A stretch of DNA of 64,000 nt, from positions 4,301,001 to 4,365,000 of the forward strand of contig NZ_CP029078.1 in assembly GCF_005222485.1 (NCBI RefSeq), read 5' to 3'. Source of the DNA: Streptomyces griseoviridis (GTDB lineage: Bacteria; Actinomycetota; Actinomycetes; Streptomycetales; Streptomycetaceae). A program made the position numbers and the translations under genes. Position 1 is the first letter of the stretch; each line of letters begins with the position of its first letter. This document shows positions 1 through 64,000 of the stretch, in pieces. The notes beneath the pieces were generated by a model that saw only the letters and a program-made list of their open reading frames with translations, made no database searches and was not told where the DNA came from.

Positions 1-16
1 TGTCGCGCAGATTTCC

Positions 17-115
17 GAGGTCGGAAAGAGGTCGGCGACAGGTCAGAGGGAGGTCAGAAAGAGATCGGAGAGAGGTCAGAGAGAGATCAGAGGGAGGTCG
101 GAGAGAGGTCAGAAA
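17..115. repeat. nine tandem 11-bp repeats at the 3' end of the asparaginase gene
   Basis: Nine head-to-tail degenerate copies of an 11-bp unit, consensus GAGGTCRGARA, run without any register slip. The last copy contains the stop codon of the adjacent minus-strand gene, so the array forms its 3' flank. The 11-bp period is close to one helical turn. No function is assigned. Confidence 0.85.
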
Positions 116-1137
116 GCGGCCCGTACCTCCCCCACCTCCCGTGAGCCGCCCGTCAGGGGCGAGCGGCCGACGCGGTCGAGGACCGGGGAGGCGACCCCCA
201 GCAGCGCGAGGGCCCGCGCGAGCACCGGGCCCAGGCTCCGCGCGCCGCCGTCCTCGACCTTGAACGCCAGCGCCCGGCCGTCGGCGAGGGCCACCGCCTG
301 CACCGCCTCGGCGCCCGTCTTCGCGAGCGTCCCCGGCACCTCCCGCATCAGCCAGGTGTCGTGCCGCCTGCTGCCCGCGACGTACTCGGGGTGGGCCCGC
401 ATCGCGTCGGCGACCCGGCGTTCGGCCGAGCCGGGCTCGGCGCGGACGAAGGAGCGGAAGGCGCGGGCGAGCCCGGTCAGGCCGATCGCCGCCAGGGGCG
501 CCCCGCAGCCGTCGGTGCCCACCGTCGCGACCGGTTCGCCGGCCGCGTCCTCCACCACCGTGTGGATGAGCCGCTGGAGCGGGTGGCCGGGGTCGAGGTA
601 GCTCTCCAACGGCCAGCCGCGCAGCGCGCACGCGGCGAGCATCGCGGTGTGCTTGCCGGAGCAGTTCATGGCGACCCGGTCGCGGACCCCGCCCGCCGCC
701 AGGTACGCCTCCCGCTCGACCGGGTCGAGGGGCAGGTCGGGCGGGCAGCGCAACTGCTCGGCGGTCAGGCCGTGTTCGGCGAGCAGCGTGCGGACCAGGT
801 CCCGGTGGAAGGGTTCGCCCGCGTGGCTGGCGGCGGCCAACGCCAGCCGCTCTCCTCTGAGTTCGAGTCCTGCCCGCAGGACGCCCGCGGCCTGCATCGG
901 CTTGTTGGCGGAGCGGGGGAAGACCGGCGACGTCACGTCACCGAGGGCCAGCTGCACGGCGCCGTCGGCGCCCAGCAGGACCAGGCTCCCCCGGTGCCGT
1001 CCCTCGACGAACCCGGAGCGGACCACTTCCGCGAGGACGGGCGGGGCGGGCGGCCCGGCGGGGGACGGCACGGGCTTCGGTGACGGCACGGGAGACGGCT
1101 TCGGTGACGGCATGGGGGACGGCTTCGGTGACGGCAT
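109..1137 (-). CDS. asparaginase-II family protein
   Basis: Family member of the actinobacterial L-asparaginase II type, which differs from the E. coli AnsA/AnsB fold family; the expected activity is amide hydrolysis of asparagine. The family core starts at about residue 34 (VLAEVVRSGF) and runs to the C-terminus, with conserved-looking blocks SANKP (77-81), ASHAGEP (102-108) and NCSGKHTAML (158-167). Length (342 aa) is normal apart from a 30-residue Pro/Ser/Lys low-complexity N-terminal extension made of repeated PSPKPSP units. There is no signal peptide and no convincing Shine-Dalgarno before the first ATG, so the real start may lie inside the repeat, close to the core. The gene ends inside an 11-bp repeat array and lies downstream of rsiG on the same strand. 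Confidence 0.8.
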   Translation of the reverse strand: MPSPKPSPMPSPKPSPVPSPKPVPSPAGPPAPPVLAEVVRSGFVEGRHRGSLVLLGADGAVQLALGDVTSPVFPRSANKPMQAAGVLRAGLELRGERLALAAASHAGEPFHRDLVRTLLAEHGLTAEQLRCPPDLPLDPVEREAYLAAGGVRDRVAMNCSGKHTAMLAACALRGWPLESYLDPGHPLQRLIHTVVEDAAGEPVATVGTDGCGAPLAAIGLTGLARAFRSFVRAEPGSAERRVADAMRAHPEYVAGSRRHDTWLMREVPGTLAKTGAEAVQAVALADGRALAFKVEDGGARSLGPVLARALALLGVASPVLDRVGRSPLTGGSREVGEVRAAF

Positions 1138-1191
1138 CGGCGGTGGCCTTCCGCGGCGGGCGTTCCCGTGGGACGGCCGTCGCGCCGGGGC

Positions 1192-1875
1192 TCATGTGAG
1201 CAGGTCGTCCACCTGGGCTTCACCCTCACGGTACCTGCGGGCGATCTCCCCGCTACAGCCGTCAGCCGTCCGCTGGAGCCGCTGCCTGCACCGGGACACC
1301 TGCTGCTCGTACCCCACGAGACGCCCCATCGCCGTGTGCAGCTCCAGGTCGGTGCGGGCGGCCAGGTCGGACAGCTCGACCTCGGCGAGCATGTCGGCGG
1401 CCAGCTGCCGGTACTCCGCGCTCTGCGGGGTCCCGAGGGTGACATGGCGGGCGGACGACCGGTGCCTGGCCGGGGCGTCCGCGAGGATCTGCGAGAGCCG
1501 GTCGACGACGGAGCCCTCACCGCCGTCCCTGACCGGCCGCCTGCGGGCCAGCTCGGCGCGGAGGATGTCGATACGGCCCTGGAGCAGCCTGCGCACGTAG
1601 CTGAGGTCGGCCTCGTCGCGCTGGGCGTCCCGGCGCAGCACGCGCAGCTCGGGCAGGTTCAGGCTGGTCAGGTCGGGCTCGGACGGTTCGACGGGCGACG
1701 GCGGTTCGACGGGCGGCAAAGGCCCGCCGGGGTCGGCCGCCGCCGGGCTGTCGGTGCGCTGCGCGGGCGGCCTGGGCGCGGCGAGGTCTCCCGCCCGGCA
1801 GTCCTCCGCCCGGCTCTCCCCCGCGCGGGTGGACGAGACCGGGCCGGGCTGCCGCCCGGTACTCGGTGTGCTCAT
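1192..1875 (-). CDS. rsiG: RsiG, c-di-GMP-dependent anti-sigma factor for WhiG
   Basis: Recognised from two exact copies of the c-di-GMP-binding signature E(x3)S(x2)R(x3)Q(x3)D: E88-S92-R95-Q99-D103 and E190-S194-R197-Q201-D205. Each copy lies in a predicted long helix. RsiG sequesters the sporulation sigma factor WhiG when loaded with a c-di-GMP dimer, which holds back reproductive hyphae from becoming spore chains. The protein (227 aa) has a disordered Pro-rich N-terminal 65 residues followed by the helical region, and is cytoplasmic with no membrane segment. It is transcribed divergently from dtd; the 160-bp gap holds both promoters. Identity is from recalled Streptomyces work. The paired motif makes an alternative unlikely. 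Confidence 0.92.
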   Translation of the reverse strand: MSTPSTGRQPGPVSSTRAGESRAEDCRAGDLAAPRPPAQRTDSPAAADPGGPLPPVEPPSPVEPSEPDLTSLNLPELRVLRRDAQRDEADLSYVRRLLQGRIDILRAELARRRPVRDGGEGSVVDRLSQILADAPARHRSSARHVTLGTPQSAEYRQLAADMLAEVELSDLAARTDLELHTAMGRLVGYEQQVSRCRQRLQRTADGCSGEIARRYREGEAQVDDLLT

Positions 1876-2023
1876 GTGTCTCTACCGTCCCGTAGACCGC
1901 CGTGTTCGGAAGCATCGTGCCACCCTCGGTGGCCGCTATGTGACCGAGTGCCCCCGAACGGCCCCAGATGGGGGGTTAAGGAGCGATGAGCGACCCGTGT
2001 GCGGACCCGCTCGAACGGACCGG

Positions 2024-2029
2024 CATGAT
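2024..2029 (+). promoter_or_regulatory. candidate -10 for leaderless dtd
   Basis: CATGAT lies exactly 7 nt before the ATG at 2037, the spacing expected if transcription starts at the start codon. The region before this ATG has no clear Shine-Dalgarno. No convincing -35 was found. Confidence 0.4.
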
Positions 2030-2036
2030 GGGGCCC

Positions 2037-2462
2037 ATGCGAGCGGTGGTGCAGCGGGTCGACGGCGCGCGGGTGGTCGTCGACGGCGAGACGGTCGGGG
2101 AGATCAGCGGCGAGGGCCTGTGCGTCCTGGTCGGCGTGACACACGAGGACACCGTGGAGAAGGCGGCCCAGCTGGCCCGCAAGCTCTGGTCGGTGCGGAT
2201 GCTCCAGGACGAGCGGTCGTGCAGCGACATCGACGCGCCGCTCCTGGTGATCAGCCAGTTCACGCTGTACGGCGACGCCCGCAAGGGCCGCCGCCCCACC
2301 TGGAACGCGGCCGCCCCGGGCGACGTCGCCGAACCGCTGGTGGACGAGGTGGTGGCCCAGCTGCGGGCGCTGGGCGCGACGGTGGAGACGGGCCGGTTCG
2401 GCGCGTCGATGCGGGTGACGCTGACGAACGACGGCCCGTTCACGGTCCTGATCGACATCTGA
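2037..2462 (+). CDS. dtd: D-aminoacyl-tRNA deacylase (DTD)
   Basis: Hydrolyses D-amino acids (and mischarged glycine) from tRNA, a cytosolic proofreading enzyme. The start at 2037 gives MRAVVQRV, the canonical N-terminus, and 141 aa, the usual family length. An in-frame ATG at 1986 would add 17 residues not normal for the family. Diagnostic motifs are SQFTLYG in the middle and the C-terminal TNDGPFT version of the cross-subunit Gly-Pro motif. A possible -10 element 7 nt upstream suggests a leaderless message. The gene is divergent from rsiG and convergent with the YgfZ gene. Confidence 0.93.
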
Positions 2463-2600
2463 CGGGCATCGGCCCCCGTGCTCGGAGGACGGAGCACGGG
2501 GGACGGAGCACGGGGGCCAGAGGACCGAGCACAGCGGACAGGGACCGAGCACAGGGGACAGGGCAGAGGGGACAGGGGACCGAGACCGGAGAACCGGGGG
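2463..2600. repeat. degenerate G-rich direct repeats between convergent genes
   Basis: The gap between the convergent dtd and ygfZ genes is filled by irregular repeats of GGACCGAGCACRGGGGAC-like units. No clean hairpin terminator stands out. Noted only as low-complexity intergenic sequence. Confidence 0.6.
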
Positions 2601-3566
2601 CTACGGCTCGACGACGGTCTCCTGGGCGGCGGCGGTGTCGCCGGCCAGCAGCCTGGCGTCCGTCGCGACGTTCCGCTTGACCAGGGCCAGGGCGACCGGA
2701 CCCAGCTCGTGGTGGCGGACGGAGGTCGTGATGAAGCCGACCTTGCGGCCGTCGGGCCCCTCGTCGGCGATCCGGATCTCGGTGCCCGCGCCCGGCAGGT
2801 GGACCTCGCTGCCGTCGAGGTGGAGGAAGACGAGACGGCGCGGCGGCTTGCCCAGGTTCTGCACCCGGGCGACCGTCTCCTGGCCGCGGTAGCAGCCCTT
2901 CTGGAGGTGCACGGCGGTGCCGATCCAGCCCAGCTCGTGCGGGATGGTGCGGTGGTCGGTCTCGAAGCCGAGCCGCGGCCGGTGCTGCTCGACCCGGAGC
3001 GCCTCGTAGGCCAGCAGCCCCGCCGGGTGACCGGTCCGCTCGGCGTAAGCCTCCAGGGCGTCGCGGGGCAGGAAGAGGTCCCGCCCGTACGCCGTCTCGC
3101 GGACGACGGTCCCCTCGGGCACCTCGGCGATGGAACCGGCCGGCAGGTGCACGACGGCGATGTCCCCGGTGCGGTCGGTGACCTCGACCCGGTAGAAGAA
3201 CTTCATCGACTCCAGGTAGCCGATGAGCGCCTCGACGGTGCCGGGCTCGACATGCGCCCAGGTGGTGGTGCCGTCGTCCACGAGGTAGAGGGCGTGCTCG
3301 ATGTGGCCGTGCGCGGAGAGGATCAGCGCCTCGGTGGCGAGACCGGCGGGGAGGTCGCTGACGTGCTGGGTGAGCAGCAGGTGCAGCCAGTTCAGCCGGT
3401 CCTCGCCGGTGACGGCGACGACGCCGCGGTGCGACAGGTCGACGAAGCCGGTGCCGTCGGCGAGGGCACGCTGCTCACGGAACAGGTCGCCGTAGTGGGC
3501 GGCGACACCTTCGTCCACGCCCTCGGCGGGGACAGCGCCGGGCAGGGACAGCAGAGGGCTCATCAT
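2601..3566 (-). CDS. ygfZ: YgfZ/CAF17 (GcvT-like) folate-binding protein
   Basis: Folate-binding relative of glycine-cleavage T-protein that helps maintain or insert Fe-S clusters. The hallmark KGCYRGQE motif is at residues 223-230 with the conserved Cys225, followed by the typical C-terminal beta-barrel region (GKPPRRL onwards). Length is 321 aa. The start is a double ATG at 3566/3563; a TAGGCT -10-like hexamer lies 7 nt upstream and overlaps the stop codon of nur, suggesting an independent leaderless promoter. The protein is cytoplasmic. It sits immediately downstream of nur on the same strand, which may couple it to metal status, though no Nur box was identified. Confidence 0.9.
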   Translation of the reverse strand: MMSPLLSLPGAVPAEGVDEGVAAHYGDLFREQRALADGTGFVDLSHRGVVAVTGEDRLNWLHLLLTQHVSDLPAGLATEALILSAHGHIEHALYLVDDGTTTWAHVEPGTVEALIGYLESMKFFYRVEVTDRTGDIAVVHLPAGSIAEVPEGTVVRETAYGRDLFLPRDALEAYAERTGHPAGLLAYEALRVEQHRPRLGFETDHRTIPHELGWIGTAVHLQKGCYRGQETVARVQNLGKPPRRLVFLHLDGSEVHLPGAGTEIRIADEGPDGRKVGFITTSVRHHELGPVALALVKRNVATDARLLAGDTAAAQETVVEP

Positions 3567-3573
3567 GAGCCCA

Positions 3574-3579
3574 AGCCTA
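3574..3579 (-). promoter_or_regulatory. candidate -10 for leaderless ygfZ
   Basis: Read on the minus strand this is TAGGCT, separated by 7 nt from the ATG at 3566. It overlaps the TAG stop codon of the upstream nur gene, so the promoter would be internal to the gene pair. Confidence 0.4.
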
Positions 3580-4047
3580 CGACTCGGCGGCCGTGGCCTT
3601 CAGCGGACCCGCGCCGTCGCCGACGGCGGGCTCGCGCGCGCACTCCTCGCAGCGGCCGAAGATCGCGAAGTGCTTCATGTCGGTCTCGAAACCGAAGGTG
3701 TCCCTGAGCTTGGCGGTGAAGTCGGCGGCCACCGACACATCGACCTCGACGACGTTGTCGCAGTCGCGGCAGACGAGGTGGATGTGGTGGTGCCGGTCGG
3801 CGAGGTGGTAGGTCGGCGCGCCGTGCCCGAGATGGGCGTGGCTGACCAGGCCCAGCTCCTCCAGCAGCTCCAGGGTCCGGTAGACGGTGGAGATGTTCAC
3901 CCCCGACGCCGTCCTGCGCACTTCCACGAGGATGTCGTCGGGGGTCGCGTGTTCGAGGGTGTCGACGGCTTCGAGCACGAGCTGCCGCTGCGGCGTCAGC
4001 CGGTAGCCGCGCTGTCTGAGGTCACTCTTCCAGTCGATGCTCACCAC
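3577..4047 (-). CDS. nur: Nur, nickel-responsive Fur-family repressor
   Basis: Fur-family winged-helix regulator that uses nickel as corepressor and controls superoxide dismutases and nickel uptake. Fur paralogues are usually hard to tell apart, but both Nur metal sites can be read at the published residue numbers: H70, H72 and H126 (nickel site) and H33, H86, H88 and H90 (second site). The HxHxH block is followed by CRDC, and a C-terminal CEEC is present. The N-terminal DNA-binding half begins DWKSDLRQRGYRLTPQRQ. Length is 156 aa. Start choice: GTG at 4047 follows a TAGACT -10 by 7 nt (leaderless); the next codon is also GTG. It precedes ygfZ and follows the nitrobindin gene, all on the minus strand. 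Confidence 0.9.
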   Translation of the reverse strand: MVSIDWKSDLRQRGYRLTPQRQLVLEAVDTLEHATPDDILVEVRRTASGVNISTVYRTLELLEELGLVSHAHLGHGAPTYHLADRHHHIHLVCRDCDNVVEVDVSVAADFTAKLRDTFGFETDMKHFAIFGRCEECAREPAVGDGAGPLKATAAES

Positions 4048-4054
4048 ACCCCCG

Positions 4055-4060
4055 AGTCTA
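4055..4060 (-). promoter_or_regulatory. candidate -10 for leaderless nur
   Basis: TAGACT on the minus strand, 7 nt before the GTG at 4047. It is the best-matching hexamer of the leaderless-type set in this window. No -35 of good quality is visible. Confidence 0.45.
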
Positions 4061-4063
4061 GGA

Positions 4064-4639
4064 CTACTTGAAGAAGGCGATGCCGTCGTCCGGCATGTCG
4101 TCGGGGAGGGCCTTCGCCCAGCGTTCGACGTCCTCGGGGGTGACGACCTTCTTCAGGTGCGCCGACATGTAGGGGCGCAGCTCGACCTCGGGGGTCTGCT
4201 TCTCGCCGACCCACATCAGGTCGCTCTTGACGTACCCGTACAGCCGCTTGCCGCCGGTGTAGGGCCGGGAGGCGGCCGTCCGCGCGACCGCGTCCGTGAC
4301 CAGGTCGATCTGCGGCTTCTTGTCGGCCAGCTCGCCGTACCAGATCTCGATGACGCCGTCGTCGCGGGTCATCGTGGCCTCGACCTTGCGGGCCGCGTCG
4401 ATGCGCCAGAAGCCGGACTCGGACTCCAGCGGGCGGACTTTGTTGCCGTCGTTGTCGAGCACCCAGGTGTGCGACCGGTACTCCAGGAAGTCCCGTCCGT
4501 CGTGGCTGAAGGAGACCTCCTGCCCGAAGTTGCACTTCTCGGAGCCGGGGAAGTCGTGGACTCCCGCGCCGGCCCAGTCGCCGAGGAGGAAGGCGAGGGG
4601 GACCAGGTCCTTGTGGAGGTCGGACGGAATCTCGATCAT
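4064..4639 (-). CDS. nitrobindin-like FABP-family heme protein
   Basis: Member of the fatty-acid-binding-protein-like family now grouped with nitrobindins (THAP4-C domain). The expected role is binding ferric heme and handling nitric oxide or peroxynitrite in the cytosol. The family signature GDWAGAG is at residues 20-26, with the beta-barrel pattern throughout and a conserved His in the C-terminal third (SAHLKK, about residue 164) suited to be the heme ligand. Length is 191 aa. It sits just upstream of nur on the same strand, with only about 16 bp between them. Heme binding is a family inference. Confidence 0.82.
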   Translation of the reverse strand: MIEIPSDLHKDLVPLAFLLGDWAGAGVHDFPGSEKCNFGQEVSFSHDGRDFLEYRSHTWVLDNDGNKVRPLESESGFWRIDAARKVEATMTRDDGVIEIWYGELADKKPQIDLVTDAVARTAASRPYTGGKRLYGYVKSDLMWVGEKQTPEVELRPYMSAHLKKVVTPEDVERWAKALPDDMPDDGIAFFK

Positions 4640-4673
4640 GAGCGACAGTTTCTGGTCGGTTCCTTGGCGGAGG

Positions 4674-4775
4674 TCAGCGCTGGCCCTGGTACAGCTTCTT
4701 CACGGTCAGCCCGGCGAAGGCGAGAACGCCGACGCAGACCAGGACCAGCAGGGCTTCGAAGAATGCCTCAAGCAC
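4674..4775 (-). CDS. 33-residue single-pass membrane peptide
   Basis: A very short gene that standard gene finders usually miss. GTG start at 4775 preceded by AAGGAG with a 6-nt gap; TGA stop at 4674. The peptide begins VLEAFFEALLVLV, has one hydrophobic segment (about residues 5-24), and ends with the basic tail TVKKLYQGQR. I recall closely similar small peptides in other Streptomyces near this locus, but that was not checked. It sits about 35 bp upstream of the nitrobindin gene on the same strand, so the two are probably co-transcribed. Function unknown; a small membrane regulator or anchor is possible. Confidence 0.7.
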   Translation of the reverse strand: MLEAFFEALLVLVCVGVLAFAGLTVKKLYQGQR

Positions 4776-4885
4776 GGGGTGCTCCTTGGACGTGGTGGTG
4801 CGGTACTAAGGCCGGGCCCCAGCTTAGTCGGCCGGGGCCCGGACCTCCGCGTGAGGTAGGCCCTGCGAGGGAACGGGCCAGGGGA

Positions 4886-5926
4886 TCAGCCCAGGAGCTG
4901 GCTCTGCAGGACGACCGTCTGCTGGAACGGCACGGCCGCCGCCCGCCCCTCGCGGCTCTGGACGACCAGCGCGAGGACGTCACCGGCGGAGAGGTAGGCG
5001 TGCCTGACCTGCTCGGGACCGTAGGGCGCCATCTCGTTGTAGGCGGAGCGCTGCACCCGGTCGATGTCGGTCTGGGGCGGGAAGCCGTCGTCGAAGAGGG
5101 AGACGTCGGTGCCGCGCAGCCGGAAACCGGGGGCGCTCGCCGGTGCGACCCGCTCCGTGAACAGGTCGTGCACGACCACCCCGGAGCCGAACCTGAGCAG
5201 GTAGATACGGGTGCGGGTGCCGTCGGTCGTGGTCCAGCCGCGGGCGGCGATGTACCGCAGGCCGCGGTCCGTGAGCGCCGTCCGCAGCGCGTCGCGCTCG
5301 CTCGCCTCGGAGTACTCGGCGAGGAAGGTGCCGGTGGGGAGCCAGCCGTCGGAGCCGCGCAGGGCGGGGTCCTCCTTCGCCCCCTTCGGCGCGGGCAGCA
5401 CCAGGGCGCGCAGGTCCGCGTGGTGCGCCTCGGCCGGGTTGGAGTCGGCGAACGGCCCGGGGCTGCCGGACGGCAGCGGGGGCCTGGTGAGCGTGGGGTA
5501 CTCCCACCGGCCGTCCGACGCGGTCGCGAGACCGGGCACGTCGGTCCGCTCCATCGTGCCGATCCCGTAGGCGGTCCCGGCCCCGACGGCCCCGAAGACG
5601 ACGGCGACGGCGACGGCGGTCCAGCGCAGGACGGCACGCAGCACGCGACGGTCGGGGCGGGGGGCCAGCGGGGGCGGGGTGGCGGGCAGAGGCGGGGTGG
5701 CGGGCAGAGGCGGGGTGGCGGGCAGAGGCGGGGTGGCGGGCAGAGGCGGGGTGGCGGGCAGAGGCGGTACGACGATGGCCGCCGGGCTCTCTGTCTGCGT
5801 CTCGGTCTGCGTCTGGGTCTGGGTCTGTGTCTGTGCCGGTGTCTGTGTCTGGGCCTGCGTCTCGGTCGTCGTTTCGCTCTGTGTCTCGGTCGTCGTTTCG
5901 CTCTGCGTCTCGGTCTGCTCGGTCAT
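4886..5926 (-). CDS. membrane-anchored protein, third gene of a three-paralogue operon
   Basis: Function unknown. The ATG at 5926 overlaps the stop of the upstream gene by 4 bp (ATGA). The 346-aa product has a Thr/Glu/Gln-rich N-terminus (residues 2-45), five tandem six-residue Pro-rich repeats of the PLPATP type (about 53-83), a single membrane segment (about 98-120) and an extracytoplasmic domain. The domain (DLRALVLPAPKGAK, GSDGWLPTGTF) resembles that of the first gene in the operon, so the three are diverged paralogues. The topology suggests a cytoplasmic disordered tail, one anchor and a wall-facing domain of about 220 residues. The Pro-rich repeats are encoded by five exact 18-bp DNA repeats and could vary in number between strains. 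Confidence 0.75.
   Translation of the reverse strand: MTEQTETQSETTTETQSETTTETQAQTQTPAQTQTQTQTQTETQTESPAAIVVPPLPATPPLPATPPLPATPPLPATPPLPATPPPLAPRPDRRVLRAVLRWTAVAVAVVFGAVGAGTAYGIGTMERTDVPGLATASDGRWEYPTLTRPPLPSGSPGPFADSNPAEAHHADLRALVLPAPKGAKEDPALRGSDGWLPTGTFLAEYSEASERDALRTALTDRGLRYIAARGWTTTDGTRTRIYLLRFGSGVVVHDLFTERVAPASAPGFRLRGTDVSLFDDGFPPQTDIDRVQRSAYNEMAPYGPEQVRHAYLSAGDVLALVVQSREGRAAAVPFQQTVVLQSQLLG
5673..5762. repeat. five tandem 18-bp repeats coding for the Pro-rich linker
   Basis: Five consecutive identical copies of GGCGGGGTGGCGGGCAGA (plus-strand sense) lie in frame in the minus-strand gene and add six residues each. Copy-number change would keep the frame. Confidence 0.9.
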
Positions 5927-6792
5927 ACCGCCTCCCCGGGCTCCGCGATGCGGTCGAGCTGGGCGGTGAGGAGCGTCGCGGCGCCCTTCGTGTCCAGGGG
6001 CCACACGCCGTTCATGACGGCCGTGACGATGATGTCGCCCCGCGCGGCGAAACACCACAGCCGGTCGATGTCCTCGCGCAGCTCCGCGGGCTGGAGGAAG
6101 CACTTGGCGTCCTTGTGCCGCTTGACCGCGGGGCCCGCGCGGAAGACGCGGAGGGCGTCGATGGCCCGGGTGAGGGCGGTCATCTGCTCCCGCGCCTGCG
6201 CCCGGCTGTCCACCCGGGTCAGGATGAGGCTCGCGGTGTAGACGCCCTTGTTCTCGCTGCGGCTGGCCAGTTCGCCGCTGAGGTAGCTGCGCATGGCCAT
6301 TCCCTTGACGGGGTGCTCGTCGTACTGCTTCTCCAGTTGCCGACGCTCGGTGCGGGGCAGCGCGCTCAACTCCTCCTTGCGCAGGGCCTGCGCGCGGGCG
6401 CCGCTCAGTTCGGCGTCGGAGCCGAACGACTGGAAGTCCGGGCCGCGGCTCCAGTCGCCGGTGCCGTAGGGCACGAGCAGCGCGCCGAGCCCCTTCGCCG
6501 ATGCGGGCGCCGCCTCGACGGGCTTGCTGTCCTGGAACTCGAAGGAGGGCTTGCCCGGGTCGCGGTCGGCGTCCCGCACGGTGACGACGGTGGCACCGAC
6601 ACCGGCGAGGACGGCACAGGCGAGCACGGCGCCCCCGACGACGCGGGCGACCCGGCGACGGCGACGCGGCGGGGCGGGCGGGGCGCAGCCGTCATCGCCG
6701 GCGGGCGCGCTCACGGGGTGCTCGACGGAGGCGAGTTCGGACCCGGAGGGCTCCCCTTCCGGACGTTCGGTCTCAGGGTGCTCCTCGCTCAC
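5923..6792 (-). CDS. membrane-anchored protein, second gene of a three-paralogue operon
   Basis: Function unknown. GTG start at 6792 overlaps the preceding stop by 4 bp (GTGA), and the stop overlaps the next ATG by 4 bp, so the three genes are translationally coupled. The 289-aa product has an acidic/Pro-rich cytoplasmic tail, a basic stop (RRRRR at about 43-47), one membrane segment (about 51-71) and an extracytoplasmic domain ending in the pattern AARGDIIV ... LTAQLDRI. That ending is shared with the upstream gene (AHRGDIVMKI ... RQLERL). Two cysteines (KCFLQ, LWCFAA) could form an extracellular disulfide. Confidence 0.72.
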   Translation of the reverse strand: MSEEHPETERPEGEPSGSELASVEHPVSAPAGDDGCAPPAPPRRRRRVARVVGGAVLACAVLAGVGATVVTVRDADRDPGKPSFEFQDSKPVEAAPASAKGLGALLVPYGTGDWSRGPDFQSFGSDAELSGARAQALRKEELSALPRTERRQLEKQYDEHPVKGMAMRSYLSGELASRSENKGVYTASLILTRVDSRAQAREQMTALTRAIDALRVFRAGPAVKRHKDAKCFLQPAELREDIDRLWCFAARGDIIVTAVMNGVWPLDTKGAATLLTAQLDRIAEPGEAV

Positions 6793-7535
6793 AGCCGCTC
6801 CAACTGCCGCTCGGCGAGATCCGTGATCGTCGCCTTGGGGATCCGCTTGGTGTCAGTGATCCAGATCTTCATGACGATGTCACCGCGGTGGGCGAAGGCC
6901 GTGGCGGTGTACAGGGGCCCGTATCCGAACTCCCGGATCGGCTCGGGGTCCGCGTACGCCAGGCCGCTGCCGGTACCGGGGACCGGCCAGCCCTCCCGGG
7001 CGACCCCGTCGATGTCCGCGTACAGGTCACTCCACTCGTAGCCGTCGACCTCGAGGACGTTCTCCTGCCGGTACTGGGCCAGCACGACCCCCGTCTGCCG
7101 GTCGCCCTGCGCCCACTCAGCGACGACGGCCCGGCGGAACCCCTCTGACATCAGGCTGCGGAAGGACGAATCCAGATCGACGAAGAAAGTGGAGTACTCG
7201 GCGAGGTCCACCCAGCCGTCGACGCCGGACAGGTCGGACTTCCGGGCCCCGGCCGGCTTCTCCACCAGCAGCTTGCGGAGGTCACCGTCGGTCCTCACCT
7301 GACGGTCCCGGGCGGCCGACAGCGGCTCGGGCCCCGGCCCCTTGGCCTGCGCGAGCACCGGCTGGGCCAGGGAGGGCAGCCGGGTCGGTGCGCGGTCGGC
7401 CTGCACGAGGTAGCCGACGCAGGTGCCGGCGACGACACCGAGAACGGCGGCGCAGGCGATGAGCGGCGCGGTGCGGCTCCGCCGGGGAGCGGGTCTCTCC
7501 TCCGGGGTCGGTGGTGCGGCTGGTTCTGGTGTCGC
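6789..7535 (-). CDS. membrane-anchored protein, first gene of a three-paralogue operon
   Basis: Function unknown. A longer frame opens at 7580, but the best start is TTG at 7535, which follows a GGGGGGA ribosome site by about 5 nt and gives MATPEP. The product (248 aa) has a short Pro-rich tail, a basic patch, one membrane segment (about residues 25-45), then an extracytoplasmic domain with blocks DLRKLLVEKPAGA, GVDGWVDLAEY and a C-terminal RGDIVMKI. These align by eye with the other two operon members. No catalytic motif is recognised. Confidence 0.7.
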   Translation of the reverse strand, partial: ATPEPAAPPTPEERPAPRRSRTAPLIACAAVLGVVAGTCVGYLVQADRAPTRLPSLAQPVLAQAKGPGPEPLSAARDRQVRTDGDLRKLLVEKPAGARKSDLSGVDGWVDLAEYSTFFVDLDSSFRSLMSEGFRRAVVAEWAQGDRQTGVVLAQYRQENVLEVDGYEWSDLYADIDGVAREGWPVPGTGSGLAYADPEPIREFGYGPLYTATAFAHRGDIVMKIWITDTKRIPKATITDLAERQLERL

Positions 7536-7629
7536 CAAGGCGTCCCCCCACGGAACACACGATGTACGTGCCTCATGCACGCTTCACAGGAGACTCATGG
7601 GTCGCACCGCCGGTTGTAACGGGGCTGAT

Positions 7630-7635
7630 TACGAT
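7630..7635 (+). promoter_or_regulatory. candidate -10 for leaderless dsrE-family gene
   Basis: TACGAT lies 6 nt before the ATG at 7642, with no Shine-Dalgarno in between. Consistent with a leaderless message; no clear -35. Confidence 0.4.
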
Positions 7636-7641
7636 TCGGGC

Positions 7642-8004
7642 ATGGCGAAGAAGCTAGTGATCAAGGTGACGGCCGGCGCGGACTCCCCGGAACGCTGCTC
7701 GCAGGCGTTCACGGTCGCCGCGGTCGCGGTGGCGAGCGGCGTGGACGTGTCCCTGTGGCTGACCGGCGAGTCGGCGTGGTTCGCGCTGCCGGGGCGCGCG
7801 GCGGAGTTCGAACTCCCGCACGCGGCACCGCTGCAGGATCTGCTGGCGGCGATCGTCACCGGGGGCCGCGTCACCCTGTGCACCCAGTGCGCGGCCCGCC
7901 GGGACATCACGGAGAAGGACGTCATCGAGGGCATCCGCATCGCGGGGGCGCAGGTCTTCGTCCAGGAGACGATGTCGGACGGGACGCAGGCGCTGGTCTA
8001 CTGA
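7642..8004 (+). CDS. DsrE/TusD-like family protein
   Basis: Small cytoplasmic alpha/beta protein of the DsrE superfamily (120 aa), whose better-known members relay sulfane sulfur via a conserved cysteine. MAKKLVIKVTAGADSPERC opens the fold. Three cysteines are present (C19, and the LCTQC pair in the C-terminal half), so sulfur carriage is possible but not proven. The start is ATG at 7642, chosen because the family begins with this strand and a -10-like hexamer sits 6 nt upstream. It is divergent from the three-gene membrane operon and convergent with the DUF397 genes. Confidence 0.75.
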   Translation: MAKKLVIKVTAGADSPERCSQAFTVAAVAVASGVDVSLWLTGESAWFALPGRAAEFELPHAAPLQDLLAAIVTGGRVTLCTQCAARRDITEKDVIEGIRIAGAQVFVQETMSDGTQALVY

Positions 8005-8289
8005 TCAGCCCCGCAACGAACCCCACTTGACGGCACCGACGAACACACCCCAGGCGCCCGCCTCGAAGACGAGGGGGGCGCGGCGGGGATCCTTGCTGTC
8101 ACGGACGGGAACGACGGGGAGGTTACCGACGAACTCCAGACACTGGCCGCCGTCCTGGTTGCTGTAACTGCTCTTACGCCAGACAGCAGCGCTCAGGAGG
8201 TCAACGGAGATCTCGACGCAGTCTCCGCCGGTGGTGTTGCTGTAACTGCTCTTACGCCAGTTCACGTTGCGCAGATCGACGACTCGCAC
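8005..8289 (-). CDS. tandem double DUF397 protein
   Basis: Small Streptomyces regulator-associated protein with two DUF397 modules in one chain. Residues 5-32 contain WRKSSYSNTTGGDCVEI and residues 36-90 contain WRKSSYSNQDGGQCLEF followed by the full VRDSKDPR ... AW.VF..AVK tail. The first module is truncated after its N-terminal half, so it looks like a partial internal duplication. GTG start at 8289 with GGAGGAGA upstream; 94 aa. It follows a single-DUF397 gene and an XRE regulator on the same strand. Such trios (WhiJ-like locus) are abundant in Streptomyces and influence development or antibiotic production; the biochemical role is unsettled. Confidence 0.85.
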   Translation of the reverse strand: MRVVDLRNVNWRKSSYSNTTGGDCVEISVDLLSAAVWRKSSYSNQDGGQCLEFVGNLPVVPVRDSKDPRRAPLVFEAGAWGVFVGAVKWGSLRG

Positions 8290-8302
8290 AGGATCTCCTC
8301 CA

Positions 8303-8509
8303 CTACCCGAAGAGGTCGCCTCGCTTGACCGCACCCGCGAACACCGACCACGCACCCGCCTCGAAGACGAGGGGCGCGCGGCGGGGATCCTTGCTGTCAC
8401 GGACGGGGACAACGGGGAGACCACCGGCGAACTCCAGGCACTCGCCACCGGTCGCGTTGCTGTAACTGCTCTTGTGCCACGTCACGTTGCTCAGCTCGAC
8501 GGTTCGCAC
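8303..8509 (-). CDS. DUF397 protein
   Basis: 68-aa single DUF397 module: WHKSSYSNATGGECLEF at the N-terminus, then VVPVRDSKDPRRAPLVF and a C-terminal AW.VFAGAVK. GTG start at 8509 lies inside the 3' end of the XRE regulator gene (19-bp overlap), so translation is coupled. The C-terminal half is nearly identical to that of the neighbouring double-DUF397 gene, pointing to recent duplication. It likely acts as partner or antagonist of the adjacent regulator. Confidence 0.85.
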   Translation of the reverse strand: MRTVELSNVTWHKSSYSNATGGECLEFAGGLPVVPVRDSKDPRRAPLVFEAGAWSVFAGAVKRGDLFG

Positions 8510-9333
8510 CGTAACTCCTCCAACATCCGCAGAATGAATGCCCGTGACTCGGCAGGGGACAACGCCAAGTCACGAACTGCTTCGTAGCTACGCTGAAAGT
8601 ACTCAACTCGGCCTGGTTCTTCGATCAGTTCACCACGTTCATCGTTCTCCGTATAGACCACTGTGACACCGTCCAACTGACGCAGAAACATCACGGCGGT
8701 ATTCCTCAAGCCATGCAGCCCGGCGCTGAACGGCAGGACGTAGATCGTGACTCTCGGGCGCTCCATAACCTCCAACAGGTATGCCAGTTGCTCCTTCCAC
8801 GCCTGCTTGTCAAGCAGAGGTGTACGCACAACCGCTTCAGAGAAAATCGCCCGAAGTGGTGGCGCGTCGTCACGCTCCAGCAACAACCGTCGTCCCACGC
8901 GAGCTTCGACCTGCTGGTCCAGATCATCGCCCACGAGGCCGCCCGCCGCGAGTGCCTCACGGGCGTACCCGCGCGTCTGAAGCAGACCCGGCGGAGCGCT
9001 GGGCGAGTAATGCCATAGAGCCACCGCCTCCTGCTCCAACTCCATGTACCGCCGGTACTGCTCCTTGAACTGTTTCGGGTCCGCCACCGCCACCTCCCAC
9101 ATCGCCAGCAGCAGCCCCGGTGTTCCGTAGAACCCGTCCAGTGCCTGGGCCACCTCCGGGCTGCCCAAAGTCGCTCCGCTCTCCAGTTTTCCGAAGAGGC
9201 TCGGGTCCCAGCCGACCGTTTCCGCCAGTTGGCGCAGGCTCAAGTCGCGTTCCGCTCTCAGGAGTCGCAGCTCCTCCGCGTAGCGGCGTCGGGGCTCCTG
9301 GCTCCGTCCTGTGATGACTCTTCTCGGCGGCAT
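8491..9333 (-). CDS. XRE-family regulator with DUF5753 (WhiJ-like)
   Basis: 280-aa transcription regulator. The N-terminal helix-turn-helix is at about residues 14-70 (LRLLRAERDLSLRQLAETVGWDPSLFGKLE is split across the recognition region), and the C-terminal DUF5753 covers about 85-275. The ATG at 9333 gives MPPRRV with GGGGAGG upstream at a somewhat long spacing; the longer frame to 9477 has no support. It forms an overlapping operon with two DUF397 genes. By analogy with WhiJ/BldB-type loci it probably represses target promoters until relieved by the small partner. The gene has noticeably lower GC and more AT-ending codons than its neighbours, suggesting acquisition of the trio. Confidence 0.87.
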   Translation of the reverse strand: MPPRRVITGRSQEPRRRYAEELRLLRAERDLSLRQLAETVGWDPSLFGKLESGATLGSPEVAQALDGFYGTPGLLLAMWEVAVADPKQFKEQYRRYMELEQEAVALWHYSPSAPPGLLQTRGYAREALAAGGLVGDDLDQQVEARVGRRLLLERDDAPPLRAIFSEAVVRTPLLDKQAWKEQLAYLLEVMERPRVTIYVLPFSAGLHGLRNTAVMFLRQLDGVTVVYTENDERGELIEEPGRVEYFQRSYEAVRDLALSPAESRAFILRMLEELRCEPSS

Positions 9334-9518
9334 CTCGTCGCGTCCTCCCCGGAGCGTGGAACTTGTGGAATTAACGAGCCCGGAACCGGAAGAACCGCAC
9401 GTCAACGGCGTTTCTCGGCTGTGTATGGGCCATGCTCGTCCCACCCCCGAACACCCAGAGTAATGCTCTGATCGCATTGCGTGGGCATGTTGACGAGTTG
9501 GATGAACGGAGCTGAGTC

Positions 9519-9740
9519 ATGACGACAGAGCCCTTCGAGCCCGGCACGCTGCTCTACGATCCGGCCACGCAGAAGGTCGGTGAGTACCAGGACACCCTCG
9601 GGCGGCACGCCATGCTGCGGCCGGTCGGTGGTGGTATCGAGTGGGAGGCGGACCCGGCGACGCTGCGGCCGCCCACCCAGGACGAGCGGCTGCGCAGCGG
9701 CGTCAAGGCGGCGAACGCGCGCGCCGGGCGGCCGGCGTGA
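9519..9740 (+). CDS. small conserved hypothetical protein
   Basis: 73-aa soluble protein, beginning MTTEPFEPGTLLYDPATQK. No known domain is recognised. I recall similar small proteins in many Streptomyces beside XRE/DUF397 loci. It is the first of three tiny genes linked by GTGA stop-start overlaps and lies divergently from the XRE regulator, so it is a plausible regulatory target. Confidence 0.7.
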   Translation: MTTEPFEPGTLLYDPATQKVGEYQDTLGRHAMLRPVGGGIEWEADPATLRPPTQDERLRSGVKAANARAGRPA

Positions 9741-9913
9741 GTGTGCCGGGGCACGACGACCCCACCCGGCCGCCGCTGCCCTTCCGCGGGTGCCCGACCT
9801 GCGGCGAACTCGACCGGCGGCGGGATCGCGCGCGGGCCGAGTACGACCGCAGCGCCGAGACCGACGCCAACGTGCTCATGCGGCAGCATCAGAGGAAGGA
9901 GCACCGCCCGTGA
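9737..9913 (+). CDS. 58-residue CxxC protein
   Basis: GTG start overlaps the preceding stop (GTGA). The peptide has a single CPTC pair at about residues 21-24 followed by a charged helix rich in Arg/Asp/Glu. The two cysteines could bind zinc only as a dimer. Function unknown. Confidence 0.65.
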   Translation: MSVPGHDDPTRPPLPFRGCPTCGELDRRRDRARAEYDRSAETDANVLMRQHQRKEHRP

Positions 9914-10017
9914 GCGGGAGGAGGAGGGACGACGCCTTCTGGAGCGGTCTGCTCACCCTGATCAGCGTCGGCGGTCTGGTGACCACCCTCGTGCTGACCG
10001 CCGTCCGGCAGCGGTGA
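9910..10017 (+). CDS. 35-residue membrane peptide
   Basis: GTG start at 9910 overlaps the previous stop (GTGA). The product VSGRRRDDAFW... has a basic N-terminus and one hydrophobic span (about residues 12-31). It is the third member of the mini-operon. Function unknown; it is too short for most annotation pipelines. Confidence 0.6.
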   Translation: MSGRRRDDAFWSGLLTLISVGGLVTTLVLTAVRQR

Positions 10018-10044
10018 GCCGGCGGCGTTGAGCTGACGGCGAAG

Positions 10045-10305
10045 CTAACGGCGTCGTTTCTTGCCGTCCAGTTCGTCCCACCACTCGTCGGACTTGGGGT
10101 CGCCGGACGGATCGTCCCACCAGCGGTCCTCCGGCCCCCTGCGGTTCGCCACCATCGCGGCGAACGGCGGGATCACCATGGCGACGACGCACATCCCGAC
10201 CGCGGCCGGTACGGACCAGATGCGTACCACGCCCCAGGCGAGGACGAACAGCCCGATGCAGATCGCCATCATCACGAAGTAGACGCGCCGTCGGCGTGCG
10301 TACAT
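10045..10305 (-). CDS. DUF3099 membrane protein
   Basis: 86-aa protein with two membrane segments (about residues 8-27 and 32-51) and a conserved acidic/Trp-rich tail (EDRWWDDPSGDPKSDEWWDEL split in two). The start at ATG 10305 gives MYARRRRVYF; the frame extends further upstream without a credible ribosome site. The family is actinobacterial and its function is unknown. Convergent with the small mini-operon. Confidence 0.8.
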   Translation of the reverse strand: MYARRRRVYFVMMAICIGLFVLAWGVVRIWSVPAAVGMCVVAMVIPPFAAMVANRRGPEDRWWDDPSGDPKSDEWWDELDGKKRRR

Positions 10306-10402
10306 GTCTCCAGGGTAGGTCGGGATGCCCCGGGTGACGACATGGCGGAGGGCCGCCCCGGATGTCGACCCGCACATCCGTGGCGGCCCTCCGCCGCGCG
10401 CC

Positions 10403-10690
10403 TCAGACCGCGATCGCGACCTCCGCGAGACCGCCCTGCTGGGCGACGACCGTGCGGTCGGCGGTGCCGCCGGGAACGAGGGCGCGGACGGTCCAGGTGC
10501 CCTCGGCCGCGTAGAAGCGGAACTGCCCCGTCGCGGAGGTCGGCACCTCCGCGGTGAACTCGCCCGTCGAGTCCAGGAGACGGACGTACCCCGTCACAGG
10601 TTCGCCGTCACGCGTCACCTGGCCCTGGATGGTGGTCTCACCGGGCTTGATCGTCGAGGCGTCCGGGCCGCCGGCCTTCGCTCCACACAT
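10403..10690 (-). CDS. SseC-like DUF1416 protein
   Basis: 95-aa beta-rich protein starting MCGAKAGGPDAS, the DUF1416 family; the mycobacterial homologue is SseC, always beside a CysA-type sulfurtransferase. The Cys2 at the N-terminus is conserved in the family and suggests a sulfur-related role. It follows the rhodanese gene by about 37 bp on the same strand, so both are probably expressed from the leader-controlled promoter upstream. Confidence 0.85.
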   Translation of the reverse strand: MCGAKAGGPDASTIKPGETTIQGQVTRDGEPVTGYVRLLDSTGEFTAEVPTSATGQFRFYAAEGTWTVRALVPGGTADRTVVAQQGGLAEVAIAV

Positions 10691-10727
10691 GTCTTCGTCC
10701 TTCAGGTCGCAGCGGATGAGCTGGGGG

Positions 10728-11567
10728 TTACTTGGCGGCGCCGAGCTCGATCGGGACGCCGACGAGCGAGCCGTACTCGGTCCAGGAGCCGTCGTAGTTC
10801 TTGACGTTCTCCACGCCGAGCAGCTCGTGCAGCACGAACCAGGTCAGGGCGGAGCGCTCACCGATGCGGCAGTACGCGATGGTGTCCTTGGCCAGGTCGA
10901 CCTGCTCGTCGACGTACAGCTGCTTCAGCTCGTCGTCCGACTTGAAGGTGCCGTCGTCGTTGGCGTTCTTCGACCACGGGATGTTGCGGGCCGAGGGGAC
11001 GTGACCCGGGCGCTGCGACTGCTCCTGCGGGAGGTGCGCGGGGGCGAGCAGCTTGCCGGAGAACTCGTCGGGCGAGCGCACGTCGACCAGGTTCTGGGCG
11101 CCGATCGCGGCGACGACGTCGTCACGGAAGGCGCGGATCGCGGTGTTCTGCGGCTTGGCCTTGTACGAGGTCTCGGCGCGCTCGGGGACGTCCTCGACCA
11201 GCTCGCGGGCGTCCAGCTCCCACTTCTTGCGGCCGCCGTCGAGGAGCTTGACGTTGTCGTGGCCGTAGAGCTTGAAGTACCAGTAGGCGTAGGACGCGAA
11301 CCAGTTGTTGTTGCCGCCGTAGAGGATCACCAGGGTGTCGTTGGCGATGCCCTTGGCGGAGAGGAGCTTCTCGAAGCCCTCCTGGTCGACGAAGTCGCGG
11401 CGGACCGGGTCCTGGAGGTCCTTGGTCCAGTCGATGCGGATCGCGTTCCTGATGTGGTTCTTCTCGTAGGCGGACGTGTCCTCGTCCACCTCCACGATCG
11501 CGATGCTGGGGTCGTCCAGGTGTTCCTGGACCCAGTCGGCGTCTACGAGGACGTCGCTGCGGCTCAT
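10728..11567 (-). CDS. thiosulfate sulfurtransferase (rhodanese), CysA/SseA type
   Basis: Transfers sulfane sulfur from thiosulfate to thiophilic acceptors. 279 aa with two rhodanese domains: an inactive N-terminal one (about 5-130) and an active C-terminal one (about 145-275) bearing the catalytic loop CRIGERSALTW. The ATG at 11567 follows GAGGAGAAAGACC. The longer frame upstream is not used; instead that stretch contains a short leader peptide gene. It pairs with the SseC-like gene downstream, as in mycobacteria. Likely regulated by cysteine or sulfur supply through the leader. Confidence 0.93.
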   Translation of the reverse strand: MSRSDVLVDADWVQEHLDDPSIAIVEVDEDTSAYEKNHIRNAIRIDWTKDLQDPVRRDFVDQEGFEKLLSAKGIANDTLVILYGGNNNWFASYAYWYFKLYGHDNVKLLDGGRKKWELDARELVEDVPERAETSYKAKPQNTAIRAFRDDVVAAIGAQNLVDVRSPDEFSGKLLAPAHLPQEQSQRPGHVPSARNIPWSKNANDDGTFKSDDELKQLYVDEQVDLAKDTIAYCRIGERSALTWFVLHELLGVENVKNYDGSWTEYGSLVGVPIELGAAK

Positions 11568-11707
11568 GGTCTTTCTCCTCCGGGGCAGTTGCGGCGGGGC
11601 GTGCGGGTGCGGGGGGTGCGGGGGCTTTCGCCGGGAGCGGCGAGCGGCGCGCACCGATGCCCTGAGCAGGGCGGGGAGAGACGCGGAGGCGGGAAGGAGC
11701 CGTCCGC

Positions 11708-11788
11708 TCAGAGAGGGCGACAGAGCATGGCGGCGACGCGGCACAGGTCGACTGCCCGCCGCTTCGTGAGATCCGCCTGTCGCTTCAT
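11708..11788 (-). CDS. 26-residue Cys-containing leader peptide upstream of the sulfurtransferase gene
   Basis: ATG at 11788, TGA at 11708, encoding MKRQADLTKRRAVDL then CRVAAMLCRPL with two cysteines near the end. Short peptides of the form RR.VDL.R...ML/AIC recur upstream of actinobacterial sulfur-assimilation genes and are thought to be cis-acting leaders that sense Cys-tRNA or another sulfur signal. No Shine-Dalgarno precedes it, but TACGAT lies 7 nt upstream, so it may be leaderless. 140 nt separate its stop from the sulfurtransferase start. The mechanism is inferred. Confidence 0.72.
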   Translation of the reverse strand: MKRQADLTKRRAVDLCRVAAMLCRPL

Positions 11789-11795
11789 GGTCCCG

Positions 11796-11801
11796 ATCGT
11801 A
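11796..11801 (-). promoter_or_regulatory. candidate -10 for leader peptide transcript
   Basis: TACGAT on the minus strand, exactly 7 nt before the leader-peptide ATG. The -35 position is weak. Confidence 0.4.
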
Positions 11802-11828
11802 GGGACGGACAGCGGGACATGCCACCGC

Positions 11829-11849
11829 CGTGTCGTATTTTGAGACACG
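11829..11849. promoter_or_regulatory. inverted repeat upstream of sulfur leader
   Basis: CGTGTC and GACACG arms flank a 9-bp A/T-rich centre, about 40 bp upstream of the leader peptide start. Position and symmetry suit an operator for the sulfurtransferase transcript; the regulator is unknown. Confidence 0.4.
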
Positions 11850-11905
11850 ATTGTCCGGCATGTGAGAAGGGTGCGAAAAACGGGTGCGCTGCGATCCGGA
11901 CCGTC

Positions 11906-12658
11906 CTACCCGGCCAGCTTGACGTCCGAACCCTTCACGGTGATCTCCACGCCGTTCTTCGCCGCCTCGACCTTGTCCAGGCGGATGCCGCCGGGCAGGT
12001 CGTCGATGCGCTGCTGGAAGTCGGTGATGGAGCGGATCGTCCGCTCGCCGAGTTCGATCGAGCCGAACTTCGGCAGCGCGTCGGCGTGCACCTTCACGGT
12101 GTCGTCCTCGACGGCCACCGTGCTCATGACGTACAGCGGTCCCGGCACCCGCACCCCGAGGACCGTCGCCTTGAGCGCGACCTTGATCTTGCCGCCCCCG
12201 CCGTCGGAGAGGCCGATCACCTGCGCGGTGGCGCCCGGCGCGACCTGCGTCGGCTCGGCCTTCGCCGTCTTCAGCAGCTCGGCGTAGGAGATACGCGCGG
12301 TGCCGGTGGCGTCGGCCGCCGTCGCGGAGCTGAAGTCGCCGGAGAACTCGACGCCCTTCATCCGCGCCTCGAGGTTCTCGATCCGGATCGACGACGGCGC
12401 GCCGTCCCCGGCCGCCGCGCCGGTGTCCGCCTCGTAGTCGTCGATGCCTATCGTGACGTCGTCGAGCGTCCCGGTCGCGACCTGGGTGAGGAACGGGAAG
12501 CCGGCGATCGTCACATCGGGCGTCGCCGACAGGTTCTCGCTGGTCTTCAGCCGGTCGGCGACCTCGCCCTCGGCGAAGTGCAGCGCGAGCCGGTCCGCGA
12601 GCACGAACAGGCCCCCCAGGACCACGACGACGATCAGAAGTGTGCGCAGGGCACGCAT
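11906..12658 (-). CDS. DUF2993 membrane-anchored protein
   Basis: 250-aa actinobacterial DUF2993 protein. Residues 1-22 form an N-terminal membrane anchor (LRTLLIVVVVLGGLFVLAD), after which the LmeA-like domain lies outside the cytoplasm. In mycobacteria the family member LmeA acts in phosphatidylinositol mannoside/lipomannan handling, so a role in envelope lipid or glycan transfer is plausible. The ATG at 12658 follows GGGGAAG; the long upstream extension of the frame is noise. Confidence 0.82.
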   Translation of the reverse strand: MRALRTLLIVVVVLGGLFVLADRLALHFAEGEVADRLKTSENLSATPDVTIAGFPFLTQVATGTLDDVTIGIDDYEADTGAAAGDGAPSSIRIENLEARMKGVEFSGDFSSATAADATGTARISYAELLKTAKAEPTQVAPGATAQVIGLSDGGGGKIKVALKATVLGVRVPGPLYVMSTVAVEDDTVKVHADALPKFGSIELGERTIRSITDFQQRIDDLPGGIRLDKVEAAKNGVEITVKGSDVKLAG

Positions 12659-12792
12659 GCGGTCTTCCCCACCTCGGCGGTCGACGACGGTTCGGTTCCC
12701 GACGTCCGGATGTCCGTCCTCGGCGAGACTAACCCTCGCCAGGGGCCGGGCCGGAACTCTGTCGATCAGCTGTGACAACCGGCCGGGACCCG

Positions 12793-14340
<1,548 letters not shown>

Positions 14341-14342
14341 CC

Positions 14343-14597
14343 TCACCCTCCTGCGAACGGCGGGAGGACCTCGACCGTCCCGCCGTCGGCCAGCGGTACC
14401 GTCTCATGCCCGCGGGTTCCCACGGGGTCACCGTCGATCAGGAACGAGCATCGCCGCAGTACGCGGGTGAGTTCACCGGGGTGTCGCGCGCGCACCGCGG
14501 CCAGCGCGTCGGCGAGGGTGGCCGCGTCGAACGGCTCCTCGGCGACCCCGGCGGCGGCTTTCGCGGCGGCCCAGTAGCGCACCGTGACCTCTGGCAT
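14343..14597 (-). CDS. MoaD/ThiS-family sulfur carrier protein
   Basis: 84-aa ubiquitin-fold carrier starting MPEVTVRYWAAAKAAAG and ending in the essential Gly-Gly (PPFAGG), the residue adenylated and thiocarboxylated for sulfur transfer. That end supports MoaD-type (molybdopterin) or a related sulfur-donor role; no MoaE or MoeB partner is adjacent, so the pathway is unassigned. ATG at 14597 follows GAGGGACCG. Confidence 0.86.
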   Translation of the reverse strand: MPEVTVRYWAAAKAAAGVAEEPFDAATLADALAAVRARHPGELTRVLRRCSFLIDGDPVGTRGHETVPLADGGTVEVLPPFAGG

Positions 14598-14655
14598 CGG
14601 TCCCTCGATCGATCGGGTGTCGTACGGGCGTACAACAGACGTACCCGCGCCCAGG

Positions 14656-15492
14656 CTAGCCCGCCCGCCGTGCCGCCCACTCCCCCATCCGGGCGAGGAG
14701 GGCGTCGTCGGCCGCGTGCTCGGCGTGGCCCATGCCCGGCTCCAGCCAGAGTTCGCCGTGGTCACCGGCGGCGGCGGCCAGCATCCTGGGGTGGTCGAGG
14801 GGGAAGTAGCCGTCCCGGTCGCCGTGCACGATCAGCAGCGGGGTGGGCGCGATCCTGGCCGCCGCCTCGGTCGGGGAGACCGGCACCGGGTCCCAGTCCC
14901 GGTGGTGGATGCGGGTGCGCAGCCCGTAGCGGCCGACCAGCCGGCCCTCGGGCCGGGTCACCAGCCAGTGCAGCCTGCGCATCGGCGCGGTGCCCCGGTA
15001 GTACCAGCGGGCCGGTGAGCTGACCGAGACGACGGCGTCGGCGCCGCCGCGCAGCGCCGCGTGCCGCAGCACCACCGAGCCGCCCATCGAGAAGCCGACG
15101 GTCACCACGCGCGCGTGCCCGCGCTCCCTGGCCCAGGCCACCGCCGCCGCCAGGTCGAGGACCTCGCGGTCGCCGACCGTGGAGCGGCCGCCGGAGGCGC
15201 CGTGGCCCCGGAAGGAGAAGGTGACGACGGCGCCGTACCGCGCGAACACCTCCGCCACCCTTCGAACGTGCGGGCGCTCCACGGCGCCCGTGAAGCCGTG
15301 GGCGACGACGAACACCAGGTCACCACCGGGTGGCCGGGAGGCGTCGTATACGACCCGGGACGGTTCGTATACGGAATCGATCGGCACTCCGTCTTCCGTG
15401 TGCAGAAACGTCCGCAAACGTGCGCCTCTGGTCGTCTCGGGATGCGGACGAACCATGGAACGCGCCACACGACCTGCCGGACCCATGCTCAT
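14656..15492 (-). CDS. alpha/beta hydrolase
   Basis: 278-aa serine hydrolase of the alpha/beta fold. The nucleophile elbow is GFSMGG, preceded by the oxyanion region VVAHGFTG. The acid is in GDRDGYF and the histidine in GMGHAEH. There is no signal peptide, so it is probably cytosolic. Substrate unknown. ATG codons at 15492, 15486 and 15456 compete; none has a strong ribosome site, and 15492 is taken as the longest supported. Divergent from glnR across a 172-bp promoter region. Confidence 0.83.
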   Translation of the reverse strand: MSMGPAGRVARSMVRPHPETTRGARLRTFLHTEDGVPIDSVYEPSRVVYDASRPPGGDLVFVVAHGFTGAVERPHVRRVAEVFARYGAVVTFSFRGHGASGGRSTVGDREVLDLAAAVAWARERGHARVVTVGFSMGGSVVLRHAALRGGADAVVSVSSPARWYYRGTAPMRRLHWLVTRPEGRLVGRYGLRTRIHHRDWDPVPVSPTEAAARIAPTPLLIVHGDRDGYFPLDHPRMLAAAAGDHGELWLEPGMGHAEHAADDALLARMGEWAARRAG

Positions 15493-15664
15493 GTCGGCTA
15501 TTCTGCTGGGCAGAGGACTCGGGCAGTGAAGCCCCCGGGTCCTTTTGTGCTTTCGGAAGCGTTGTATACGAAGCGGGAAACCGCAGGTGTACGGAGCCCC
15601 CGGGATCGCAGAGCCAGTGCCGTACCGCACACGTCCTCGCAGGGACCGAGGAGGAACCAGACGT

Positions 15665-16444
15665 ATGAGTTCTCTGCTGCTCCTGACCAACGCCCTCCAG
15701 CCGTCCACGGAGGTGCTCCCCGCTCTCGGCCTGCTCCTGCACAACGTGCGGGTCGCGCCGGCGGAGGGACCCGCCCTCGTCGACACCCCGGGTGCCGACG
15801 TCATCCTCATCGACGGGCGCCGCGACCTCCCCCAGGTGCGCAGCCTCTGCCAGCTGCTGCGCTCCACCGGACCCGGCTGTCCGCTCGTCCTCGTCGTCAC
15901 CGAGGGCGGCCTCGCCGCCGTCACCGCCGACTGGGGCATCGACGACGTCCTGCTCGACACCGCCGGACCCGCGGAGGTGGAGGCGCGGCTGCGGCTCGCC
16001 ATGGGCCGGCAGCAGATCGTCAACGACGACTCCCCCATGGAGATCCGCAACGGCGACCTGTCGGTCGACGAGGCGACGTACAGCGCCAAGCTCAAGGGCC
16101 GGGTCCTCGACCTGACCTTCAAGGAGTTCGAGCTCCTCAAGTACCTCGCCCAGCACCCGGGCCGGGTCTTCACCCGCGCCCAGTTGCTCCAGGAGGTCTG
16201 GGGCTACGACTACTTCGGCGGCACCAGGACCGTCGACGTGCACGTACGGCGGCTGCGCGCCAAGCTCGGCCCCGAGCACGAGTCGCTGATCGGCACCGTC
16301 CGCAACGTGGGTTATCGATTCGTTACCCCGGAGAAGGGCGACCGCTCGGGCGACGAGGCCAAGGCCAAGGCGGCCCGCGCAAAGACGGCGGATGCGGACG
16401 AGACGGCCGCTCTGGACAGCGTCGAGGCACACGTCGAGGCATGA
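15665..16444 (+). CDS. glnR: GlnR, global nitrogen regulator (orphan OmpR-type)
   Basis: Orphan response regulator that controls ammonium assimilation genes (glnA, glnII, amtB, nirB and others) in Streptomyces. The N-terminal receiver-like domain (1-118) starts [14 protein letters not shown] and keeps Asp50 (VILID) but lacks a typical acidic pocket, in line with phosphorylation-independent GlnR. The C-terminal winged helix (about 140-225) includes [12 protein letters not shown] and [14 protein letters not shown]. The tail is Lys/Ala-rich. ATG at 15665 follows GAGGAGG. 259 aa. No cognate kinase lies beside it. Confidence 0.93.
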
Positions 16445-16527
16445 CCGTCCCCGGGCGGGGCCCGGCCCGTGTCCAGCGGGTCGCGAGGAAGCTCTCGTAC
16501 GCCCTGCCCGGCGCGGGTCTCTCCGCG

Positions 16528-16533
16528 TAGACT
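16528..16533 (+). promoter_or_regulatory. candidate -10 for leaderless LacI-family gene
   Basis: TAGACT, 6 nt before the GTG at 16540. The sequence before the GTG has no Shine-Dalgarno, supporting leaderless translation. Confidence 0.45.
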
Positions 16534-16539
16534 CCGCGC

Positions 16540-17562
16540 GTGGCCAAGGTGACTAGGGATGATGTGGCGCGGCTGGCAGGGACGTCGACTGCCGTCGTCA
16601 GCTATGTCATCAACAACGGACCCCGGCCGGTCGCCCCGGCCACCCGCGAGCGTGTCCTCGCCGCGATCAAGGAACTGGGGTACCGGCCCGACCGGGTCGC
16701 GCAGGCCATGGCCTCCCGGCGCACCGACCTGATAGGGCTGATCGTCCCCGACGCCCGCCAGCCCTTCTTCGGGGAGATGGCGCACGCGGTCGAACAGGCC
16801 GCCTCCGAGCGCGGGAAGATGGTCCTGGTCGGGAACTCCGACTACATCGCCGAGCGCGAGGTCCACTATCTGCGGGCCTTCCTCGGGATGCGGGTCTCAG
16901 GACTGATCCTGGTCAGCCACGCCCTCAACGACCTGGCCGCCGCCGAGATCGACGCCTGGGACGCCCGGGTGGTGCTGCTGCACGAGCGGCCCGAGGCCAT
17001 CGACGACGTCGCCGTCGTCACCGACGACCTCGGCGGCGCCCAGCTCGCCGTCCGCCATCTCCTGGAGCACGGCTACGAGTACGTCGCCTGCATGGGCGGC
17101 ACCGCCGACACCCCCGCCATAGGCGACCCGGTCTCCGACCACGTCGAGGGCTGGAAGCGCGCCATGGACGAGGCGGGACTGCCCACCGAGGGACGGCTCT
17201 ACGAGGCGCCGTACAACCGCTACGACGCCTACAAGGTCGCCCTCGAGGTGCTGGCGGGACCCGACCGGCCGCCCGCGTTCTTCTGCTCGACCGACGACCA
17301 GGCGATCGGCCTGCTGCGCGCGGCCCGCGAGCTGCGCATCGACGTGCCGGGCCAGTTGGCGGTGGCCGGGTTCGACGACATCAAGGAAGCGCCGCTCGCC
17401 GACCCGCCGCTGACCACCGTCGCCTCCGACCGGCCCGCGATGGCCCGCGCCGCCGTCGACCTGGTCCTGGACGACGGGCTGCGGGTGGCGGGCTCCCGGC
17501 GCGAGCGGCTGAAGACGTTCCCCTCGCGGCTGGTGCTGCGCTCCTCCTGCGGCTGCCGCTGA
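16540..17562 (+). CDS. LacI-family transcriptional regulator
   Basis: 340-aa repressor. The N-terminal HTH (residues 4-50) contains [20 protein letters not shown] and the hinge helix region [14 protein letters not shown]. The periplasmic-binding-like effector domain runs from [14 protein letters not shown] to the end, where CGC closes the chain. The GTG at 16540 appears leaderless. No sugar-utilisation operon is adjacent, so the effector and regulon cannot be read from context. Confidence 0.9.
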
Positions 17563-17596
17563 CGGCTCCCGCCCGCTGACGACCGCTTCCATGAAG

Positions 17597-17687
17597 GGTT
17601 CCTGAGAGCCGGTCACGACCGGCGAGAGGGGCCTTTACATCGGACGAACAAGGTTCTGGCGGGCTTCTCAGCGGGCGCTCAGGAACC
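17597..17687. promoter_or_regulatory. inverted repeats upstream of htrA-like gene
   Basis: GGTTCCTGAG (17597-17606) recurs as its reverse complement CTCAGGAACC (17678-17687). A related GGTTCTGG is at 17652, and a palindrome GCCGGTC-AC-GACCGGC lies at 17608-17623. All are within 120 bp upstream of the protease start and may be operators, CssR being the natural candidate. Confidence 0.4.
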
Positions 17688-17716
17688 TCTCATGGTCGCG
17701 GGACAAGCTCTCTCAC

Positions 17717-18910
17717 ATGACCGAGAGCTTCCGCCGCAGCGGCGAGGACGAGCACCCCTACCAGGGCGCCGAGCAGCACAGCCAGCAGCAGGCCGCCTCC
17801 CCCGTGAGCCCCGAGTGGCCGCCCCCGCCGGCCCACCGGCCCGCGCCGGCGCCGGGGTACGAGGCGCAGGCCGGGTACCCCGGACAGGCCGCGTACGGCG
17901 CGCCGGGCGGCTACGGCGGGCACGGCGGCCATGGCAGCCATGGCGACGACGGCCAGGGCGACGGCGGGCACGGCGGGGACACCGCGCTGCTCGCGCCCCC
18001 GGCGGCGCCGCCCGCGAAGCCCCGGCGGGCGCGGGGGCCGCTCGCCCTGCTCGCCGCCGTCGCGATCGTGGCGGCGGCCGTGGGCGGCGGCACCGCCTAC
18101 GCCTTCCAGGAGCTGACCGGCACCGACCAGGTCGCCTCAAGCTCCACCAGCACCACCGTGGTGCCCTCCAGCAAGAAGGGCGACATCGCGGCCATCGCCG
18201 CCGCCGTCAGCCCGAGCATCGTCGAGATCAACGCCACCTCGAACTCCGGTGAGTCCACCGGGTCCGGCGTGATCATCACCAGCGACGGCGAGATCGTCAC
18301 CAACAACCACGTCGTCTCCGGCGCCTCCACGATCAAGGTGCGCACCAGCGACGGCAAGAGCTACACCGCGAAGGTCGTCGGCACCGACAGCAAGAAGGAC
18401 CTCGCCCTGATCAAGCTGGAGAACGCCTCCGGCCTCAAGACGGCCACCCTCGGCAACTCCGCGGGGCTCCAGGTCGGTGACACCGTCGTGGCGATCGGCT
18501 CCCCCGAGGGCCTGACCGGCACCGTCACCAGCGGCATCGTCTCCGCCCTCGACCGGGACGTCACCGTCTCCACCGACGAGAGCCAGAGCCAGGGGCAGGG
18601 CGGCCAGGGCGGCAGCGGGCAGTGGCCGTTCGAGTTCGGCGGCCGGCAGTTCAACGGCGACACCGGCTCCTCCACCACCACGTACAAGGCGATCCAGACC
18701 GACGCCTCGCTCAACCCCGGCAACTCCGGCGGCGCCCTGATCGACATGAACGGCAACATCATCGGTATCAACTCCGCGATGTACTCGGCCAGTTCGTCCA
18801 GCTCCTCGTCCTCGTCGGACGCCGGGAGCGTCGGCCTCGGCTTCGCGATCCCCGTCAACACCGTCAAGTCCGACCTGGCCGCGCTGCGGGCCGGCGGGTC
18901 CGACAGCTGA
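17717..18910 (+). CDS. htrA2: HtrA/DegP-like membrane-anchored serine protease
   Basis: Extracytoplasmic quality-control protease. 397 aa: Gly/Pro/His-rich cytoplasmic tail (1-105), one membrane segment (about 110-130), then a trypsin-fold domain with catalytic H198 (NNHVV), D228 (KKDLAL) and S337 (GNSGGAL). There is no PDZ domain after the protease, so it is shorter than classic DegP. A Ser-rich loop (about 359-368) lies late in the domain. It is followed by the CssR-CssS pair, matching the S. coelicolor/S. lividans htrA2-cssRS secretion-stress locus as I recall it. Expected to be induced by misfolded secreted proteins. Confidence 0.88.
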
Positions 18911-19061
18911 ACCCCGGCACCACGGGCAGCCGGGAGCACGTCATGATCCAGCAGGTGTCCCACCGGGCCGCGCGCGCCGGGCGGGCTCCCGCACGGGCCG
19001 CGAAACGTGCGAGGCTGACAGAGACCGCCCCCTACCGCCGCACCCCGAGGAACCACGACCG

Positions 19062-19796
19062 ATGAGCCCCGCCGATGGCGACCGTGACCCGCAGCGCATC
19101 CTGATCGTCGACGACGAGCCGGCCGTGCGCGAAGCACTCCAGCGCAGCCTCGCCTTCGAGGGGTACGACACCGAGGTCGCGGTGGACGGCGCGGACGCCC
19201 TGGAGAAGGCCACCGCCTACCAGCCCGACCTGGTCGTCCTCGACATCCAGATGCCGCGCATGGACGGCCTGACCGCCGCCCGCCGGATGCGGGGCGCGGG
19301 CACCACCACACCCATCCTGATGCTGACCGCCCGCGACACCGTCGGCGACCGGGTGACGGGCCTCGACGCGGGGGCCGACGACTACCTCGTCAAGCCGTTC
19401 GAGCTGGACGAGCTGTTCGCCCGCATCCGCGCCCTGCTGCGCCGCAGCTCCTACGCGGCGGCCGTGGCGGGCGCCGTCCAGGAGGACGAGGCGCTCACCT
19501 TCGGCGACCTGCGCATGGACCTCGCCACCCGCGAGGTCACCCGCGCCGGACGCCCGGTGGAGCTGACCCGCACCGAGTTCACGCTCCTGGAGATGTTCCT
19601 CGCGCACCCGCGCCAGGTCCTCACCCGTGAGCAGATCCTGAAGGCCGTCTGGGGCTTCGACTTCGAACCGTCGTCCAATTCGCTCGACGTGTACGTCATG
19701 TACCTGCGCCGCAAGACCGAGGCGGGCGGCGAGCCGCGTCTGGTACACACCGTGCGGGGCGTCGGGTACGTGCTGCGCCAGGGCGGCGCCGAGTGA
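19062..19796 (+). CDS. cssR: CssR, OmpR-family response regulator of secretion stress
   Basis: 244-aa response regulator: receiver domain (about 10-125) with acidic pair D17/D18, phosphoacceptor D61 (LVVLDIQMP) and K111 (LVKPFE), then a winged-helix output domain (about 145-240). ATG at 19062 after GAGGAACC. Its stop overlaps the GTG of cssS (GTGA). Assigned as CssR from its place between an HtrA-type protease and a kinase with a large extracytoplasmic sensor; the S. lividans pair governs HtrA-type protease expression. Confidence 0.88.
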
Positions 19797-21244
19797 GCAA
19801 GGTCGGCCGCCGCTTCCGCGCCCTGCCGATCAGGGCGCGGCTGTCGCTGCTGGTCGCCGCCGCGGTGGCGTTCGCGGTGGCCGCGGTGTCGGTGACCTGC
19901 TGGTTCATCGTGCAGGGGAAGCTGTACGACCAGCTCAACAACGACCTCCAGCGCGGGATGCGCGGCCCCGGCCAGATCCAGCAGGCCGAGATCGCCATCA
20001 ACAACTGCTCCGAGTCGCCGCAGGGCAACGGGTTCTTCCGCAACAACTACTCGCAGGTGGTCACGGAGACCGGCCGGGTCTGCGTCACGGACGACTCGAC
20101 CGGCACGGTCAAGGTCACCCAGGCCGACAAGAACGAGATCAAGGACGGCGACACCTCCCGGGTCTACTTCCGCAACGGCACCGACGGCGACGGCAACGCG
20201 GTGCGGATGATGACCCGCCCGCTCGGCCCCATCACCACGGCGGGCGGGCAGACCGGCCCGTACATCGGACTGATCGTCGCGGTGCCGCTCAAGAGCACCG
20301 AGACCACGCTCAACGACCTGGCCCTGATACTGCTGCTGGTCTCCGGCATCGGGGTGCTCGGCGCCGGGGCCGCGGGGCTCGCCGTGGCGCGGGCCGGGCT
20401 GCGTCCCGTCGACAACCTCACCGAGGCCGTCGAGCACGTCGCCCGCACCGAGGACCTCAGCATCCGCATCCCGATCGAGAACGACGCCGAGGACGAGGTG
20501 GCCCGCCTCTCCCACTCGTTCAACTCGATGACCACGGCCCTCGCCAACTCCCGTGAGCTGCAACAGCAGTTGATCGCGGACGCCGGGCACGAGCTGCGCA
20601 CCCCGCTCACCTCGCTGCGCACCAACATCGAGCTGCTCGCGCGCAGCGAGGAGACCGGGCGCCCGCTGCCCGCCGCCGATCGCAAGGCGCTGCTGGCGTC
20701 GGTGAAGGCGCAGATGACGGAGCTGGCGGCGCTGATCGGCGACCTCCAGGAGCTGGCCCGCGCGGAGGGGCAGCGCGGTGAGCGCGTCCAGGTGGTCTCC
20801 CTGGAGGACACCGTCGAGTCGGCGCTGCGCCGGGCGCGGCTGCGCGGACCCGAACTGACCATCAGCGCCGACCTCCAGCCCTGGTTCGTGCGGGCGGAGC
20901 CGTCGGCGCTCGAGCGGGCGCTCGTCAACATCCTCGACAACGCGGTGAAGTTCAGCCCGGAGGGCGGCACGATCGAGGTGCGTCTCGACGGCGGTGTCCT
21001 GACCGTCCGCGACCACGGCCCCGGCATCCCCGAGGACGAACTCCCGCACGTCTTCGACCGGTTCTGGCGTTCCCCGAGCGCCCGCGCGCTGCCCGGCTCG
21101 GGGCTCGGCCTGTCCATCGTGGCCCGCACGGTGCAGCAGGCGGGCGGCGAGGTGGCGCTGACCCGGGCCCCCGACGGCGGCACGGTGGCCACCGTCCGCC
21201 TGCCCGGCGCCCCCACCCCGCCACCGGCCGACCCGCCGCTGTAG
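19793..21244 (+). CDS. cssS: CssS, sensor histidine kinase of secretion stress
   Basis: 483-aa membrane kinase. TM1 is at about 17-38 and an extracytoplasmic sensor at about 40-165 with two cysteines. TM2 is at about 176-200, HAMP at 200-255, HisKA with H266 (DAGHELRTP), and HATPase with N-box [10 protein letters not shown]1 DHGPGIP and G2 GSGLGLSI. The C-terminus is Pro-rich. GTG start overlaps the cssR stop by 4 bp. Senses envelope or secretion stress by analogy. A strong terminator follows. Confidence 0.88.
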
Positions 21245-21266
21245 CCCGACCAGCCCGACCGCCTCC

Positions 21267-21295
21267 GGGCCCCGGCCTTCCGAAGGCCGGGGCCC
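21267..21295. terminator. bidirectional terminator
   Basis: A perfect 14-bp stem, GGGCCCCGGCCTTC and its complement, with a single-base gap, lies between the convergent cssS and ABC-exporter genes. Confidence 0.85.
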
Positions 21296-21332
21296 GCCGC
21301 TGTGCGGGGCCGGGTCGCCGGCACAGCTCCGC

Positions 21333-23117
21333 TCACCAGCGCAGGATCAGCGTCTCCTCGGTGGTCCGCGGGGTGTCCGTGACGGTGTCCGGGAGAGGGT
21401 GGGCCAGGCGGGCGTAGACGCCGGCCCGGGTGAGGAGTTCGTGGTGGGTGCCGGACTCCACGAGCCGGCCGCCGTCGACGACGAGGACGCGGTCCGCGTC
21501 CGGTGCCAGGCTCAGATCGTGGGTGATCATGATCGTCGTGCGGCCCGCCATCAGCCGGCGCAGCGGCCGTACCACCTGGCGGGCGGCGACCGCGTCGAGG
21601 CCGGCCGTCGGCTCGTCCAGGATCAGCACCGGCGCGGCCCGCAGCATGGCGCGGGCGATGGCGATCCGCTGGAGCTGGCCGCCGGAGAGGGCGGCCGTGC
21701 CGGGGGCGAGGGGGGTGTCGTAGCCGTCGGGCAGGGCGGTGACGAAGTCGTGGGCCGCCGCGTCGCGGGCCGCGCGTTCGATCTCGGCGTCGCTCGCGCC
21801 GGGGCGCCCCCAGCCGATGTTCTCGCGGATCGTGCCGCTGAGGACGAGGGTCTCCTGCGGGAGCAGCGCGACGTTCTCCCGCAGGAAGGCGAGGGGCAGG
21901 TCGGGCAGCGGCACGCCGTCCAGGGTGATCGTGCCGCGCGCCGGGTCGTAGAAGCGGGTCAGCAGTCTGGAGAGGGTCGACTTGCCCGCCCCGCTCGGCC
22001 CGGTGACGACGACGAGTTCGCCGGGTCCCGCGGTGAAGCCGATGTCGCGCAGGGAGGCGCGCGGGGAGCCCGGGTAGCGGAAGGACACCCCGCGCAGGGC
22101 GAGCCGTCCGCGCACCGGCCAGGCGGGGTGCGGGTGTTCGGGGTCGGTGACGGCGGGTTCGGCGTCCAGGATCTCGCCGAGCCGGTGGGCGCCCGCGGTG
22201 GCGGCGGTGAGGCTCAGCCCGAGCTGGCCGAGGCTGCGGACCGGCGGGTAGAGGTAGCCGATGAAGGCGGCGAAGGCGAGGAGCTGGCCGAGGGTCATCC
22301 GGCCGGCCGAGATCTCCCAGACGCCGACGCCGATCACCGCGAGCACGCACACCGTCTCGACGACCTCGACGAACTGCTCGTACAGCTCGCTCAGCCGGGC
22401 CCCGCGCACGGCGGCCCGCATCCAGGCGCGTGCCTCGCGGTCGAGCCGCCGTTCCTCGTCGGCGCCGCGGCCGTACGCCTGGGTGAGGACGACGTTGCCG
22501 AGGGACTCCTCGACGACGGAGGTGATGGCGCCGTCGGCGGCCCGCTCGTCCCGGGACGCCGTCCTGACGCGGCCGGCGAAGCGGCGGGCGGCCAGCAGGA
22601 AGAGCGGGGCGAGGCCGAAGGTGACCAGGGCCAGGCCCCAGCGGAGGTAGAGGGCGGCGCAGGCATAGAACACCGCGGAGAAGGCGGCGGAGATCGCGCC
22701 GACGACCCCGGAGACGACCAGTTGCTCGATGGCCTCGACGTCACCGGTGAGGCGTTCCACGAGGTCGCCTCTGCGGTGCCGCTGGAAGAAGTGCGGGGGC
22801 AGTGTCTGGACGTGCCGGAAGACGGCCGCCCGCAGCCGCAGCACGAAGCGTTCCGCGGTCCAGGTGGCGAGCGAGTTGCCGAGGTAGCCGACGAGCGCGC
22901 CCAGCACGGCCACGCCGAGCCAGGCGCAGGCCGGGGCCCAGAACGCGGTGAGCGAACCGGCTCGCAGGGCGGTGTCGGTGAGGTGCGCGAAGAGCAGGAT
23001 GGAGGCGGTCTCGGCGAGCGCGGACAGCACCACGCAGCCGACGATCACCAGCAGCCGTCCGCGGTCGCCGCGGGTCAGTGGCCAGAAGCGGCGGAAGGCC
23101 GCGCGGACGTCCGTCAT
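21333..23117 (-). CDS. ABC exporter half-transporter (permease-ATPase fusion)
   Basis: 594-aa type IV ABC exporter: six-helix membrane domain (about 15-310) followed by an ATPase domain with Walker A GPSGAGKST, signature LSGGQ and Walker B VLILDEPT. No C39 peptidase domain is fused at the N-terminus, so it would not itself cleave a leader. ATG at 23117 follows GGGAGC. It lies 94 bp downstream of two tandem genes for 41-residue cationic peptides on the same strand, separated by a large hairpin, so the peptides are candidate substrates. A lipid or drug exporter role is the alternative. Probably works as a homodimer. Confidence 0.88.
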   Translation of the reverse strand: MTDVRAAFRRFWPLTRGDRGRLLVIVGCVVLSALAETASILLFAHLTDTALRAGSLTAFWAPACAWLGVAVLGALVGYLGNSLATWTAERFVLRLRAAVFRHVQTLPPHFFQRHRRGDLVERLTGDVEAIEQLVVSGVVGAISAAFSAVFYACAALYLRWGLALVTFGLAPLFLLAARRFAGRVRTASRDERAADGAITSVVEESLGNVVLTQAYGRGADEERRLDREARAWMRAAVRGARLSELYEQFVEVVETVCVLAVIGVGVWEISAGRMTLGQLLAFAAFIGYLYPPVRSLGQLGLSLTAATAGAHRLGEILDAEPAVTDPEHPHPAWPVRGRLALRGVSFRYPGSPRASLRDIGFTAGPGELVVVTGPSGAGKSTLSRLLTRFYDPARGTITLDGVPLPDLPLAFLRENVALLPQETLVLSGTIRENIGWGRPGASDAEIERAARDAAAHDFVTALPDGYDTPLAPGTAALSGGQLQRIAIARAMLRAAPVLILDEPTAGLDAVAARQVVRPLRRLMAGRTTIMITHDLSLAPDADRVLVVDGGRLVESGTHHELLTRAGVYARLAHPLPDTVTDTPRTTEETLILRW

Positions 23118-23145
23118 GTTCGGGTGCTCCCTGGGGTGGGGGTGA

Positions 23146-23209
23146 CACGCCGAGGCGGGGCCGCCGGGCGAGCGTCGTGCGCTCACCGGTGACCCCGCCT
23201 CGTGGCGTG
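23146..23209 (-). terminator. long imperfect hairpin between peptide gene and ABC exporter gene
   Basis: The arms CACGCC-GAGGCGGGG and CCCCGCCTC-GT-GGCGTG enclose a second nested stem (CCGG.CGAGCG / CGCTC.CCGG). It begins just 2 bp after the second peptide stop codon. There is no T-run, so it may be a leaky terminator or RNA-stability element that would make the peptide transcript more abundant than the exporter transcript. Confidence 0.65.
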
Positions 23210-23211
23210 CG

Positions 23212-23337
23212 TCAGCGCTGGTGACCGACCGGGCGGCGGGTGGCGGCCCGCTTCGGCGCGGGCTTCCTGGCGGCCGGCTTCGGGGCCTGGGCGGGCTTGC
23301 GGGTCTTCTTGACGGGGGCGATCTTGTGGAAGCTCAT
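23212..23337 (-). CDS. 41-residue cationic Lys/Pro/Ala-rich peptide (copy A)
   Basis: ATG at 23337 with GAGGAGAA upstream, TGA at 23212. Starts MSFHKIAPVKK and ends RRPVGHQR; the middle alternates Lys/Arg with Pro and Ala. Its first 11 residues are identical to copy B, 160 bp upstream, and both are exactly 41 aa. There is no Cys, no Ser/Thr-rich core and no typical Sec signal. It resembles nothing I can name. Possibilities are an exported antimicrobial or signalling peptide handled by the ABC transporter downstream, or a small nucleic-acid- or ribosome-binding peptide. Confidence 0.75.
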   Translation of the reverse strand: MSFHKIAPVKKTRKPAQAPKPAARKPAPKRAATRRPVGHQR

Positions 23338-23358
23338 GGCGTTCTCCTCGGGTCGGGA

Positions 23359-23413
23359 TCGGAGTCGGGATCAGGATCGGAGTCGGAGTCGGAGTCGGAG
23401 TCGGAGTCGGAGT
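23359..23413. repeat. GGAGTC hexamer repeats upstream of peptide copy A
   Basis: A run of GGAGTC hexamers, preceded by related GGGATC/AGGATC units, occupies the 5' leader of the peptide gene just upstream of its ribosome site. Confidence 0.8.
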
Positions 23414-23460
23414 GCGACTCGGGCTCAGACTCAGGCAAGAAACCTTTTTGCTTGCGCTTG

Positions 23461-23476
23461 ATTTACGTCAGTAAAT
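23461..23476. promoter_or_regulatory. A/T-rich inverted repeat ATTTAC-GTCA-GTAAAT
   Basis: A 6-bp inverted repeat with 4-bp spacer in an A/T-rich stretch between the two peptide genes. It is well placed to be an operator or promoter element for peptide copy A. Confidence 0.45.
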
Positions 23477-23496
23477 TCTGAGTGAGGTTCCCTGAA

Positions 23497-23622
23497 TTAC
23501 TTGTGGCCGACCGGGCGGCGCTTCGGCGCCCGCTTCGGGGCGGGCTTCTCCGCGGCGGCCGGGCGGGCGGCGGGAGCGGCCTTGTGCGCCTTCTTGACCG
23601 GGGCGATCTTGTGGAAGCTCAT
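23497..23622 (-). CDS. 41-residue cationic Lys/Pro/Ala-rich peptide (copy B)
   Basis: ATG at 23622 with AAGGAGAA upstream, TAA stop. Same length and layout as copy A: identical MSFHKIAPVKK start, an Ala/Pro/Lys middle with shared KPAPKRA, and the same RRPVGH near the C-terminus. An in-frame extension to 23691 exists but lacks a ribosome site. The conserved ends and diverged middle suggest that both ends matter functionally, for example as recognition sequences. The 5' region to about 23815 is unusually A/T-rich for this chromosome. Confidence 0.75.
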   Translation of the reverse strand: MSFHKIAPVKKAHKAAPAARPAAAEKPAPKRAPKRRPVGHK

Positions 23623-23828
23623 GGTGTTCTCCTTCGGTTCGGCGACGCCTTCCGCTGCCGCGGCGCCGTTCGCTTTCGACATGGAAAACACTACGGGATA
23701 TTCGAAGCCGGGAAAGCTATTTCACCTTAGACCTGAATAAGACTGGATGTGCATTTCCTCTGAAAATAAAAACTACGTCGCGATCAGGAACCGGACCGGC
23801 GCTCACACAGGTTTTATCCCAGGCATGC

Positions 23829-23863
23829 GAAAGGCGGCCGTGTCGAGGACACGGCCGCCTTTC
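23829..23863. terminator. strong terminator downstream of the 5'-nucleotidase gene
   Basis: A perfect 16-bp stem (GAAAGGCGGCCGTGTC and its complement) with a GAG loop, 37 bp after the nucleotidase stop. It insulates that gene from the peptide locus. Confidence 0.9.
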
Positions 23864-23899
23864 GGGACTCGGGAGGTACGTCCGCTGTGCGGGGAAGGG

Positions 23900-25726
23900 C
23901 TACTGGACGATCGTGATCCGGTTCGTCGTCGGCGGGGCCAGCGGTGCGGCGGCCGAGGAGTTCGCGGTCAGGTAGTCGGTCAGCGCCGCCAGGTCGTCGT
24001 CGCCGACCAGCGGGGAGGTGCCCTGCCCGAGGGTGGTGAAGCCGTCGCCGCCGCCCGCGAGGAACGAGTTCGTCGCGACGCGGTAGGTGGCCGCCGGGTC
24101 GACGGCCGCGCCGTTCAGCTTGATCGAGGCGGTGACGACCCGGTCGGCGCCCGACTTCGTCAGGTCCAGGGTGTACGTCAGGCCCGAGGACGGCTGGAGG
24201 ATCTTCGGGGCGCTCGCGTTGGAGCCGCTCACCTGCTCCTTCAGCACCTGGATCAGCTGGGCGCCGGTGAGGCTCTGGAGGTTCACGGTGTTGGCGAACG
24301 GCTGGACGGTGAAGCCCTCGGCGTAGGTGACCACGCCGTCGCCCTCGGCGCCCGAGGCCGCGTAGGTGAGGCCGGCGCGGACACCGCCCGGGTTCATCAG
24401 CGCGACGCTGGTCGCCGGGTCGAGCTTCTTGCCGTACGCGAGCTGCGCGTCCGCGATCAGGTCGCCCATCGGGGACTCGGTGCCGGTGTTCGGCACGTCG
24501 GCGGAGATGTAGCCGACGGCGCGGTTGCCGATCGGGGCCGCGAGGGTGTTCCACTTGCCGATCAGGCTGGTCATGTCGGCCGCCTTGGGGACGGTCCTGG
24601 TGACCACGTGGTTGGCCGACTTCACCGACGTCCTGGCGATGTCACCGGTGCGGCGGTCGTAGGTCAGCGTGGTGTCGGTGTAGAGCCGGCCGAAGGACGC
24701 GGCCGAGGTCACCATGCGCGGCTTGCCCGCCGGGTCCGGGACCGTGCAGACGTACGCGTTGTGCGTGTGGCCGGTGACCAGCGCGTCCACCGAAGGCGAG
24801 ACGTTCTTCGCGATGTCGACGATCGGGCCGGAGATGCCGCTGCCCGCGCCGGTCGCGTCGCAGTCGTAGTTGTAGTTGCCCGAGGCGGGCAGGCCGCCCT
24901 CGTGGATCAGCGCGACGATCGACTTCACGCCCTGCTTCTGGAGCACCTTGGCGTACTTGTTGATCGTCTCGACCTCGTCCTTGAACGTGAGGCCCTTGAC
25001 GCCCTCGGCGGAGACGACGCCCGGGGTGTTCTCCAGGGTCACGCCGATGAAGCCGATCTTGACGTCCTTCTTCTTCCACACCCAGTACGGCGCGAGGACC
25101 GGCTTGCCGGTCTTCTCCTTGAGCACGTTGGCGGCCAGGTAGGGGAAGTCGGCGCCCTTGAACTTCTTGTCCGTGTAGCAGCCGGCGGTGGGGTGGCAGC
25201 CGCCGTTCTGGAGGCGGCCCAGCTCGGCGGCGCCCTCGTCGAACTCGTGGTTGCCGACCGAGGTGACGTCCAGGTCCAGCTTGTTGAGCGCCTCGATGGT
25301 GGGCTCGTCGTGGAAGAGGCCCGAGATCAGCGGGGAGGCGCCGACCATGTCGCCGCCGGCCGCGGTGATCGAGTACGCGTTGCCCTTGCGGGCCTGGCGC
25401 AGGTGGGTGGCGAGGTACTCCACGCCGCCCGCGTCGACCGTCTTGGTGGTGCCGTCGGCCTGGAGTTCGCTCACCCGGCCCGAGGACCCCGACGGCGGCT
25501 CCAGGTTGCCGTGCAGGTCGTTGAACGACAGCAACTGGACGTCCTGGTAGCGGCTCTGCTGGCTGTGCCCGTGGCCGTGACCCGGCTTGTTGTCGTGCGC
25601 GTCCGCGGGCATCGCGGCGGCCAGCGCGCCGGCCGTGGCGAGCCCCGCCGAGGCCGCCAGGACGCGGAGCGAGCGCCGTCTGAGCCGCTGCCGGCGCGGC
25701 TGGGAGGAGGTGGAGTTGGCAGGCAT
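23900..25726 (-). CDS. secreted 5'-nucleotidase/UDP-sugar hydrolase family protein
   Basis: 608-aa exported metallophosphoesterase. The N-terminus carries an Arg-rich segment (LRRRSLRVLAASAGLA) and a hydrophobic stretch to about residue 43 ending ADAHD, i.e. a Sec or Tat signal. Metal-binding motifs FNDLHGN, GNHEFDEG and GHTHNAY are in the N-terminal metallophosphatase domain, and a 5'-nucleotidase C-terminal domain supplies nucleotide binding. Expected to release phosphate and nucleosides from extracellular nucleotides. No PHO box was found upstream. It has its own terminator. Confidence 0.9.
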   Translation of the reverse strand: MPANSTSSQPRRQRLRRRSLRVLAASAGLATAGALAAAMPADAHDNKPGHGHGHSQQSRYQDVQLLSFNDLHGNLEPPSGSSGRVSELQADGTTKTVDAGGVEYLATHLRQARKGNAYSITAAGGDMVGASPLISGLFHDEPTIEALNKLDLDVTSVGNHEFDEGAAELGRLQNGGCHPTAGCYTDKKFKGADFPYLAANVLKEKTGKPVLAPYWVWKKKDVKIGFIGVTLENTPGVVSAEGVKGLTFKDEVETINKYAKVLQKQGVKSIVALIHEGGLPASGNYNYDCDATGAGSGISGPIVDIAKNVSPSVDALVTGHTHNAYVCTVPDPAGKPRMVTSAASFGRLYTDTTLTYDRRTGDIARTSVKSANHVVTRTVPKAADMTSLIGKWNTLAAPIGNRAVGYISADVPNTGTESPMGDLIADAQLAYGKKLDPATSVALMNPGGVRAGLTYAASGAEGDGVVTYAEGFTVQPFANTVNLQSLTGAQLIQVLKEQVSGSNASAPKILQPSSGLTYTLDLTKSGADRVVTASIKLNGAAVDPAATYRVATNSFLAGGGDGFTTLGQGTSPLVGDDDLAALTDYLTANSSAAAPLAPPTTNRITIVQ

Positions 25727-25882
25727 GCGCCCCCCTGTGTGTCTGCTGAGATGAGTGGGCCCCGTGCGGCGCAGCCTAGGGTCAACGCGCGTAGCGCGAC
25801 AGGGGGTTCCGGGTTACATCCTGGTTTCCCTTTGTCTTTTCCTTTGCTGCCGCTTTGCCGCCTCCTGCGGGCGCCGTCGCCG

Positions 25883-25888
25883 TACCCT
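25883..25888 (+). promoter_or_regulatory. candidate -10 for leaderless mshD
   Basis: TACCCT, exactly 7 nt before the ATG at 25896, without Shine-Dalgarno in between. The -35 is unclear. Confidence 0.35.
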
Positions 25889-25895
25889 CGTACGC

Positions 25896-26822
25896 ATGAC
25901 CAGCGACGACACCGCACGGACCGCCCCGGCCCGCTCCATCGAGACCCGTACCGCGCTCACCCCTGACCAGACCGAGGCCGTCCTCGCCCTGCTCGCCGAG
26001 GCGGCCCGTGAGGACGGCCAGCACGCGGTGTCCGAACAGGGCAGGCTGCATGTGCGCGGCGGCGCCCGGGACGGCATCGCGCATCTGCTGCTGACCGTCG
26101 ACGGCGAACTCGCGGGCTACGCCCAGCTGGAGGACACCGACCCGGTGGAGGCGCCGGCCGCCGAACTCGTCGTCCGCCCGGCCAGGCGCGGGCACGGGCA
26201 CGGGCGGGCGCTGGGGGTGGCGCTGCTGGCCGCGTCCGGGAAGCGGCTGCGGGTGTGGGCGCACGGCGGTCACCCGGCCGCCCGCCACCTCGCGCAGGTC
26301 CTCGGCCTCACCCTGTTCCGCGAACTGCGGCAGATGCGGCGGCCGTTGACCGATCTCGAACTACCCGACCCGGTGCTGCCCGACGGTGTCTCGGTCCGGC
26401 CGTTCGTGCCGGGCCGGGACGACGCGGCGTGGCTCGCGGTGAACGCGGCGGCCTTCGCCCACCACCCCGAGCAGGGCTCCCTCACCCAGCGCGACCTCGA
26501 CGACCGGGTGGCCCAGCCGTGGTTCGACCCGGCCGGGTTCTTCCTCGCCTTCCGCGGCGGGGAACTCGTCGGTTTCCACTGGACGAAGGTGCACGCGGAC
26601 GACGGCCTCGGCGAGGTGTACGTGCTGGGGGTGCGCCCGGGGCAGCAGGGCGGCGGCCTCGGCAAGGCCCTCACCACGATCGGCCTGCGCCACCTCGCCG
26701 CGTCCGGCCTGCCGACGGCGATGCTGTACGTGGACGCCGACAACAAGGCCGCGGTCGCGGTCTACGAGCGGCTCGGGTTCACGACGTACGAGACGGACCT
26801 GATGTACCGCTCGGAATCCTGA
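25896..26822 (+). CDS. mshD: mycothiol synthase (MshD)
   Basis: Catalyses the last step of mycothiol synthesis, acetylation of Cys-GlcN-Ins by acetyl-CoA. 308 aa made of two GNAT domains (about 15-140 and 165-305). The C-terminal active one carries the acetyl-CoA loop RPGQQGGGLGKAL and the terminal ALYVDADN-type strand (MLYVDADNKAAVAVYERLGF split across it). MshD is the usual actinobacterial double-GNAT of this size. The 3' end overlaps the convergent ABC-associated gene by 44 bp. Confidence 0.9.
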   Translation: MTSDDTARTAPARSIETRTALTPDQTEAVLALLAEAAREDGQHAVSEQGRLHVRGGARDGIAHLLLTVDGELAGYAQLEDTDPVEAPAAELVVRPARRGHGHGRALGVALLAASGKRLRVWAHGGHPAARHLAQVLGLTLFRELRQMRRPLTDLELPDPVLPDGVSVRPFVPGRDDAAWLAVNAAAFAHHPEQGSLTQRDLDDRVAQPWFDPAGFFLAFRGGELVGFHWTKVHADDGLGEVYVLGVRPGQQGGGLGKALTTIGLRHLAASGLPTAMLYVDADNKAAVAVYERLGFTTYETDLMYRSES

Positions 26823-27534
26823 GCCGGGCGCCGGGCTCGCGCAGGGCCACCGCCGCCGCCAGCGCCGCCGCCACCAGCAGCGCCGCCCACCGGTCGTGGG
26901 CGGCGGCCCAGTCGTCGTCGCCCGGTGTCACGAGCAGCGACGCGCGCTCCGGCAGGAACAGCGGGGTGAGCACGGCCGCCAGCAGCACGGCCGCGGCCAC
27001 CTGCCGTCCCGGCTCGGCGGCCTGGCTCAGCCGCGTCGCCGTCACGGCCGCCGCGACGGCCAGCACGCAGGTCGCCGCCGCCTCCACGGTGATCGCACCG
27101 GCCGGAGGGCGGGTGCGGGCGGGCATGGCCAGCAGGGTCACCGTCCACCACAGGGCGGTCGGCACGGCGGCGAGGGCGATCCGCAGGGTGGTGCGCAGCG
27201 CCCGGCCGGTGGGGACGGTGGCCGTGGTGTGGCGGGCCGGGTCGTCCAGCAGGAAGGCCAGGCCGAGCGCGTAGAGCAGGACGGCGGTCCGCAGCAGGTT
27301 GACGGCGAGCCAGGGGCTCGGTGGCGCGTCGGCCAGCCGGGGGCCGCCGGTCAGCAGCGGCCCGAGCGCGGCGGTCACCGCCAGCGTCCGCCAGGGCAGG
27401 GCGCGCAGGACGGGCGGGGCGAGCGCGGTGAGCAGCGCGGCCCTGGACGGCGCGGCCGCCCGCGCCGCCGCGCGCCGCGCCTCCCCCTCGGTCGCCGGCC
27501 GGCGCCTCGTGCCGTCGGAGGTGGGGCCGCTCAC
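26779..27534 (-). CDS. membrane protein, last gene of ECF-ABC operon
   Basis: 251-aa hydrophobic protein with about six membrane segments after a basic N-terminal 55 residues. GTG start at 27534 overlaps the previous stop (GTGA). Probably an accessory permease subunit of the adjacent ABC system. Its final 44 bp overlap the 3' end of mshD on the other strand, so the last 14 codons are read in both directions. No family name is recognised. Confidence 0.78.
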   Translation of the reverse strand: MSGPTSDGTRRRPATEGEARRAAARAAAPSRAALLTALAPPVLRALPWRTLAVTAALGPLLTGGPRLADAPPSPWLAVNLLRTAVLLYALGLAFLLDDPARHTTATVPTGRALRTTLRIALAAVPTALWWTVTLLAMPARTRPPAGAITVEAAATCVLAVAAAVTATRLSQAAEPGRQVAAAVLLAAVLTPLFLPERASLLVTPGDDDWAAAHDRWAALLVAAALAAAVALREPGARLRIPSGTSGPSRTS

Positions 27535-29057
27535 ACGTCGCACCTGTCGTCCCCCTTCGGGGTCGGCATGCCCAGCAGGCTCGCGGCCTGCGCCGCGGTC
27601 ACCTTGGCGGTCGTCAGTTCCGTCCAGTGGGCCTTGACCTTGGCGGCGACCTCGGCGCGCGGCCGGTCCAGGAGGGCGCGAACGACCTCGGTCTGGGCCT
27701 CTGTCATGGAGTGGGGCTCGGTCTGGGAGAGGACGATCGCGGAGCCGGTGGCGCTGTCGTCGAGGCGGACGTCGCGCAGCGCCTGGACGGGGTCGGGCAG
27801 CCCTGACAGGGCCAGCCACATCACCGTCACCGCGCGGCCGTCGCAGATCCGGCCCGCCTTCGCCTCGTCGCCCGCGACCAGCACCCCGGCGACGTCGGCC
27901 GCGAACTCGGGGACCCGGTTGCCGCCCCATTCGGTGCCGACGGTGACCTGGTGGGGCGCGGTGAGGGAGGGGAGGTAGGGGTCGGAGCCGAGGCCGTAGC
28001 GGGCTTCGACGCGCTGGCGCACCAGCAGGGGCCGGTCGTGGGCGGTGCCGCCCGCCACCGCGCGGACCTGGTCGGCGACCGCAGCCCAGCGCCCGGTGCG
28101 GGACGTCCACTCGGGGAAGGCGCAGTACGTCACGCCCGAGCGGCGCGCACAGCTCTGCTCCTTCTCGGGAGTGAGGGTGGCCCGCTCGCGGGCGGCGACG
28201 ACGTCCGCGGGGACGGCGCCGGTCTGGATCGTCCCGCCGGTCACCGCGAGCGCCGCCGCGACGGCGAGGGCGCCCAGGGTGACCGGGCGGCGGCCGCCCG
28301 CCCGGACCACGGCGAGCAGCGCCAGGGTGAGGGCGAGCGCGGCGAGGTAGAGGGCGTGCCAGGCGGCGGGCCTGGCCAGCAGGTCGGAGGGGAGGGTCAG
28401 GGGGCCCGACTCGGTGACGACGGGGGCGAGCCAGCGGGTGTCGGGGGTGCCGTCGCCGTCCGGCATCGCCCCGCCGACGAACACCAGGAAGAGCAGCACG
28501 ACGGCGACGGGCGCGGCGACCGCCGAGGGCAGCAGCCGGGCCAGCAGCACGCCGAGCGTGCCGAACAGCAGCACCGTCAGCGGTCCGGTCAGGAGTTCGG
28601 CGGGCGAGCCGTGGCCGACGGCGTCGGGCCGCAGCGCCTCGTACCCGAAGTGGGCGAGCACCCCGAGCGCGGTGACCAGGGTGACCGGCAGCAGGGACAG
28701 CGCGTGGGCGGCGGTCCTGGCGCCTGGGCCGAGGGCCAGGACCGCGAAGTGGCGTTCGGTGTCGCGGTGGCGGGAGCGCAGGACGGCGCGGTTGACGGCG
28801 AGCAGCACGGCGAGGGCGAGGAGGAGCGGGGCGTCCTGGGTGGCGCGGTCGGCGTCCTGGAGCGCCGGGTGGCCGTCCTGGAAGGCGGGGGTGTGCCACA
28901 CCGTCCAGGCGGTGCAGGCGGCGAGGGCGACGAGGACGGGGACGCTCAGCAGCAGCCTGCGGCCTTCGACGAGGGCGAGGGCGAGGACGGCGGAGGCGGT
29001 GCGGGCGGGGCCCGCGGGTGCGGCGGCCGGGGCCGGCGTCAGGAGGGTGGTCGTCAT
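27531..29057 (-). CDS. ABC transporter permease
   Basis: 508-aa protein: N-terminal half with about six membrane segments (residues 20-270), then a large extracytoplasmic or soluble domain with CARRSGVTYC-type cysteines, unusual for an ABC-2 permease. ATG at 29057 overlaps the ATPase stop by 4 bp (ATGA). Works with the ATPase upstream. Substrate unknown; the sigma/anti-sigma genes ahead suggest response to an envelope-active compound. Confidence 0.82.
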   Translation of the reverse strand: MTTTLLTPAPAAAPAGPARTASAVLALALVEGRRLLLSVPVLVALAACTAWTVWHTPAFQDGHPALQDADRATQDAPLLLALAVLLAVNRAVLRSRHRDTERHFAVLALGPGARTAAHALSLLPVTLVTALGVLAHFGYEALRPDAVGHGSPAELLTGPLTVLLFGTLGVLLARLLPSAVAAPVAVVLLFLVFVGGAMPDGDGTPDTRWLAPVVTESGPLTLPSDLLARPAAWHALYLAALALTLALLAVVRAGGRRPVTLGALAVAAALAVTGGTIQTGAVPADVVAARERATLTPEKEQSCARRSGVTYCAFPEWTSRTGRWAAVADQVRAVAGGTAHDRPLLVRQRVEARYGLGSDPYLPSLTAPHQVTVGTEWGGNRVPEFAADVAGVLVAGDEAKAGRICDGRAVTVMWLALSGLPDPVQALRDVRLDDSATGSAIVLSQTEPHSMTEAQTEVVRALLDRPRAEVAAKVKAHWTELTTAKVTAAQAASLLGMPTPKGDDRCDV

Positions 29058-29917
29058 GCCGTCACCGCCGTGTCGGTGTCGTCGAGGGTGAGCAGGTAGC
29101 CGTCCTCCAGGGTGGGCGGCAGGAGTTCGGCGCCGGGTGGCGGGTCGCCGACGTTGCGGAAGGTGCCGGTGCCGGTGCGCCAGCCGGCGTGCGCGCCCGG
29201 GTCGCGTTCGGCGCTGCTCCAGACGCGTCCGGCGGCGCGGTCGGTGAGTTCGGCGGGGGTGCCGTCGAAGCGGATCCGGCCGGCGGCCATGACCAGCACG
29301 CGGTGGCAGAGCATCGCGACGTCCTCGGTCTGGTGGGTGGAGAGCAGGACGGTGCGGCCCTCGCCCGCCTGGGCGATCAACTCCCGGAAGCGCATGCGCT
29401 GTTCGGGGTCGAGGCCGACGGTGGGTTCGTCCAGGACGACGAAGCCGGGGTCGCCGACCAGGGCGGCGGCGAGCGCGACGCGCTGCCGCATGCCGCCCGA
29501 CAGCTTCTTGATGCGCTTGCCGCGCACGTCCGCGAGGCCGACCTCGCCGAGCACCCGGCTCACCTCGCGGTGGCGGGTGCCGCGGTCGGTCAGCTCCTTG
29601 AGGATCGCCACGTAGTCGACGAACGCGAAGGCGGTGAAGTCGGGGTGGAAGCCGGGTGTCTGCGGCAGGTAGCCGAGCGCGCGCCGCACCCGCCGGCGGC
29701 CCGCCGCGTCGGCGGGGTCGTGGCCGAGGACGGTGAAGGTGCCGCGGTCGGCGGGCACGGCGGTGGCCAGCACCCGCAACAGGGTCGTCTTTCCCGCGCC
29801 GTTGGGGCCGAGCAGCCCGGTGACGCCGGCGGTCAGCCGCAGCGACACGTCGTCGAGGGCGCGGGTGGCGCCGTAGCTCAGGCTCAGCCCGGTGGCGGAG
29901 ACGGTGGGTGTCGTCAT
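29054..29917 (-). CDS. ABC transporter ATP-binding protein
   Basis: 287-aa ATPase with Walker A GPNGAGKTT (about 37-45), Q-loop LGYLPQ, signature LSGGMRQR and Walker B FVVLDEPTVGLD. The last 60 residues are an extra domain rich in Gly/Pro. ATG at 29917. Part of an operon of ECF sigma, anti-sigma, ATPase, permease and membrane protein. Confidence 0.9.
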   Translation of the reverse strand: MTTPTVSATGLSLSYGATRALDDVSLRLTAGVTGLLGPNGAGKTTLLRVLATAVPADRGTFTVLGHDPADAAGRRRVRRALGYLPQTPGFHPDFTAFAFVDYVAILKELTDRGTRHREVSRVLGEVGLADVRGKRIKKLSGGMRQRVALAAALVGDPGFVVLDEPTVGLDPEQRMRFRELIAQAGEGRTVLLSTHQTEDVAMLCHRVLVMAAGRIRFDGTPAELTDRAAGRVWSSAERDPGAHAGWRTGTGTFRNVGDPPPGAELLPPTLEDGYLLTLDDTDTAVTA

Positions 29918-29949
29918 ACGGCACTCCTGGTCGATGTGGGTTGCGAGGG

Positions 29950-30783
29950 TCACGCGGAGGTGCCCTGGAGGCGGTCGAAGCGGTCTCTGGCGAGGTACAG
30001 CAGCCCGCAGGCGAGGGCGGCGACGGCCGCCGCGACGCCCTGCCCGGCCGCGCTGAACGGCGCGAGGACGGCGCCCTGCCCGGCCTGGCCCTGCGCCACG
30101 GCCAGCACCGCGAGCCAGCCGCCGCCGGTGACGGCGGGCGCGAGGAGGGGGCCGAGCCTGCTGCTGAGGGCGAGGGTGGTGGCGGTGAGGGCGAGGGCGG
30201 GCAGCAGCCAGGCCAGCGCGACGAGACCGAACTCGGGCAGCGCGAGGGTGGCCAGCAGGTCGAGGCCGAGCGCGGTGGTCAGGACGGCGACCGTGCGGAT
30301 CATCAGCAGCCGGAACCCGTGCGTCGGGGAGACCACCGCCATCTCGTACGTCGGGTCGAGGGCGGGCCCGTAGGAGAGGGCGACGCCGGCCAGCGGCAGC
30401 AGCGGGGCGAGGGCGAGGAAGAAGGTGGGCTGGGCGCCGGTGCGCACGGTGTGGCTCGCCAGGACCGTCGTCAGCAGGACGCCGACGACCGCGCCGAGCC
30501 AGGAGAGGCGCAGCACCGGGGTGGCCGTCAGCAGCCGCGCGATGTGGTCGGCGACGCCGAGGCGGACCAGCAGCGATTCGAACAGGCCGCGCCCGGGGGC
30601 GTCGAGTTCGGCGTCGAGGCGGGCCCAGCCGGTGTCGAGGGCGGCCGGGTCGGTGAGGGCCGCGAGGCGTTCCCGGCAGGGCGCGCAGGCGGTGAGGTGG
30701 GTGTCGGCGGACCACAGGGCGGGGGACGCGAGTGCGCCGCGTCCGTAGGCCCGCAGGTCCTCGTCGTCGACGTGCCAGGTCAT
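29950..30783 (-). CDS. zinc-finger anti-sigma factor with six membrane segments
   Basis: 277 aa. The N-terminal 45 residues carry a zf-HC2 motif, H32 with C36/C39 in THLTACAPCRERL, which binds ECF sigma factors. The rest is six hydrophobic spans. ATG at 30783 overlaps the sigma stop by 4 bp (ATGA), the standard sigma/anti-sigma coupling. A polytopic rather than single-pass anchor suggests signal input from the membrane, perhaps from the ABC transporter encoded next. Confidence 0.85.
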   Translation of the reverse strand: MTWHVDDEDLRAYGRGALASPALWSADTHLTACAPCRERLAALTDPAALDTGWARLDAELDAPGRGLFESLLVRLGVADHIARLLTATPVLRLSWLGAVVGVLLTTVLASHTVRTGAQPTFFLALAPLLPLAGVALSYGPALDPTYEMAVVSPTHGFRLLMIRTVAVLTTALGLDLLATLALPEFGLVALAWLLPALALTATTLALSSRLGPLLAPAVTGGGWLAVLAVAQGQAGQGAVLAPFSAAGQGVAAAVAALACGLLYLARDRFDRLQGTSA

Positions 30784-31334
30784 GCGAGTGCCTCCCGCAG
30801 TTGCTTGCGGGCCCGCATCGCCCGCGTCTTGACCGTGCCCGGCGGGATGCCGAGCAGGACGGCCGCCTCACGGGTGGTCAGCCCGTCGACGACGGTGGCC
30901 TGGAGGACCGCCCGCAGTTCGGGCGAGAGCCGGACCAGGGCGCCCGCGAGGTCCCCGTGCTCGACCCCCGCAAGCACGCGTTCCTCGGCGGACGCCTCGT
31001 CCCGGTGGCGGAGCCTGGCCAGCGTCTGGCGCAGCCGGCCGCGGGCGCCGTCGCCGCGCAGGGTGTCGACGAGCCGCCGCGAGCCGATCCGCCAGAGCCA
31101 TCCGGCGGCGTCCCCCGTGGTGCTCCTGTCCTGCTGGTAGCGGGCCTTGCCGCGCCAGATGGCCAGGAAGGTCTCCTGGACGACGTCGTCGACGACCGAC
31201 GGGTCGGCGCAGCGGCCGCGCAGCCGCGCGGTCAGCCACGGCGCGTACCGCCGGTACAGCTCCTCGAAGGCGTGCCGGTCGCTGTCGGCGGCGATGGCCC
31301 GCAGCAGCTCCCCGTCACTTCTCGTTGCGCTCAC
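30780..31334 (-). CDS. ECF-type RNA polymerase sigma factor
   Basis: 184-aa ECF sigma: region 2 at about 22-90 (FEELYRRYAPWLTARL, VVQETFLAIW) and region 4 at about 125-180 (LTTREAAVLLGIPPGTVKTR). It probably drives its own operon, including the anti-sigma factor and ABC transporter. ATG at 31334. Divergent from the GntR regulator; the 110-bp gap holds a strong operator for the latter. Confidence 0.92.
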   Translation of the reverse strand: MSATRSDGELLRAIAADSDRHAFEELYRRYAPWLTARLRGRCADPSVVDDVVQETFLAIWRGKARYQQDRSTTGDAAGWLWRIGSRRLVDTLRGDGARGRLRQTLARLRHRDEASAEERVLAGVEHGDLAGALVRLSPELRAVLQATVVDGLTTREAAVLLGIPPGTVKTRAMRARKQLREALA

Positions 31335-31402
31335 ATCTCCTCATCGCGCGGGCCGGCGCGACCGGTTCGCGGTTTCGGGTTTGACTTTCCCGGCACCCTT
31401 GC

Positions 31403-31438
31403 ACCACCCTTTCACTACTCAATTAGTGAAAGGGTGGT
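31403..31438. promoter_or_regulatory. 15-bp perfect inverted-repeat operator for the GntR/YtrA-type regulator
   Basis: ACCACCCTTTCACTA and its exact complement are separated by CTCAAT, ending 7 bp before the regulator ATG. A TTGCAC (31399-31404) / ATTAGT (31422-31427) promoter pair with a 17-bp spacer overlaps the left arm and centre, so binding would block transcription: classic autorepression. Confidence 0.8.
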
Positions 31439-31445
31439 TGAACGG

Positions 31446-31832
31446 ATGGTCGAGTACCGCATCGACCGGCGCTCCGGCGTCGCCACCTACCTCCAGATCG
31501 TCCAGCAGACCAGACAGGCGCTGCGCCTCGGACTCCTGGTCCCCGGCGACAGACTGCCCACCGCCCGCGAGGTCGTCGAGGCGACCGCCATCAACCCAAA
31601 CACGGTGCTGAAGGCCTACCGCGAACTCGAACGCGAAGGACTCGTCGAGGCCCGCCGCGGCCTCGGCACCTTCGTGCGCCGCGCGCTGGCCACCACCCCC
31701 GCCGACTCCCCGCTCCGCACCGACCTCGACGCCTGGGCGGCCCGCGCCCGGGAGGCCGGGCTCGGCCGGGAGGACGTGGCCGCCCTCTTCACCGCCGTAC
31801 TCGACGAACACTTCCAGGGAGACCCCTCATGA
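31446..31832 (+). CDS. GntR-family (YtrA subfamily) regulator
   Basis: 128-aa regulator: winged HTH at about 8-75 (YLQIVQQTRQALRLGLL, NPNTVLKAYRELEREGLVEARRG) and a short helical C-terminus, as in YtrA-type proteins that control ABC operons. ATG at 31446 preferred over GTG 31434 because GGTGG precedes it by 8 nt. Its stop overlaps the ATPase ATG by 4 bp, and a palindromic operator lies directly upstream. Confidence 0.9.
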   Translation: MVEYRIDRRSGVATYLQIVQQTRQALRLGLLVPGDRLPTAREVVEATAINPNTVLKAYRELEREGLVEARRGLGTFVRRALATTPADSPLRTDLDAWAARAREAGLGREDVAALFTAVLDEHFQGDPS

Positions 31833-32722
31833 CCGACACCGCACTGGAGGCGGCCGCGCTCGGCCTGCGCTACGGACGGCGCGGCGCCGACCGGTGGGCG
31901 CTGCGCGACTGCTCCTTCCGGCTCCCCACCGGCCGGGTGTGCGCCGTCGTCGGCCCCAACGGCGCCGGGAAGTCCACCCTGCTGGCCCTCGCCGCGGGAC
32001 TGCTGCCCCCCACCGAGGGCACCGTCACCGCCCTGGCCACCACCCCGGCCGCCGCCCGGCCCCGGGTCGGCTTCGTCGCCCAGGCCAAGCCGCTCTACCC
32101 CCAGCTCACCATCGCCGACACCCTCGCCATGGGCGCCGACCTCAACCCCGGCCGCTGGGACACCGCCACCGCCACCCGGATCGTCGCGGGCGGCGACCTC
32201 GACCCCACCGCCCGCGTCCGCACCCTCTCCGGCGGTCAGCGCACCCGCGTCGCCCTCGCCCTGGCCCTCGGCAAACGCCCCGAACTGCTCCTGCTCGACG
32301 AACCGATGGCCGACCTCGACCCGCTGGCCAGGCACGAACTCATGGGCGCCCTGATGTCCCAGGCCGCCGGGCACGGCACGACGATCGTGATGTCCTCGCA
32401 CGTCGTCGCCGAACTGGAGGGCTCCTGCGACCACCTGCTGCTGCTCGGCGCTGGACAGGTCAGGCTGGCCGGCGAGATCGACGACCTGCTCGCCGCGCAC
32501 CGCAGGGTCCAAGGACCCGCGTCCACCGCCCTCGACACCCACCAGATCGTCGAGTCCCGCACCACAGGACGCCAGCTCACCGCGCTGCTGCGCCCCACCG
32601 GCCCGCTCCCCGGCGCCCTCACCGGAGCCCCGCCCACCCTGGAGGAGCTGGTCCTGGCCTATCTGCGCAGCCCCCAGGCCCCCGGCACCACCCCGGCCGC
32701 ACCCGGGAAGGCCGCCGCATGA
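31829..32722 (+). CDS. ABC transporter ATP-binding protein (YtrB-like)
   Basis: 297-aa ATPase: Walker A GPNGAGKST (about 42-50), Q-loop VGFVAQ, signature LSGGQ, Walker B LLLLDEPMADLD and H-loop MSSH. The C-terminal 80 residues form an extra domain. ATGA overlaps on both sides put it in a four-gene coupled operon with the GntR regulator and two permeases. The expected role is export or resistance to an envelope-active agent, as for YtrA-controlled systems. Confidence 0.9.
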   Translation: MTDTALEAAALGLRYGRRGADRWALRDCSFRLPTGRVCAVVGPNGAGKSTLLALAAGLLPPTEGTVTALATTPAAARPRVGFVAQAKPLYPQLTIADTLAMGADLNPGRWDTATATRIVAGGDLDPTARVRTLSGGQRTRVALALALGKRPELLLLDEPMADLDPLARHELMGALMSQAAGHGTTIVMSSHVVAELEGSCDHLLLLGAGQVRLAGEIDDLLAAHRRVQGPASTALDTHQIVESRTTGRQLTALLRPTGPLPGALTGAPPTLEELVLAYLRSPQAPGTTPAAPGKAAA

Positions 32723-33729
32723 CCACCGCCACCGCACCCGCCCCCACCACGGCCACCGGCGCCTCACCGCACCTGCTGCGCTGGCTGCTGCGCCTGCACC
32801 GCCCGGCCCTGTACGTCTGGACGGCCACGGTCCTCGTCCTCGCCGCCGCCCTGCTCTGGCTCGGAGGACCCCTCACCGACGCCGCCGTGACCGGCTGGCG
32901 CCAGTACGACGCCTGCCGCGGCGCCACGACGTGCGCCTACGACCAGGACGCGATCCTGCGCTACAAGGACGTCTACACGTACACCACCTGGGCCGTCCTC
33001 GCGCTGCCCCTCCTGGTCGCGGGCTGGGCAGGCGCCGCGCTCATCGGCGGCGAGCTGGAGAGCGGCACCGCGCACCTCGCCTGGACCCAGGGCGTCAGCC
33101 CGACCCGCTGGCTCGCCGCCAAGCTCGCCGTGCCGGGCGCCCTCACCGCCGTCGGCACCGCGCTGCTGGTGGTACTGCACCGCAGGGCGTGGCTGGCCGG
33201 CGAGCACGGCATCGACACGGCCAAGCCCTGGAGCTCCCTTGAGACCTTCTACGCAAACGGCCCGCTGCCCGTCGCCCTCGCCCTCGCCGGGCTGACCGCG
33301 GGCGCCCTGGTGGGCCTGGCCAGGCGGCGCGCCCTGGCCGCCCTCGTCGGCGGACTGTCCGCGACCCTCGCCCTCTGGGGCACCGTCCAACTGGCCGTCC
33401 CCCGCCTCTACCCCGCCGTCACCACCTACACCGGGCTGCGCCACGACGGCCCCGCCGGCAGCGGCATCACCCTCGACAGCGGCGTCGTCACCGCCGACGG
33501 CACCCGCGTCCCCGACGTGTTCTGCGGCAGCGCCGAGTACCCGCGGTGCCGGGCCGTCTACGACAAGCTCGACGCCGTCGGCTTCTACAGCACCTACCAC
33601 CCCTCCTCCCACTACTGGCCGCTCCAGTGGACCGGCACCGGCATCGTCCTCGCCGTCGCCGTGCTGTCCGCGGTGGCCGCGTTCACCCTGATCGCGCGCC
33701 GCACCGCGAGGAAGGCGAGCACCGTATGA
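32719..33729 (+). CDS. ABC permease, first of a paralogous pair
   Basis: 336-aa protein with six hydrophobic spans. It shares blocks GELESGTAHLAWTQG and YHPSSHYWPLQW with the next gene, so the two arose by tandem duplication and likely form a heterodimeric membrane domain. A long extracytoplasmic loop lies between the last two spans. ATGA overlaps at both ends. Confidence 0.85.
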   Translation: MTTATAPAPTTATGASPHLLRWLLRLHRPALYVWTATVLVLAAALLWLGGPLTDAAVTGWRQYDACRGATTCAYDQDAILRYKDVYTYTTWAVLALPLLVAGWAGAALIGGELESGTAHLAWTQGVSPTRWLAAKLAVPGALTAVGTALLVVLHRRAWLAGEHGIDTAKPWSSLETFYANGPLPVALALAGLTAGALVGLARRRALAALVGGLSATLALWGTVQLAVPRLYPAVTTYTGLRHDGPAGSGITLDSGVVTADGTRVPDVFCGSAEYPRCRAVYDKLDAVGFYSTYHPSSHYWPLQWTGTGIVLAVAVLSAVAAFTLIARRTARKASTV

Positions 33730-34556
33730 GCACCCTCACCCCCGGCCTGACCAGGACCGTCCTGCGGCTGCACCGCCCCGCCCTCGCCGCCCTGACCGGC
33801 TTCACGCTGCTCGCCGTCGGGCTGCTGGTGGTGCTGGTCGAGTTCGGCGCCGACCGGGCCCGCGCCGACCTGCGCGACTGCGCCTCCCTCGACAGCGTCT
33901 GCCCCGCCGGCCACTACCTCGTCGACTACAGCTACCTCCTCGACCGGATCGGCGGCCTCACCGCCCTCGGCGTCTGGGCCGTCGCCGCCTGGGCGGGCGG
34001 CGCGCTGATCGCCCGCGAACTGGAGAGCGGCACCGCCCAGCTCGCCTGGACCCAGGGCACCACCCCCGGCCGCTGGCTGGCCGCCACCCTCACCCTGCCC
34101 GCCCTGGCCCTCACCACCGGCGCCGCCGTCGTCGCCGCCGTCTTCCGCTGGGCCTGGAACGCCCACCAGGACCTGATGTACGACGAGTGGGGCGCGGGCG
34201 CCGCCTTCGTCGCCCGCGGCCCCGCCCTGATCGGCTACGCCCTGTGCGCCCTCGCCCTCGGCGCCCTCACCGGCCTCCTGGTCCGCCGCCAGCTGCCCGC
34301 ACTCGGCGTCTCCCTCGCCCTGGCGATCGTCATCGGCCAGCTCCTCGAGAAGCTCCGCCCGCACCTGTGGCCCACGCTCCACGGCACCGGCCAGGGCCTG
34401 CCCCCGCACGCCTGGGAGGTGCCGGGCCGGCACACCGCCTACCACCCGGCGTCCCACTTCTGGCCCATCCAGCTGCTGGAGACCGGCATCGTCCTGGCCG
34501 CGGCGGCCCTCGCGACGGCGGCCGCCTTCACCGTCCTGCGCCGCCGCACCGCCTGA
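33726..34556 (+). CDS. ABC permease, second of a paralogous pair
   Basis: 276-aa six-TM protein sharing [15 protein letters not shown] and [12 protein letters not shown] with the preceding permease. ATG at 33726 overlaps the previous stop. The last codons and the stop lie in a 30-bp direct repeat that duplicates the stop codon. Confidence 0.85.
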
Positions 34557-34609
34557 CCCGCCCGCCGGGGCCGCCGCACCGCCTGACCCGCCCGCCGGGG
34601 CCGCCGCAC
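34541..34609. repeat. 30-bp direct repeat, two full copies plus 9 bp
   Basis: 34541-34570 and 34571-34600 are identical; a third partial copy follows. The first unit contains the last codons and stop of the second permease gene, so the duplication is silent for the protein. Confidence 0.9.
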
Positions 34610-34938
34610 GGCGCACCCGCCCGCGCGGCCCCGACGGCCGCAGCCTCGTCCTCACCCGGAACGCGCTGATTCTTTCCGGTTCGACGCGCGCGGGCCGCCC
34701 CGCGATATCCCGCACGCCATGTCGCCGTAACCAACGGTTCAGACGGGCTTGCGAGGCTCGGCCAATGCCGCCCGCCGCGCCAGAGCCTTCGCCGTCCACC
34801 GGGACACCCAACGGGTCGCCCCGCGGGAGGGGAACCGGGAGAACCCGCAGGACCGGAAACACCTCCGTGCCCGTCCCGCCCCTCCCGCCCGCGGCGTCCG
34901 ACGCGCCCGTACCGCCCCAGGCGCGGAAGAATGGGGCC
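34610..34938 (+). other. non-coding leader region of ppk
   Basis: About 330 bp between the permease repeat and ppk. A frame opens at 34765 but its composition and lack of a ribosome site argue that it is untranslated. A single PHO-box-like unit GTTCAGACGGG is at 34737 without the second unit needed for confidence. AAGAAT (34927-34932) lies 6 nt before the ppk ATG and could be a leaderless -10. Confidence 0.5.
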
Positions 34939-37170
34939 ATGAGCCAGCCAGACGCCCAGGCAAAGGTCAAGCACCAGCAGCCCTCCGTGGGCTCCATAGC
35001 CGCACACCGCCCGCACACGGTGGCTGCCGCGGTCTCCGATCTGGAACCCGACCTCGACGCGGACCTCGACTCCTACGAGGAAGCGCCGACCGACGGCCCC
35101 CAGCTCCCGCAGGGCCGCTTCCTGGACCGCGAGCGCAGCTGGCTCGCGTTCAACGAACGCGTCCTCGAACTGGCCGAGGACCCCGACACACCCCTGCTGG
35201 AGCGCGCGAACTTCCTCGCCATCTTCGCCAGCAACCTGGACGAGTTCTTCATGGTCCGGGTGGCCGGGCTCAAACGCCGCATCGCCACCGGCGTCGCCAC
35301 CCGCTCCGCCTCGGGACTCCAGCCCCGCGAGGTGCTGGAGATGATCTGGGCCCGCTCCCGCGAGCTGATGGCCAGGCACGCCGCCTGCTACCACGAGGAC
35401 GTCGCCCCCGCGCTCGCCGAGGAAGGCATCCACCTGGTCCGCTGGAGCGAGCTGACCGAGAAGGAGCAGGCCCGCCTCTTCACCCTGTTCCGGCACCAGA
35501 TCTTCCCCGTCCTGACCCCCCTCGCGGTCGACCCCGCGCACCCCTTCCCCTACATCTCGGGCCTCTCCCTCAACCTGGCCGTGGTCGTGCGCAACCCGGT
35601 CAGCGGCCACAAGCACTTCGCCCGCGTGAAGGTGCCCCCGCTGCTGTCCCGCTTCCTGGAGAGCTCCCCGGGCCGCTACGTCCCCATCGAGGACGTCATC
35701 GCCGCCCACCTGGAGGAGCTGTTCCCCGGCATGGAGGTGCTGGAGCACCACGCCTTCCGGCTCACCCGCAACGAGGACCTGGAGGTCGAGGAGGACGACA
35801 CCGAGAACCTCCTCCAGGCCCTGGAGAAGGAACTCATGCGGCGCCGCTTCGGGCCGCCGGTGCGCCTTGAGGTCGAGGAGTCCATCGACCGCGAGGTCCT
35901 CGACCTGCTGGTGCGCGAGCTGAAGATCTCCGAGGCCGAGGTCTACCCGCTGCCGGGCCCCCTCGACCTCACCGGCCTCTTCCGCATCCACGGCCTCGAC
36001 CGGCCCGAGCTGAAGTACCGCAAGTTCATCGCGGGCACCCACCGCGACCTCGCCGAGGTGGAGTCCGCGTCGGCGCCGGACATCTTCGCCGCCCTGCGCG
36101 AACGCGACGTCCTGCTGCACCACCCCTACGACAGCTTCTCCACCTCCGTTCAGGCCTTCCTCGAACAGGCCGCCCAGGACCCCGACGTCCTCGCCATCAA
36201 GCAGACCCTCTACCGCACCTCGGGCGACTCCCCCATAGTCGACGCCCTCATCGAGGCCGCCGAGGTCGGCAAGCAGGTCCTCGTCCTGGTGGAGATCAAG
36301 GCCCGCTTCGACGAGCACGCCAACATCAAGTGGGCGCGCAAGCTGGAAGAGGCCGGCTGCCACGTCGTCTACGGCCTGGTCGGCCTGAAGACCCACTGCA
36401 AGCTCTCCCTTGTGGTCCGCCAGGAGGGCGACACCCTGCGCAGGTACAGCCACGTCGGCACCGGCAACTACCACCCCAAGACCGCCCGCCTCTACGAGGA
36501 CCTCGGGCTGCTCACCGCGGACCCGCAGGTCGGCGCCGACCTCTCCGACCTGTTCAACCGGCTCTCCGGCTACTCCCGCCGCGAGACCTACCGCCGGCTG
36601 CTCGTCGCGCCCAAGTCCCTGCGCGACGGCCTCATCGCCCGGATCAACAAGGAGGCCCAGCACCACCGTGCCGGACGCCCCGCGTTCATCCGCATCAAGG
36701 TCAACTCGATGGTCGACGAGGCCATCATCGACGCGCTCTACCGGGCCTCGCAGGCGGGCGTGCCGGTCGACGTGTGGGTCCGCGGCATCTGCGCCGTGCG
36801 CCCCGGCGTCACCGGCCTCTCGGAGAACATACGGGTGCGCTCGATCCTCGGCCGCTTCCTCGAACACTCCCGGGTCTTCACCTTCGGCAACGGCGGCGAA
36901 CCCGAAGTGTGGATCGGCAGCGCCGACATGATGCACCGCAACCTCGACCGCCGTATCGAGGCCCTGGTCAGGGTCACCGACCCGGCCCACCGCGCGGCCC
37001 TGAACCGGCTGTTGGAGACCGGCATGTCCGAGACCACCGCGTCCTGGCACCTCGGCCCGGACGGGGAGTGGATCCGGCACGCCACCGACGCCGAGGGCGG
37101 CCCACTGCGGAACATCCAGGAGATGCTCATAGACGCCCGGAGGCGTAGGCGTGGCACAGCAACACCCTGA
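34939..37170 (+). CDS. ppk: polyphosphate kinase 1
   Basis: Reversibly polymerises the ATP gamma-phosphate into polyphosphate at the membrane-cytosol interface. 743 aa with the four PPK1 domains: N (from about 58, [20 protein letters not shown] split), head, C1 and C2. The phospho-histidine region is [16 protein letters not shown], with H505 and H512 in the conserved pair. ATG at 34939 (MSQPDAQ) is chosen over the in-frame ATG 58 codons upstream. The gene overlaps the CHAD gene by 20 bp. In Streptomyces ppk is phosphate-controlled and antagonises antibiotic production. Confidence 0.95.
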
Positions 37171-38191
37171 CTCAACGGTCCCGGCCGTCCAGACGGCCGG
37201 GACCGCCCCCACCGGTGGCTCTCTCGCGGACTATCTGCGGGCCCAGGCCACCGAGTTCCTCCGTGCGCTGCGGCAGCACCGGGAGTCCGGAAGCGGCGGC
37301 AACGCCGCGGCGGACTCCGTCGACGCGGCACGCGCCCTGCGCCGCTCGGTCCGCCGCGTCAGCGGCAGCCTGCACACCTTCCGGCCGCTCCTCGACCCCG
37401 AGTGGTCCGAAGGGCTGCGGCCCGAACTCGCCTGGGTCTCCGGCACGTTGTCCATGGAACACGCCTGCGCGGCCCGCCTGGAGAGGCTGCTGCTCGCCCT
37501 GCACCGGCTGTCCGGCGCCGCCGTCCTCCCGGCCCAGGCGGGCGGCCCCGCCCCCCAGGAACGCGGCACCCTCACCGTGGGCGCCGCCAAGGCGGGCGCC
37601 CTCCTGGACCGCCAGCTGACCCTGGCCAGGACCCGGGCCCACTCCAGCGCCCTCCAGGCACTCGGCTCCTCCCGCTTCCACGCCGTCGCCGACCAGGTCG
37701 CCGTCCTGGCCAGCGAGGTGCCGCTGACCGCCGCCGACGCCGACCTGCGCCCCCTGGCGCGGGCCGCCGAGGAACGCCTCGGGGACGCCGTGGCCGCCCT
37801 GCCGCTGGTCACCGCCGGGCACCCCTACAACGCGGAGGCGCTGATCCACGGCCTCTCCCCCGACCCGGCCCCGCACCCGCAGGACGCCCCCTGGCACCAG
37901 GTCAGACTGCTGCTGCGGCTGCACCGCTACGCCCTCGAGGTGCTGCACGGCGGAGACGGCGTGAGTGACCCCGTCGACGTCCGGCTGCTCACCGCGGGCC
38001 AGGCCCTCGACCGGCACCGGGACGCCTCCGAGGCCGCCGCCGCCGCGTCCGCCGCCGCCCGCACCGCGAGGATCGCCCCGGCGACCGCGTACGCGCTGGG
38101 CGTGCTCCACGCCGACCAGCGGCACGAGGTGGAGGCGGCCCGCTTCGCGTTCCAGCAGAGCTGGCAGAGACAGGCACTGCGCACCCCCTGA
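37151..38191 (+). CDS. CHAD-domain protein
   Basis: 346-aa helical protein with regularly spaced His/Arg/Lys residues of the CHAD domain ([34 protein letters not shown]). CHAD modules bind polyphosphate, which fits the 20-bp overlap with ppk. GTG start at 37151. The long Ala/Pro N-terminus is presumably flexible. The likely role is tethering or managing polyP granules. Confidence 0.88.
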
Positions 38192-38217
38192 CCCCCACGA
38201 AGGAGCGGTGAAGACCG

Positions 38218-38637
38218 GTGACCAGTACCCATGACACCCTCGTCAGAGCCGCGGGCTGCGTCCTGTGGCGCCGCCCGGCCGGCTCGGCGCTGGAGATCTG
38301 CCTCGTCCATCGGCCGAAATATGATGACTGGTCCCACCCGAAGGGCAAGCTGAAGCGGGGTGAGGACCCGCTCGCGGGCGCGCTGCGCGAGGTCGCCGAG
38401 GAGACCGGGTACACCGCGCGGCCCGGCACCGAGCTGACCACCGTCCACTATCTGGCGGCGGGCCGCCCCAAGCAGGTCAGGTACTGGGCGGCCGAGGCCA
38501 CCGCGGGGCGGTTCGCGCCCAACGACGAGGTGGACCGGATCCTGTGGCTGCCGCCGTCCGCCGCGCGCGACCGGCTGACGCAGCCGCGCGACCGCGACCT
38601 GCTGGACGAGCTGCCCGGCGCGCTACCCGCTCACTGA
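38218..38637 (+). CDS. Nudix hydrolase (MutT-like)
   Basis: 139-aa Nudix protein with a complete Nudix box spanning GKLKRGEDPL and REVAEETGY (GX5EX7REUXEEXGU). GTG at 38218. Lacks the C-terminal phosphatase domain of MutT1-type enzymes, so it is a stand-alone diphosphate hydrolase; 8-oxo-dGTP, (p)ppGpp-related or diadenosine substrates are possible. It ends the ppk-CHAD-nudix operon and overlaps a small opposite-strand gene by 15 bp. Confidence 0.9.
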   Translation: MTSTHDTLVRAAGCVLWRRPAGSALEICLVHRPKYDDWSHPKGKLKRGEDPLAGALREVAEETGYTARPGTELTTVHYLAAGRPKQVRYWAAEATAGRFAPNDEVDRILWLPPSAARDRLTQPRDRDLLDELPGALPAH

Positions 38638-38802
38638 CCCCGTGTGGCCGGCGCCGTCCGTCCTGGCCTGGCTGCGGGCCCGGCGGGCGGGGCCGCGCCA
38701 GCCGCAGCCGCAGCGGGCGAAGCAGAACCGCCCCTGCTCGACGACCACCGTCGGATGGCCGTCCGTGTCCGGTGAGACCCCGAGCCCTTCCCTGTGCGCC
38801 AC
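38623..38802 (-). CDS. small CxCGW protein
   Basis: 59-aa hypothetical with the core VVVEQGRFCFARCGCGWRGP, three cysteines that may bind zinc, and a basic tail. GTG at 38802 is the likely start; alternatives lie at 38808 and 38841. I recall similar small proteins in other Streptomyces. Convergent with the Nudix gene. Function unknown. Confidence 0.62.
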   Translation of the reverse strand: MAHREGLGVSPDTDGHPTVVVEQGRFCFARCGCGWRGPARRARSQARTDGAGHTGSVSG

Positions 38803-38916
38803 ACCCACCACGTTACCCAGCACCGGTGAAGCCATCCCCACCGCGTGACGGTGCCGCCCGTCCCGTCGTTATCCGCAACGACAGGGTGCCCGTGCCGGAC
38901 GTACCGGGGGTAGACG

Positions 38917-39741
38917 ATGGCGCAGCGGGAGCACAGGTGGGGCGGCGCGGTCGCCGCGGGGGTCGTCGTCTGCCTCGGGGCCTGCGGCTGCTCGGGCGGC
39001 GCCGCGGCCGAGGACTCCAGGCCCTTCGACCCCCTCGACACCCTGCACCGGGCGGCCGACACCCTGGTGGACGCCGGCACCTCCCGGGCCCGCACCTCGA
39101 TGGAGATGGCCACCGGCGGCACCCGGGTCACGATCCGCGGCGAGGGCGTCTACGACTACCGCCACCGGCTCGGCCGGCTCACCCTCACGCTGCCGCAGGA
39201 CCCGGCGGGCACCGTCGAACACCGGCCGATCACCGAACTCCTCGCGCCGGGCGCCCTGTTCATGAAGAACCGGGGGGCCGGGGTGCCCGCCGACAAATGG
39301 GTGCGGGTGGAGACGGCGGCGCTCTCCGACGGCAATCTGGTGACCGGCGGCGCCACCGACCCGTTCGCCGCCGCCGAGCTGCTGCGCGGGGCCCGCACCG
39401 CGGCCTACGAGGGGCGCACCGAGGTGGCCGGCACCGAGGTGCGGCACTACCGGGGCACCACCGACCTCGCGCTCGCCGCGCGGGCCGCGGCGGAGGGCGA
39501 CCGGGGCGCGCTGGCCGCGGCGGCGAAAGGCTTCGCCACCACCGAGGTGCCGTTCGACGTCTTCCTCGACGACCAGGGCAGGATCCGCAAGGTCAGCCAC
39601 CGCTTCCGGTTCGTCAACGGCCACCACGGATCGGTCGTCGACGTCGCCTCGACGACCCTGCTGTACGGTTTCGGCGCCCCGGCCGACGTGCGGCTCCCCG
39701 ACGCCCGGGACATCTACGCCGGGAAGATCGCGGAGGGGTGA
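38917..39741 (+). CDS. lipoprotein, LppX/LprG-like
   Basis: 274-aa exported lipoprotein: signal peptide to about residue 22 with lipobox LGAC (VCLGAC). The body follows the pattern of actinobacterial LppX/LprAFG lipoproteins (repeated DTL...ADTLVDAGTSR, beta-rich middle, DLALAARAAAEG). These carry hydrophobic ligands across the envelope. ATG at 38917. No operon partner. Confidence 0.75.
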   Translation: MAQREHRWGGAVAAGVVVCLGACGCSGGAAAEDSRPFDPLDTLHRAADTLVDAGTSRARTSMEMATGGTRVTIRGEGVYDYRHRLGRLTLTLPQDPAGTVEHRPITELLAPGALFMKNRGAGVPADKWVRVETAALSDGNLVTGGATDPFAAAELLRGARTAAYEGRTEVAGTEVRHYRGTTDLALAARAAAEGDRGALAAAAKGFATTEVPFDVFLDDQGRIRKVSHRFRFVNGHHGSVVDVASTTLLYGFGAPADVRLPDARDIYAGKIAEG

Positions 39742-39868
39742 GCGCGGGGTGGCGTCCTGCGCGGGGAGGAGACGGGAGCGGCGAGAACTAGCCCGTCCGT
39801 GCCATGCGCGGGGTGCGGGGCGCTCCCTACTCTAGGAAGCCGGTGACGGCAGAGACGAGGTGACGCAC

Positions 39869-40042
39869 GTGGCTCCGGTCGGCGGTACGGCAGTTCAGGA
39901 CCACGTGGCACTCGCCGAGATCGAGCTGTGCGGGGAGCTGATGATCGCCGCGTCCGCCGCGCACGGGGAGCGGCTCAGCCTGGAGAGCATCGACGAGGTC
40001 CTGAACGTGGCCCACGCCCCGGGACCCCCGGCCACCCCTTGA
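39869..40042 (+). CDS. small conserved hypothetical protein
   Basis: 57-aa acidic helical protein (VAPVGG..., ALAEIELCGELMIAASA). The GTG at 39869 is preferred because GAGG precedes it by 8 nt; GTG at 39860 is the alternative. I recall related small proteins in other Streptomyces. No domain. Confidence 0.65.
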   Translation: MAPVGGTAVQDHVALAEIELCGELMIAASAAHGERLSLESIDEVLNVAHAPGPPATP

Positions 40043-40101
40043 CCACCACCGCGGACCGGCACCGGAACCCGGCCCCCACCGGGCACGGCCCGTCGACTAC
40101 T

Positions 40102-40455
40102 TCAGGTGCGCAGCAGCCGCCCGATGGCCTTCGTCGCCTCGTCGACCTTCGCGTCGATCTCGTCACCGCCCTTGAGGGCCGCGTCGGCGACGCAGTGCCG
40201 CAGGTGTTCCTCCAGGAGCTGAAGCGCGAAAGACTGGAGGGCCTTGGTCGAGGCCGAGACCTGGGTCAGTATGTCGATGCAGTAGACGTCCTCGTCGACC
40301 ATCCGCTGGAGACCGCGGATCTGGCCCTCGATCCGGCGCAGCCGCTTGAGGTGCTCCGCCTTCTGGTGGTGGTAGCCGTGGGTGACGGCGGGAACGGCGT
40401 CCGTCGCGGTCGCCTCGGAGGGCGTCGGCGTCGCGCCGGCCTCGGTGGTGGTCAT
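40102..40455 (-). CDS. csoR: CsoR, copper-sensing repressor
   Basis: 117-aa all-helical CsoR/RcnR-family protein with Cu(I) ligands C59 (VYCIDIL), H84 and C88 (EEHLRHC). Represses copper efflux genes until Cu(I) binds. ATG at 40455 with GGAGG 5 nt upstream. A well-formed G-tract operator lies about 25 bp upstream, so it is autoregulated. Divergent from the PhoU-like gene. No copper pump is encoded next to it, as in S. lividans where CsoR acts on distant copZA genes. Confidence 0.93.
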   Translation of the reverse strand: MTTTEAGATPTPSEATATDAVPAVTHGYHHQKAEHLKRLRRIEGQIRGLQRMVDEDVYCIDILTQVSASTKALQSFALQLLEEHLRHCVADAALKGGDEIDAKVDEATKAIGRLLRT

Positions 40456-40477
40456 CACGTCCTCCAGATCCGTATGG

Positions 40478-40494
40478 ATACCCCTACCGGGTAT
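40478..40494. promoter_or_regulatory. CsoR operator
   Basis: ATACCCCTACCGGGTAT: ATACCC and GGGTAT half-sites around a C-rich/G-rich centre, matching the Streptomyces CsoR consensus. It lies between csoR and the divergent PhoU-like gene. Confidence 0.75.
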
Positions 40495-40597
40495 ATGGTA
40501 ACGAAGTTTGCCGGGTATAGGGCTCCTGGAAAGCCCCCGTGCTGATCACCGTGCCCGATGCGCGACACTGGAGGACGGCCCATTAGCCGTGGCCGGA

Positions 40598-40614
40598 TGA
40601 TGCCCTTAGCATCA
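40598..40614. promoter_or_regulatory. short inverted repeat upstream of PhoU-like gene
   Basis: TGATGC-CCTTA-GCATCA, 35 bp before the GTG of the PhoU-like gene. It could be an operator or RNA hairpin. No known family matched. Confidence 0.3.
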
Positions 40615-40649
40615 GCCTGACCGAAACCGATGCATCCCGAGGACCCCTT

Positions 40650-41270
40650 GTGCGCTTTCGTCTGACCCCCAGGGAGACGAGCTTCTACGACATGTTCGCC
40701 GCCTCCGCGGACAACATCGTCACGGGCTCGAAGCTCCTGATGGAACTGCTCGGGGCGGACACCGCCGGCCGGGCCGAGATCGCGGAGCGGATGCGGGCAG
40801 CGGAACACGCGGGCGACGACGCCACACACGCGATCTTCCACCAGCTGAACTCCTCGTTCATCACGCCGTTCGACCGCGAGGACATCTACGCCCTCGCCTC
40901 CTGCCTCGACGACATCATGGACTTCATGGAGGAGGCCGTCGACCTGGTCGTCCTCTACAACGTCGAGGAACTGCCCAAGGGCGTCGAGCAGCAGATCGAG
41001 GTGCTGGCGCGGGCCGCGGAGCTGACGGCGGAGGCGATGCCGAACCTGCGGACCATGGACAACCTCACCGAGTACTGGATCGAGGTCAACCGCCTGGAGA
41101 ACCAGGCCGACCAGATCCACCGCAAGCTGCTGGCCCACCTCTTCAACGGCAAGTACGACGCCATCGAGGTGCTGAAGCTCAAGCAGATCGTGGACGTCCT
41201 CGAAGAGGCCGCGGACGCGTTCGAGCACGTGGCGAACACGGTGGAGACCATCGCCGTCAAGGAGTCCTGA
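40650..41270 (+). CDS. PhoU-like (DUF47) protein
   Basis: 206-aa helical DUF47/PhoU-like regulator of a Pit-type transporter, with metal-binding-like EEAVDLV and the AEHAGDDATH block. GTG at 40650 after GAGGA. The next gene is the Pit transporter, starting 6 bp after the stop, the classic DUF47-Pit pair. Probably gates phosphate uptake. Confidence 0.92.
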   Translation: MRFRLTPRETSFYDMFAASADNIVTGSKLLMELLGADTAGRAEIAERMRAAEHAGDDATHAIFHQLNSSFITPFDREDIYALASCLDDIMDFMEEAVDLVVLYNVEELPKGVEQQIEVLARAAELTAEAMPNLRTMDNLTEYWIEVNRLENQADQIHRKLLAHLFNGKYDAIEVLKLKQIVDVLEEAADAFEHVANTVETIAVKES

Positions 41271-41276
41271 GCCGTC

Positions 41277-42275
41277 TTGGACACCTTCGCGCTCATCGCG
41301 ACCATCGCGGTCGCGCTGTTCTTCACGTACACGAACGGCTTCCACGACTCGGCGAACGCCATCGCCACGTCGGTGTCGACACGGGCCCTGACCCCGCGCG
41401 CGGCGCTGGCGATGGCCGCGGTGATGAACCTGGCGGGCGCCTTCCTCGGTTCGGGGGTCGCCAAGACCGTCAGCCAGGGCCTGATCCAGACGCCCGAGGG
41501 CTCCAAGGGCATGGGCATCCTCTTCGCCGCCCTGGTCGGCGCCATCGCCTGGAACCTCGTCACCTGGTACTTCGGTCTGCCGTCGTCCTCCTCGCACGCC
41601 CTCTTCGGCGGCATGGTCGGCGCGGCCCTCGCGGGCGGCACGACGGTCTACTGGGACGGCGTCCTCGACAAGGTCGTCGTCCCGATGTTCGTCTCGCCCG
41701 TGGTCGGTATCGTCGTCGGTTATCTGGTCATGACGGCGATCCTGTGGCTGTTCCGCAAGGCCAACCCGCACAAGGCCAAGCGCGGCTTCCGGATAGCGCA
41801 GACCGTCTCGGCGGCCGGCATGGCCCTCGGCCACGGCCTCCAGGACGCCCAGAAGACGATGGGCATCGTCGTGATGGCCCTGGTCATCGCGGACGTCGAG
41901 GACTACGGCGACCCGATCCCGGTCTGGGTGAAGATCGTCTGCGCGGTGATGCTGTCGCTGGGCACCTACGCGGGCGGCTGGCGCATCATGCGCACCCTCG
42001 GCCGCAAGATCATCGAACTGGACCCGCCGCAGGGCTTCGCCGCGGAGACCACCGGCGCGTCGATCATGTTCACCACGGCGTTCCTGTTCAAGGCGCCGAT
42101 CTCCACGACCCATGTCATCACCTCGGCGATCATGGGCGTCGGCGCGACCAAGCGCGTGAAGGCGGTCCGCTGGGGCGTGGCCAAGAACATCGTCCTGGGC
42201 TGGTTCATCACGATGCCGGCGGCGGCGCTGGTGGCGGCGGGGGCGTACGGCTTGGTGAACCTGGCGTTCCTGTAG
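41277..42275 (+). CDS. pitH1: Pit-family low-affinity phosphate transporter
   Basis: 332-aa Pit protein with about ten membrane segments and the duplicated PHO4 signatures GFHDSANAIATS at the N-terminus and GASIMFTTAFLFKAPISTTH late. Imports metal-phosphate by proton symport. Rare TTG start at 41277 following AAGGAG. Named by recall of PitH1 in S. coelicolor; the symbol is tentative. Confidence 0.9.
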   Translation: MDTFALIATIAVALFFTYTNGFHDSANAIATSVSTRALTPRAALAMAAVMNLAGAFLGSGVAKTVSQGLIQTPEGSKGMGILFAALVGAIAWNLVTWYFGLPSSSSHALFGGMVGAALAGGTTVYWDGVLDKVVVPMFVSPVVGIVVGYLVMTAILWLFRKANPHKAKRGFRIAQTVSAAGMALGHGLQDAQKTMGIVVMALVIADVEDYGDPIPVWVKIVCAVMLSLGTYAGGWRIMRTLGRKIIELDPPQGFAAETTGASIMFTTAFLFKAPISTTHVITSAIMGVGATKRVKAVRWGVAKNIVLGWFITMPAAALVAAGAYGLVNLAFL

Positions 42276-42340
42276 CCGGTTTTCGGCCAGGGGCCCGGTC
42301 GGCGTTCGACGCCGCAGGGCCGCTCAGCCCACCCGGCCCA

Positions 42341-42411
42341 CCCAGCCCGTCCGGCGTTTGAGGACGAGGCCGTCCAGGCCGAAGCGGGGGTTCGGGGGCG
42401 GCAGCCCCCAG
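42341..42411 (+). repeat. Streptomyces intergenic repetitive sequence
   Basis: The stretch with CCCGTCCGGCGTTTGAGGAC followed by a G-rich GGGGGCGGCAGCCCCC hairpin resembles a dispersed intergenic element I recall from many Streptomyces genomes. It fills the gap between pit and the pst terminator. Confidence 0.6.
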
Positions 42412-42444
42412 ACTCGGACCTCACCCGCACAGCGACAAACGACG

Positions 42445-42477
42445 AAGGGCCCGCCCCCGAGAACGGAGGCGGGCCTT
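42445..42477 (-). terminator. terminator of the pst operon
   Basis: A GC-rich hairpin (AAGGGCCCGCCCCC / GGAGGCGGGCCTTC with a GAGAAC loop) lies about 54 bp after the pstB stop. Confidence 0.82.
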
Positions 42478-42530
42478 CATCGTCCCCGCGGTGGCACCGC
42501 CATGCAGCACCGCGAGGGGTCCGTATCGGC

Positions 42531-43307
42531 CTAGCCGAAGCGCCCCGAGATGTAGTCCTCCGTGGCCTGGACAGACGGGTTGGAGAAGATCCGCTCCGTG
42601 TCGTCTATCTCGATCAGCCGACCGGGCTGCCCGACCGCGGAGAGGTTGAAGAACGCCGTGCGGTCGGAGACCCGCGCCGCCTGCTGCATGTTGTGCGTCA
42701 CGATGACGATCGTGAAGCGCTCCTTCAGCTCCCCGATCAGGTCCTCGATGGCGAGCGTCGAGATCGGGTCGAGGGCCGAGCAGGGCTCGTCCATCAGCAG
42801 CACCTTCGGCTCGACGGCGATCGCGCGGGCGATGCACAGCCGCTGCTGCTGACCGCCCGACAGCCCCGAGCCGGGCTTGTTCAGACGGTCCTTGACCTCG
42901 TTCCAGAGGTTCGCGCCCTTGAGCGACTTCTCGACGACGTCGTTCAGCTCGCTCTTCTTGTGGCTGCCGTTGAGCCGCAGCCCCGCCGCCACGTTGTCGA
43001 AGATCGACATGGTGGGGAACGGGTTCGGCCGCTGGAACACCATGCCGATCTCGCGTCGCACGGAGACCGGGTCGATGCCCTGCCCGTACAGGTCCTCCTG
43101 GTCGAGGAGGACCTTGCCCTCGACCCGGCCGCCCGGGGTGACCTCGTGCATCCGGTTCAGGGTGCGCAGGAACGTCGACTTGCCGCAGCCCGAGGGACCG
43201 ATGAACGCCGTCACCGAACGCGGTTCGACGGTCATCGAGATGTCCTCGATCGCCTTGTGGGACCCGTAGAAAGCGGTGAGCCCGCTCACATCGATTCGCT
43301 TGGCCAT
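42531..43307 (-). CDS. pstB: phosphate ABC transporter ATPase PstB
   Basis: 258 aa; Walker [10 protein letters not shown], PstB-typical VFQRPNPFP, signature LSGGQQQR and Walker [13 protein letters not shown]. Energises PstSCA high-affinity phosphate uptake. Last gene of the operon; ATG at 43307, 40 bp after pstA. Confidence 0.96.
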
Positions 43308-43347
43308 GATTACGTCACTTCCAGAATTCTCGGTCGCTTGGGCCGCG

Positions 43348-44409
43348 TCAGCGACCGGACTGCGGGGCCTTCCAGCGGGCGATGCCGCGGGCCAGCAGGT
43401 TCAGGATCATCACGAAGGCGATCAGGGTGAGCGACGCCGCCCAGGCCCTGTCGTACGCGGCGTTCGCGCCCGCGCTGTTCGCGTACTGCTGGTAGATGTA
43501 CAGCGGCAGCGACTGCTGGGCGCCCTCGAAGGGGTTGTTGTTGATGAACCGGTTGCCGAACACCAGCAGCAGCACCGGCGCGGTCTCGCCGGCGATCCGG
43601 GCGATGGCCAGCATGATGCCGGTCGTGATGCCGCCGATGGAGGTCGGCAGGACCACCTTCAGGATGGTGCGCCACTTCGGGATGCCCAGCGCGAGCGACG
43701 CCTCGCGCAGCTCGTTCGGGACGAGCTTGAGCATCTCCTCGGTGGAGCGGACGACGACCGGGACCATCAGGATGGCCAGGGCCAGCGAACCGGCGAAGCC
43801 GAACGGCTCCATCTCGAAGATCAGCATGAGGCTGAGGATGAAAAGGCCCGCGACGACCGACGGGATGCCCGTCATGACGTCGACGAAGAAGGTGACCGCG
43901 CGGGCCAGACCGCCGCGGCCGTACTCGACGAGGTAGATCGCGGTGAGGACGCCGATCGGCGCGGCCATCAGGGTGGCGAGGCCGACCTGCTCAAGGCTGC
44001 CGATGATGGCGTGGTAGATGCCGCCGCCCGGCTGGGAGTCGGCGACGATGCCCATCGAGTGGGTCAGGAAGTAGAGGTCGAGGACCTTGGTGCCGCGCGC
44101 GACGGTCGTCCACACCAGGGAGACCAGCGGGACGACGGCGAGCAGGAACGCGACCCAGACCAGGCTGGTCGCGATGCGGTCCTTGGCCTGCCGGCGGCCC
44201 TCCACCTTGGCGGCGAGCACATAGGTCGCGACCAGGAACAGGAGTCCGGCGATCAGGCCCCACTGGATGCGGCTTTCGATGCCCGCGACCAGGCCGAGCA
44301 GGACGGCGACGGCCAGCGATCCGGCGGCGATCGCCCAGGGCGACCACTTCGGCAGGGAGGCGCCGCGCAGGGTGCTGGGGCGTTCTTCGGTGACGGCTGC
44401 GTGGCTCAT
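43348..44409 (-). CDS. pstA: phosphate ABC transporter permease PstA
   Basis: 353-aa permease with about eight hydrophobic spans, of which the N-terminal two are an extension, and the EAA-type loop around [18 protein letters not shown] at 44409 overlaps the pstC stop by 4 bp. Confidence 0.95.
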
Positions 44410-45413
44410 GCGTTGGCCCCCGAGTACTCCTTGCGGCGGGCGATGATGAGCCGGGCCGCGCCGTTGACCAGCAGGGTGATGACGAACAGCACGAGGCCGG
44501 ACGCGATCAGCGCGTCCCGGCCGAACTCGTTGGCCTCACCGAACTTGCTGGCGATGTTCTGGGCGAAGGTGCCGCCGCCCGGGTTGAGCAGGCTGAGGTG
44601 GATCAGGAAGTCCGGGGAGAGCACCGTCGCGACGGCCATCGTCTCGCCGAGGGCGCGGCCGAGGCCGAGCATCGAGGCGGAGATGACGCCGGAGCGGCCG
44701 AACGGCAGCACCGACATCCTGATGACCTCCCAGCGGGTGGCGCCGAGCGCCAGCGCCGCTTCCTGGTGCATCAGCGGCGCCTGCCGGAAGACCTCGCGGC
44801 TCACGTTGGTGATGATCGGCAGGATCATGATCGCGAGCAGGATGCCGACGGTGAGCATCGAGCGCGGGGCGCCTTCCTCCCAGGAGAAGAAGCCGGTCCA
44901 GCCGAAGTAGTCGTTGAGCCAGCCGAAGAGGCCGTTGAGGTTCGGGACGAGGATCAGGGCGCCCCAGAGGCCGTAGACGATCGACGGCACCGCGGCGAGC
45001 AGGTCGATCACGTAGGAGATCGGGCCGCTCAGCCTGCGGGGGGCGTAGTGGGTGAGGAAGAGCGCGATGGCGACGGCGACCGGCACCGCGATGACCATGG
45101 CGATGATCGACGAGATCACCGTGCCGTAGGCCAGGACGGCGATGCCGAAGGTCGGCGGGGTGACGCCGGTGTTCCACTCGAAGGTGGTGAGGAAGTTGCC
45201 GTGGTCCTCGCTGATGGCGAGGGACGCGCGGTAGGTGAGGAAGACCGCGATCGCGGCCATGACCACGAGCAGCAGAATGCCCGAGCCGCGGGAGAGGCCG
45301 AGGAAGATCCGGTCTCCGGGTCGGGTGGCGCCGCGGGCGGCGCGCTTGCTGCCGGCCTCGGTGGGCTGCGGGGTGGGCGGCGGCGCTTCGGTGTTCTTGG
45401 TCGTTATGTCCAT
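44406..45413 (-). CDS. pstC: phosphate ABC transporter permease PstC
   Basis: 335-aa permease with six core spans and a cytoplasmic loop QEAALALGATRWEVI. ATG at 45413 follows GGAGAACCCG. An 18-bp perfect hairpin separates it from pstS. Confidence 0.95.
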   Translation of the reverse strand: MDITTKNTEAPPPTPQPTEAGSKRAARGATRPGDRIFLGLSRGSGILLLVVMAAIAVFLTYRASLAISEDHGNFLTTFEWNTGVTPPTFGIAVLAYGTVISSIIAMVIAVPVAVAIALFLTHYAPRRLSGPISYVIDLLAAVPSIVYGLWGALILVPNLNGLFGWLNDYFGWTGFFSWEEGAPRSMLTVGILLAIMILPIITNVSREVFRQAPLMHQEAALALGATRWEVIRMSVLPFGRSGVISASMLGLGRALGETMAVATVLSPDFLIHLSLLNPGGGTFAQNIASKFGEANEFGRDALIASGLVLFVITLLVNGAARLIIARRKEYSGANA

Positions 45414-45502
45414 CGGGTTCTCCGGTCTGCGGACCCGCACACGGGGTGCGGCTCTGCGAAGCCGTACGCGGGGTACGGCTCATGGCGGCGGTGCACCGGA
45501 CG

Positions 45503-45544
45503 GTGCGGTCCGGTCCCGGGAGAAGGCCCGGGACCGGACCGCAC
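45503..45544 (-). terminator. 18-bp perfect hairpin between pstS and pstC
   Basis: GTGCGGTCCGGTCCCGGG pairs perfectly with CCCGGGACCGGACCGCAC around a 6-nt loop, starting 7 bp after the pstS stop. Partial termination or 3' protection here would give more PstS than PstCAB. Confidence 0.88.
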
Positions 45545-45551
45545 GCTCAGA

Positions 45552-46682
45552 TCAGCTCAGGCCATCGATGGTGGTACGGACCTTCGCGATGATGTCGGCG
45601 GGGATCGGGGCGTACTTCAGGCCGGGGAGCAGGCCCTGGCCCTCCTCGGAGGCGATGTACTTGAGGAACGCCTTGGTCGCGGGCAGGGTGTCCGACTTGT
45701 TGCCCTTGTCGCAGACGATCTCGTAGGTGACGAGGGTGATCGGGTAGGCGCCCTCGGCCTTGGTCGCGTAGTTCAGCTGGAGCGCCAGGTCGGAGCCGGT
45801 GCCGACGACCTTGGCGTCGGCGATGGCCTTGGTGGCGCTGTCGCTGCTGGGCACGACCGGGGAGGCGGCACCGGTGTCGATGCTGACCGGGCTGACGCCG
45901 TCACCGAGGTAGGACAGCTCGAAGTAGCCGATGGCGCCGTTGGTCTGCTTGACCTGCGCGGCCACACCGGAGGACTGGGCGGCGGCCTGGCCACCGTCGG
46001 CCTGCCACGCCTTGCCGCCCTCGTACTTCCAGTTGTCCGGGGTGACGGCCTTCAGGTACTTGGTGAAGTTGTCCGTGGTGCCGGACTCGTCCGAGCGGTG
46101 GAACGCCTGGATCTTGAGGTCGGGAAGCTTCGCGTCGGGGTTCAGCTTCGCGATCGCCGGGTCGTTCCACTTGGTGATCTTGCTGTCGAAGATCTTGGCG
46201 AGCGTGGGCGCGTCCAGGACCAGGTTGTCGACACCGGAGAGGTTGTAGCCGATGGCGATCGGGCCGCCGACCATGGGCAGGTCGATGCCCTGGCCGCCGG
46301 AGCAGACCTTCTTCGAGGCGGTGACCTCTTCGGGCTTCAGCGCCGAGTCCGAACCCGCGAAGGCGAGCTGACCCTGGGTGAAGGAGGTGACGCCGGCGCC
46401 GGAGCCGCCCGCCTTGTAGTTGATCTGGACGCCACAGGCCTTGGAGAACTGGGCCACCCAGGCGTCGATCGCGTTCTTCTGCGCCGACGAGCCGTCGGAG
46501 AGCAGCTGGCCGTTCTTGGCGTCGCCGCAGTCGATCGAGCCCGCCTGGGTCGAGGCCGACGCGCTGCTGTCGCCACTGCCGGAGCTGGTGTCGTCGGAGC
46601 CGCACGCCGTGAGGGCCAGGGCGCCGGAGACGGCGAGAGCACCGAGAGCGAGGGCCCGCCGGTTCATGCGCTGAAGCTTCAC
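45552..46682 (-). CDS. pstS: phosphate-binding lipoprotein PstS
   Basis: 376-aa lipoprotein receptor: signal with lipobox LTAC (C27), a Ser/Gly linker, then a PBP-type domain with phosphate-contact motifs GSGAG and RSDESGTTDNF. GTG start at 46682 with AAGGAAA upstream gives the usual MKLQR N-terminus. Two PHO boxes about 140 bp upstream put it under PhoR-PhoP control. Confidence 0.96.
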   Translation of the reverse strand: MKLQRMNRRALALGALAVSGALALTACGSDDTSSGSGDSSASASTQAGSIDCGDAKNGQLLSDGSSAQKNAIDAWVAQFSKACGVQINYKAGGSGAGVTSFTQGQLAFAGSDSALKPEEVTASKKVCSGGQGIDLPMVGGPIAIGYNLSGVDNLVLDAPTLAKIFDSKITKWNDPAIAKLNPDAKLPDLKIQAFHRSDESGTTDNFTKYLKAVTPDNWKYEGGKAWQADGGQAAAQSSGVAAQVKQTNGAIGYFELSYLGDGVSPVSIDTGAASPVVPSSDSATKAIADAKVVGTGSDLALQLNYATKAEGAYPITLVTYEIVCDKGNKSDTLPATKAFLKYIASEEGQGLLPGLKYAPIPADIIAKVRTTIDGLS

Positions 46683-46819
46683 TTGAAAGTGTTTCCTTCC
46701 AGGAGCCGCCGTCCTGAACCGGCGGCGTGCGAAGTCTGAGTGATGCGGACGCGTCGTGGTGGTGCGCCCCGCATCGGGTAAGGCCGAAATTAGGCAGAAC
46801 AGGTGAAGGCGCCTATGGC

Positions 46820-46841
46820 CGTAAATGAACGGGAGGTGAAC
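46820..46841 (-). promoter_or_regulatory. PhoP-binding PHO boxes of pstS
   Basis: Minus strand GTTCACCTCCC GTTCATTTACG: two contiguous 11-bp direct-repeat units with GTTCA at the start of each, the Streptomyces PHO-box core. Confidence 0.88.
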
Positions 46842-47026
46842 CCCTGCGGACGGTGTGGTTAGGTCACGGAACGCTCACGGGCAGAGCACACCCTGATACC
46901 GGCGCGATGGTCGCACAGACCGCCTCCCGAGCAGGCCGGGTCACCCCTCGCACGCACGACCGAGACCGTGGAACCCTGTGGCCCGCGGCGCCGTCCTGTA
47001 CGAGGAGAGCGCTCGGGAGGGACAGC
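46842..47026. other. intergenic region between pstS promoter and oxidoreductase gene
   Basis: The remaining 185 bp hold the promoter of the divergent FAD oxidoreductase. No clear operator of its own was seen, but the nearby PHO boxes could in principle serve both directions. Confidence 0.4.
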
Positions 47027-48598
47027 ATGCAACGGCGTACGTTCATCGGGGGCGGTGCGGTCGCGCTGGCGACGGCGGCCACGGCCTCCTGCAAGGGCGG
47101 CGGCTCCGCCGACGCGGCGGACGGCGGCGCCACCTCGGCCTCCCGCTCCGCGTCCGGCGGCGCGGCCCGCTCCACCGGCAGGGCCGCGGCCCCGGCGAGC
47201 TGGACGGCGCTCGCCCACGGCCTCGACGGCACCCTGGTCCGTCCGGGCGATGCCCAGTGGGCCGCGGCCCGCCAGCTGTACAACACCCGCTTCGACGACC
47301 TGAAGCCCGCCGCCGTCGCCTATGTCGCGCACGCCGACGACATCCGCACGGCCCTCGCCTACGCCCGCGCCCACCACGTCAAGGTCTCCATCCGCAACGG
47401 CGGCCACTCCTACGCGGGCTGGTCCTCCGGCGACGGCAGGCTCATCGTCGACGTCTCCCGGCTGAAGAACGTCCACGCGGGCGGCGGCACCGCGGTGGTG
47501 GGCGCGGGCGCCAAGCTGATCGACGTCTACCGGGGGCTCGCCGCGAAGGGCGTGACGATACCCGCCGGCTCCTGCCCCACGGTCGGCGTCTCCGGCCTCG
47601 TCCTCGGCGGCGGCCACGGCGTGGTCTCCCGCGCCTACGGACTCACCTGCGACAGCCTCACCCGGGCCACCCTGATCACGGCCGACGGCAAGGAGCTGAC
47701 CGCCGACGCCACCACCGAGAAGGACCTGTTCTGGGCGCTGCGCGGAGCCGGCAACGGCAACTTCGGCGTCGTCACCGAACTCCACTTCACCACCCACCCC
47801 GCGCCGCGGGCCGTGACCGGCTACCTCAGCTGGCCGTGGTCGAAGGCCGCCGCCGTCATCAGGGCCTGGCAGGAGTGGGGTCCCGCCCAGCCGGACGAGA
47901 TCTGGTCCTCCCTGCACCTGGCCAACGCGGCGGGCGGCACCCCCACCGTCTCGGTCGCCGCGTTCTCGCTCGGCGGCTACAGCGAACTCCAGAACGCCGT
48001 GGACCGCCTCGCCGACCGGGTCGGCGCCGACGCCACCAGCGTCTCGCTGCGCCGCCGCGGCTACGAGGAGGCCATGGAGATCTACGCCGGCTGCTCCTCG
48101 TTCTCCGCGCAGGCCCAGTGCCATCTGCCGGGCGCCACCCCGGGCCGCTCCCCGCAGGGCGCGCTCGGCCGCGAGACGTACACCGCGCACTCCGACTTCT
48201 TCGACCGCTCCATACCGGCGGCCGGCGTCCAGCAGCTGATGAGCCGGATGGCGTCGGTGCGGGGCGGCTCGGGCAGCGTCGCGTTCACCGCCCTGGGCGG
48301 CGCCGTCAACCGGGTCCCGCCCACGGCGACGGCGTTCGTGCACCGCCGCTCCCGGATGCTGGCCCAGTACATCGTGTCCTGGAAGGCGGGCACCACCGGC
48401 GCCGCCGCCCGGTCCTGGCTCGCCGGCGCGCACGGCGCGATGAAGCCGTACGCCTCCGGCGCGGCCTACCAGAACTACACCGACCCGACCCTGGGCGACT
48501 GGCGCGACGCCTACTACGGGGACGCCGCGAGCCGCCTGACCCGCGTCAAGAAGCAGTACGATCCGGACGGCTTCTTCACCTACCCCCAGGCCCTCTGA
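47027..48598 (+). CDS. Tat-exported berberine-bridge-type FAD oxidoreductase
   Basis: 523-aa secreted flavoprotein. Signal QRRTFIGGGAVALATA has the twin-Arg and is followed by a lipobox-like TASC. The FAD_binding_4 domain contains RNGGHSYAG (H127) and AGSCPTVGVSGLVLGGG (C183), the two sites of bicovalent FAD attachment. A C-terminal BBE domain ends YDPDGFFTYPQAL. Oxidises sugars, alkaloids or polyketide-type substrates; the actual one is unknown. ATG at 47027 with GGGAGG upstream. Confidence 0.9.
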   Translation: MQRRTFIGGGAVALATAATASCKGGGSADAADGGATSASRSASGGAARSTGRAAAPASWTALAHGLDGTLVRPGDAQWAAARQLYNTRFDDLKPAAVAYVAHADDIRTALAYARAHHVKVSIRNGGHSYAGWSSGDGRLIVDVSRLKNVHAGGGTAVVGAGAKLIDVYRGLAAKGVTIPAGSCPTVGVSGLVLGGGHGVVSRAYGLTCDSLTRATLITADGKELTADATTEKDLFWALRGAGNGNFGVVTELHFTTHPAPRAVTGYLSWPWSKAAAVIRAWQEWGPAQPDEIWSSLHLANAAGGTPTVSVAAFSLGGYSELQNAVDRLADRVGADATSVSLRRRGYEEAMEIYAGCSSFSAQAQCHLPGATPGRSPQGALGRETYTAHSDFFDRSIPAAGVQQLMSRMASVRGGSGSVAFTALGGAVNRVPPTATAFVHRRSRMLAQYIVSWKAGTTGAAARSWLAGAHGAMKPYASGAAYQNYTDPTLGDWRDAYYGDAASRLTRVKKQYDPDGFFTYPQAL

Positions 48599-48634
48599 CC
48601 GCCGACGGCCGCCCGCGCGCGGGAGCCGCCCGGC

Positions 48635-49339
48635 TCAGGCGGCGAGATCCCGCTCCTCGGCGCCCGCGGCGGCCTCACGGCCCGGCAGCAGGGAGTCCCG
48701 CCCGGAGCCGGCCCCGCCCCGCGCGCGGATCAGCACCCCGGCCCTCGGGGAGCGGTCGACGGCCCGCGCCAGCGGAGTGAGCAGCGCCATCGCGAGCGGC
48801 GACAGCAGCAGCGCGACGGCGGTGCCGAGGGCGAAGCCGCCGATGACGTCCGTCGGGTAGTGGACGCCCATGTAGATCCGGCAGAAGCCCTCCAGGAGGG
48901 CCAGGCCGATCCCGGCGAGACCGAACCGGCGGTGTGCGACGAAGAGGCCGACGCCCATCGCCATGGTGATCGTCGCGTGGTCGCTGACGAACGAGTAGTC
49001 GGTCTTCCCGGAGATCAGGACGTCGAGGCCCTGGTGGGTCATGAAGGGCCTCGGCCGCTCCACGAACCCCCGGATCGGCACGTTCACCAGCAGCGCGACG
49101 GACGCCGCGAGCGGCGCCCACACCAGCGCGGCCACCGACGCCGGGGCGTCCTCGCCGCCCTTGCGCCGCACCGACCACCAGCACCCCAGCACGAGCAGCA
49201 CCATGGCCACCGGCAGCCCGTACTCGCCGACGAACTCCATGACCCGGTCGAACCAGTGCGGGGCGTCCTTGGCGAGGCCGTTGATGTCGTAGAGCAGGTC
49301 GATGTCGGGGTTCGACCCGGATTCGGCGAGTCCAGCCAT
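48635..49339 (-). CDS. PAP2-family membrane phosphatase
   Basis: 234-aa polytopic phosphatase with a variant three-part signature: RGFVERPRPF, SDHA and CRIYMGVHYPTD. The usual SGH and SR become SDH and CR, but the essential histidines remain. Probably dephosphorylates undecaprenyl or phosphatidyl phosphates at the outer leaflet. ATG at 49339. Confidence 0.88.
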   Translation of the reverse strand: MAGLAESGSNPDIDLLYDINGLAKDAPHWFDRVMEFVGEYGLPVAMVLLVLGCWWSVRRKGGEDAPASVAALVWAPLAASVALLVNVPIRGFVERPRPFMTHQGLDVLISGKTDYSFVSDHATITMAMGVGLFVAHRRFGLAGIGLALLEGFCRIYMGVHYPTDVIGGFALGTAVALLLSPLAMALLTPLARAVDRSPRAGVLIRARGGAGSGRDSLLPGREAAAGAEERDLAA

Positions 49340-49540
49340 CGTGCTGCGGCCCCTTCGTCGTCTGCTTCGGCGCCCGCACCGAACGTGCGCGGCGCCCACC
49401 CACCCCCGTGGCGGTAGATCACTACGTCAACAGGAACGCACGGTCCCGGTTCATACGTTCCACACTCCACCGAATGATCACGCAGACGTTATCGAAGAGA
49501 GACTCATCTTCGCAGCTCAGGGGGTGGGTTCACGCTCCGG

Positions 49541-50542
49541 TCACACCGTCGTCGGGAGCGCTTTCGCGCCATCTTCGGTCACGCGCGTGGCACCGAAGTA
49601 GTCCGGGGTGTCGATCGGGTCGAAGCGGATCACGGCGCCGGTCCGCGGCGCGTCGATCATGTAGCCGCCGCCGACGTAGATCCCGACATGCCGGATCGCC
49701 CGGGAGTCGCTCAGGTCGTCGGAGAAGAAGACCAGATCGCCGGGGAGCAGCTCCTCGCGCGCCGGGTGCGGGCCCGCGTTGTACTGGTCGTTGGCGACCC
49801 GGGGCAGCGTCACCCCGACGCTGTCGTACGCCGCCTGCGTCAGCCCCGAGCAGTCGAAACGCCCGCCCTGCGCGGAGGTGCCCGTACCGCCCCAGAGGTA
49901 GGGGGTGCCGAGCTTCTTCTGCGCGTAGTAGATCGCGGCGGCGGCCTGCTCGGACGGATCGACCCGGGAGACGGGAGCCGCGAAGCTCTCCTCGAGGGTG
50001 GTGATCGTCTTCACGTAGTTCCGGGTCTCCTGGTACGGCGGAACGCCCGCGTACTTGATGACCGCGTAGGCCCCCGCGTTGTAGGAGGCCAGCATGTTTT
50101 CGGTCAGATTCCCGGGAACGTCCTTCACGTACGAGGCCAGCTGGCAGTCGTAGGACGCGGCGGACGGGATCGCGTCGCCCGGGTCCCAGACGTCCTTGAC
50201 GCCGTCGCCGTTGCCGTCGATGCCGTGGGTGGCCCAGGTGCCGGGGATGAACTGCGCTATCCCCTGGGCCGCGGCCGGGCTCTTGGCGTTCGGGTTGAAG
50301 CCGCTCTCCTGGTAGAGCTGGGCGGCGAGGAGGGCGGGGTTGATGGCGGGGCAGAGGTTGCCCCACTTCTGCACGATGTCCCGGTAGGCGGCCGGGACGG
50401 CGCCCTTGGCGAGCGACTTGCCCGCGCCGCCGGCTCCGCCGAGCAGATTGCCCGCGACCAGATAGACGCCGACGACGAGCAGCATCACGAAGGCGAGTCC
50501 GGTGCCGACCACAGCGGAAGCCACGATCCACGCCTTACGCAC
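49541..50542 (-). CDS. bifunctional lytic transglycosylase/NlpC-P60 wall hydrolase
   Basis: 333-aa envelope hydrolase. The N-terminal membrane anchor or signal is at about 8-30. The SLT-like domain contains QESGFNPNAKSPAAAQGIAQF (catalytic Glu), and the NlpC/P60 domain contains FDCSGLTQAAY (Cys) and RHVGIYVGG (His). Cleaves glycan strands and stem peptides. The GTG at 50542 is preferred over TTG 50548 because GAGGGG precedes it by a usable distance. This two-domain architecture is typical of Gram-positive conjugation systems (VirB1-like), and a VirB-like operon lies 3 kb downstream. Confidence 0.9.
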   Translation of the reverse strand: MRKAWIVASAVVGTGLAFVMLLVVGVYLVAGNLLGGAGGAGKSLAKGAVPAAYRDIVQKWGNLCPAINPALLAAQLYQESGFNPNAKSPAAAQGIAQFIPGTWATHGIDGNGDGVKDVWDPGDAIPSAASYDCQLASYVKDVPGNLTENMLASYNAGAYAVIKYAGVPPYQETRNYVKTITTLEESFAAPVSRVDPSEQAAAAIYYAQKKLGTPYLWGGTGTSAQGGRFDCSGLTQAAYDSVGVTLPRVANDQYNAGPHPAREELLPGDLVFFSDDLSDSRAIRHVGIYVGGGYMIDAPRTGAVIRFDPIDTPDYFGATRVTEDGAKALPTTV

Positions 50543-50673
50543 CGTCAACCGCCCCTCACCGACCGGGAGTCCGTCGCCCAGGTCAGTGTAGGGGCGGCCG
50601 CGGTGTTACGGGGTGATCGAACCGACAACAAATCAGCCGAAGAGAAATCAGCCGACCATCACATCGGGCGGGC

Positions 50674-51441
50674 TCACTGGTCGGTGGCCGCGCCCTCGTA
50701 CAGTTCCTCGGCCTCGTCGCCGAGGACCACGCTGTAGGAGATGTCGGCCGTGGTGCCGCCCTGCTCGTGGCCGCCGAGGATGCCGACGACCGAGCCGTCC
50801 CCGTTGACCCAGGGGCTGCCGCTGGTGCCGCCGGTGAAGTCGGGGCAGGTGATGCGCTGTTGGGTGGAGCTGTGCGCGACCGGCTTGTTGGTGCAGCCGA
50901 CCGGCACCTCACGGGAGTCCGGGTAGCCGGTGACCGTCACGGCGGTGGCGCCGGTCGTGGTGCCGGTGGCGAACCGGTTCCCGCCGACGAAGTCCTCGAC
51001 GTTCCTGCCGTCCCGCTCGTCGAGGACGGCGAAGGCGACGTCGCTGTCCTCGCTCTGCCCCTTGGCCCACCCGGTGGGCAGGAACGTCCGGCGCACCGTC
51101 CACACCCCGTAGGGCGCCCGCCCGTCCCGGTACCCGGGCACGAACAGCGCGCCGCCCTCACCGGTGGCGTCGAGGCAGTGCGCGGCCGTGACGATCAGGT
51201 TGTGGTGGGCGCTGTGCACGACGGAGGCGGTGCAGAAGTGGCCCCCGGGCAGCGACTCCCGGCGCCCCGGCCCGAAGAGGGCGCCCACTCTCGCGCTCTG
51301 CGCGGTCACGGCGGCCACCGAGGTGACCCCGAGGGGCCCGAGACCGTCGTCGGCCGCCGCCAACGAGGACGACGTGAAGGCCGGCACCAGCAGCAGGACG
51401 GCGCCGTACACGAGCCGGGTGATGCGTGAGATGCGCTTCAT
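50674..51441 (-). CDS. secreted trypsin-like serine protease
   Basis: 255 aa with a signal peptide (1-28) and chymotrypsin fold. Catalytic His is in TAAHC, Asp in DSDVAF, Ser in GGTSGSPW. ATG at 51441. Extracellular; substrate unknown. Confidence 0.88.
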   Translation of the reverse strand: MKRISRITRLVYGAVLLLVPAFTSSSLAAADDGLGPLGVTSVAAVTAQSARVGALFGPGRRESLPGGHFCTASVVHSAHHNLIVTAAHCLDATGEGGALFVPGYRDGRAPYGVWTVRRTFLPTGWAKGQSEDSDVAFAVLDERDGRNVEDFVGGNRFATGTTTGATAVTVTGYPDSREVPVGCTNKPVAHSSTQQRITCPDFTGGTSGSPWVNGDGSVVGILGGHEQGGTTADISYSVVLGDEAEELYEGAATDQ

Positions 51442-51545
51442 CAGGCCCCACTCTGACCCAAGAAGGTGAGAAAACACCCCGGAGCGTTCTCACCGTAACG
51501 CGTCCCGCGGCTCCCCGCCTCCGGACGGCGGCGCCCTCCCGCCCT

Positions 51546-51749
51546 TCACTCCGTCGGCGCCGAGCGCCGCCGCCGCACGTCCCGCACGTCCCGCACGAGC
51601 GCGTACGAGACGGCGACGAGGATCAGGGCACCGGCCCCGATCCAGAGCCCCGACGCACCGGAGCGGTACGCGCGGACCGCTCCGGCCAGCAGCAGGAGCC
51701 CGGCGAGGACGCCGAGGGCCGAGATCAGGGCGCTGACGAGACGGGTCAC
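51546..51749 (-). CDS. small two-TM membrane protein
   Basis: 67 aa, two hydrophobic spans (about 5-24 and 34-52) and a basic C-terminal tail (RDVRDVRRRR). GTG at 51749. Function unknown. Confidence 0.65.
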   Translation of the reverse strand: MTRLVSALISALGVLAGLLLLAGAVRAYRSGASGLWIGAGALILVAVSYALVRDVRDVRRRRSAPTE

Positions 51750-52044
51750 GCACCCATCATCGACGACACCCGAACGCCCGTACAGGACACGTTCGTTGCA
51801 GCCGTCCGCGGCCGTCTTCCCATGCGCCGGCTGTGTGTTGGGTCAAGGGCCCGACGCGGTTCGGTAAGGACGCAGACCGGGTTCGGTAAGGCGGAAGTCA
51901 GAACTCCGCGACCCCCCTGTTGTCGCGCACCCGACAAGAGCATCGTCGGGGCGGGCCGCCGCCCGCCGCCGGGGACCCCGTACCGGCGGCCGCACCCGCA
52001 CCGCCCCTGTTCCACCCCACCAAGGAACATCAGGAGGCTGCACG

Positions 52045-53373
52045 ATGCGCACCAGTCCCCCCGACAGACCCTCCAGGCAGCACGGTTGGCGCCGCGCGGG
52101 CACCGCGATAGCCGCCACCGCCACCCTGCTCCTCGCCGGCCTCGGCACCGCCGTCCAGGCCGACGCCGCCCAGCCGGCCGCCACGGCCGCCACGGCCGCC
52201 CAGGCGAAGGCGACCTGGACCGCGACCCCCTGCGCCACCCCCGCGCACCCGGGCGAACTCGCCTGCGACTCCTACCGCGTCACCGGCGGCCTCACCGCCT
52301 TCCAGAAGCAGCAGGCGGCCCGCACCGGCATCACCCCCAAGGCCGCCGACGCCTCCACCCCCTCCGGCTACGGCCCCAGCAACCTCCAGTCGGCCTACGG
52401 CCTGACCTCGGCCGCCGCCGCCAACGGCGCCGGCGAGACCATCGCCATCGTCGACGCCTACGACGACCCCAAGGCCGAGGCGGACCTCGCCAGTTACCGC
52501 TCGTACTACGGCCTCACCGCCTGCACGACGGCCAACGGCTGCTTCAAGAAGGTCAGTCAGACCGGCTCGACGACCTCCCTGCCGACCGCCGACAGCGGCT
52601 GGGCCGAGGAGATCTCCCTCGACCTCGACATGGCCTCCGCGATCTGCCCGAAGTGCAACATCCTCCTGGTGGAGGCCACTTCGGCGACGATGGCCAACCT
52701 CGGCACCGCGGTGAACCGCGCCGTCACCCTCGGCGCCAAGTACGTCTCCAACAGCTACGGCGGCTCGGAGTCCTCCTCCGACACGTCGTACGACACCTCG
52801 TACTTCAACCACCCCGGCGTCGCCATCACCGTCTCCGCCGGCGACGAGGGCTACGGCGCCGAGTACCCGGCCGCCTCCCGCTACGTGACCAGCGTCGGCG
52901 GCACCGCCCTCGCCACCTCCTCCACCACCCGGGGCTGGACCGAGACCGTCTGGAAGACCAGCAGCACCGAGGCCACCGGCTCCGGCTGCTCCGCCTACGA
53001 CACCAAGCCCACCTGGCAGACCGACACCGGCTGCGCCAAGCGCACCATCTCCGACGTGGCGGCGGTCGCCGACCCGGCCACCGGCGTCTCCGTCTACGAC
53101 AGCTACGGCGTCACCGCGGGCTGGTACACCTTCGGCGGCACCAGCGCCTCGTCACCGATCATCGCGGGCGTCTACGCCCTCGCGGGCACCCCGTCGACCA
53201 GCTCCTACCCGGCGTCGTTCCCCTACGCCTCGGCCGGCACCTCGGCCCTGAACGACGTCACCAGCGGCAACAACGGCAGCTGCTCCTCGTCCTACCTCTG
53301 CACCGCCAAGTCGGGGTACGACGGCCCGACCGGCTGGGGCACCCCCGAGGGGGTCTCCGCCTTCACCGGCTGA
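52045..53373 (+). CDS. secreted sedolisin (S53) peptidase
   Basis: 442-aa secreted acid protease. The signal peptide reaches to about 32. There is no long N-terminal pro-domain of the classical S53 type, so the propeptide is short. Catalytic Glu/Asp are in GWAEEISLDLDMASAICP and Ser in GGTSASSPIIAG. A C-terminal calcium-site region is expected but reads as NNGSCSSSYL ... GPTGWGTP. ATG at 52045. It has its own terminator. Confidence 0.9.
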   Translation: MRTSPPDRPSRQHGWRRAGTAIAATATLLLAGLGTAVQADAAQPAATAATAAQAKATWTATPCATPAHPGELACDSYRVTGGLTAFQKQQAARTGITPKAADASTPSGYGPSNLQSAYGLTSAAAANGAGETIAIVDAYDDPKAEADLASYRSYYGLTACTTANGCFKKVSQTGSTTSLPTADSGWAEEISLDLDMASAICPKCNILLVEATSATMANLGTAVNRAVTLGAKYVSNSYGGSESSSDTSYDTSYFNHPGVAITVSAGDEGYGAEYPAASRYVTSVGGTALATSSTTRGWTETVWKTSSTEATGSGCSAYDTKPTWQTDTGCAKRTISDVAAVADPATGVSVYDSYGVTAGWYTFGGTSASSPIIAGVYALAGTPSTSSYPASFPYASAGTSALNDVTSGNNGSCSSSYLCTAKSGYDGPTGWGTPEGVSAFTG

Positions 53374-53385
53374 CCCTCCCTCACC

Positions 53386-53418
53386 GAACGGGCCGCGGCG
53401 ACCGACCGCGGCCCGTTC
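53386..53418 (+). terminator. terminator after the sedolisin gene
   Basis: GAACGGGCCGCGG pairs with CCGCGGCCCGTTC around a 7-nt loop, beginning 13 bp after the stop codon. Confidence 0.85.
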
Positions 53419-53704
53419 GTCATGCCGGGATACTCTTGACCCGGCCCCCACCCGACCGACCGTCAGAAACGGTCCAGGTCATAGAAGGGGTCAACGACGG
53501 AACCGCACGTCAGGTTTCGCTCAGGCCTCATTGCCCGGCGTGACCTGCCGTGATACACAGAGTGACCGTACGAGTTATTTGTACGAAACCCGCCAAGCAA
53601 TGACGCCAAGTCGACATACGACGGCGCCATTGTCAGCGAGAATGAGCCTGACCTCTGCACGACCGCAGGGGAAGCGGAACTACCCACCAGGGGCGGTGAC
53701 TTAC
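53419..53704 (+). promoter_or_regulatory. promoter region of the cmd-like operon with BldD-like site
   Basis: The 286-bp region before the operon has no supported gene. At 53553-53565 the sequence ATACACAGAGTGA matches the BldD consensus TNACNCWGNGTNA at nine of ten defined bases. Just downstream an interrupted palindrome CGTAC ... GTACG (53567-53585) lies in an A/T-rich stretch. Developmental control would fit the cmd phenotype. Confidence 0.4.
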
Positions 53705-54013
53705 ATGCTCTTTGCGGCCGACAAGGGAGACATCAACACCATCATCGGCGGGATCGCTCCGGACTGGGGCCCCTTCGGCACCTTGGGCACCGAGGCGAAG
53801 ACGATGATCCAGGTCGTGATGGCGTTCGCGATCCTGATCTGCCTCGGCATCGCCGTCTGGGGCGCGGCCAAACAGCGCATCGGCGCCACCGCGCTGCGCG
53901 ACACCTTCAGCGCGGAACAGGGCAAGGGCCTCATCATCGCGGGCCTCACCGGAGTCTTCATCATCGGCTCACTGGGAACGCTGTTCACCATCGTGTACGG
54001 CATGGCGGTCTGA
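53705..54013 (+). CDS. small two-TM protein, first gene of the cmd-like T4SS operon
   Basis: 102 aa with two membrane spans (about 34-52 and 74-98) separated by a basic loop (KQRIGATALRD). Size and topology are those of VirB2/TrbC-type subunits, though sequence identity is too low to call. Starts the six-gene operon that corresponds to cmdABCDEF (SCO4126-4131 region, read in the opposite order); the individual letter is uncertain. Confidence 0.72.
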   Translation: MLFAADKGDINTIIGGIAPDWGPFGTLGTEAKTMIQVVMAFAILICLGIAVWGAAKQRIGATALRDTFSAEQGKGLIIAGLTGVFIIGSLGTLFTIVYGMAV

Positions 54014-54172
54014 GGCGCCGACCGGCGCCTCTCCTCCTCGTCCCTCCCCCTCCACCGGCTGAGGTTGCGTTTCCCTGATGTCGACTCACCACACCGCACC
54101 CGCGCGGACCCCGGCACGGCTACCGTCGTACTCCCACGTGTTCCCGCACGACGTCGAGGGGGCGTACGCGGC

Positions 54173-54988
54173 ATGAGTCTCGGAGACGAACCCGGCTCCG
54201 GCGGATACGGCGGCACCGGCCAGACCAGAACCCGCCTGCCCGACGGCCCCACCGACCCCCGCCGCTCCGGCCGCACGTCCTCGCGCAGCCTGATCACGGT
54301 GGTCGGCGTGGTCGTCCTGCTGATCGCGGCCATCGCCTTCGCGAACCGCGGGGACGGCAAGTCCGCGGCCGGCACCGGAGCGGAGAACAAACCGAAGACG
54401 TCGACGACAGCGGCATCGGGCGACAACCCGGTCGAATCAACCTCGAACGGCATCCCCACGGGCTTCCCCCACACCCCGGAGGGGGCACAGAGCGCGGCGG
54501 CGAACTACGCGGTGGCGCTGGGCTCGGCGGACATGTTCAACAAGTCCAAGCGCGACTCCATCCTCCAGACCATCCTCGTCCCGTCCCGCGTCACGCAGTA
54601 CGAGACGCAACTGGACCAGGCCTACACCGCGCAGTTCAACAAGAACGTCGGCCTGAACGACGACGGCTCGACCCCCACCGGCTACACCTTCGTGTCACGG
54701 ACGAGCCCCATCGGCACCAAGGTCACCGCGTCCTCCACCGACAAGGCGACGGTCGAGGTGTGGTCCGGCGGCCTGCTCGGTCTCGCGGGCGAGAACTCCA
54801 CCAACCCGGTCACCAACAGCTGGTTCACCATCACCATGCGGCTGGAGTGGACCGCCGACGACTGGAAGATCGAGCAGCACTCGCAGAAGGATGGCCCGGC
54901 GCCCGTCCCAGGCGACAACAAGGCCTCCAGCGCCGACGACATGGCCAAGGCCGTCGAGGAGTACGGAGGGTTCACCTATGCCCGCTAA
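54173..54988 (+). CDS. VirB8/TcpC-like membrane-anchored protein of the cmd-like operon
   Basis: 271 aa: a cytoplasmic Gly/Arg tail, one membrane span (about 40-57), a Ser/Thr-rich linker, then an extracytoplasmic NTF2-like domain, as in VirB8/TcpC of conjugation systems. ATG at 54173, 160 bp after the first gene; the 3' end overlaps the next gene by 11 bp. Scaffold of the putative channel. Confidence 0.72.
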   Translation: MSLGDEPGSGGYGGTGQTRTRLPDGPTDPRRSGRTSSRSLITVVGVVVLLIAAIAFANRGDGKSAAGTGAENKPKTSTTAASGDNPVESTSNGIPTGFPHTPEGAQSAAANYAVALGSADMFNKSKRDSILQTILVPSRVTQYETQLDQAYTAQFNKNVGLNDDGSTPTGYTFVSRTSPIGTKVTASSTDKATVEVWSGGLLGLAGENSTNPVTNSWFTITMRLEWTADDWKIEQHSQKDGPAPVPGDNKASSADDMAKAVEEYGGFTYAR

Positions 54989-56300
54989 CCGGCGTGTGCT
55001 CAAGCTGACCGCCGTCGTCGCGACGGTGCAGGCCTCGACGATCGTCCTGGCCACCCGCGCCTTCGCCGCGCCTACGCCGACCCCCAGCGCCAGCAACGAC
55101 CCGTGCGATCTGATCCACGGCCCCGCCAAGGACTACTGCGACCGAGGCGACGGCGCCAAAGGCGGCACCGGCGGGTCCGTCAACCCCCTCTCCTCCACCC
55201 TCGACCCCCTCACCTCCCTCGCCAAGGGCTGTGCCGACGCCGCCTCCTGGACGATCGGGAAGCTGAGCGACGCCGTCAAGGACACCGCCAACGTCGACTT
55301 CACGAACCCCAAGTTCCTCCAGCAGTACGCCGTCGTCTTCGCCGCGTCGACCATCCTCACCCTCCTGCTGTGGCTGCTCGCCGTGGCCAAGCGCGCCGTC
55401 CGCGGTGTGCCGCTCGGCACCGCCGTCTCGGAGGCGATCGGGTTCCTCTGGCTGACCGTGCTGGCGTCCGCCTTCACCCCCCTGATCCTCTACACCGTCG
55501 TCTCCGCGACCGACGGCGTCACGGACGTCCTCGCGAAGACGACCGGCGACCAGACCGACACCTTCTTCGGCACCTTCTCCGGCGCCCTCAGCAAGGGCAC
55601 CGACATCGGCGGCGGCCCGATCATGCTGATCGTCGTCGCCCTGGTCAGCATCCTCGCCGCCGGCGTCCTCTGGCTCGAACTGGTCATCCGCGCCGCGCTC
55701 CTCTACGTCGGCGCCCTCCTCGGCACCGTCGTCTACGCGGGCCTGGTCGACAAGAACCTCTGGGGCCATGTCCGCCGCTGGGCCGGCGTGATGATCGCCG
55801 TCATCCTGGTGAAACCGGTCATCGTCATCGTCCTCGGCCTGGCGGGCGCCCTCTCCAGCGACAACGGCCCCGACTCCTTCTCGGCCGTCGTCTCCGGTCT
55901 CGCGATCATCCTGCTCGCCATCTTCGCCAGCGCGATGATCTACCGCTTCGTCCCGGGCTTCGGCGACGAGATCGCCAACTCCCGCAACAACCGCATCATG
56001 CAGGGCGCCGAAGGCAAGGCCGCCGCCGTCTTCAGCTCCCCCGCCACGATGGTCGCCCAGGGCATCAAGACCCACAGCACCCGCGCGAACGACGGCGGAG
56101 GCGGCGCGGGCCAGTCCTCCGGCGGCGCCCGCCCGGCCAACCAGGTCTCCGGCGGTGTCGCCGCCCACAGCACCCGCACCCCGGCCGGCGGCGGCTCGGT
56201 CCCCGCGCCCGCGCCCCGGTCCAGCACCGGAGTCAACACCCCGCACGCCGGCAACACCCGCAACAGCAGCTCCAACCGCACGGGAGGTGAAGGGCGTTGA
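54978..56300 (+). CDS. VirB6/TrbL-like polytopic membrane protein of the cmd-like operon
   Basis: 440 aa: a signal peptide (1-30), an extracellular Cys-containing segment, six spans (about 118-345), and a Gly/Ser/Thr/Asn-rich low-complexity cytoplasmic tail of about 90 residues. The shape is that of VirB6/TrbL/TcpH channel proteins. ATG at 54978; its stop overlaps the next start (TTGA). Confidence 0.75.
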   Translation: MPANRRVLKLTAVVATVQASTIVLATRAFAAPTPTPSASNDPCDLIHGPAKDYCDRGDGAKGGTGGSVNPLSSTLDPLTSLAKGCADAASWTIGKLSDAVKDTANVDFTNPKFLQQYAVVFAASTILTLLLWLLAVAKRAVRGVPLGTAVSEAIGFLWLTVLASAFTPLILYTVVSATDGVTDVLAKTTGDQTDTFFGTFSGALSKGTDIGGGPIMLIVVALVSILAAGVLWLELVIRAALLYVGALLGTVVYAGLVDKNLWGHVRRWAGVMIAVILVKPVIVIVLGLAGALSSDNGPDSFSAVVSGLAIILLAIFASAMIYRFVPGFGDEIANSRNNRIMQGAEGKAAAVFSSPATMVAQGIKTHSTRANDGGGGAGQSSGGARPANQVSGGVAAHSTRTPAGGGSVPAPAPRSSTGVNTPHAGNTRNSSSNRTGGEGR

Positions 56301-57856
56301 CGACCGAGTCCCACCTGTCCCATCCGGTCACGCCCCGCCGTACATATCTCATCGGCCGCGCCCGGCCGAACGCGATCGTCGGCCGCAACCGCGAGTCGGG
56401 CGAGATCGCGCTCATCATCGCGGGCGCGTTCTTCGGCATGATGTGCGGGCTCCTCGTCCCCGTCCTCTCCCTGCGCATCGTGCTGCTGATGGGCTTCCCG
56501 CTGATCGCGCTGGCCGCGGTCTACGTGCCGTACAAGCACCGCACGTTCTACAAGTGGTTCGAGATCAACCGCAGTTACAAGCGGACCCTGAAGCGCGGCA
56601 CCCTCTACCGCAGCGGCGTCCAGGAGGCCGGCGTCCGCATCGACGGCCGCGAGGTCGAGATCGGCCCGCCGCCCGGCATCGGCCGCATCACCTGGCTCGC
56701 CGCCCCCTTCGGCCCCGACGAGATCGCCGTCCTCCTGCACGCGGACCGGCGCACCGTCACCGCCGCCATCGAGATCGAGGGCCCCGGCGTCGGACTGCGC
56801 GACTCCGAGGACCAGGAGGCCCTGGTCGACCGCTTCGGCACCCTGCTCAAGCACGTCGCCAACGGGGACGGCTTCGTCACCCGCATCCAGATGCTCGCCC
56901 GCACCCTCCCCGCCGACCCCGACGCGCACGCCAAGGACGTCGCCGTCCGCGGCGACGAACGCGCCCCCGGCTGGCTGACGCGCTCCTACGACCAGTTGCA
57001 GTCGATGGTGTCCACCAGCAGCGAGCAGCACCGCGCCTACCTCGTCGCCTGCATGCACTACACCCGCGAACTCGCCGCCGAGGCCCAGGCGATGGCCCGC
57101 GCCGCGCGACCGCAGGGCGGCCGCAAGGTGGACCGCGACGCCGGTCTCGCCGTCGTCATGGCCCGCGAGCTGACGGACATCTGCTCCCGCCTCCAGGAGG
57201 CGGACATCCGGGTCCGCCAGCCCCTCGGCCAGGGCCGGCTCGCGTCCCTGATCCACTCCATGTACGACCCCGACCACCCGATCGACCACCTCCAGGCGAT
57301 GACCAAGCGCAACGCCTGGCCGGCCGAGCTGGACGCCATGGAGCCCACCTACCTCCAGGCGAAGACCCGCGAGTCCTCCACCCGCGCCCCCTGGTGCCAC
57401 GCCACCGCGTGGGTGAAGGAGTGGCCGATGACCCCGGTCGGCGTGAACTTCCTCGCTCCGCTCCTCGTCCACACGCCCGACGTGATCCGCACGGTCGCCG
57501 TCACCATGGACCTCGAACCCACCGAGGTCGCCATCGAGCGGATGCTGACCGAGAAGACCAACGACGACGCCGACGCGAGCCGCGCCGCGAAGATGAACCG
57601 CACCGTGGACCCCCGCGACGTCGCCGCCCACTCCCGCCTCGACCAGCGCGGCGAGGACCTCGCCAGCGGCGCCGCCGGCGTCAACCTGGTCGGCTACATC
57701 ACCGTCTCCTCCCGCTCCCCCGAGTCCCTGGCCCGCGACAAGCGGACCATCAGGGCCTCGGCCGGGAAGTCGTACCTGAAGCTGGAGTGGTGCGACCGCG
57801 AGCACCACCGCGCCTTCGTCAACACGCTCCCGTTCGCCACCGGAATCCGAAGGTAG
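56297..57856 (+). CDS. VirB4 N-terminal-domain protein (SCO6880-like) of the cmd-like operon
   Basis: 519 aa with two N-terminal membrane spans (about 36-80; PrgI/VirB3-like) followed by the VirB4 N-terminal domain, but no P-loop. TTG start at 56297 overlaps the preceding stop by 4 bp with GGGAGGTGAAGGG upstream. It and the next gene together equal one VirB3-VirB4 fusion split into two chains. Confidence 0.8.
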   Translation: MTTESHLSHPVTPRRTYLIGRARPNAIVGRNRESGEIALIIAGAFFGMMCGLLVPVLSLRIVLLMGFPLIALAAVYVPYKHRTFYKWFEINRSYKRTLKRGTLYRSGVQEAGVRIDGREVEIGPPPGIGRITWLAAPFGPDEIAVLLHADRRTVTAAIEIEGPGVGLRDSEDQEALVDRFGTLLKHVANGDGFVTRIQMLARTLPADPDAHAKDVAVRGDERAPGWLTRSYDQLQSMVSTSSEQHRAYLVACMHYTRELAAEAQAMARAARPQGGRKVDRDAGLAVVMARELTDICSRLQEADIRVRQPLGQGRLASLIHSMYDPDHPIDHLQAMTKRNAWPAELDAMEPTYLQAKTRESSTRAPWCHATAWVKEWPMTPVGVNFLAPLLVHTPDVIRTVAVTMDLEPTEVAIERMLTEKTNDDADASRAAKMNRTVDPRDVAAHSRLDQRGEDLASGAAGVNLVGYITVSSRSPESLARDKRTIRASAGKSYLKLEWCDREHHRAFVNTLPFATGIRR

Positions 57857-57869
57857 GGCTGATGCGCTG

Positions 57870-59288
57870 ATGCGGGACCCGCTGTCCGTCCTCACCGACG
57901 CCTTCACCGGCTTCCTCTTCGGGAAGGTGGAGACGACCCGGCTGCCGGTGCGCACCTCCACCGGCCAGGCCCAGGCGGTCTACCTCCCGACCGCCGCGCC
58001 CGGCCTCGGTGACTCCGGCGTGATCATCGGCCGTGAGGTCTACTCAGGCAAGGGCTACATCTACGACCCCTTCCAGCTCTACGGCCAGCAGTTGCCGGCC
58101 CCGCACTGGCTGGTCCTCGGCGAGTCGGGCAACGGCAAGTCGGCCCTGGAGAAGACATACGTCCTGCGCCAACTGCGCTTCCGCGACCGGCAGGTCGTCG
58201 TCCTGGACGCCCAGGGCGAGGACGGCGTCGGCGAGTGGAACCTCATCGCGGAGGAGCTGGGGATAACCCCCATCCGTCTCGACCCGGCGGCCGCCCTCGA
58301 CATGGGCATCAGGCTCAATCCGCTGGACCCGGCGATCACCACCACCGGCCAGCTCGCGCTGCTGCGCACCATCATCGAGGTCGCCCTCGGCCACGGCCTC
58401 GACGAACGCTCCGGCTTCGCCCTGAAGGTCGCACACGCCTACGTCAACGAGACGATCGTGGACCGCCAGCCGGTCCTGACCGACATCGTCGAGCAACTCC
58501 GCCACCCCGAACCGGAGTCGGCGGAGGCGATGAACGTCGACCTCGACGACGTACGGGCCTGGGGCCTGGACGTGGCGCTGGTCCTCGACCGGCTCGTCGA
58601 CGGCGACCTGCGCGGCATGTTCGACGGCCCCACCACGGTCGGCATCGACCTGGACGCCCCGCTGATCGTCTTCGACCTGTCCCACATCGACCGCAACTCC
58701 ATCGCCATGCCCATCCTGATGGCGATCGTCGGCGTCTGGCTGGAACACACCTGGATCCGCCCCGACCGGAAGAAGCGCATCTTCCTGGTCGAGGAGGCCT
58801 GGCACATCATCAACAGCCCTTTCGTGGCCCAGCTGTTCCAGCGGCTCCTGAAGTTCGGCCGCCGCCTCGGCCTGTCCTTCGTGGCGGTCGTCCACCATCT
58901 CTCCGACGTCGTCGACGGAGCCGCCGCGAAGGAAGCGGCGGCGATCCTCAAGATGGCCTCGACGAGAACCATCTACGCCCAGAAGGCCGACGAGGCACGC
59001 GCCACCGGCCGGGTCATCGGGCTGCCCCGCTGGGCCGTGGAGATCATCCCCACCCTCACGCCGGGCATCGCCGTGTGGGACGTCAACGGCAACGTCCAGG
59101 TCGTCAAACACCTGATCACCGAGACGGAACGCCCGCTGGTCTTCACCGACCGCGCGATGACCGAGTCGTCCCTCGACCACCAGGCCGACGACGCGCTGCG
59201 CGCCGCGGAACTGGAGGCGGAGGAACGGGCCGCGGCCTTCGTCGAGCAGCACCTCGGCGACTACGACAGTTCGTCGACGGTGGCGTAA
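57870..59288 (+). CDS. VirB4-type ATPase of the cmd-like operon
   Basis: 472 aa; Walker A GESGNGKSA (84-92), Walker B RIFLVEEAW (E308/E309), C-terminal LTPGIAVWDVNG. Motor ATPase of a type IV secretion-like complex. Probably CmdB, the ATP/GTP-binding member, by recall. ATG at 57870, 14 bp after the previous stop. Confidence 0.86.
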   Translation: MRDPLSVLTDAFTGFLFGKVETTRLPVRTSTGQAQAVYLPTAAPGLGDSGVIIGREVYSGKGYIYDPFQLYGQQLPAPHWLVLGESGNGKSALEKTYVLRQLRFRDRQVVVLDAQGEDGVGEWNLIAEELGITPIRLDPAAALDMGIRLNPLDPAITTTGQLALLRTIIEVALGHGLDERSGFALKVAHAYVNETIVDRQPVLTDIVEQLRHPEPESAEAMNVDLDDVRAWGLDVALVLDRLVDGDLRGMFDGPTTVGIDLDAPLIVFDLSHIDRNSIAMPILMAIVGVWLEHTWIRPDRKKRIFLVEEAWHIINSPFVAQLFQRLLKFGRRLGLSFVAVVHHLSDVVDGAAAKEAAAILKMASTRTIYAQKADEARATGRVIGLPRWAVEIIPTLTPGIAVWDVNGNVQVVKHLITETERPLVFTDRAMTESSLDHQADDALRAAELEAEERAAAFVEQHLGDYDSSSTVA

Positions 59289-59304
59289 CGGGAGGCGGAC
59301 GGCC

Positions 59305-60813
59305 GTGACAAGACCGGACGAGCACCGCGGCGGGCCCACCGGCAGGGGAGGCGTCCCCGACGGACTCCTGCTCGGCATGCTCGCCTTCCTCCTCGGCGTG
59401 ACCCTGCTGCTCTGGTCGGCGGCGGGCCTGTCCGCCCTGTTCGCCCACGGCGCCTGGCCGGACGGGGTGACCTTCACCCGGACCCCGCTGGCCATACGCC
59501 ATCTCATCGGCCGCCCGCGTGACCTGCCCGGCGCCTGGCCCGGCACGTCCCCCGACGAGCTCTCCGGATACGGCCTGTTCTGGGGCCTGTTCATCGGCCA
59601 GCTGATGCTGCTGTTCGTGCTGACGGTGTTCACGATGAGCCGGATCGCCCACTGGAAGGCGGCCAGGGAGCGACGAAGGACCCCGGCAGCGCAGGAGGTC
59701 CCGGCCCCCCGCACGGAGCAGCCCACCCACCCGCTCCCGTCCCCCCAGAACCCACCCACCCAGCCCCTCCCGACACCGGTCCCGACGCCGGTCCCCACAC
59801 CGGCGGCCCCGCTGCTGCCCGAGCCGCTCCCCGAATCCCTCCCCGAGCCGCTCGCGCCGCCGCTGCCGGGCGGGCCGATCGTCGGCGGCTGGGAGAAGAT
59901 CGTGGTCGCGGACCGCGAGAGCCGCCTCACGACGGCCGCGCAGGCGGTCCGTGACGCGCCGGGGCCCGCCGTCGTCGTCACGTCGAACCCGGCGCTCTGG
60001 GCGGACACCAAGGACGCCCGCGCCAAGCTGGGCCCGGTCCACCTCTACGACCCGGTCCACCGCTGTGACACCCCGGCCCGCCTGCACTGGTCCCCCACGG
60101 CGGGCTGCGAGTCGAAGCAGACGGCACAGGAGCGCGCGGTCGCCCTGCTCGCCGCGGTCCGCCCGACCGCGAAGATCGACCAGGCGGTGGCGGACGTCGC
60201 GGAGACCCTCCTGCGCAGCTATGTGCACGCCGCCGCGATCGACGGCCGTACCGTGCGCCATGTCCACCGCTGGTCGCAGGGCACGCAGGTGCAGGACGCG
60301 GTCCGTGTCCTGCGCACCCACCCGAAGGCGGCCCCCGGCGCCGGCGGCGAACTCGAGGCCGCGCTCACCGCCCATCCGGAACGCCGTGACATGGCCCAGG
60401 AGTTGACGGGCCGCGCACTGGCAGCGCTGTTCACCGTCAACATCAGGGAGGCCTGCACCCCCCATCGAGCCGATGCCCTCGCGCTGGATTCCTTCGTCGA
60501 CGAAGGGGGCACGCTCTATGTAGTGGGGGAGTCCATCGAGGACCCGAGGAGCGATCCAGGCGCGATGCCCCTCTTGACGGCCCTCGTCTCGAGCGTGGTC
60601 GAGCGCGGCCGGCACATGGCCGAACGGTCATCGGCCGGTCGGCTCGACCCACCACTGACGCTCGTCCTCGACGACGTCGCCGCGGTGGCCCCGCTCCCCC
60701 AACTCCCCGACCTGCTGGCCGCGGGCGCGGAGCGGGGCGTCCAGACGCTGGCCCTGCTCCGCTCCCGCGAACAGGCAAGGACCCGCTGGCCACACGCGGA
60801 ACTCCCGGTCTGA
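59305..60813 (+). CDS. VirD4/TraG-like coupling protein without P-loop
   Basis: 502 aa: two N-terminal spans (about 20-42 and 90-112), a Pro-rich linker (about 130-190), then a TraG-like domain. The order of motifs GPAVVVTSNPALW, LHWSP, RLDPPLTLVLDD and APLPQLPDLL matches VirD4, with Walker B at D456/D457. The position of Walker A reads WEKIVVADRESRLTTAAQA, with no G-x4-GK[ST]. Either it does not hydrolyse ATP or it depends on the neighbouring ATPase. GTG at 59305. Confidence 0.8.
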   Translation: MTRPDEHRGGPTGRGGVPDGLLLGMLAFLLGVTLLLWSAAGLSALFAHGAWPDGVTFTRTPLAIRHLIGRPRDLPGAWPGTSPDELSGYGLFWGLFIGQLMLLFVLTVFTMSRIAHWKAARERRRTPAAQEVPAPRTEQPTHPLPSPQNPPTQPLPTPVPTPVPTPAAPLLPEPLPESLPEPLAPPLPGGPIVGGWEKIVVADRESRLTTAAQAVRDAPGPAVVVTSNPALWADTKDARAKLGPVHLYDPVHRCDTPARLHWSPTAGCESKQTAQERAVALLAAVRPTAKIDQAVADVAETLLRSYVHAAAIDGRTVRHVHRWSQGTQVQDAVRVLRTHPKAAPGAGGELEAALTAHPERRDMAQELTGRALAALFTVNIREACTPHRADALALDSFVDEGGTLYVVGESIEDPRSDPGAMPLLTALVSSVVERGRHMAERSSAGRLDPPLTLVLDDVAAVAPLPQLPDLLAAGAERGVQTLALLRSREQARTRWPHAELPV

Positions 60814-60887
60814 CGACCGGAACTGGACGACAGGGCCTCACAGCCCGACCGACGACGGACCTCTGACGGCCCGTACGACCGCTCGGG

Positions 60888-61439
60888 CTAGTCCCGGTGC
60901 ACCGGCAGGACGAACTCCAGCTCGGACTCGTCGCCGCCCTTGCCCAGCGGCACGGTGAGCCCCGTGGGGACGAAGCCGATCTTCCGGTAGAGCGCCTGGG
61001 CCCGGAGGTTGTCCTCATGGACGATGAGCCGCACCCGCTCGACCCCGGCCTTCACGGCCCAGTCGACGCCGGCGTCGAACAGGGCTTCGCTGAGCCCTTT
61101 CCCGCGGTGCTCGGGCCGGACGTAGACGCCGACGACGTGCCCTTGCCGCAGCTCGATGGCGTGACCCGCCCAGTCCGTCGTCCCGGGCTCCTCGATCAGC
61201 ACGGTGACGGTCCCGGCCCACTGTCCGTCGGGCGCCACCCCCACGATCTGCTGGGCGGCCTCGGCCCCCTCGCAGCCGCCTTCGGCCCGCTCCTGCCAGA
61301 AGGAGTCGGAGCGGACGACGGCTTCCTCGTAGGTGTCGAGGAAGGCGAGGTGGGCGACCGGGTCCTGGAGCGCCGCGAGCCGTAGGTCCTTCACGGCCGG
61401 CCACTCGTCGGCACGTATCGATCGGATGAGGTAATTCAT
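60888..61439 (-). CDS. GNAT-family N-acetyltransferase
   Basis: 183-aa acetyltransferase with acetyl-CoA motif VYVRPEHRGKGLSEAL and the terminal NLRAQALYRKIGF. ATG at 61439 (MNYLIRS) with GGGTTGAG upstream; a longer frame into the rRNA terminator is not used. Substrate unknown. Confidence 0.88.
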   Translation of the reverse strand: MNYLIRSIRADEWPAVKDLRLAALQDPVAHLAFLDTYEEAVVRSDSFWQERAEGGCEGAEAAQQIVGVAPDGQWAGTVTVLIEEPGTTDWAGHAIELRQGHVVGVYVRPEHRGKGLSEALFDAGVDWAVKAGVERVRLIVHEDNLRAQALYRKIGFVPTGLTVPLGKGGDESELEFVLPVHRD

Positions 61440-61461
61440 AAACTCAACCCTAAACGCAGAA

Positions 61462-61487
61462 AGCCCCGCACCATACGGTGCGGGGCT
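61462..61487 (-). terminator. rRNA operon terminator
   Basis: AGCCCCGCACC-GTAT-GGTGCGGGGCT on the minus strand, followed by TTTCTGCGTTT, 14 bp past the 5S gene. A textbook intrinsic terminator. Confidence 0.92.
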
Positions 61488-61500
61488 CTCCCCAAAAATT

Positions 61501-61619
61501 GTTCGGCGGCGTCCTACTCTCCCACAGGGTCCCCCCTGCAGTACCATCGGCGCTGAAAGGCTTAGCTTCCGGGTTCGGAATGTAACCGGGCGTTTCCCTC
61601 ACGCTATAACCACCGAAAC
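61501..61619 (-). rRNA. rrf: 5S ribosomal RNA
   Basis: Reverse complement starts GTTTCGGTGG and ends CGCCGCCGAAC, with the conserved 5S interior CCGAACCCGGAAG. About 119 nt; ends may shift by a base or two. Confidence 0.95.
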
Positions 61620-61720
61620 ACTATGAAACTATCCAGCCACACCACAACCAACCCAGCAAAGGGTTCAGGTGTGGGGCTGTTCGTGGTTTCAGAACCAACA
61701 CAGTGGACGCGAGCAACTGA
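61620..61720 (-). other. 23S-5S spacer
   Basis: About 100 bp with no tRNA; contains sequences complementary around the mature ends that presumably form processing stems. Confidence 0.7.

Positions 61721-64000
<2,280 letters not shown>

Follow-up and report, generated by a model that had tools for sequence, protein, structure and literature searches.

Short ribosomal peptides encoded beside an ABC exporter devoid of a C39 domain are known from a few systems, namely RamS with RamA/RamB (SapB), NisT and McjD. The locus considered here, within a window of 64,000 nucleotides (the whole stretch of DNA that was analysed) from Streptomyces griseoviridis, is like these systems in that a short peptide gene stands with a C39-less ABC exporter. 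Two other groups bear on its interpretation, namely the linear cationic host-defence peptides, which include proline-rich peptides, histatins, shepherins and protamine-like peptides, and the attenuator leader peptides, which occur upstream of resistance exporters. From their linkage to the exporter, co-diversification, copy-number growth and protein-level constraint, the peptides described below are likely to be the cargo of this dedicated exporter.

On the minus strand of the window, two peptide genes of 41 codons each follow one another, the first, P0002 (MSFHKIAPVKKAHKAAPAARPAAAEKPAPKRAPKRRPVGHK), at 23497..23622 and the second, P0001 (MSFHKIAPVKKTRKPAQAPKPAARKPAPKRAATRRPVGHQR), at 23212..23337. 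Both have the same MSFHKIAPVKK start and the same RRPVGH near the C-terminal end, as well as a third-position GC of 0.98, and the proposal of the sequence-only reading that they are 41-codon paralogues with these common elements was confirmed for both ORFs by translation, third-position GC and homologues. No third copy was found in the own genome, where the next-best match had an E of 0.3. Neither Pfam (no match at E <= 1) nor NCBIfam (one match each, at 11 and 12 bits vs. cut-offs of 150 and 200) provides a family for P0001 and P0002, and a Gly-Gly (GG-type leader) is absent from both. Between the two genes, about 11 TCGGAG hexamers are arrayed at window positions 23348-23413.

The protein search returned 113 peptide homologues at E <= 1, of 34-70 aa, mostly unnamed or labelled 'hypothetical' and without any Pfam domain listed; their named sources are Streptomyces, except one labelled Actinobacteria bacterium OK074. 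The family is present in 60 of 392 Streptomyces genomes, each carrier having 1 to 5 copies arrayed head-to-tail. Across 123 distinct peptide genes taken from the fetched loci (125 before removal of two with a different N-terminal pattern), lengths range from 34 to 50 aa and net charge from +8 to +14, and the middle of these Lys/Pro/Ala peptides is composed of 27% Lys, 24% Pro, 23% Ala and 10% Arg. Pro8 is invariant throughout, being encoded by CCC in 66 genes, CCG in 56 and CCT in one; kept despite such codon switches, it is, judging from the codons, under protein-level constraint. Codons 2, 3 and 5 are nearly invariant, so that DNA-level conservation or shared ancestry also contributes. As judged from Pfam, NCBIfam and PADLOC, this points to a so far uncharacterised peptide family; since its members match no Pfam or NCBIfam family, many such small ORFs can go unnoticed near annotated ABC transporters.

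The adjoining gene, at 21333..23117 on the minus strand, encodes P0003, a stand-alone exporter of 594 aa in which ABC_membrane is fused to ABC_tran, i.e. an exporter of the ABCB type (type IV fold); no peptidase (C39) appears among its 17 Pfam matches and its best solved-structure matches are ABCB exporters. The PADLOC matches of P0003 span residues 445-550 only, i.e. the ATPase half, and a defence-system assignment was set aside on this ground. The fifth transmembrane segment (TM5) carries Glu at 244, 247, 251 and 254, which align (positions counted by hand) to N308, M311, F315 and I318 of the P-glycoprotein chain 9nfi_A, positions that we take to lie on the pocket-lining side of TM5. An acidic residue occupies the E254 position in all of the clade exporters that were aligned (114 of 114) vs. 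1 of 13 other ABCBs encoded in the own genome; Gln is found there in two additional profile members, L188 and L196, and Glu in three exporters under the profile score limit (L202-L204). TM5 is acidic in exporter clades A and B, and outside clade A its acidity shows no correlation with the charge of the peptide (rho -0.09, n = 51), which makes an acidic cavity matched to peptide charge a partial idea at most. The E254 residue is, as far as these alignments go, a more general mark of the exporter clade than overall TM5 acidity.

Past the exporter and convergent with it lies a histidine kinase/response regulator pair (window 19062-21244), which occurs, otherwise arranged, beside the peptide-exporter pair in another class (L215-L218); a sensing link is possible. 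Upstream of the peptides, a protein with a 5'-nucleotidase domain is encoded, and the perfect 17-bp inverted repeat located directly past its ORF (window 23828-23864) is possibly the terminator of that ORF. The window also contains a polyphosphate kinase gene (ppk, 34765-37170), PhoU-, Pit- and Pst-like genes at about 40650-45440 (by eye, from ORF starts) and, on the minus strand at 61501-64000, rRNA (5S and partial 23S). No peptidase or modifying enzyme was found among the neighbours of the window pair; the earlier statement to this effect stands for the window and fails for a sister branch, which has a Ser/Thr kinase gene.

The sequence-only reading had linked the peptides to the adjoining exporter and proposed their co-occurrence in other Streptomyces genomes as a check. 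From the comparison of match positions, the exporter gene stands beside the peptides, on the same strand, in 57 of the 60 peptide-bearing genomes (392 searched), so that the check was passed, and this adjacency, together with the tracking of exporter clade by peptide type, strongly supports the link. The peptide-to-exporter distance is 71-373 nt in 56 of the 57 genomes; in G141, a frameshift affects the exporter gene, and the 822-nt distance to the peptide is taken up by the first half of this gene. As for the exceptions, G255 and G252 have exporter fragments, the peptide start being also lost in G252, and G169 has a weak 114-aa exporter match only. Exporter sequence likewise comes after the peptides in 35 of 35 named loci, with most of the exporter missing at L012 and L022 and its match in several pieces at L037.

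At L013 and L023, the other window neighbours were searched in the fetched stretch and none was detected, so that peptide and exporter can move together, and pure synteny as the cause of their adjacency was rejected on these two loci and on the persistence of the pair in another class. The same adjacency to one exporter clade, at these non-syntenic loci and in another class, counts against considering the peptides as intracellular, basic and nucleic-acid-binding, unrelated to exporter cargo. The Lys/Pro/Ala and Arg-rich tails do resemble histone-H1-type tails and one homologue, P0069, was named 'Histone H1' by its source, but the His/Gly/Asp and 31-aa Pro-rich peptides are unlike DNA-binding ones, and such an intracellular role seems unlikely. 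Intact peptide genes are also found beside a lost or damaged exporter at L012 (10380-10961), L022 (10234-11107), L121 (3717-3839) and L122 (3961-5263), which indicates that these genes can be retained without an intact exporter; given this survival, a strong toxicity of the peptides towards their host is improbable.

Between the last peptide gene and the exporter, a terminator-like hairpin without a T run in the window lies at 23151..23202 on the minus strand, as an inverted repeat with arms of 17 nt (23151-23167 and 23186-23202) that are 88% complementary. Its palindrome pattern has one match in the 8.96-Mb genome and the backward-read control also has one per strand, which shows only that the element is not repeated. 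In clade A, the gap between peptide and exporter folds with z below -2 at 51 of 52 loci (median -3.96) and the stem GAGGCGGGG/CCCCGCCTC is common to sister loci, covariation support being small because the stem barely varies. Such z values are reached by 20 of 42 gaps at loci under 76% exporter identity and by 3 of 34 gaps between peptide genes. The hairpin, described from the outset as separating peptides from exporter, is conserved in sister loci, where it comes after the array rather than between the peptides.

Upstream of the first peptide gene, a conserved promoter-like or 5'-UTR block, CGTAGTGTTTTCCATGTCGAAAG, is located at 23673..23695 on the minus strand, with the consensus CCGTAxTGTTTTCCATGTCGAAAGCGAAC across loci. 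It is found ahead of the first peptide in 54 of 68 upstream regions vs. 4 of 54 for later peptides, and it is present at one site in the own genome, where the control pattern had no match. Since no more than 28 of the 54 blocks share the reading frame of the peptide, the block is treated as promoter or 5'-UTR sequence, and the N-terminal extension (MSKAN...) that gene callers predict for the first peptide was rejected on the same count. The block would fit a dedicated promoter and the hairpin a partial terminator; from their conservation, both peptide genes would be transcribed from this upstream region, and the hairpin after the last of them would limit read-through, resulting in more peptide than exporter.

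The layout of small ORF, terminator-like hairpin and exporter is also the one expected from leader-peptide attenuation, where translation of the small ORF would control hairpin read-through into the exporter and the peptide itself would be functionless, and Pro and Lys/Arg runs slow ribosomes. This sits poorly with up to five tandem copies having hairpins between them so rarely (the 3 of 34 above), with an N-terminal motif conserved at the protein level and with the peptide ORF of L152 being on the strand opposite to the exporter; besides, no stalling logic is known for the His/Gly/Asp versions. A stretch complementary to a hairpin arm over 7 nt or more lies within the last peptide ORF at 1 of 54 loci and, with no antiterminator partner in this ORF at the other 53, classical attenuation was rejected. 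Attenuation as a whole is regarded as improbable.

The survey from the exporter side covers a larger set. At E <= 1e-150, 103 of 392 Streptomyces genomes were matched, among the matches listed and with three candidates scored per genome. Part of those listed, amounting to 111 distinct exporters, was examined upstream; these come from the 30 best exporter-search loci, 40 chosen regions (three being peptide sites), 35 named loci and 18 loci from a class-wide search of 394 genomes (18 genomes matched). A filter for upstream ORFs (ATG, ribosome-site-like motif, GC3, hydrophilic, 24-80 aa) was positive for a small hydrophilic ORF at 98 of the 111 clade exporters, i.e. 56/60 at an exporter identity of at least 76%, 8/10 at 71-75%, 19/21 at 65-70% and 15/20 under 55%; as a control, it fired at 3 of 21 other ABCBs encoded in the own genome, the N-terminal motif being absent from all three. 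By-eye inspection, which is less strict than the filter, revealed a peptide at 12 of the 13 filter misses (total 110/111), including L012, L022 and L122, where the exporter is damaged, and L152; the remaining miss, L133, is a locus cut by a contig end. The L152 peptide ORF, MSHHHGRRHRRPKKKPFDVTPTPVTPVTP..., extends from minus-strand 1880 onward (reverse-complement coordinates), on the opposite strand to its exporter.

At the level of the phylum, a profile search of 396 genomes gave 18 places above 600 bits, of which 14 were new. An Arg-rich peptide lies upstream of the exporter at 11 of the 12 assessable new places (L200 and L201 being left out), and at L188, where the exporter is present, none was visible when an upstream peptide was looked for. 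Among the exporters below 600 bits, 1 of the 12 fetched has such peptides, namely L203 with two in tandem, and this exporter falls inside the clade in the tree. The plasmid collection gave one match, on a Nonomuraea gerenzanensis replicon whose record lists no genes at this position; the ORF that precedes the exporter there is Cys/Trp/Arg-rich.

Peptide composition tracks the exporter clade on the exporter trees (quick ones, flagged for long branches), with Lys/Pro/Ala, Pro-rich, Arg/Gly, His/Gly and poly-Arg versions. The Lys/Pro/Ala peptides are mostly found with exporters of 71-89% identity, the MSFKKLAPLPPKPKSKQLPPPPKP types with one exporter clade of 69-70%, the Arg/Gly-rich peptides with a separate clade of 66-68% and the MAIFSSLMPA peptides with His/Gly repeats with a clade of 47-50%; the 31-residue MPLKKILPPPPKPKKHKKPLPPPLPKKP types belong to another family of the class, and Cys/Trp/Arg-rich peptides to a further genus, the one in Nonomuraea gerenzanensis being similar. 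In the under-55% tier, net charge extends from -10 to +14. The pattern for the N-terminal motif was drawn up with the data in view; of the 98 filter-positive loci it fits 89, and the motif is absent or off-pattern in 9, with L118, L119, L147, L156 and L158 clearly lacking it. The description of these peptides as conserved ends around a variable core thus holds for the Lys/Pro/Ala clade and breaks down elsewhere, where a short N-terminal motif at most is retained and the composition is wholly changed. Pfam and NCBIfam searches on 10 peptides from the other clades yielded 0/10 each (at E <= 0.01 for Pfam). Over nine poly-Arg peptides, Arg is encoded by CGC (58), CGT (36), CGG (30), AGG (24), AGA (5) and CGA (1); with all six codons mixed, the amino acid is conserved and the DNA repeat is not, so that a microsatellite artefact was dismissed for these tracts.

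Tight gene pairing and co-diversification would be expected just as well from a binding partner of the exporter, that is a peptide acting as its subunit or regulator instead of being its cargo. Several non-identical peptide copies per exporter, and a composition that changes wholesale while the exporter stays similar, are difficult to reconcile with such a role, which is considered very improbable.

In the superclade with MAxF...PA peptides, a protein kinase gene directly follows the exporter gene in 19 of 23 tree rows, and PF00069 was found in the five kinases tested; this Ser/Thr kinase gene often overlaps the exporter gene (L214-L220, L230, L231, L233). The exceptions are L152, cut there, L159 and L196, without kinase, and L188, not scored for kinase. 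No kinase was found after the exporter in the 32 rows of the superclade to which the window's exporter belongs. The median Ser+Thr content of the peptides is 0.178 with kinase (n = 19) vs. 0.024 without (n = 96), an association for which the tree counts few independent changes (5); L196 has neither kinase nor Ser/Thr, and L159, without kinase, has a Ser+Thr content of 0.08 like its sisters. From this co-occurrence, the peptide of the sister branch is a probable substrate of the kinase whose gene follows the exporter gene, in which case the Ser/Thr to be phosphorylated sit among arginines. Through this branch, a pathway of peptide phosphorylation and export in bacteria would become open to direct testing.

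Regarding the export of the peptides by the adjoining exporter, a homodimer of the latter would recognise the N-terminal tag, i.e. M-S-F-x-K-[IV]-x-P here and M-A-x-F-x(3,4)-P-A in the sister branch, and the remainder of the peptide would be a low-complexity, usually polycationic payload. As the exporter is devoid of C39 and a conserved peptidase was not seen in its neighbourhood, the payload would leave the cell uncut. Outside the cell, binding to membranes or polyanions would be most likely, by analogy with linear cationic antimicrobial peptides; an antimicrobial role specifically is given slightly less than an even chance. At its broadest, the proposal is that of a hitherto unrecognised Actinomycetota system in which hyperdiverse mini-peptides with interchangeable payloads are exported by a tag-reading, TM5-acidic ABCB clade, one branch being kinase-phosphorylated before export, and it is offered tentatively, as less likely than not to hold.

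Export could also serve purposes other than killing, with the peptides binding wall polymers of the producer, extracellular DNA, polyphosphate or metals, or having morphogenetic or signalling functions, a reading that shares export with the main one and is, as to function, considered less likely than not. Metal binding suits the His/Gly-rich members, some peptides of the under-55% tier are not net cationic, peptide genes survive beside damaged exporters and the window is near phosphate/polyphosphate genes such as ppk. However, a single binding partner is hard to fit with Pro-rich, poly-Arg and His/Gly compositions alike, and L013 and L023, as far as they were fetched, lack such a phosphate neighbourhood. 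Should export be borne out, this exporter clade could be used to track down unmodified cationic peptides throughout a phylum that is known as a source of antibiotics.

When set against known systems, the window branch differs from RamS, NisT and McjD by the lack of a modifying enzyme and of a separate leader and core, by its low-complexity payload and by its tandem diverged copies. It also stands apart from double-glycine/C39 bacteriocin systems, having neither C39 on the exporter nor a GG leader in the peptides, and from RiPP clusters, no modifying enzyme being adjacent in the window. Like attenuator leaders, it combines a small ORF, a hairpin and an exporter; unlike them, it has tandem ORFs conserved at the protein level and no antiterminator partner at 53 of 54 loci. 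The exporter belongs by sequence to the ABCB fold family, like P-glycoprotein, MsbA and Sav1866, and is unlike most other ABCBs of the own genome in the acidic residue E254 in TM5 of the aligned clade exporters. In overall composition, which changes from clade to clade (Pro/Lys, His-rich, His/Gly repeats, poly-Arg), the peptides resemble host-defence peptides, no homology being claimed; unlike the latter, they are bacterial, carry an N-terminal tag and have a dedicated exporter. If the proposal is true, bacteria would have in this mini-peptide system an equivalent of the linear host-defence peptides known from animals and plants.
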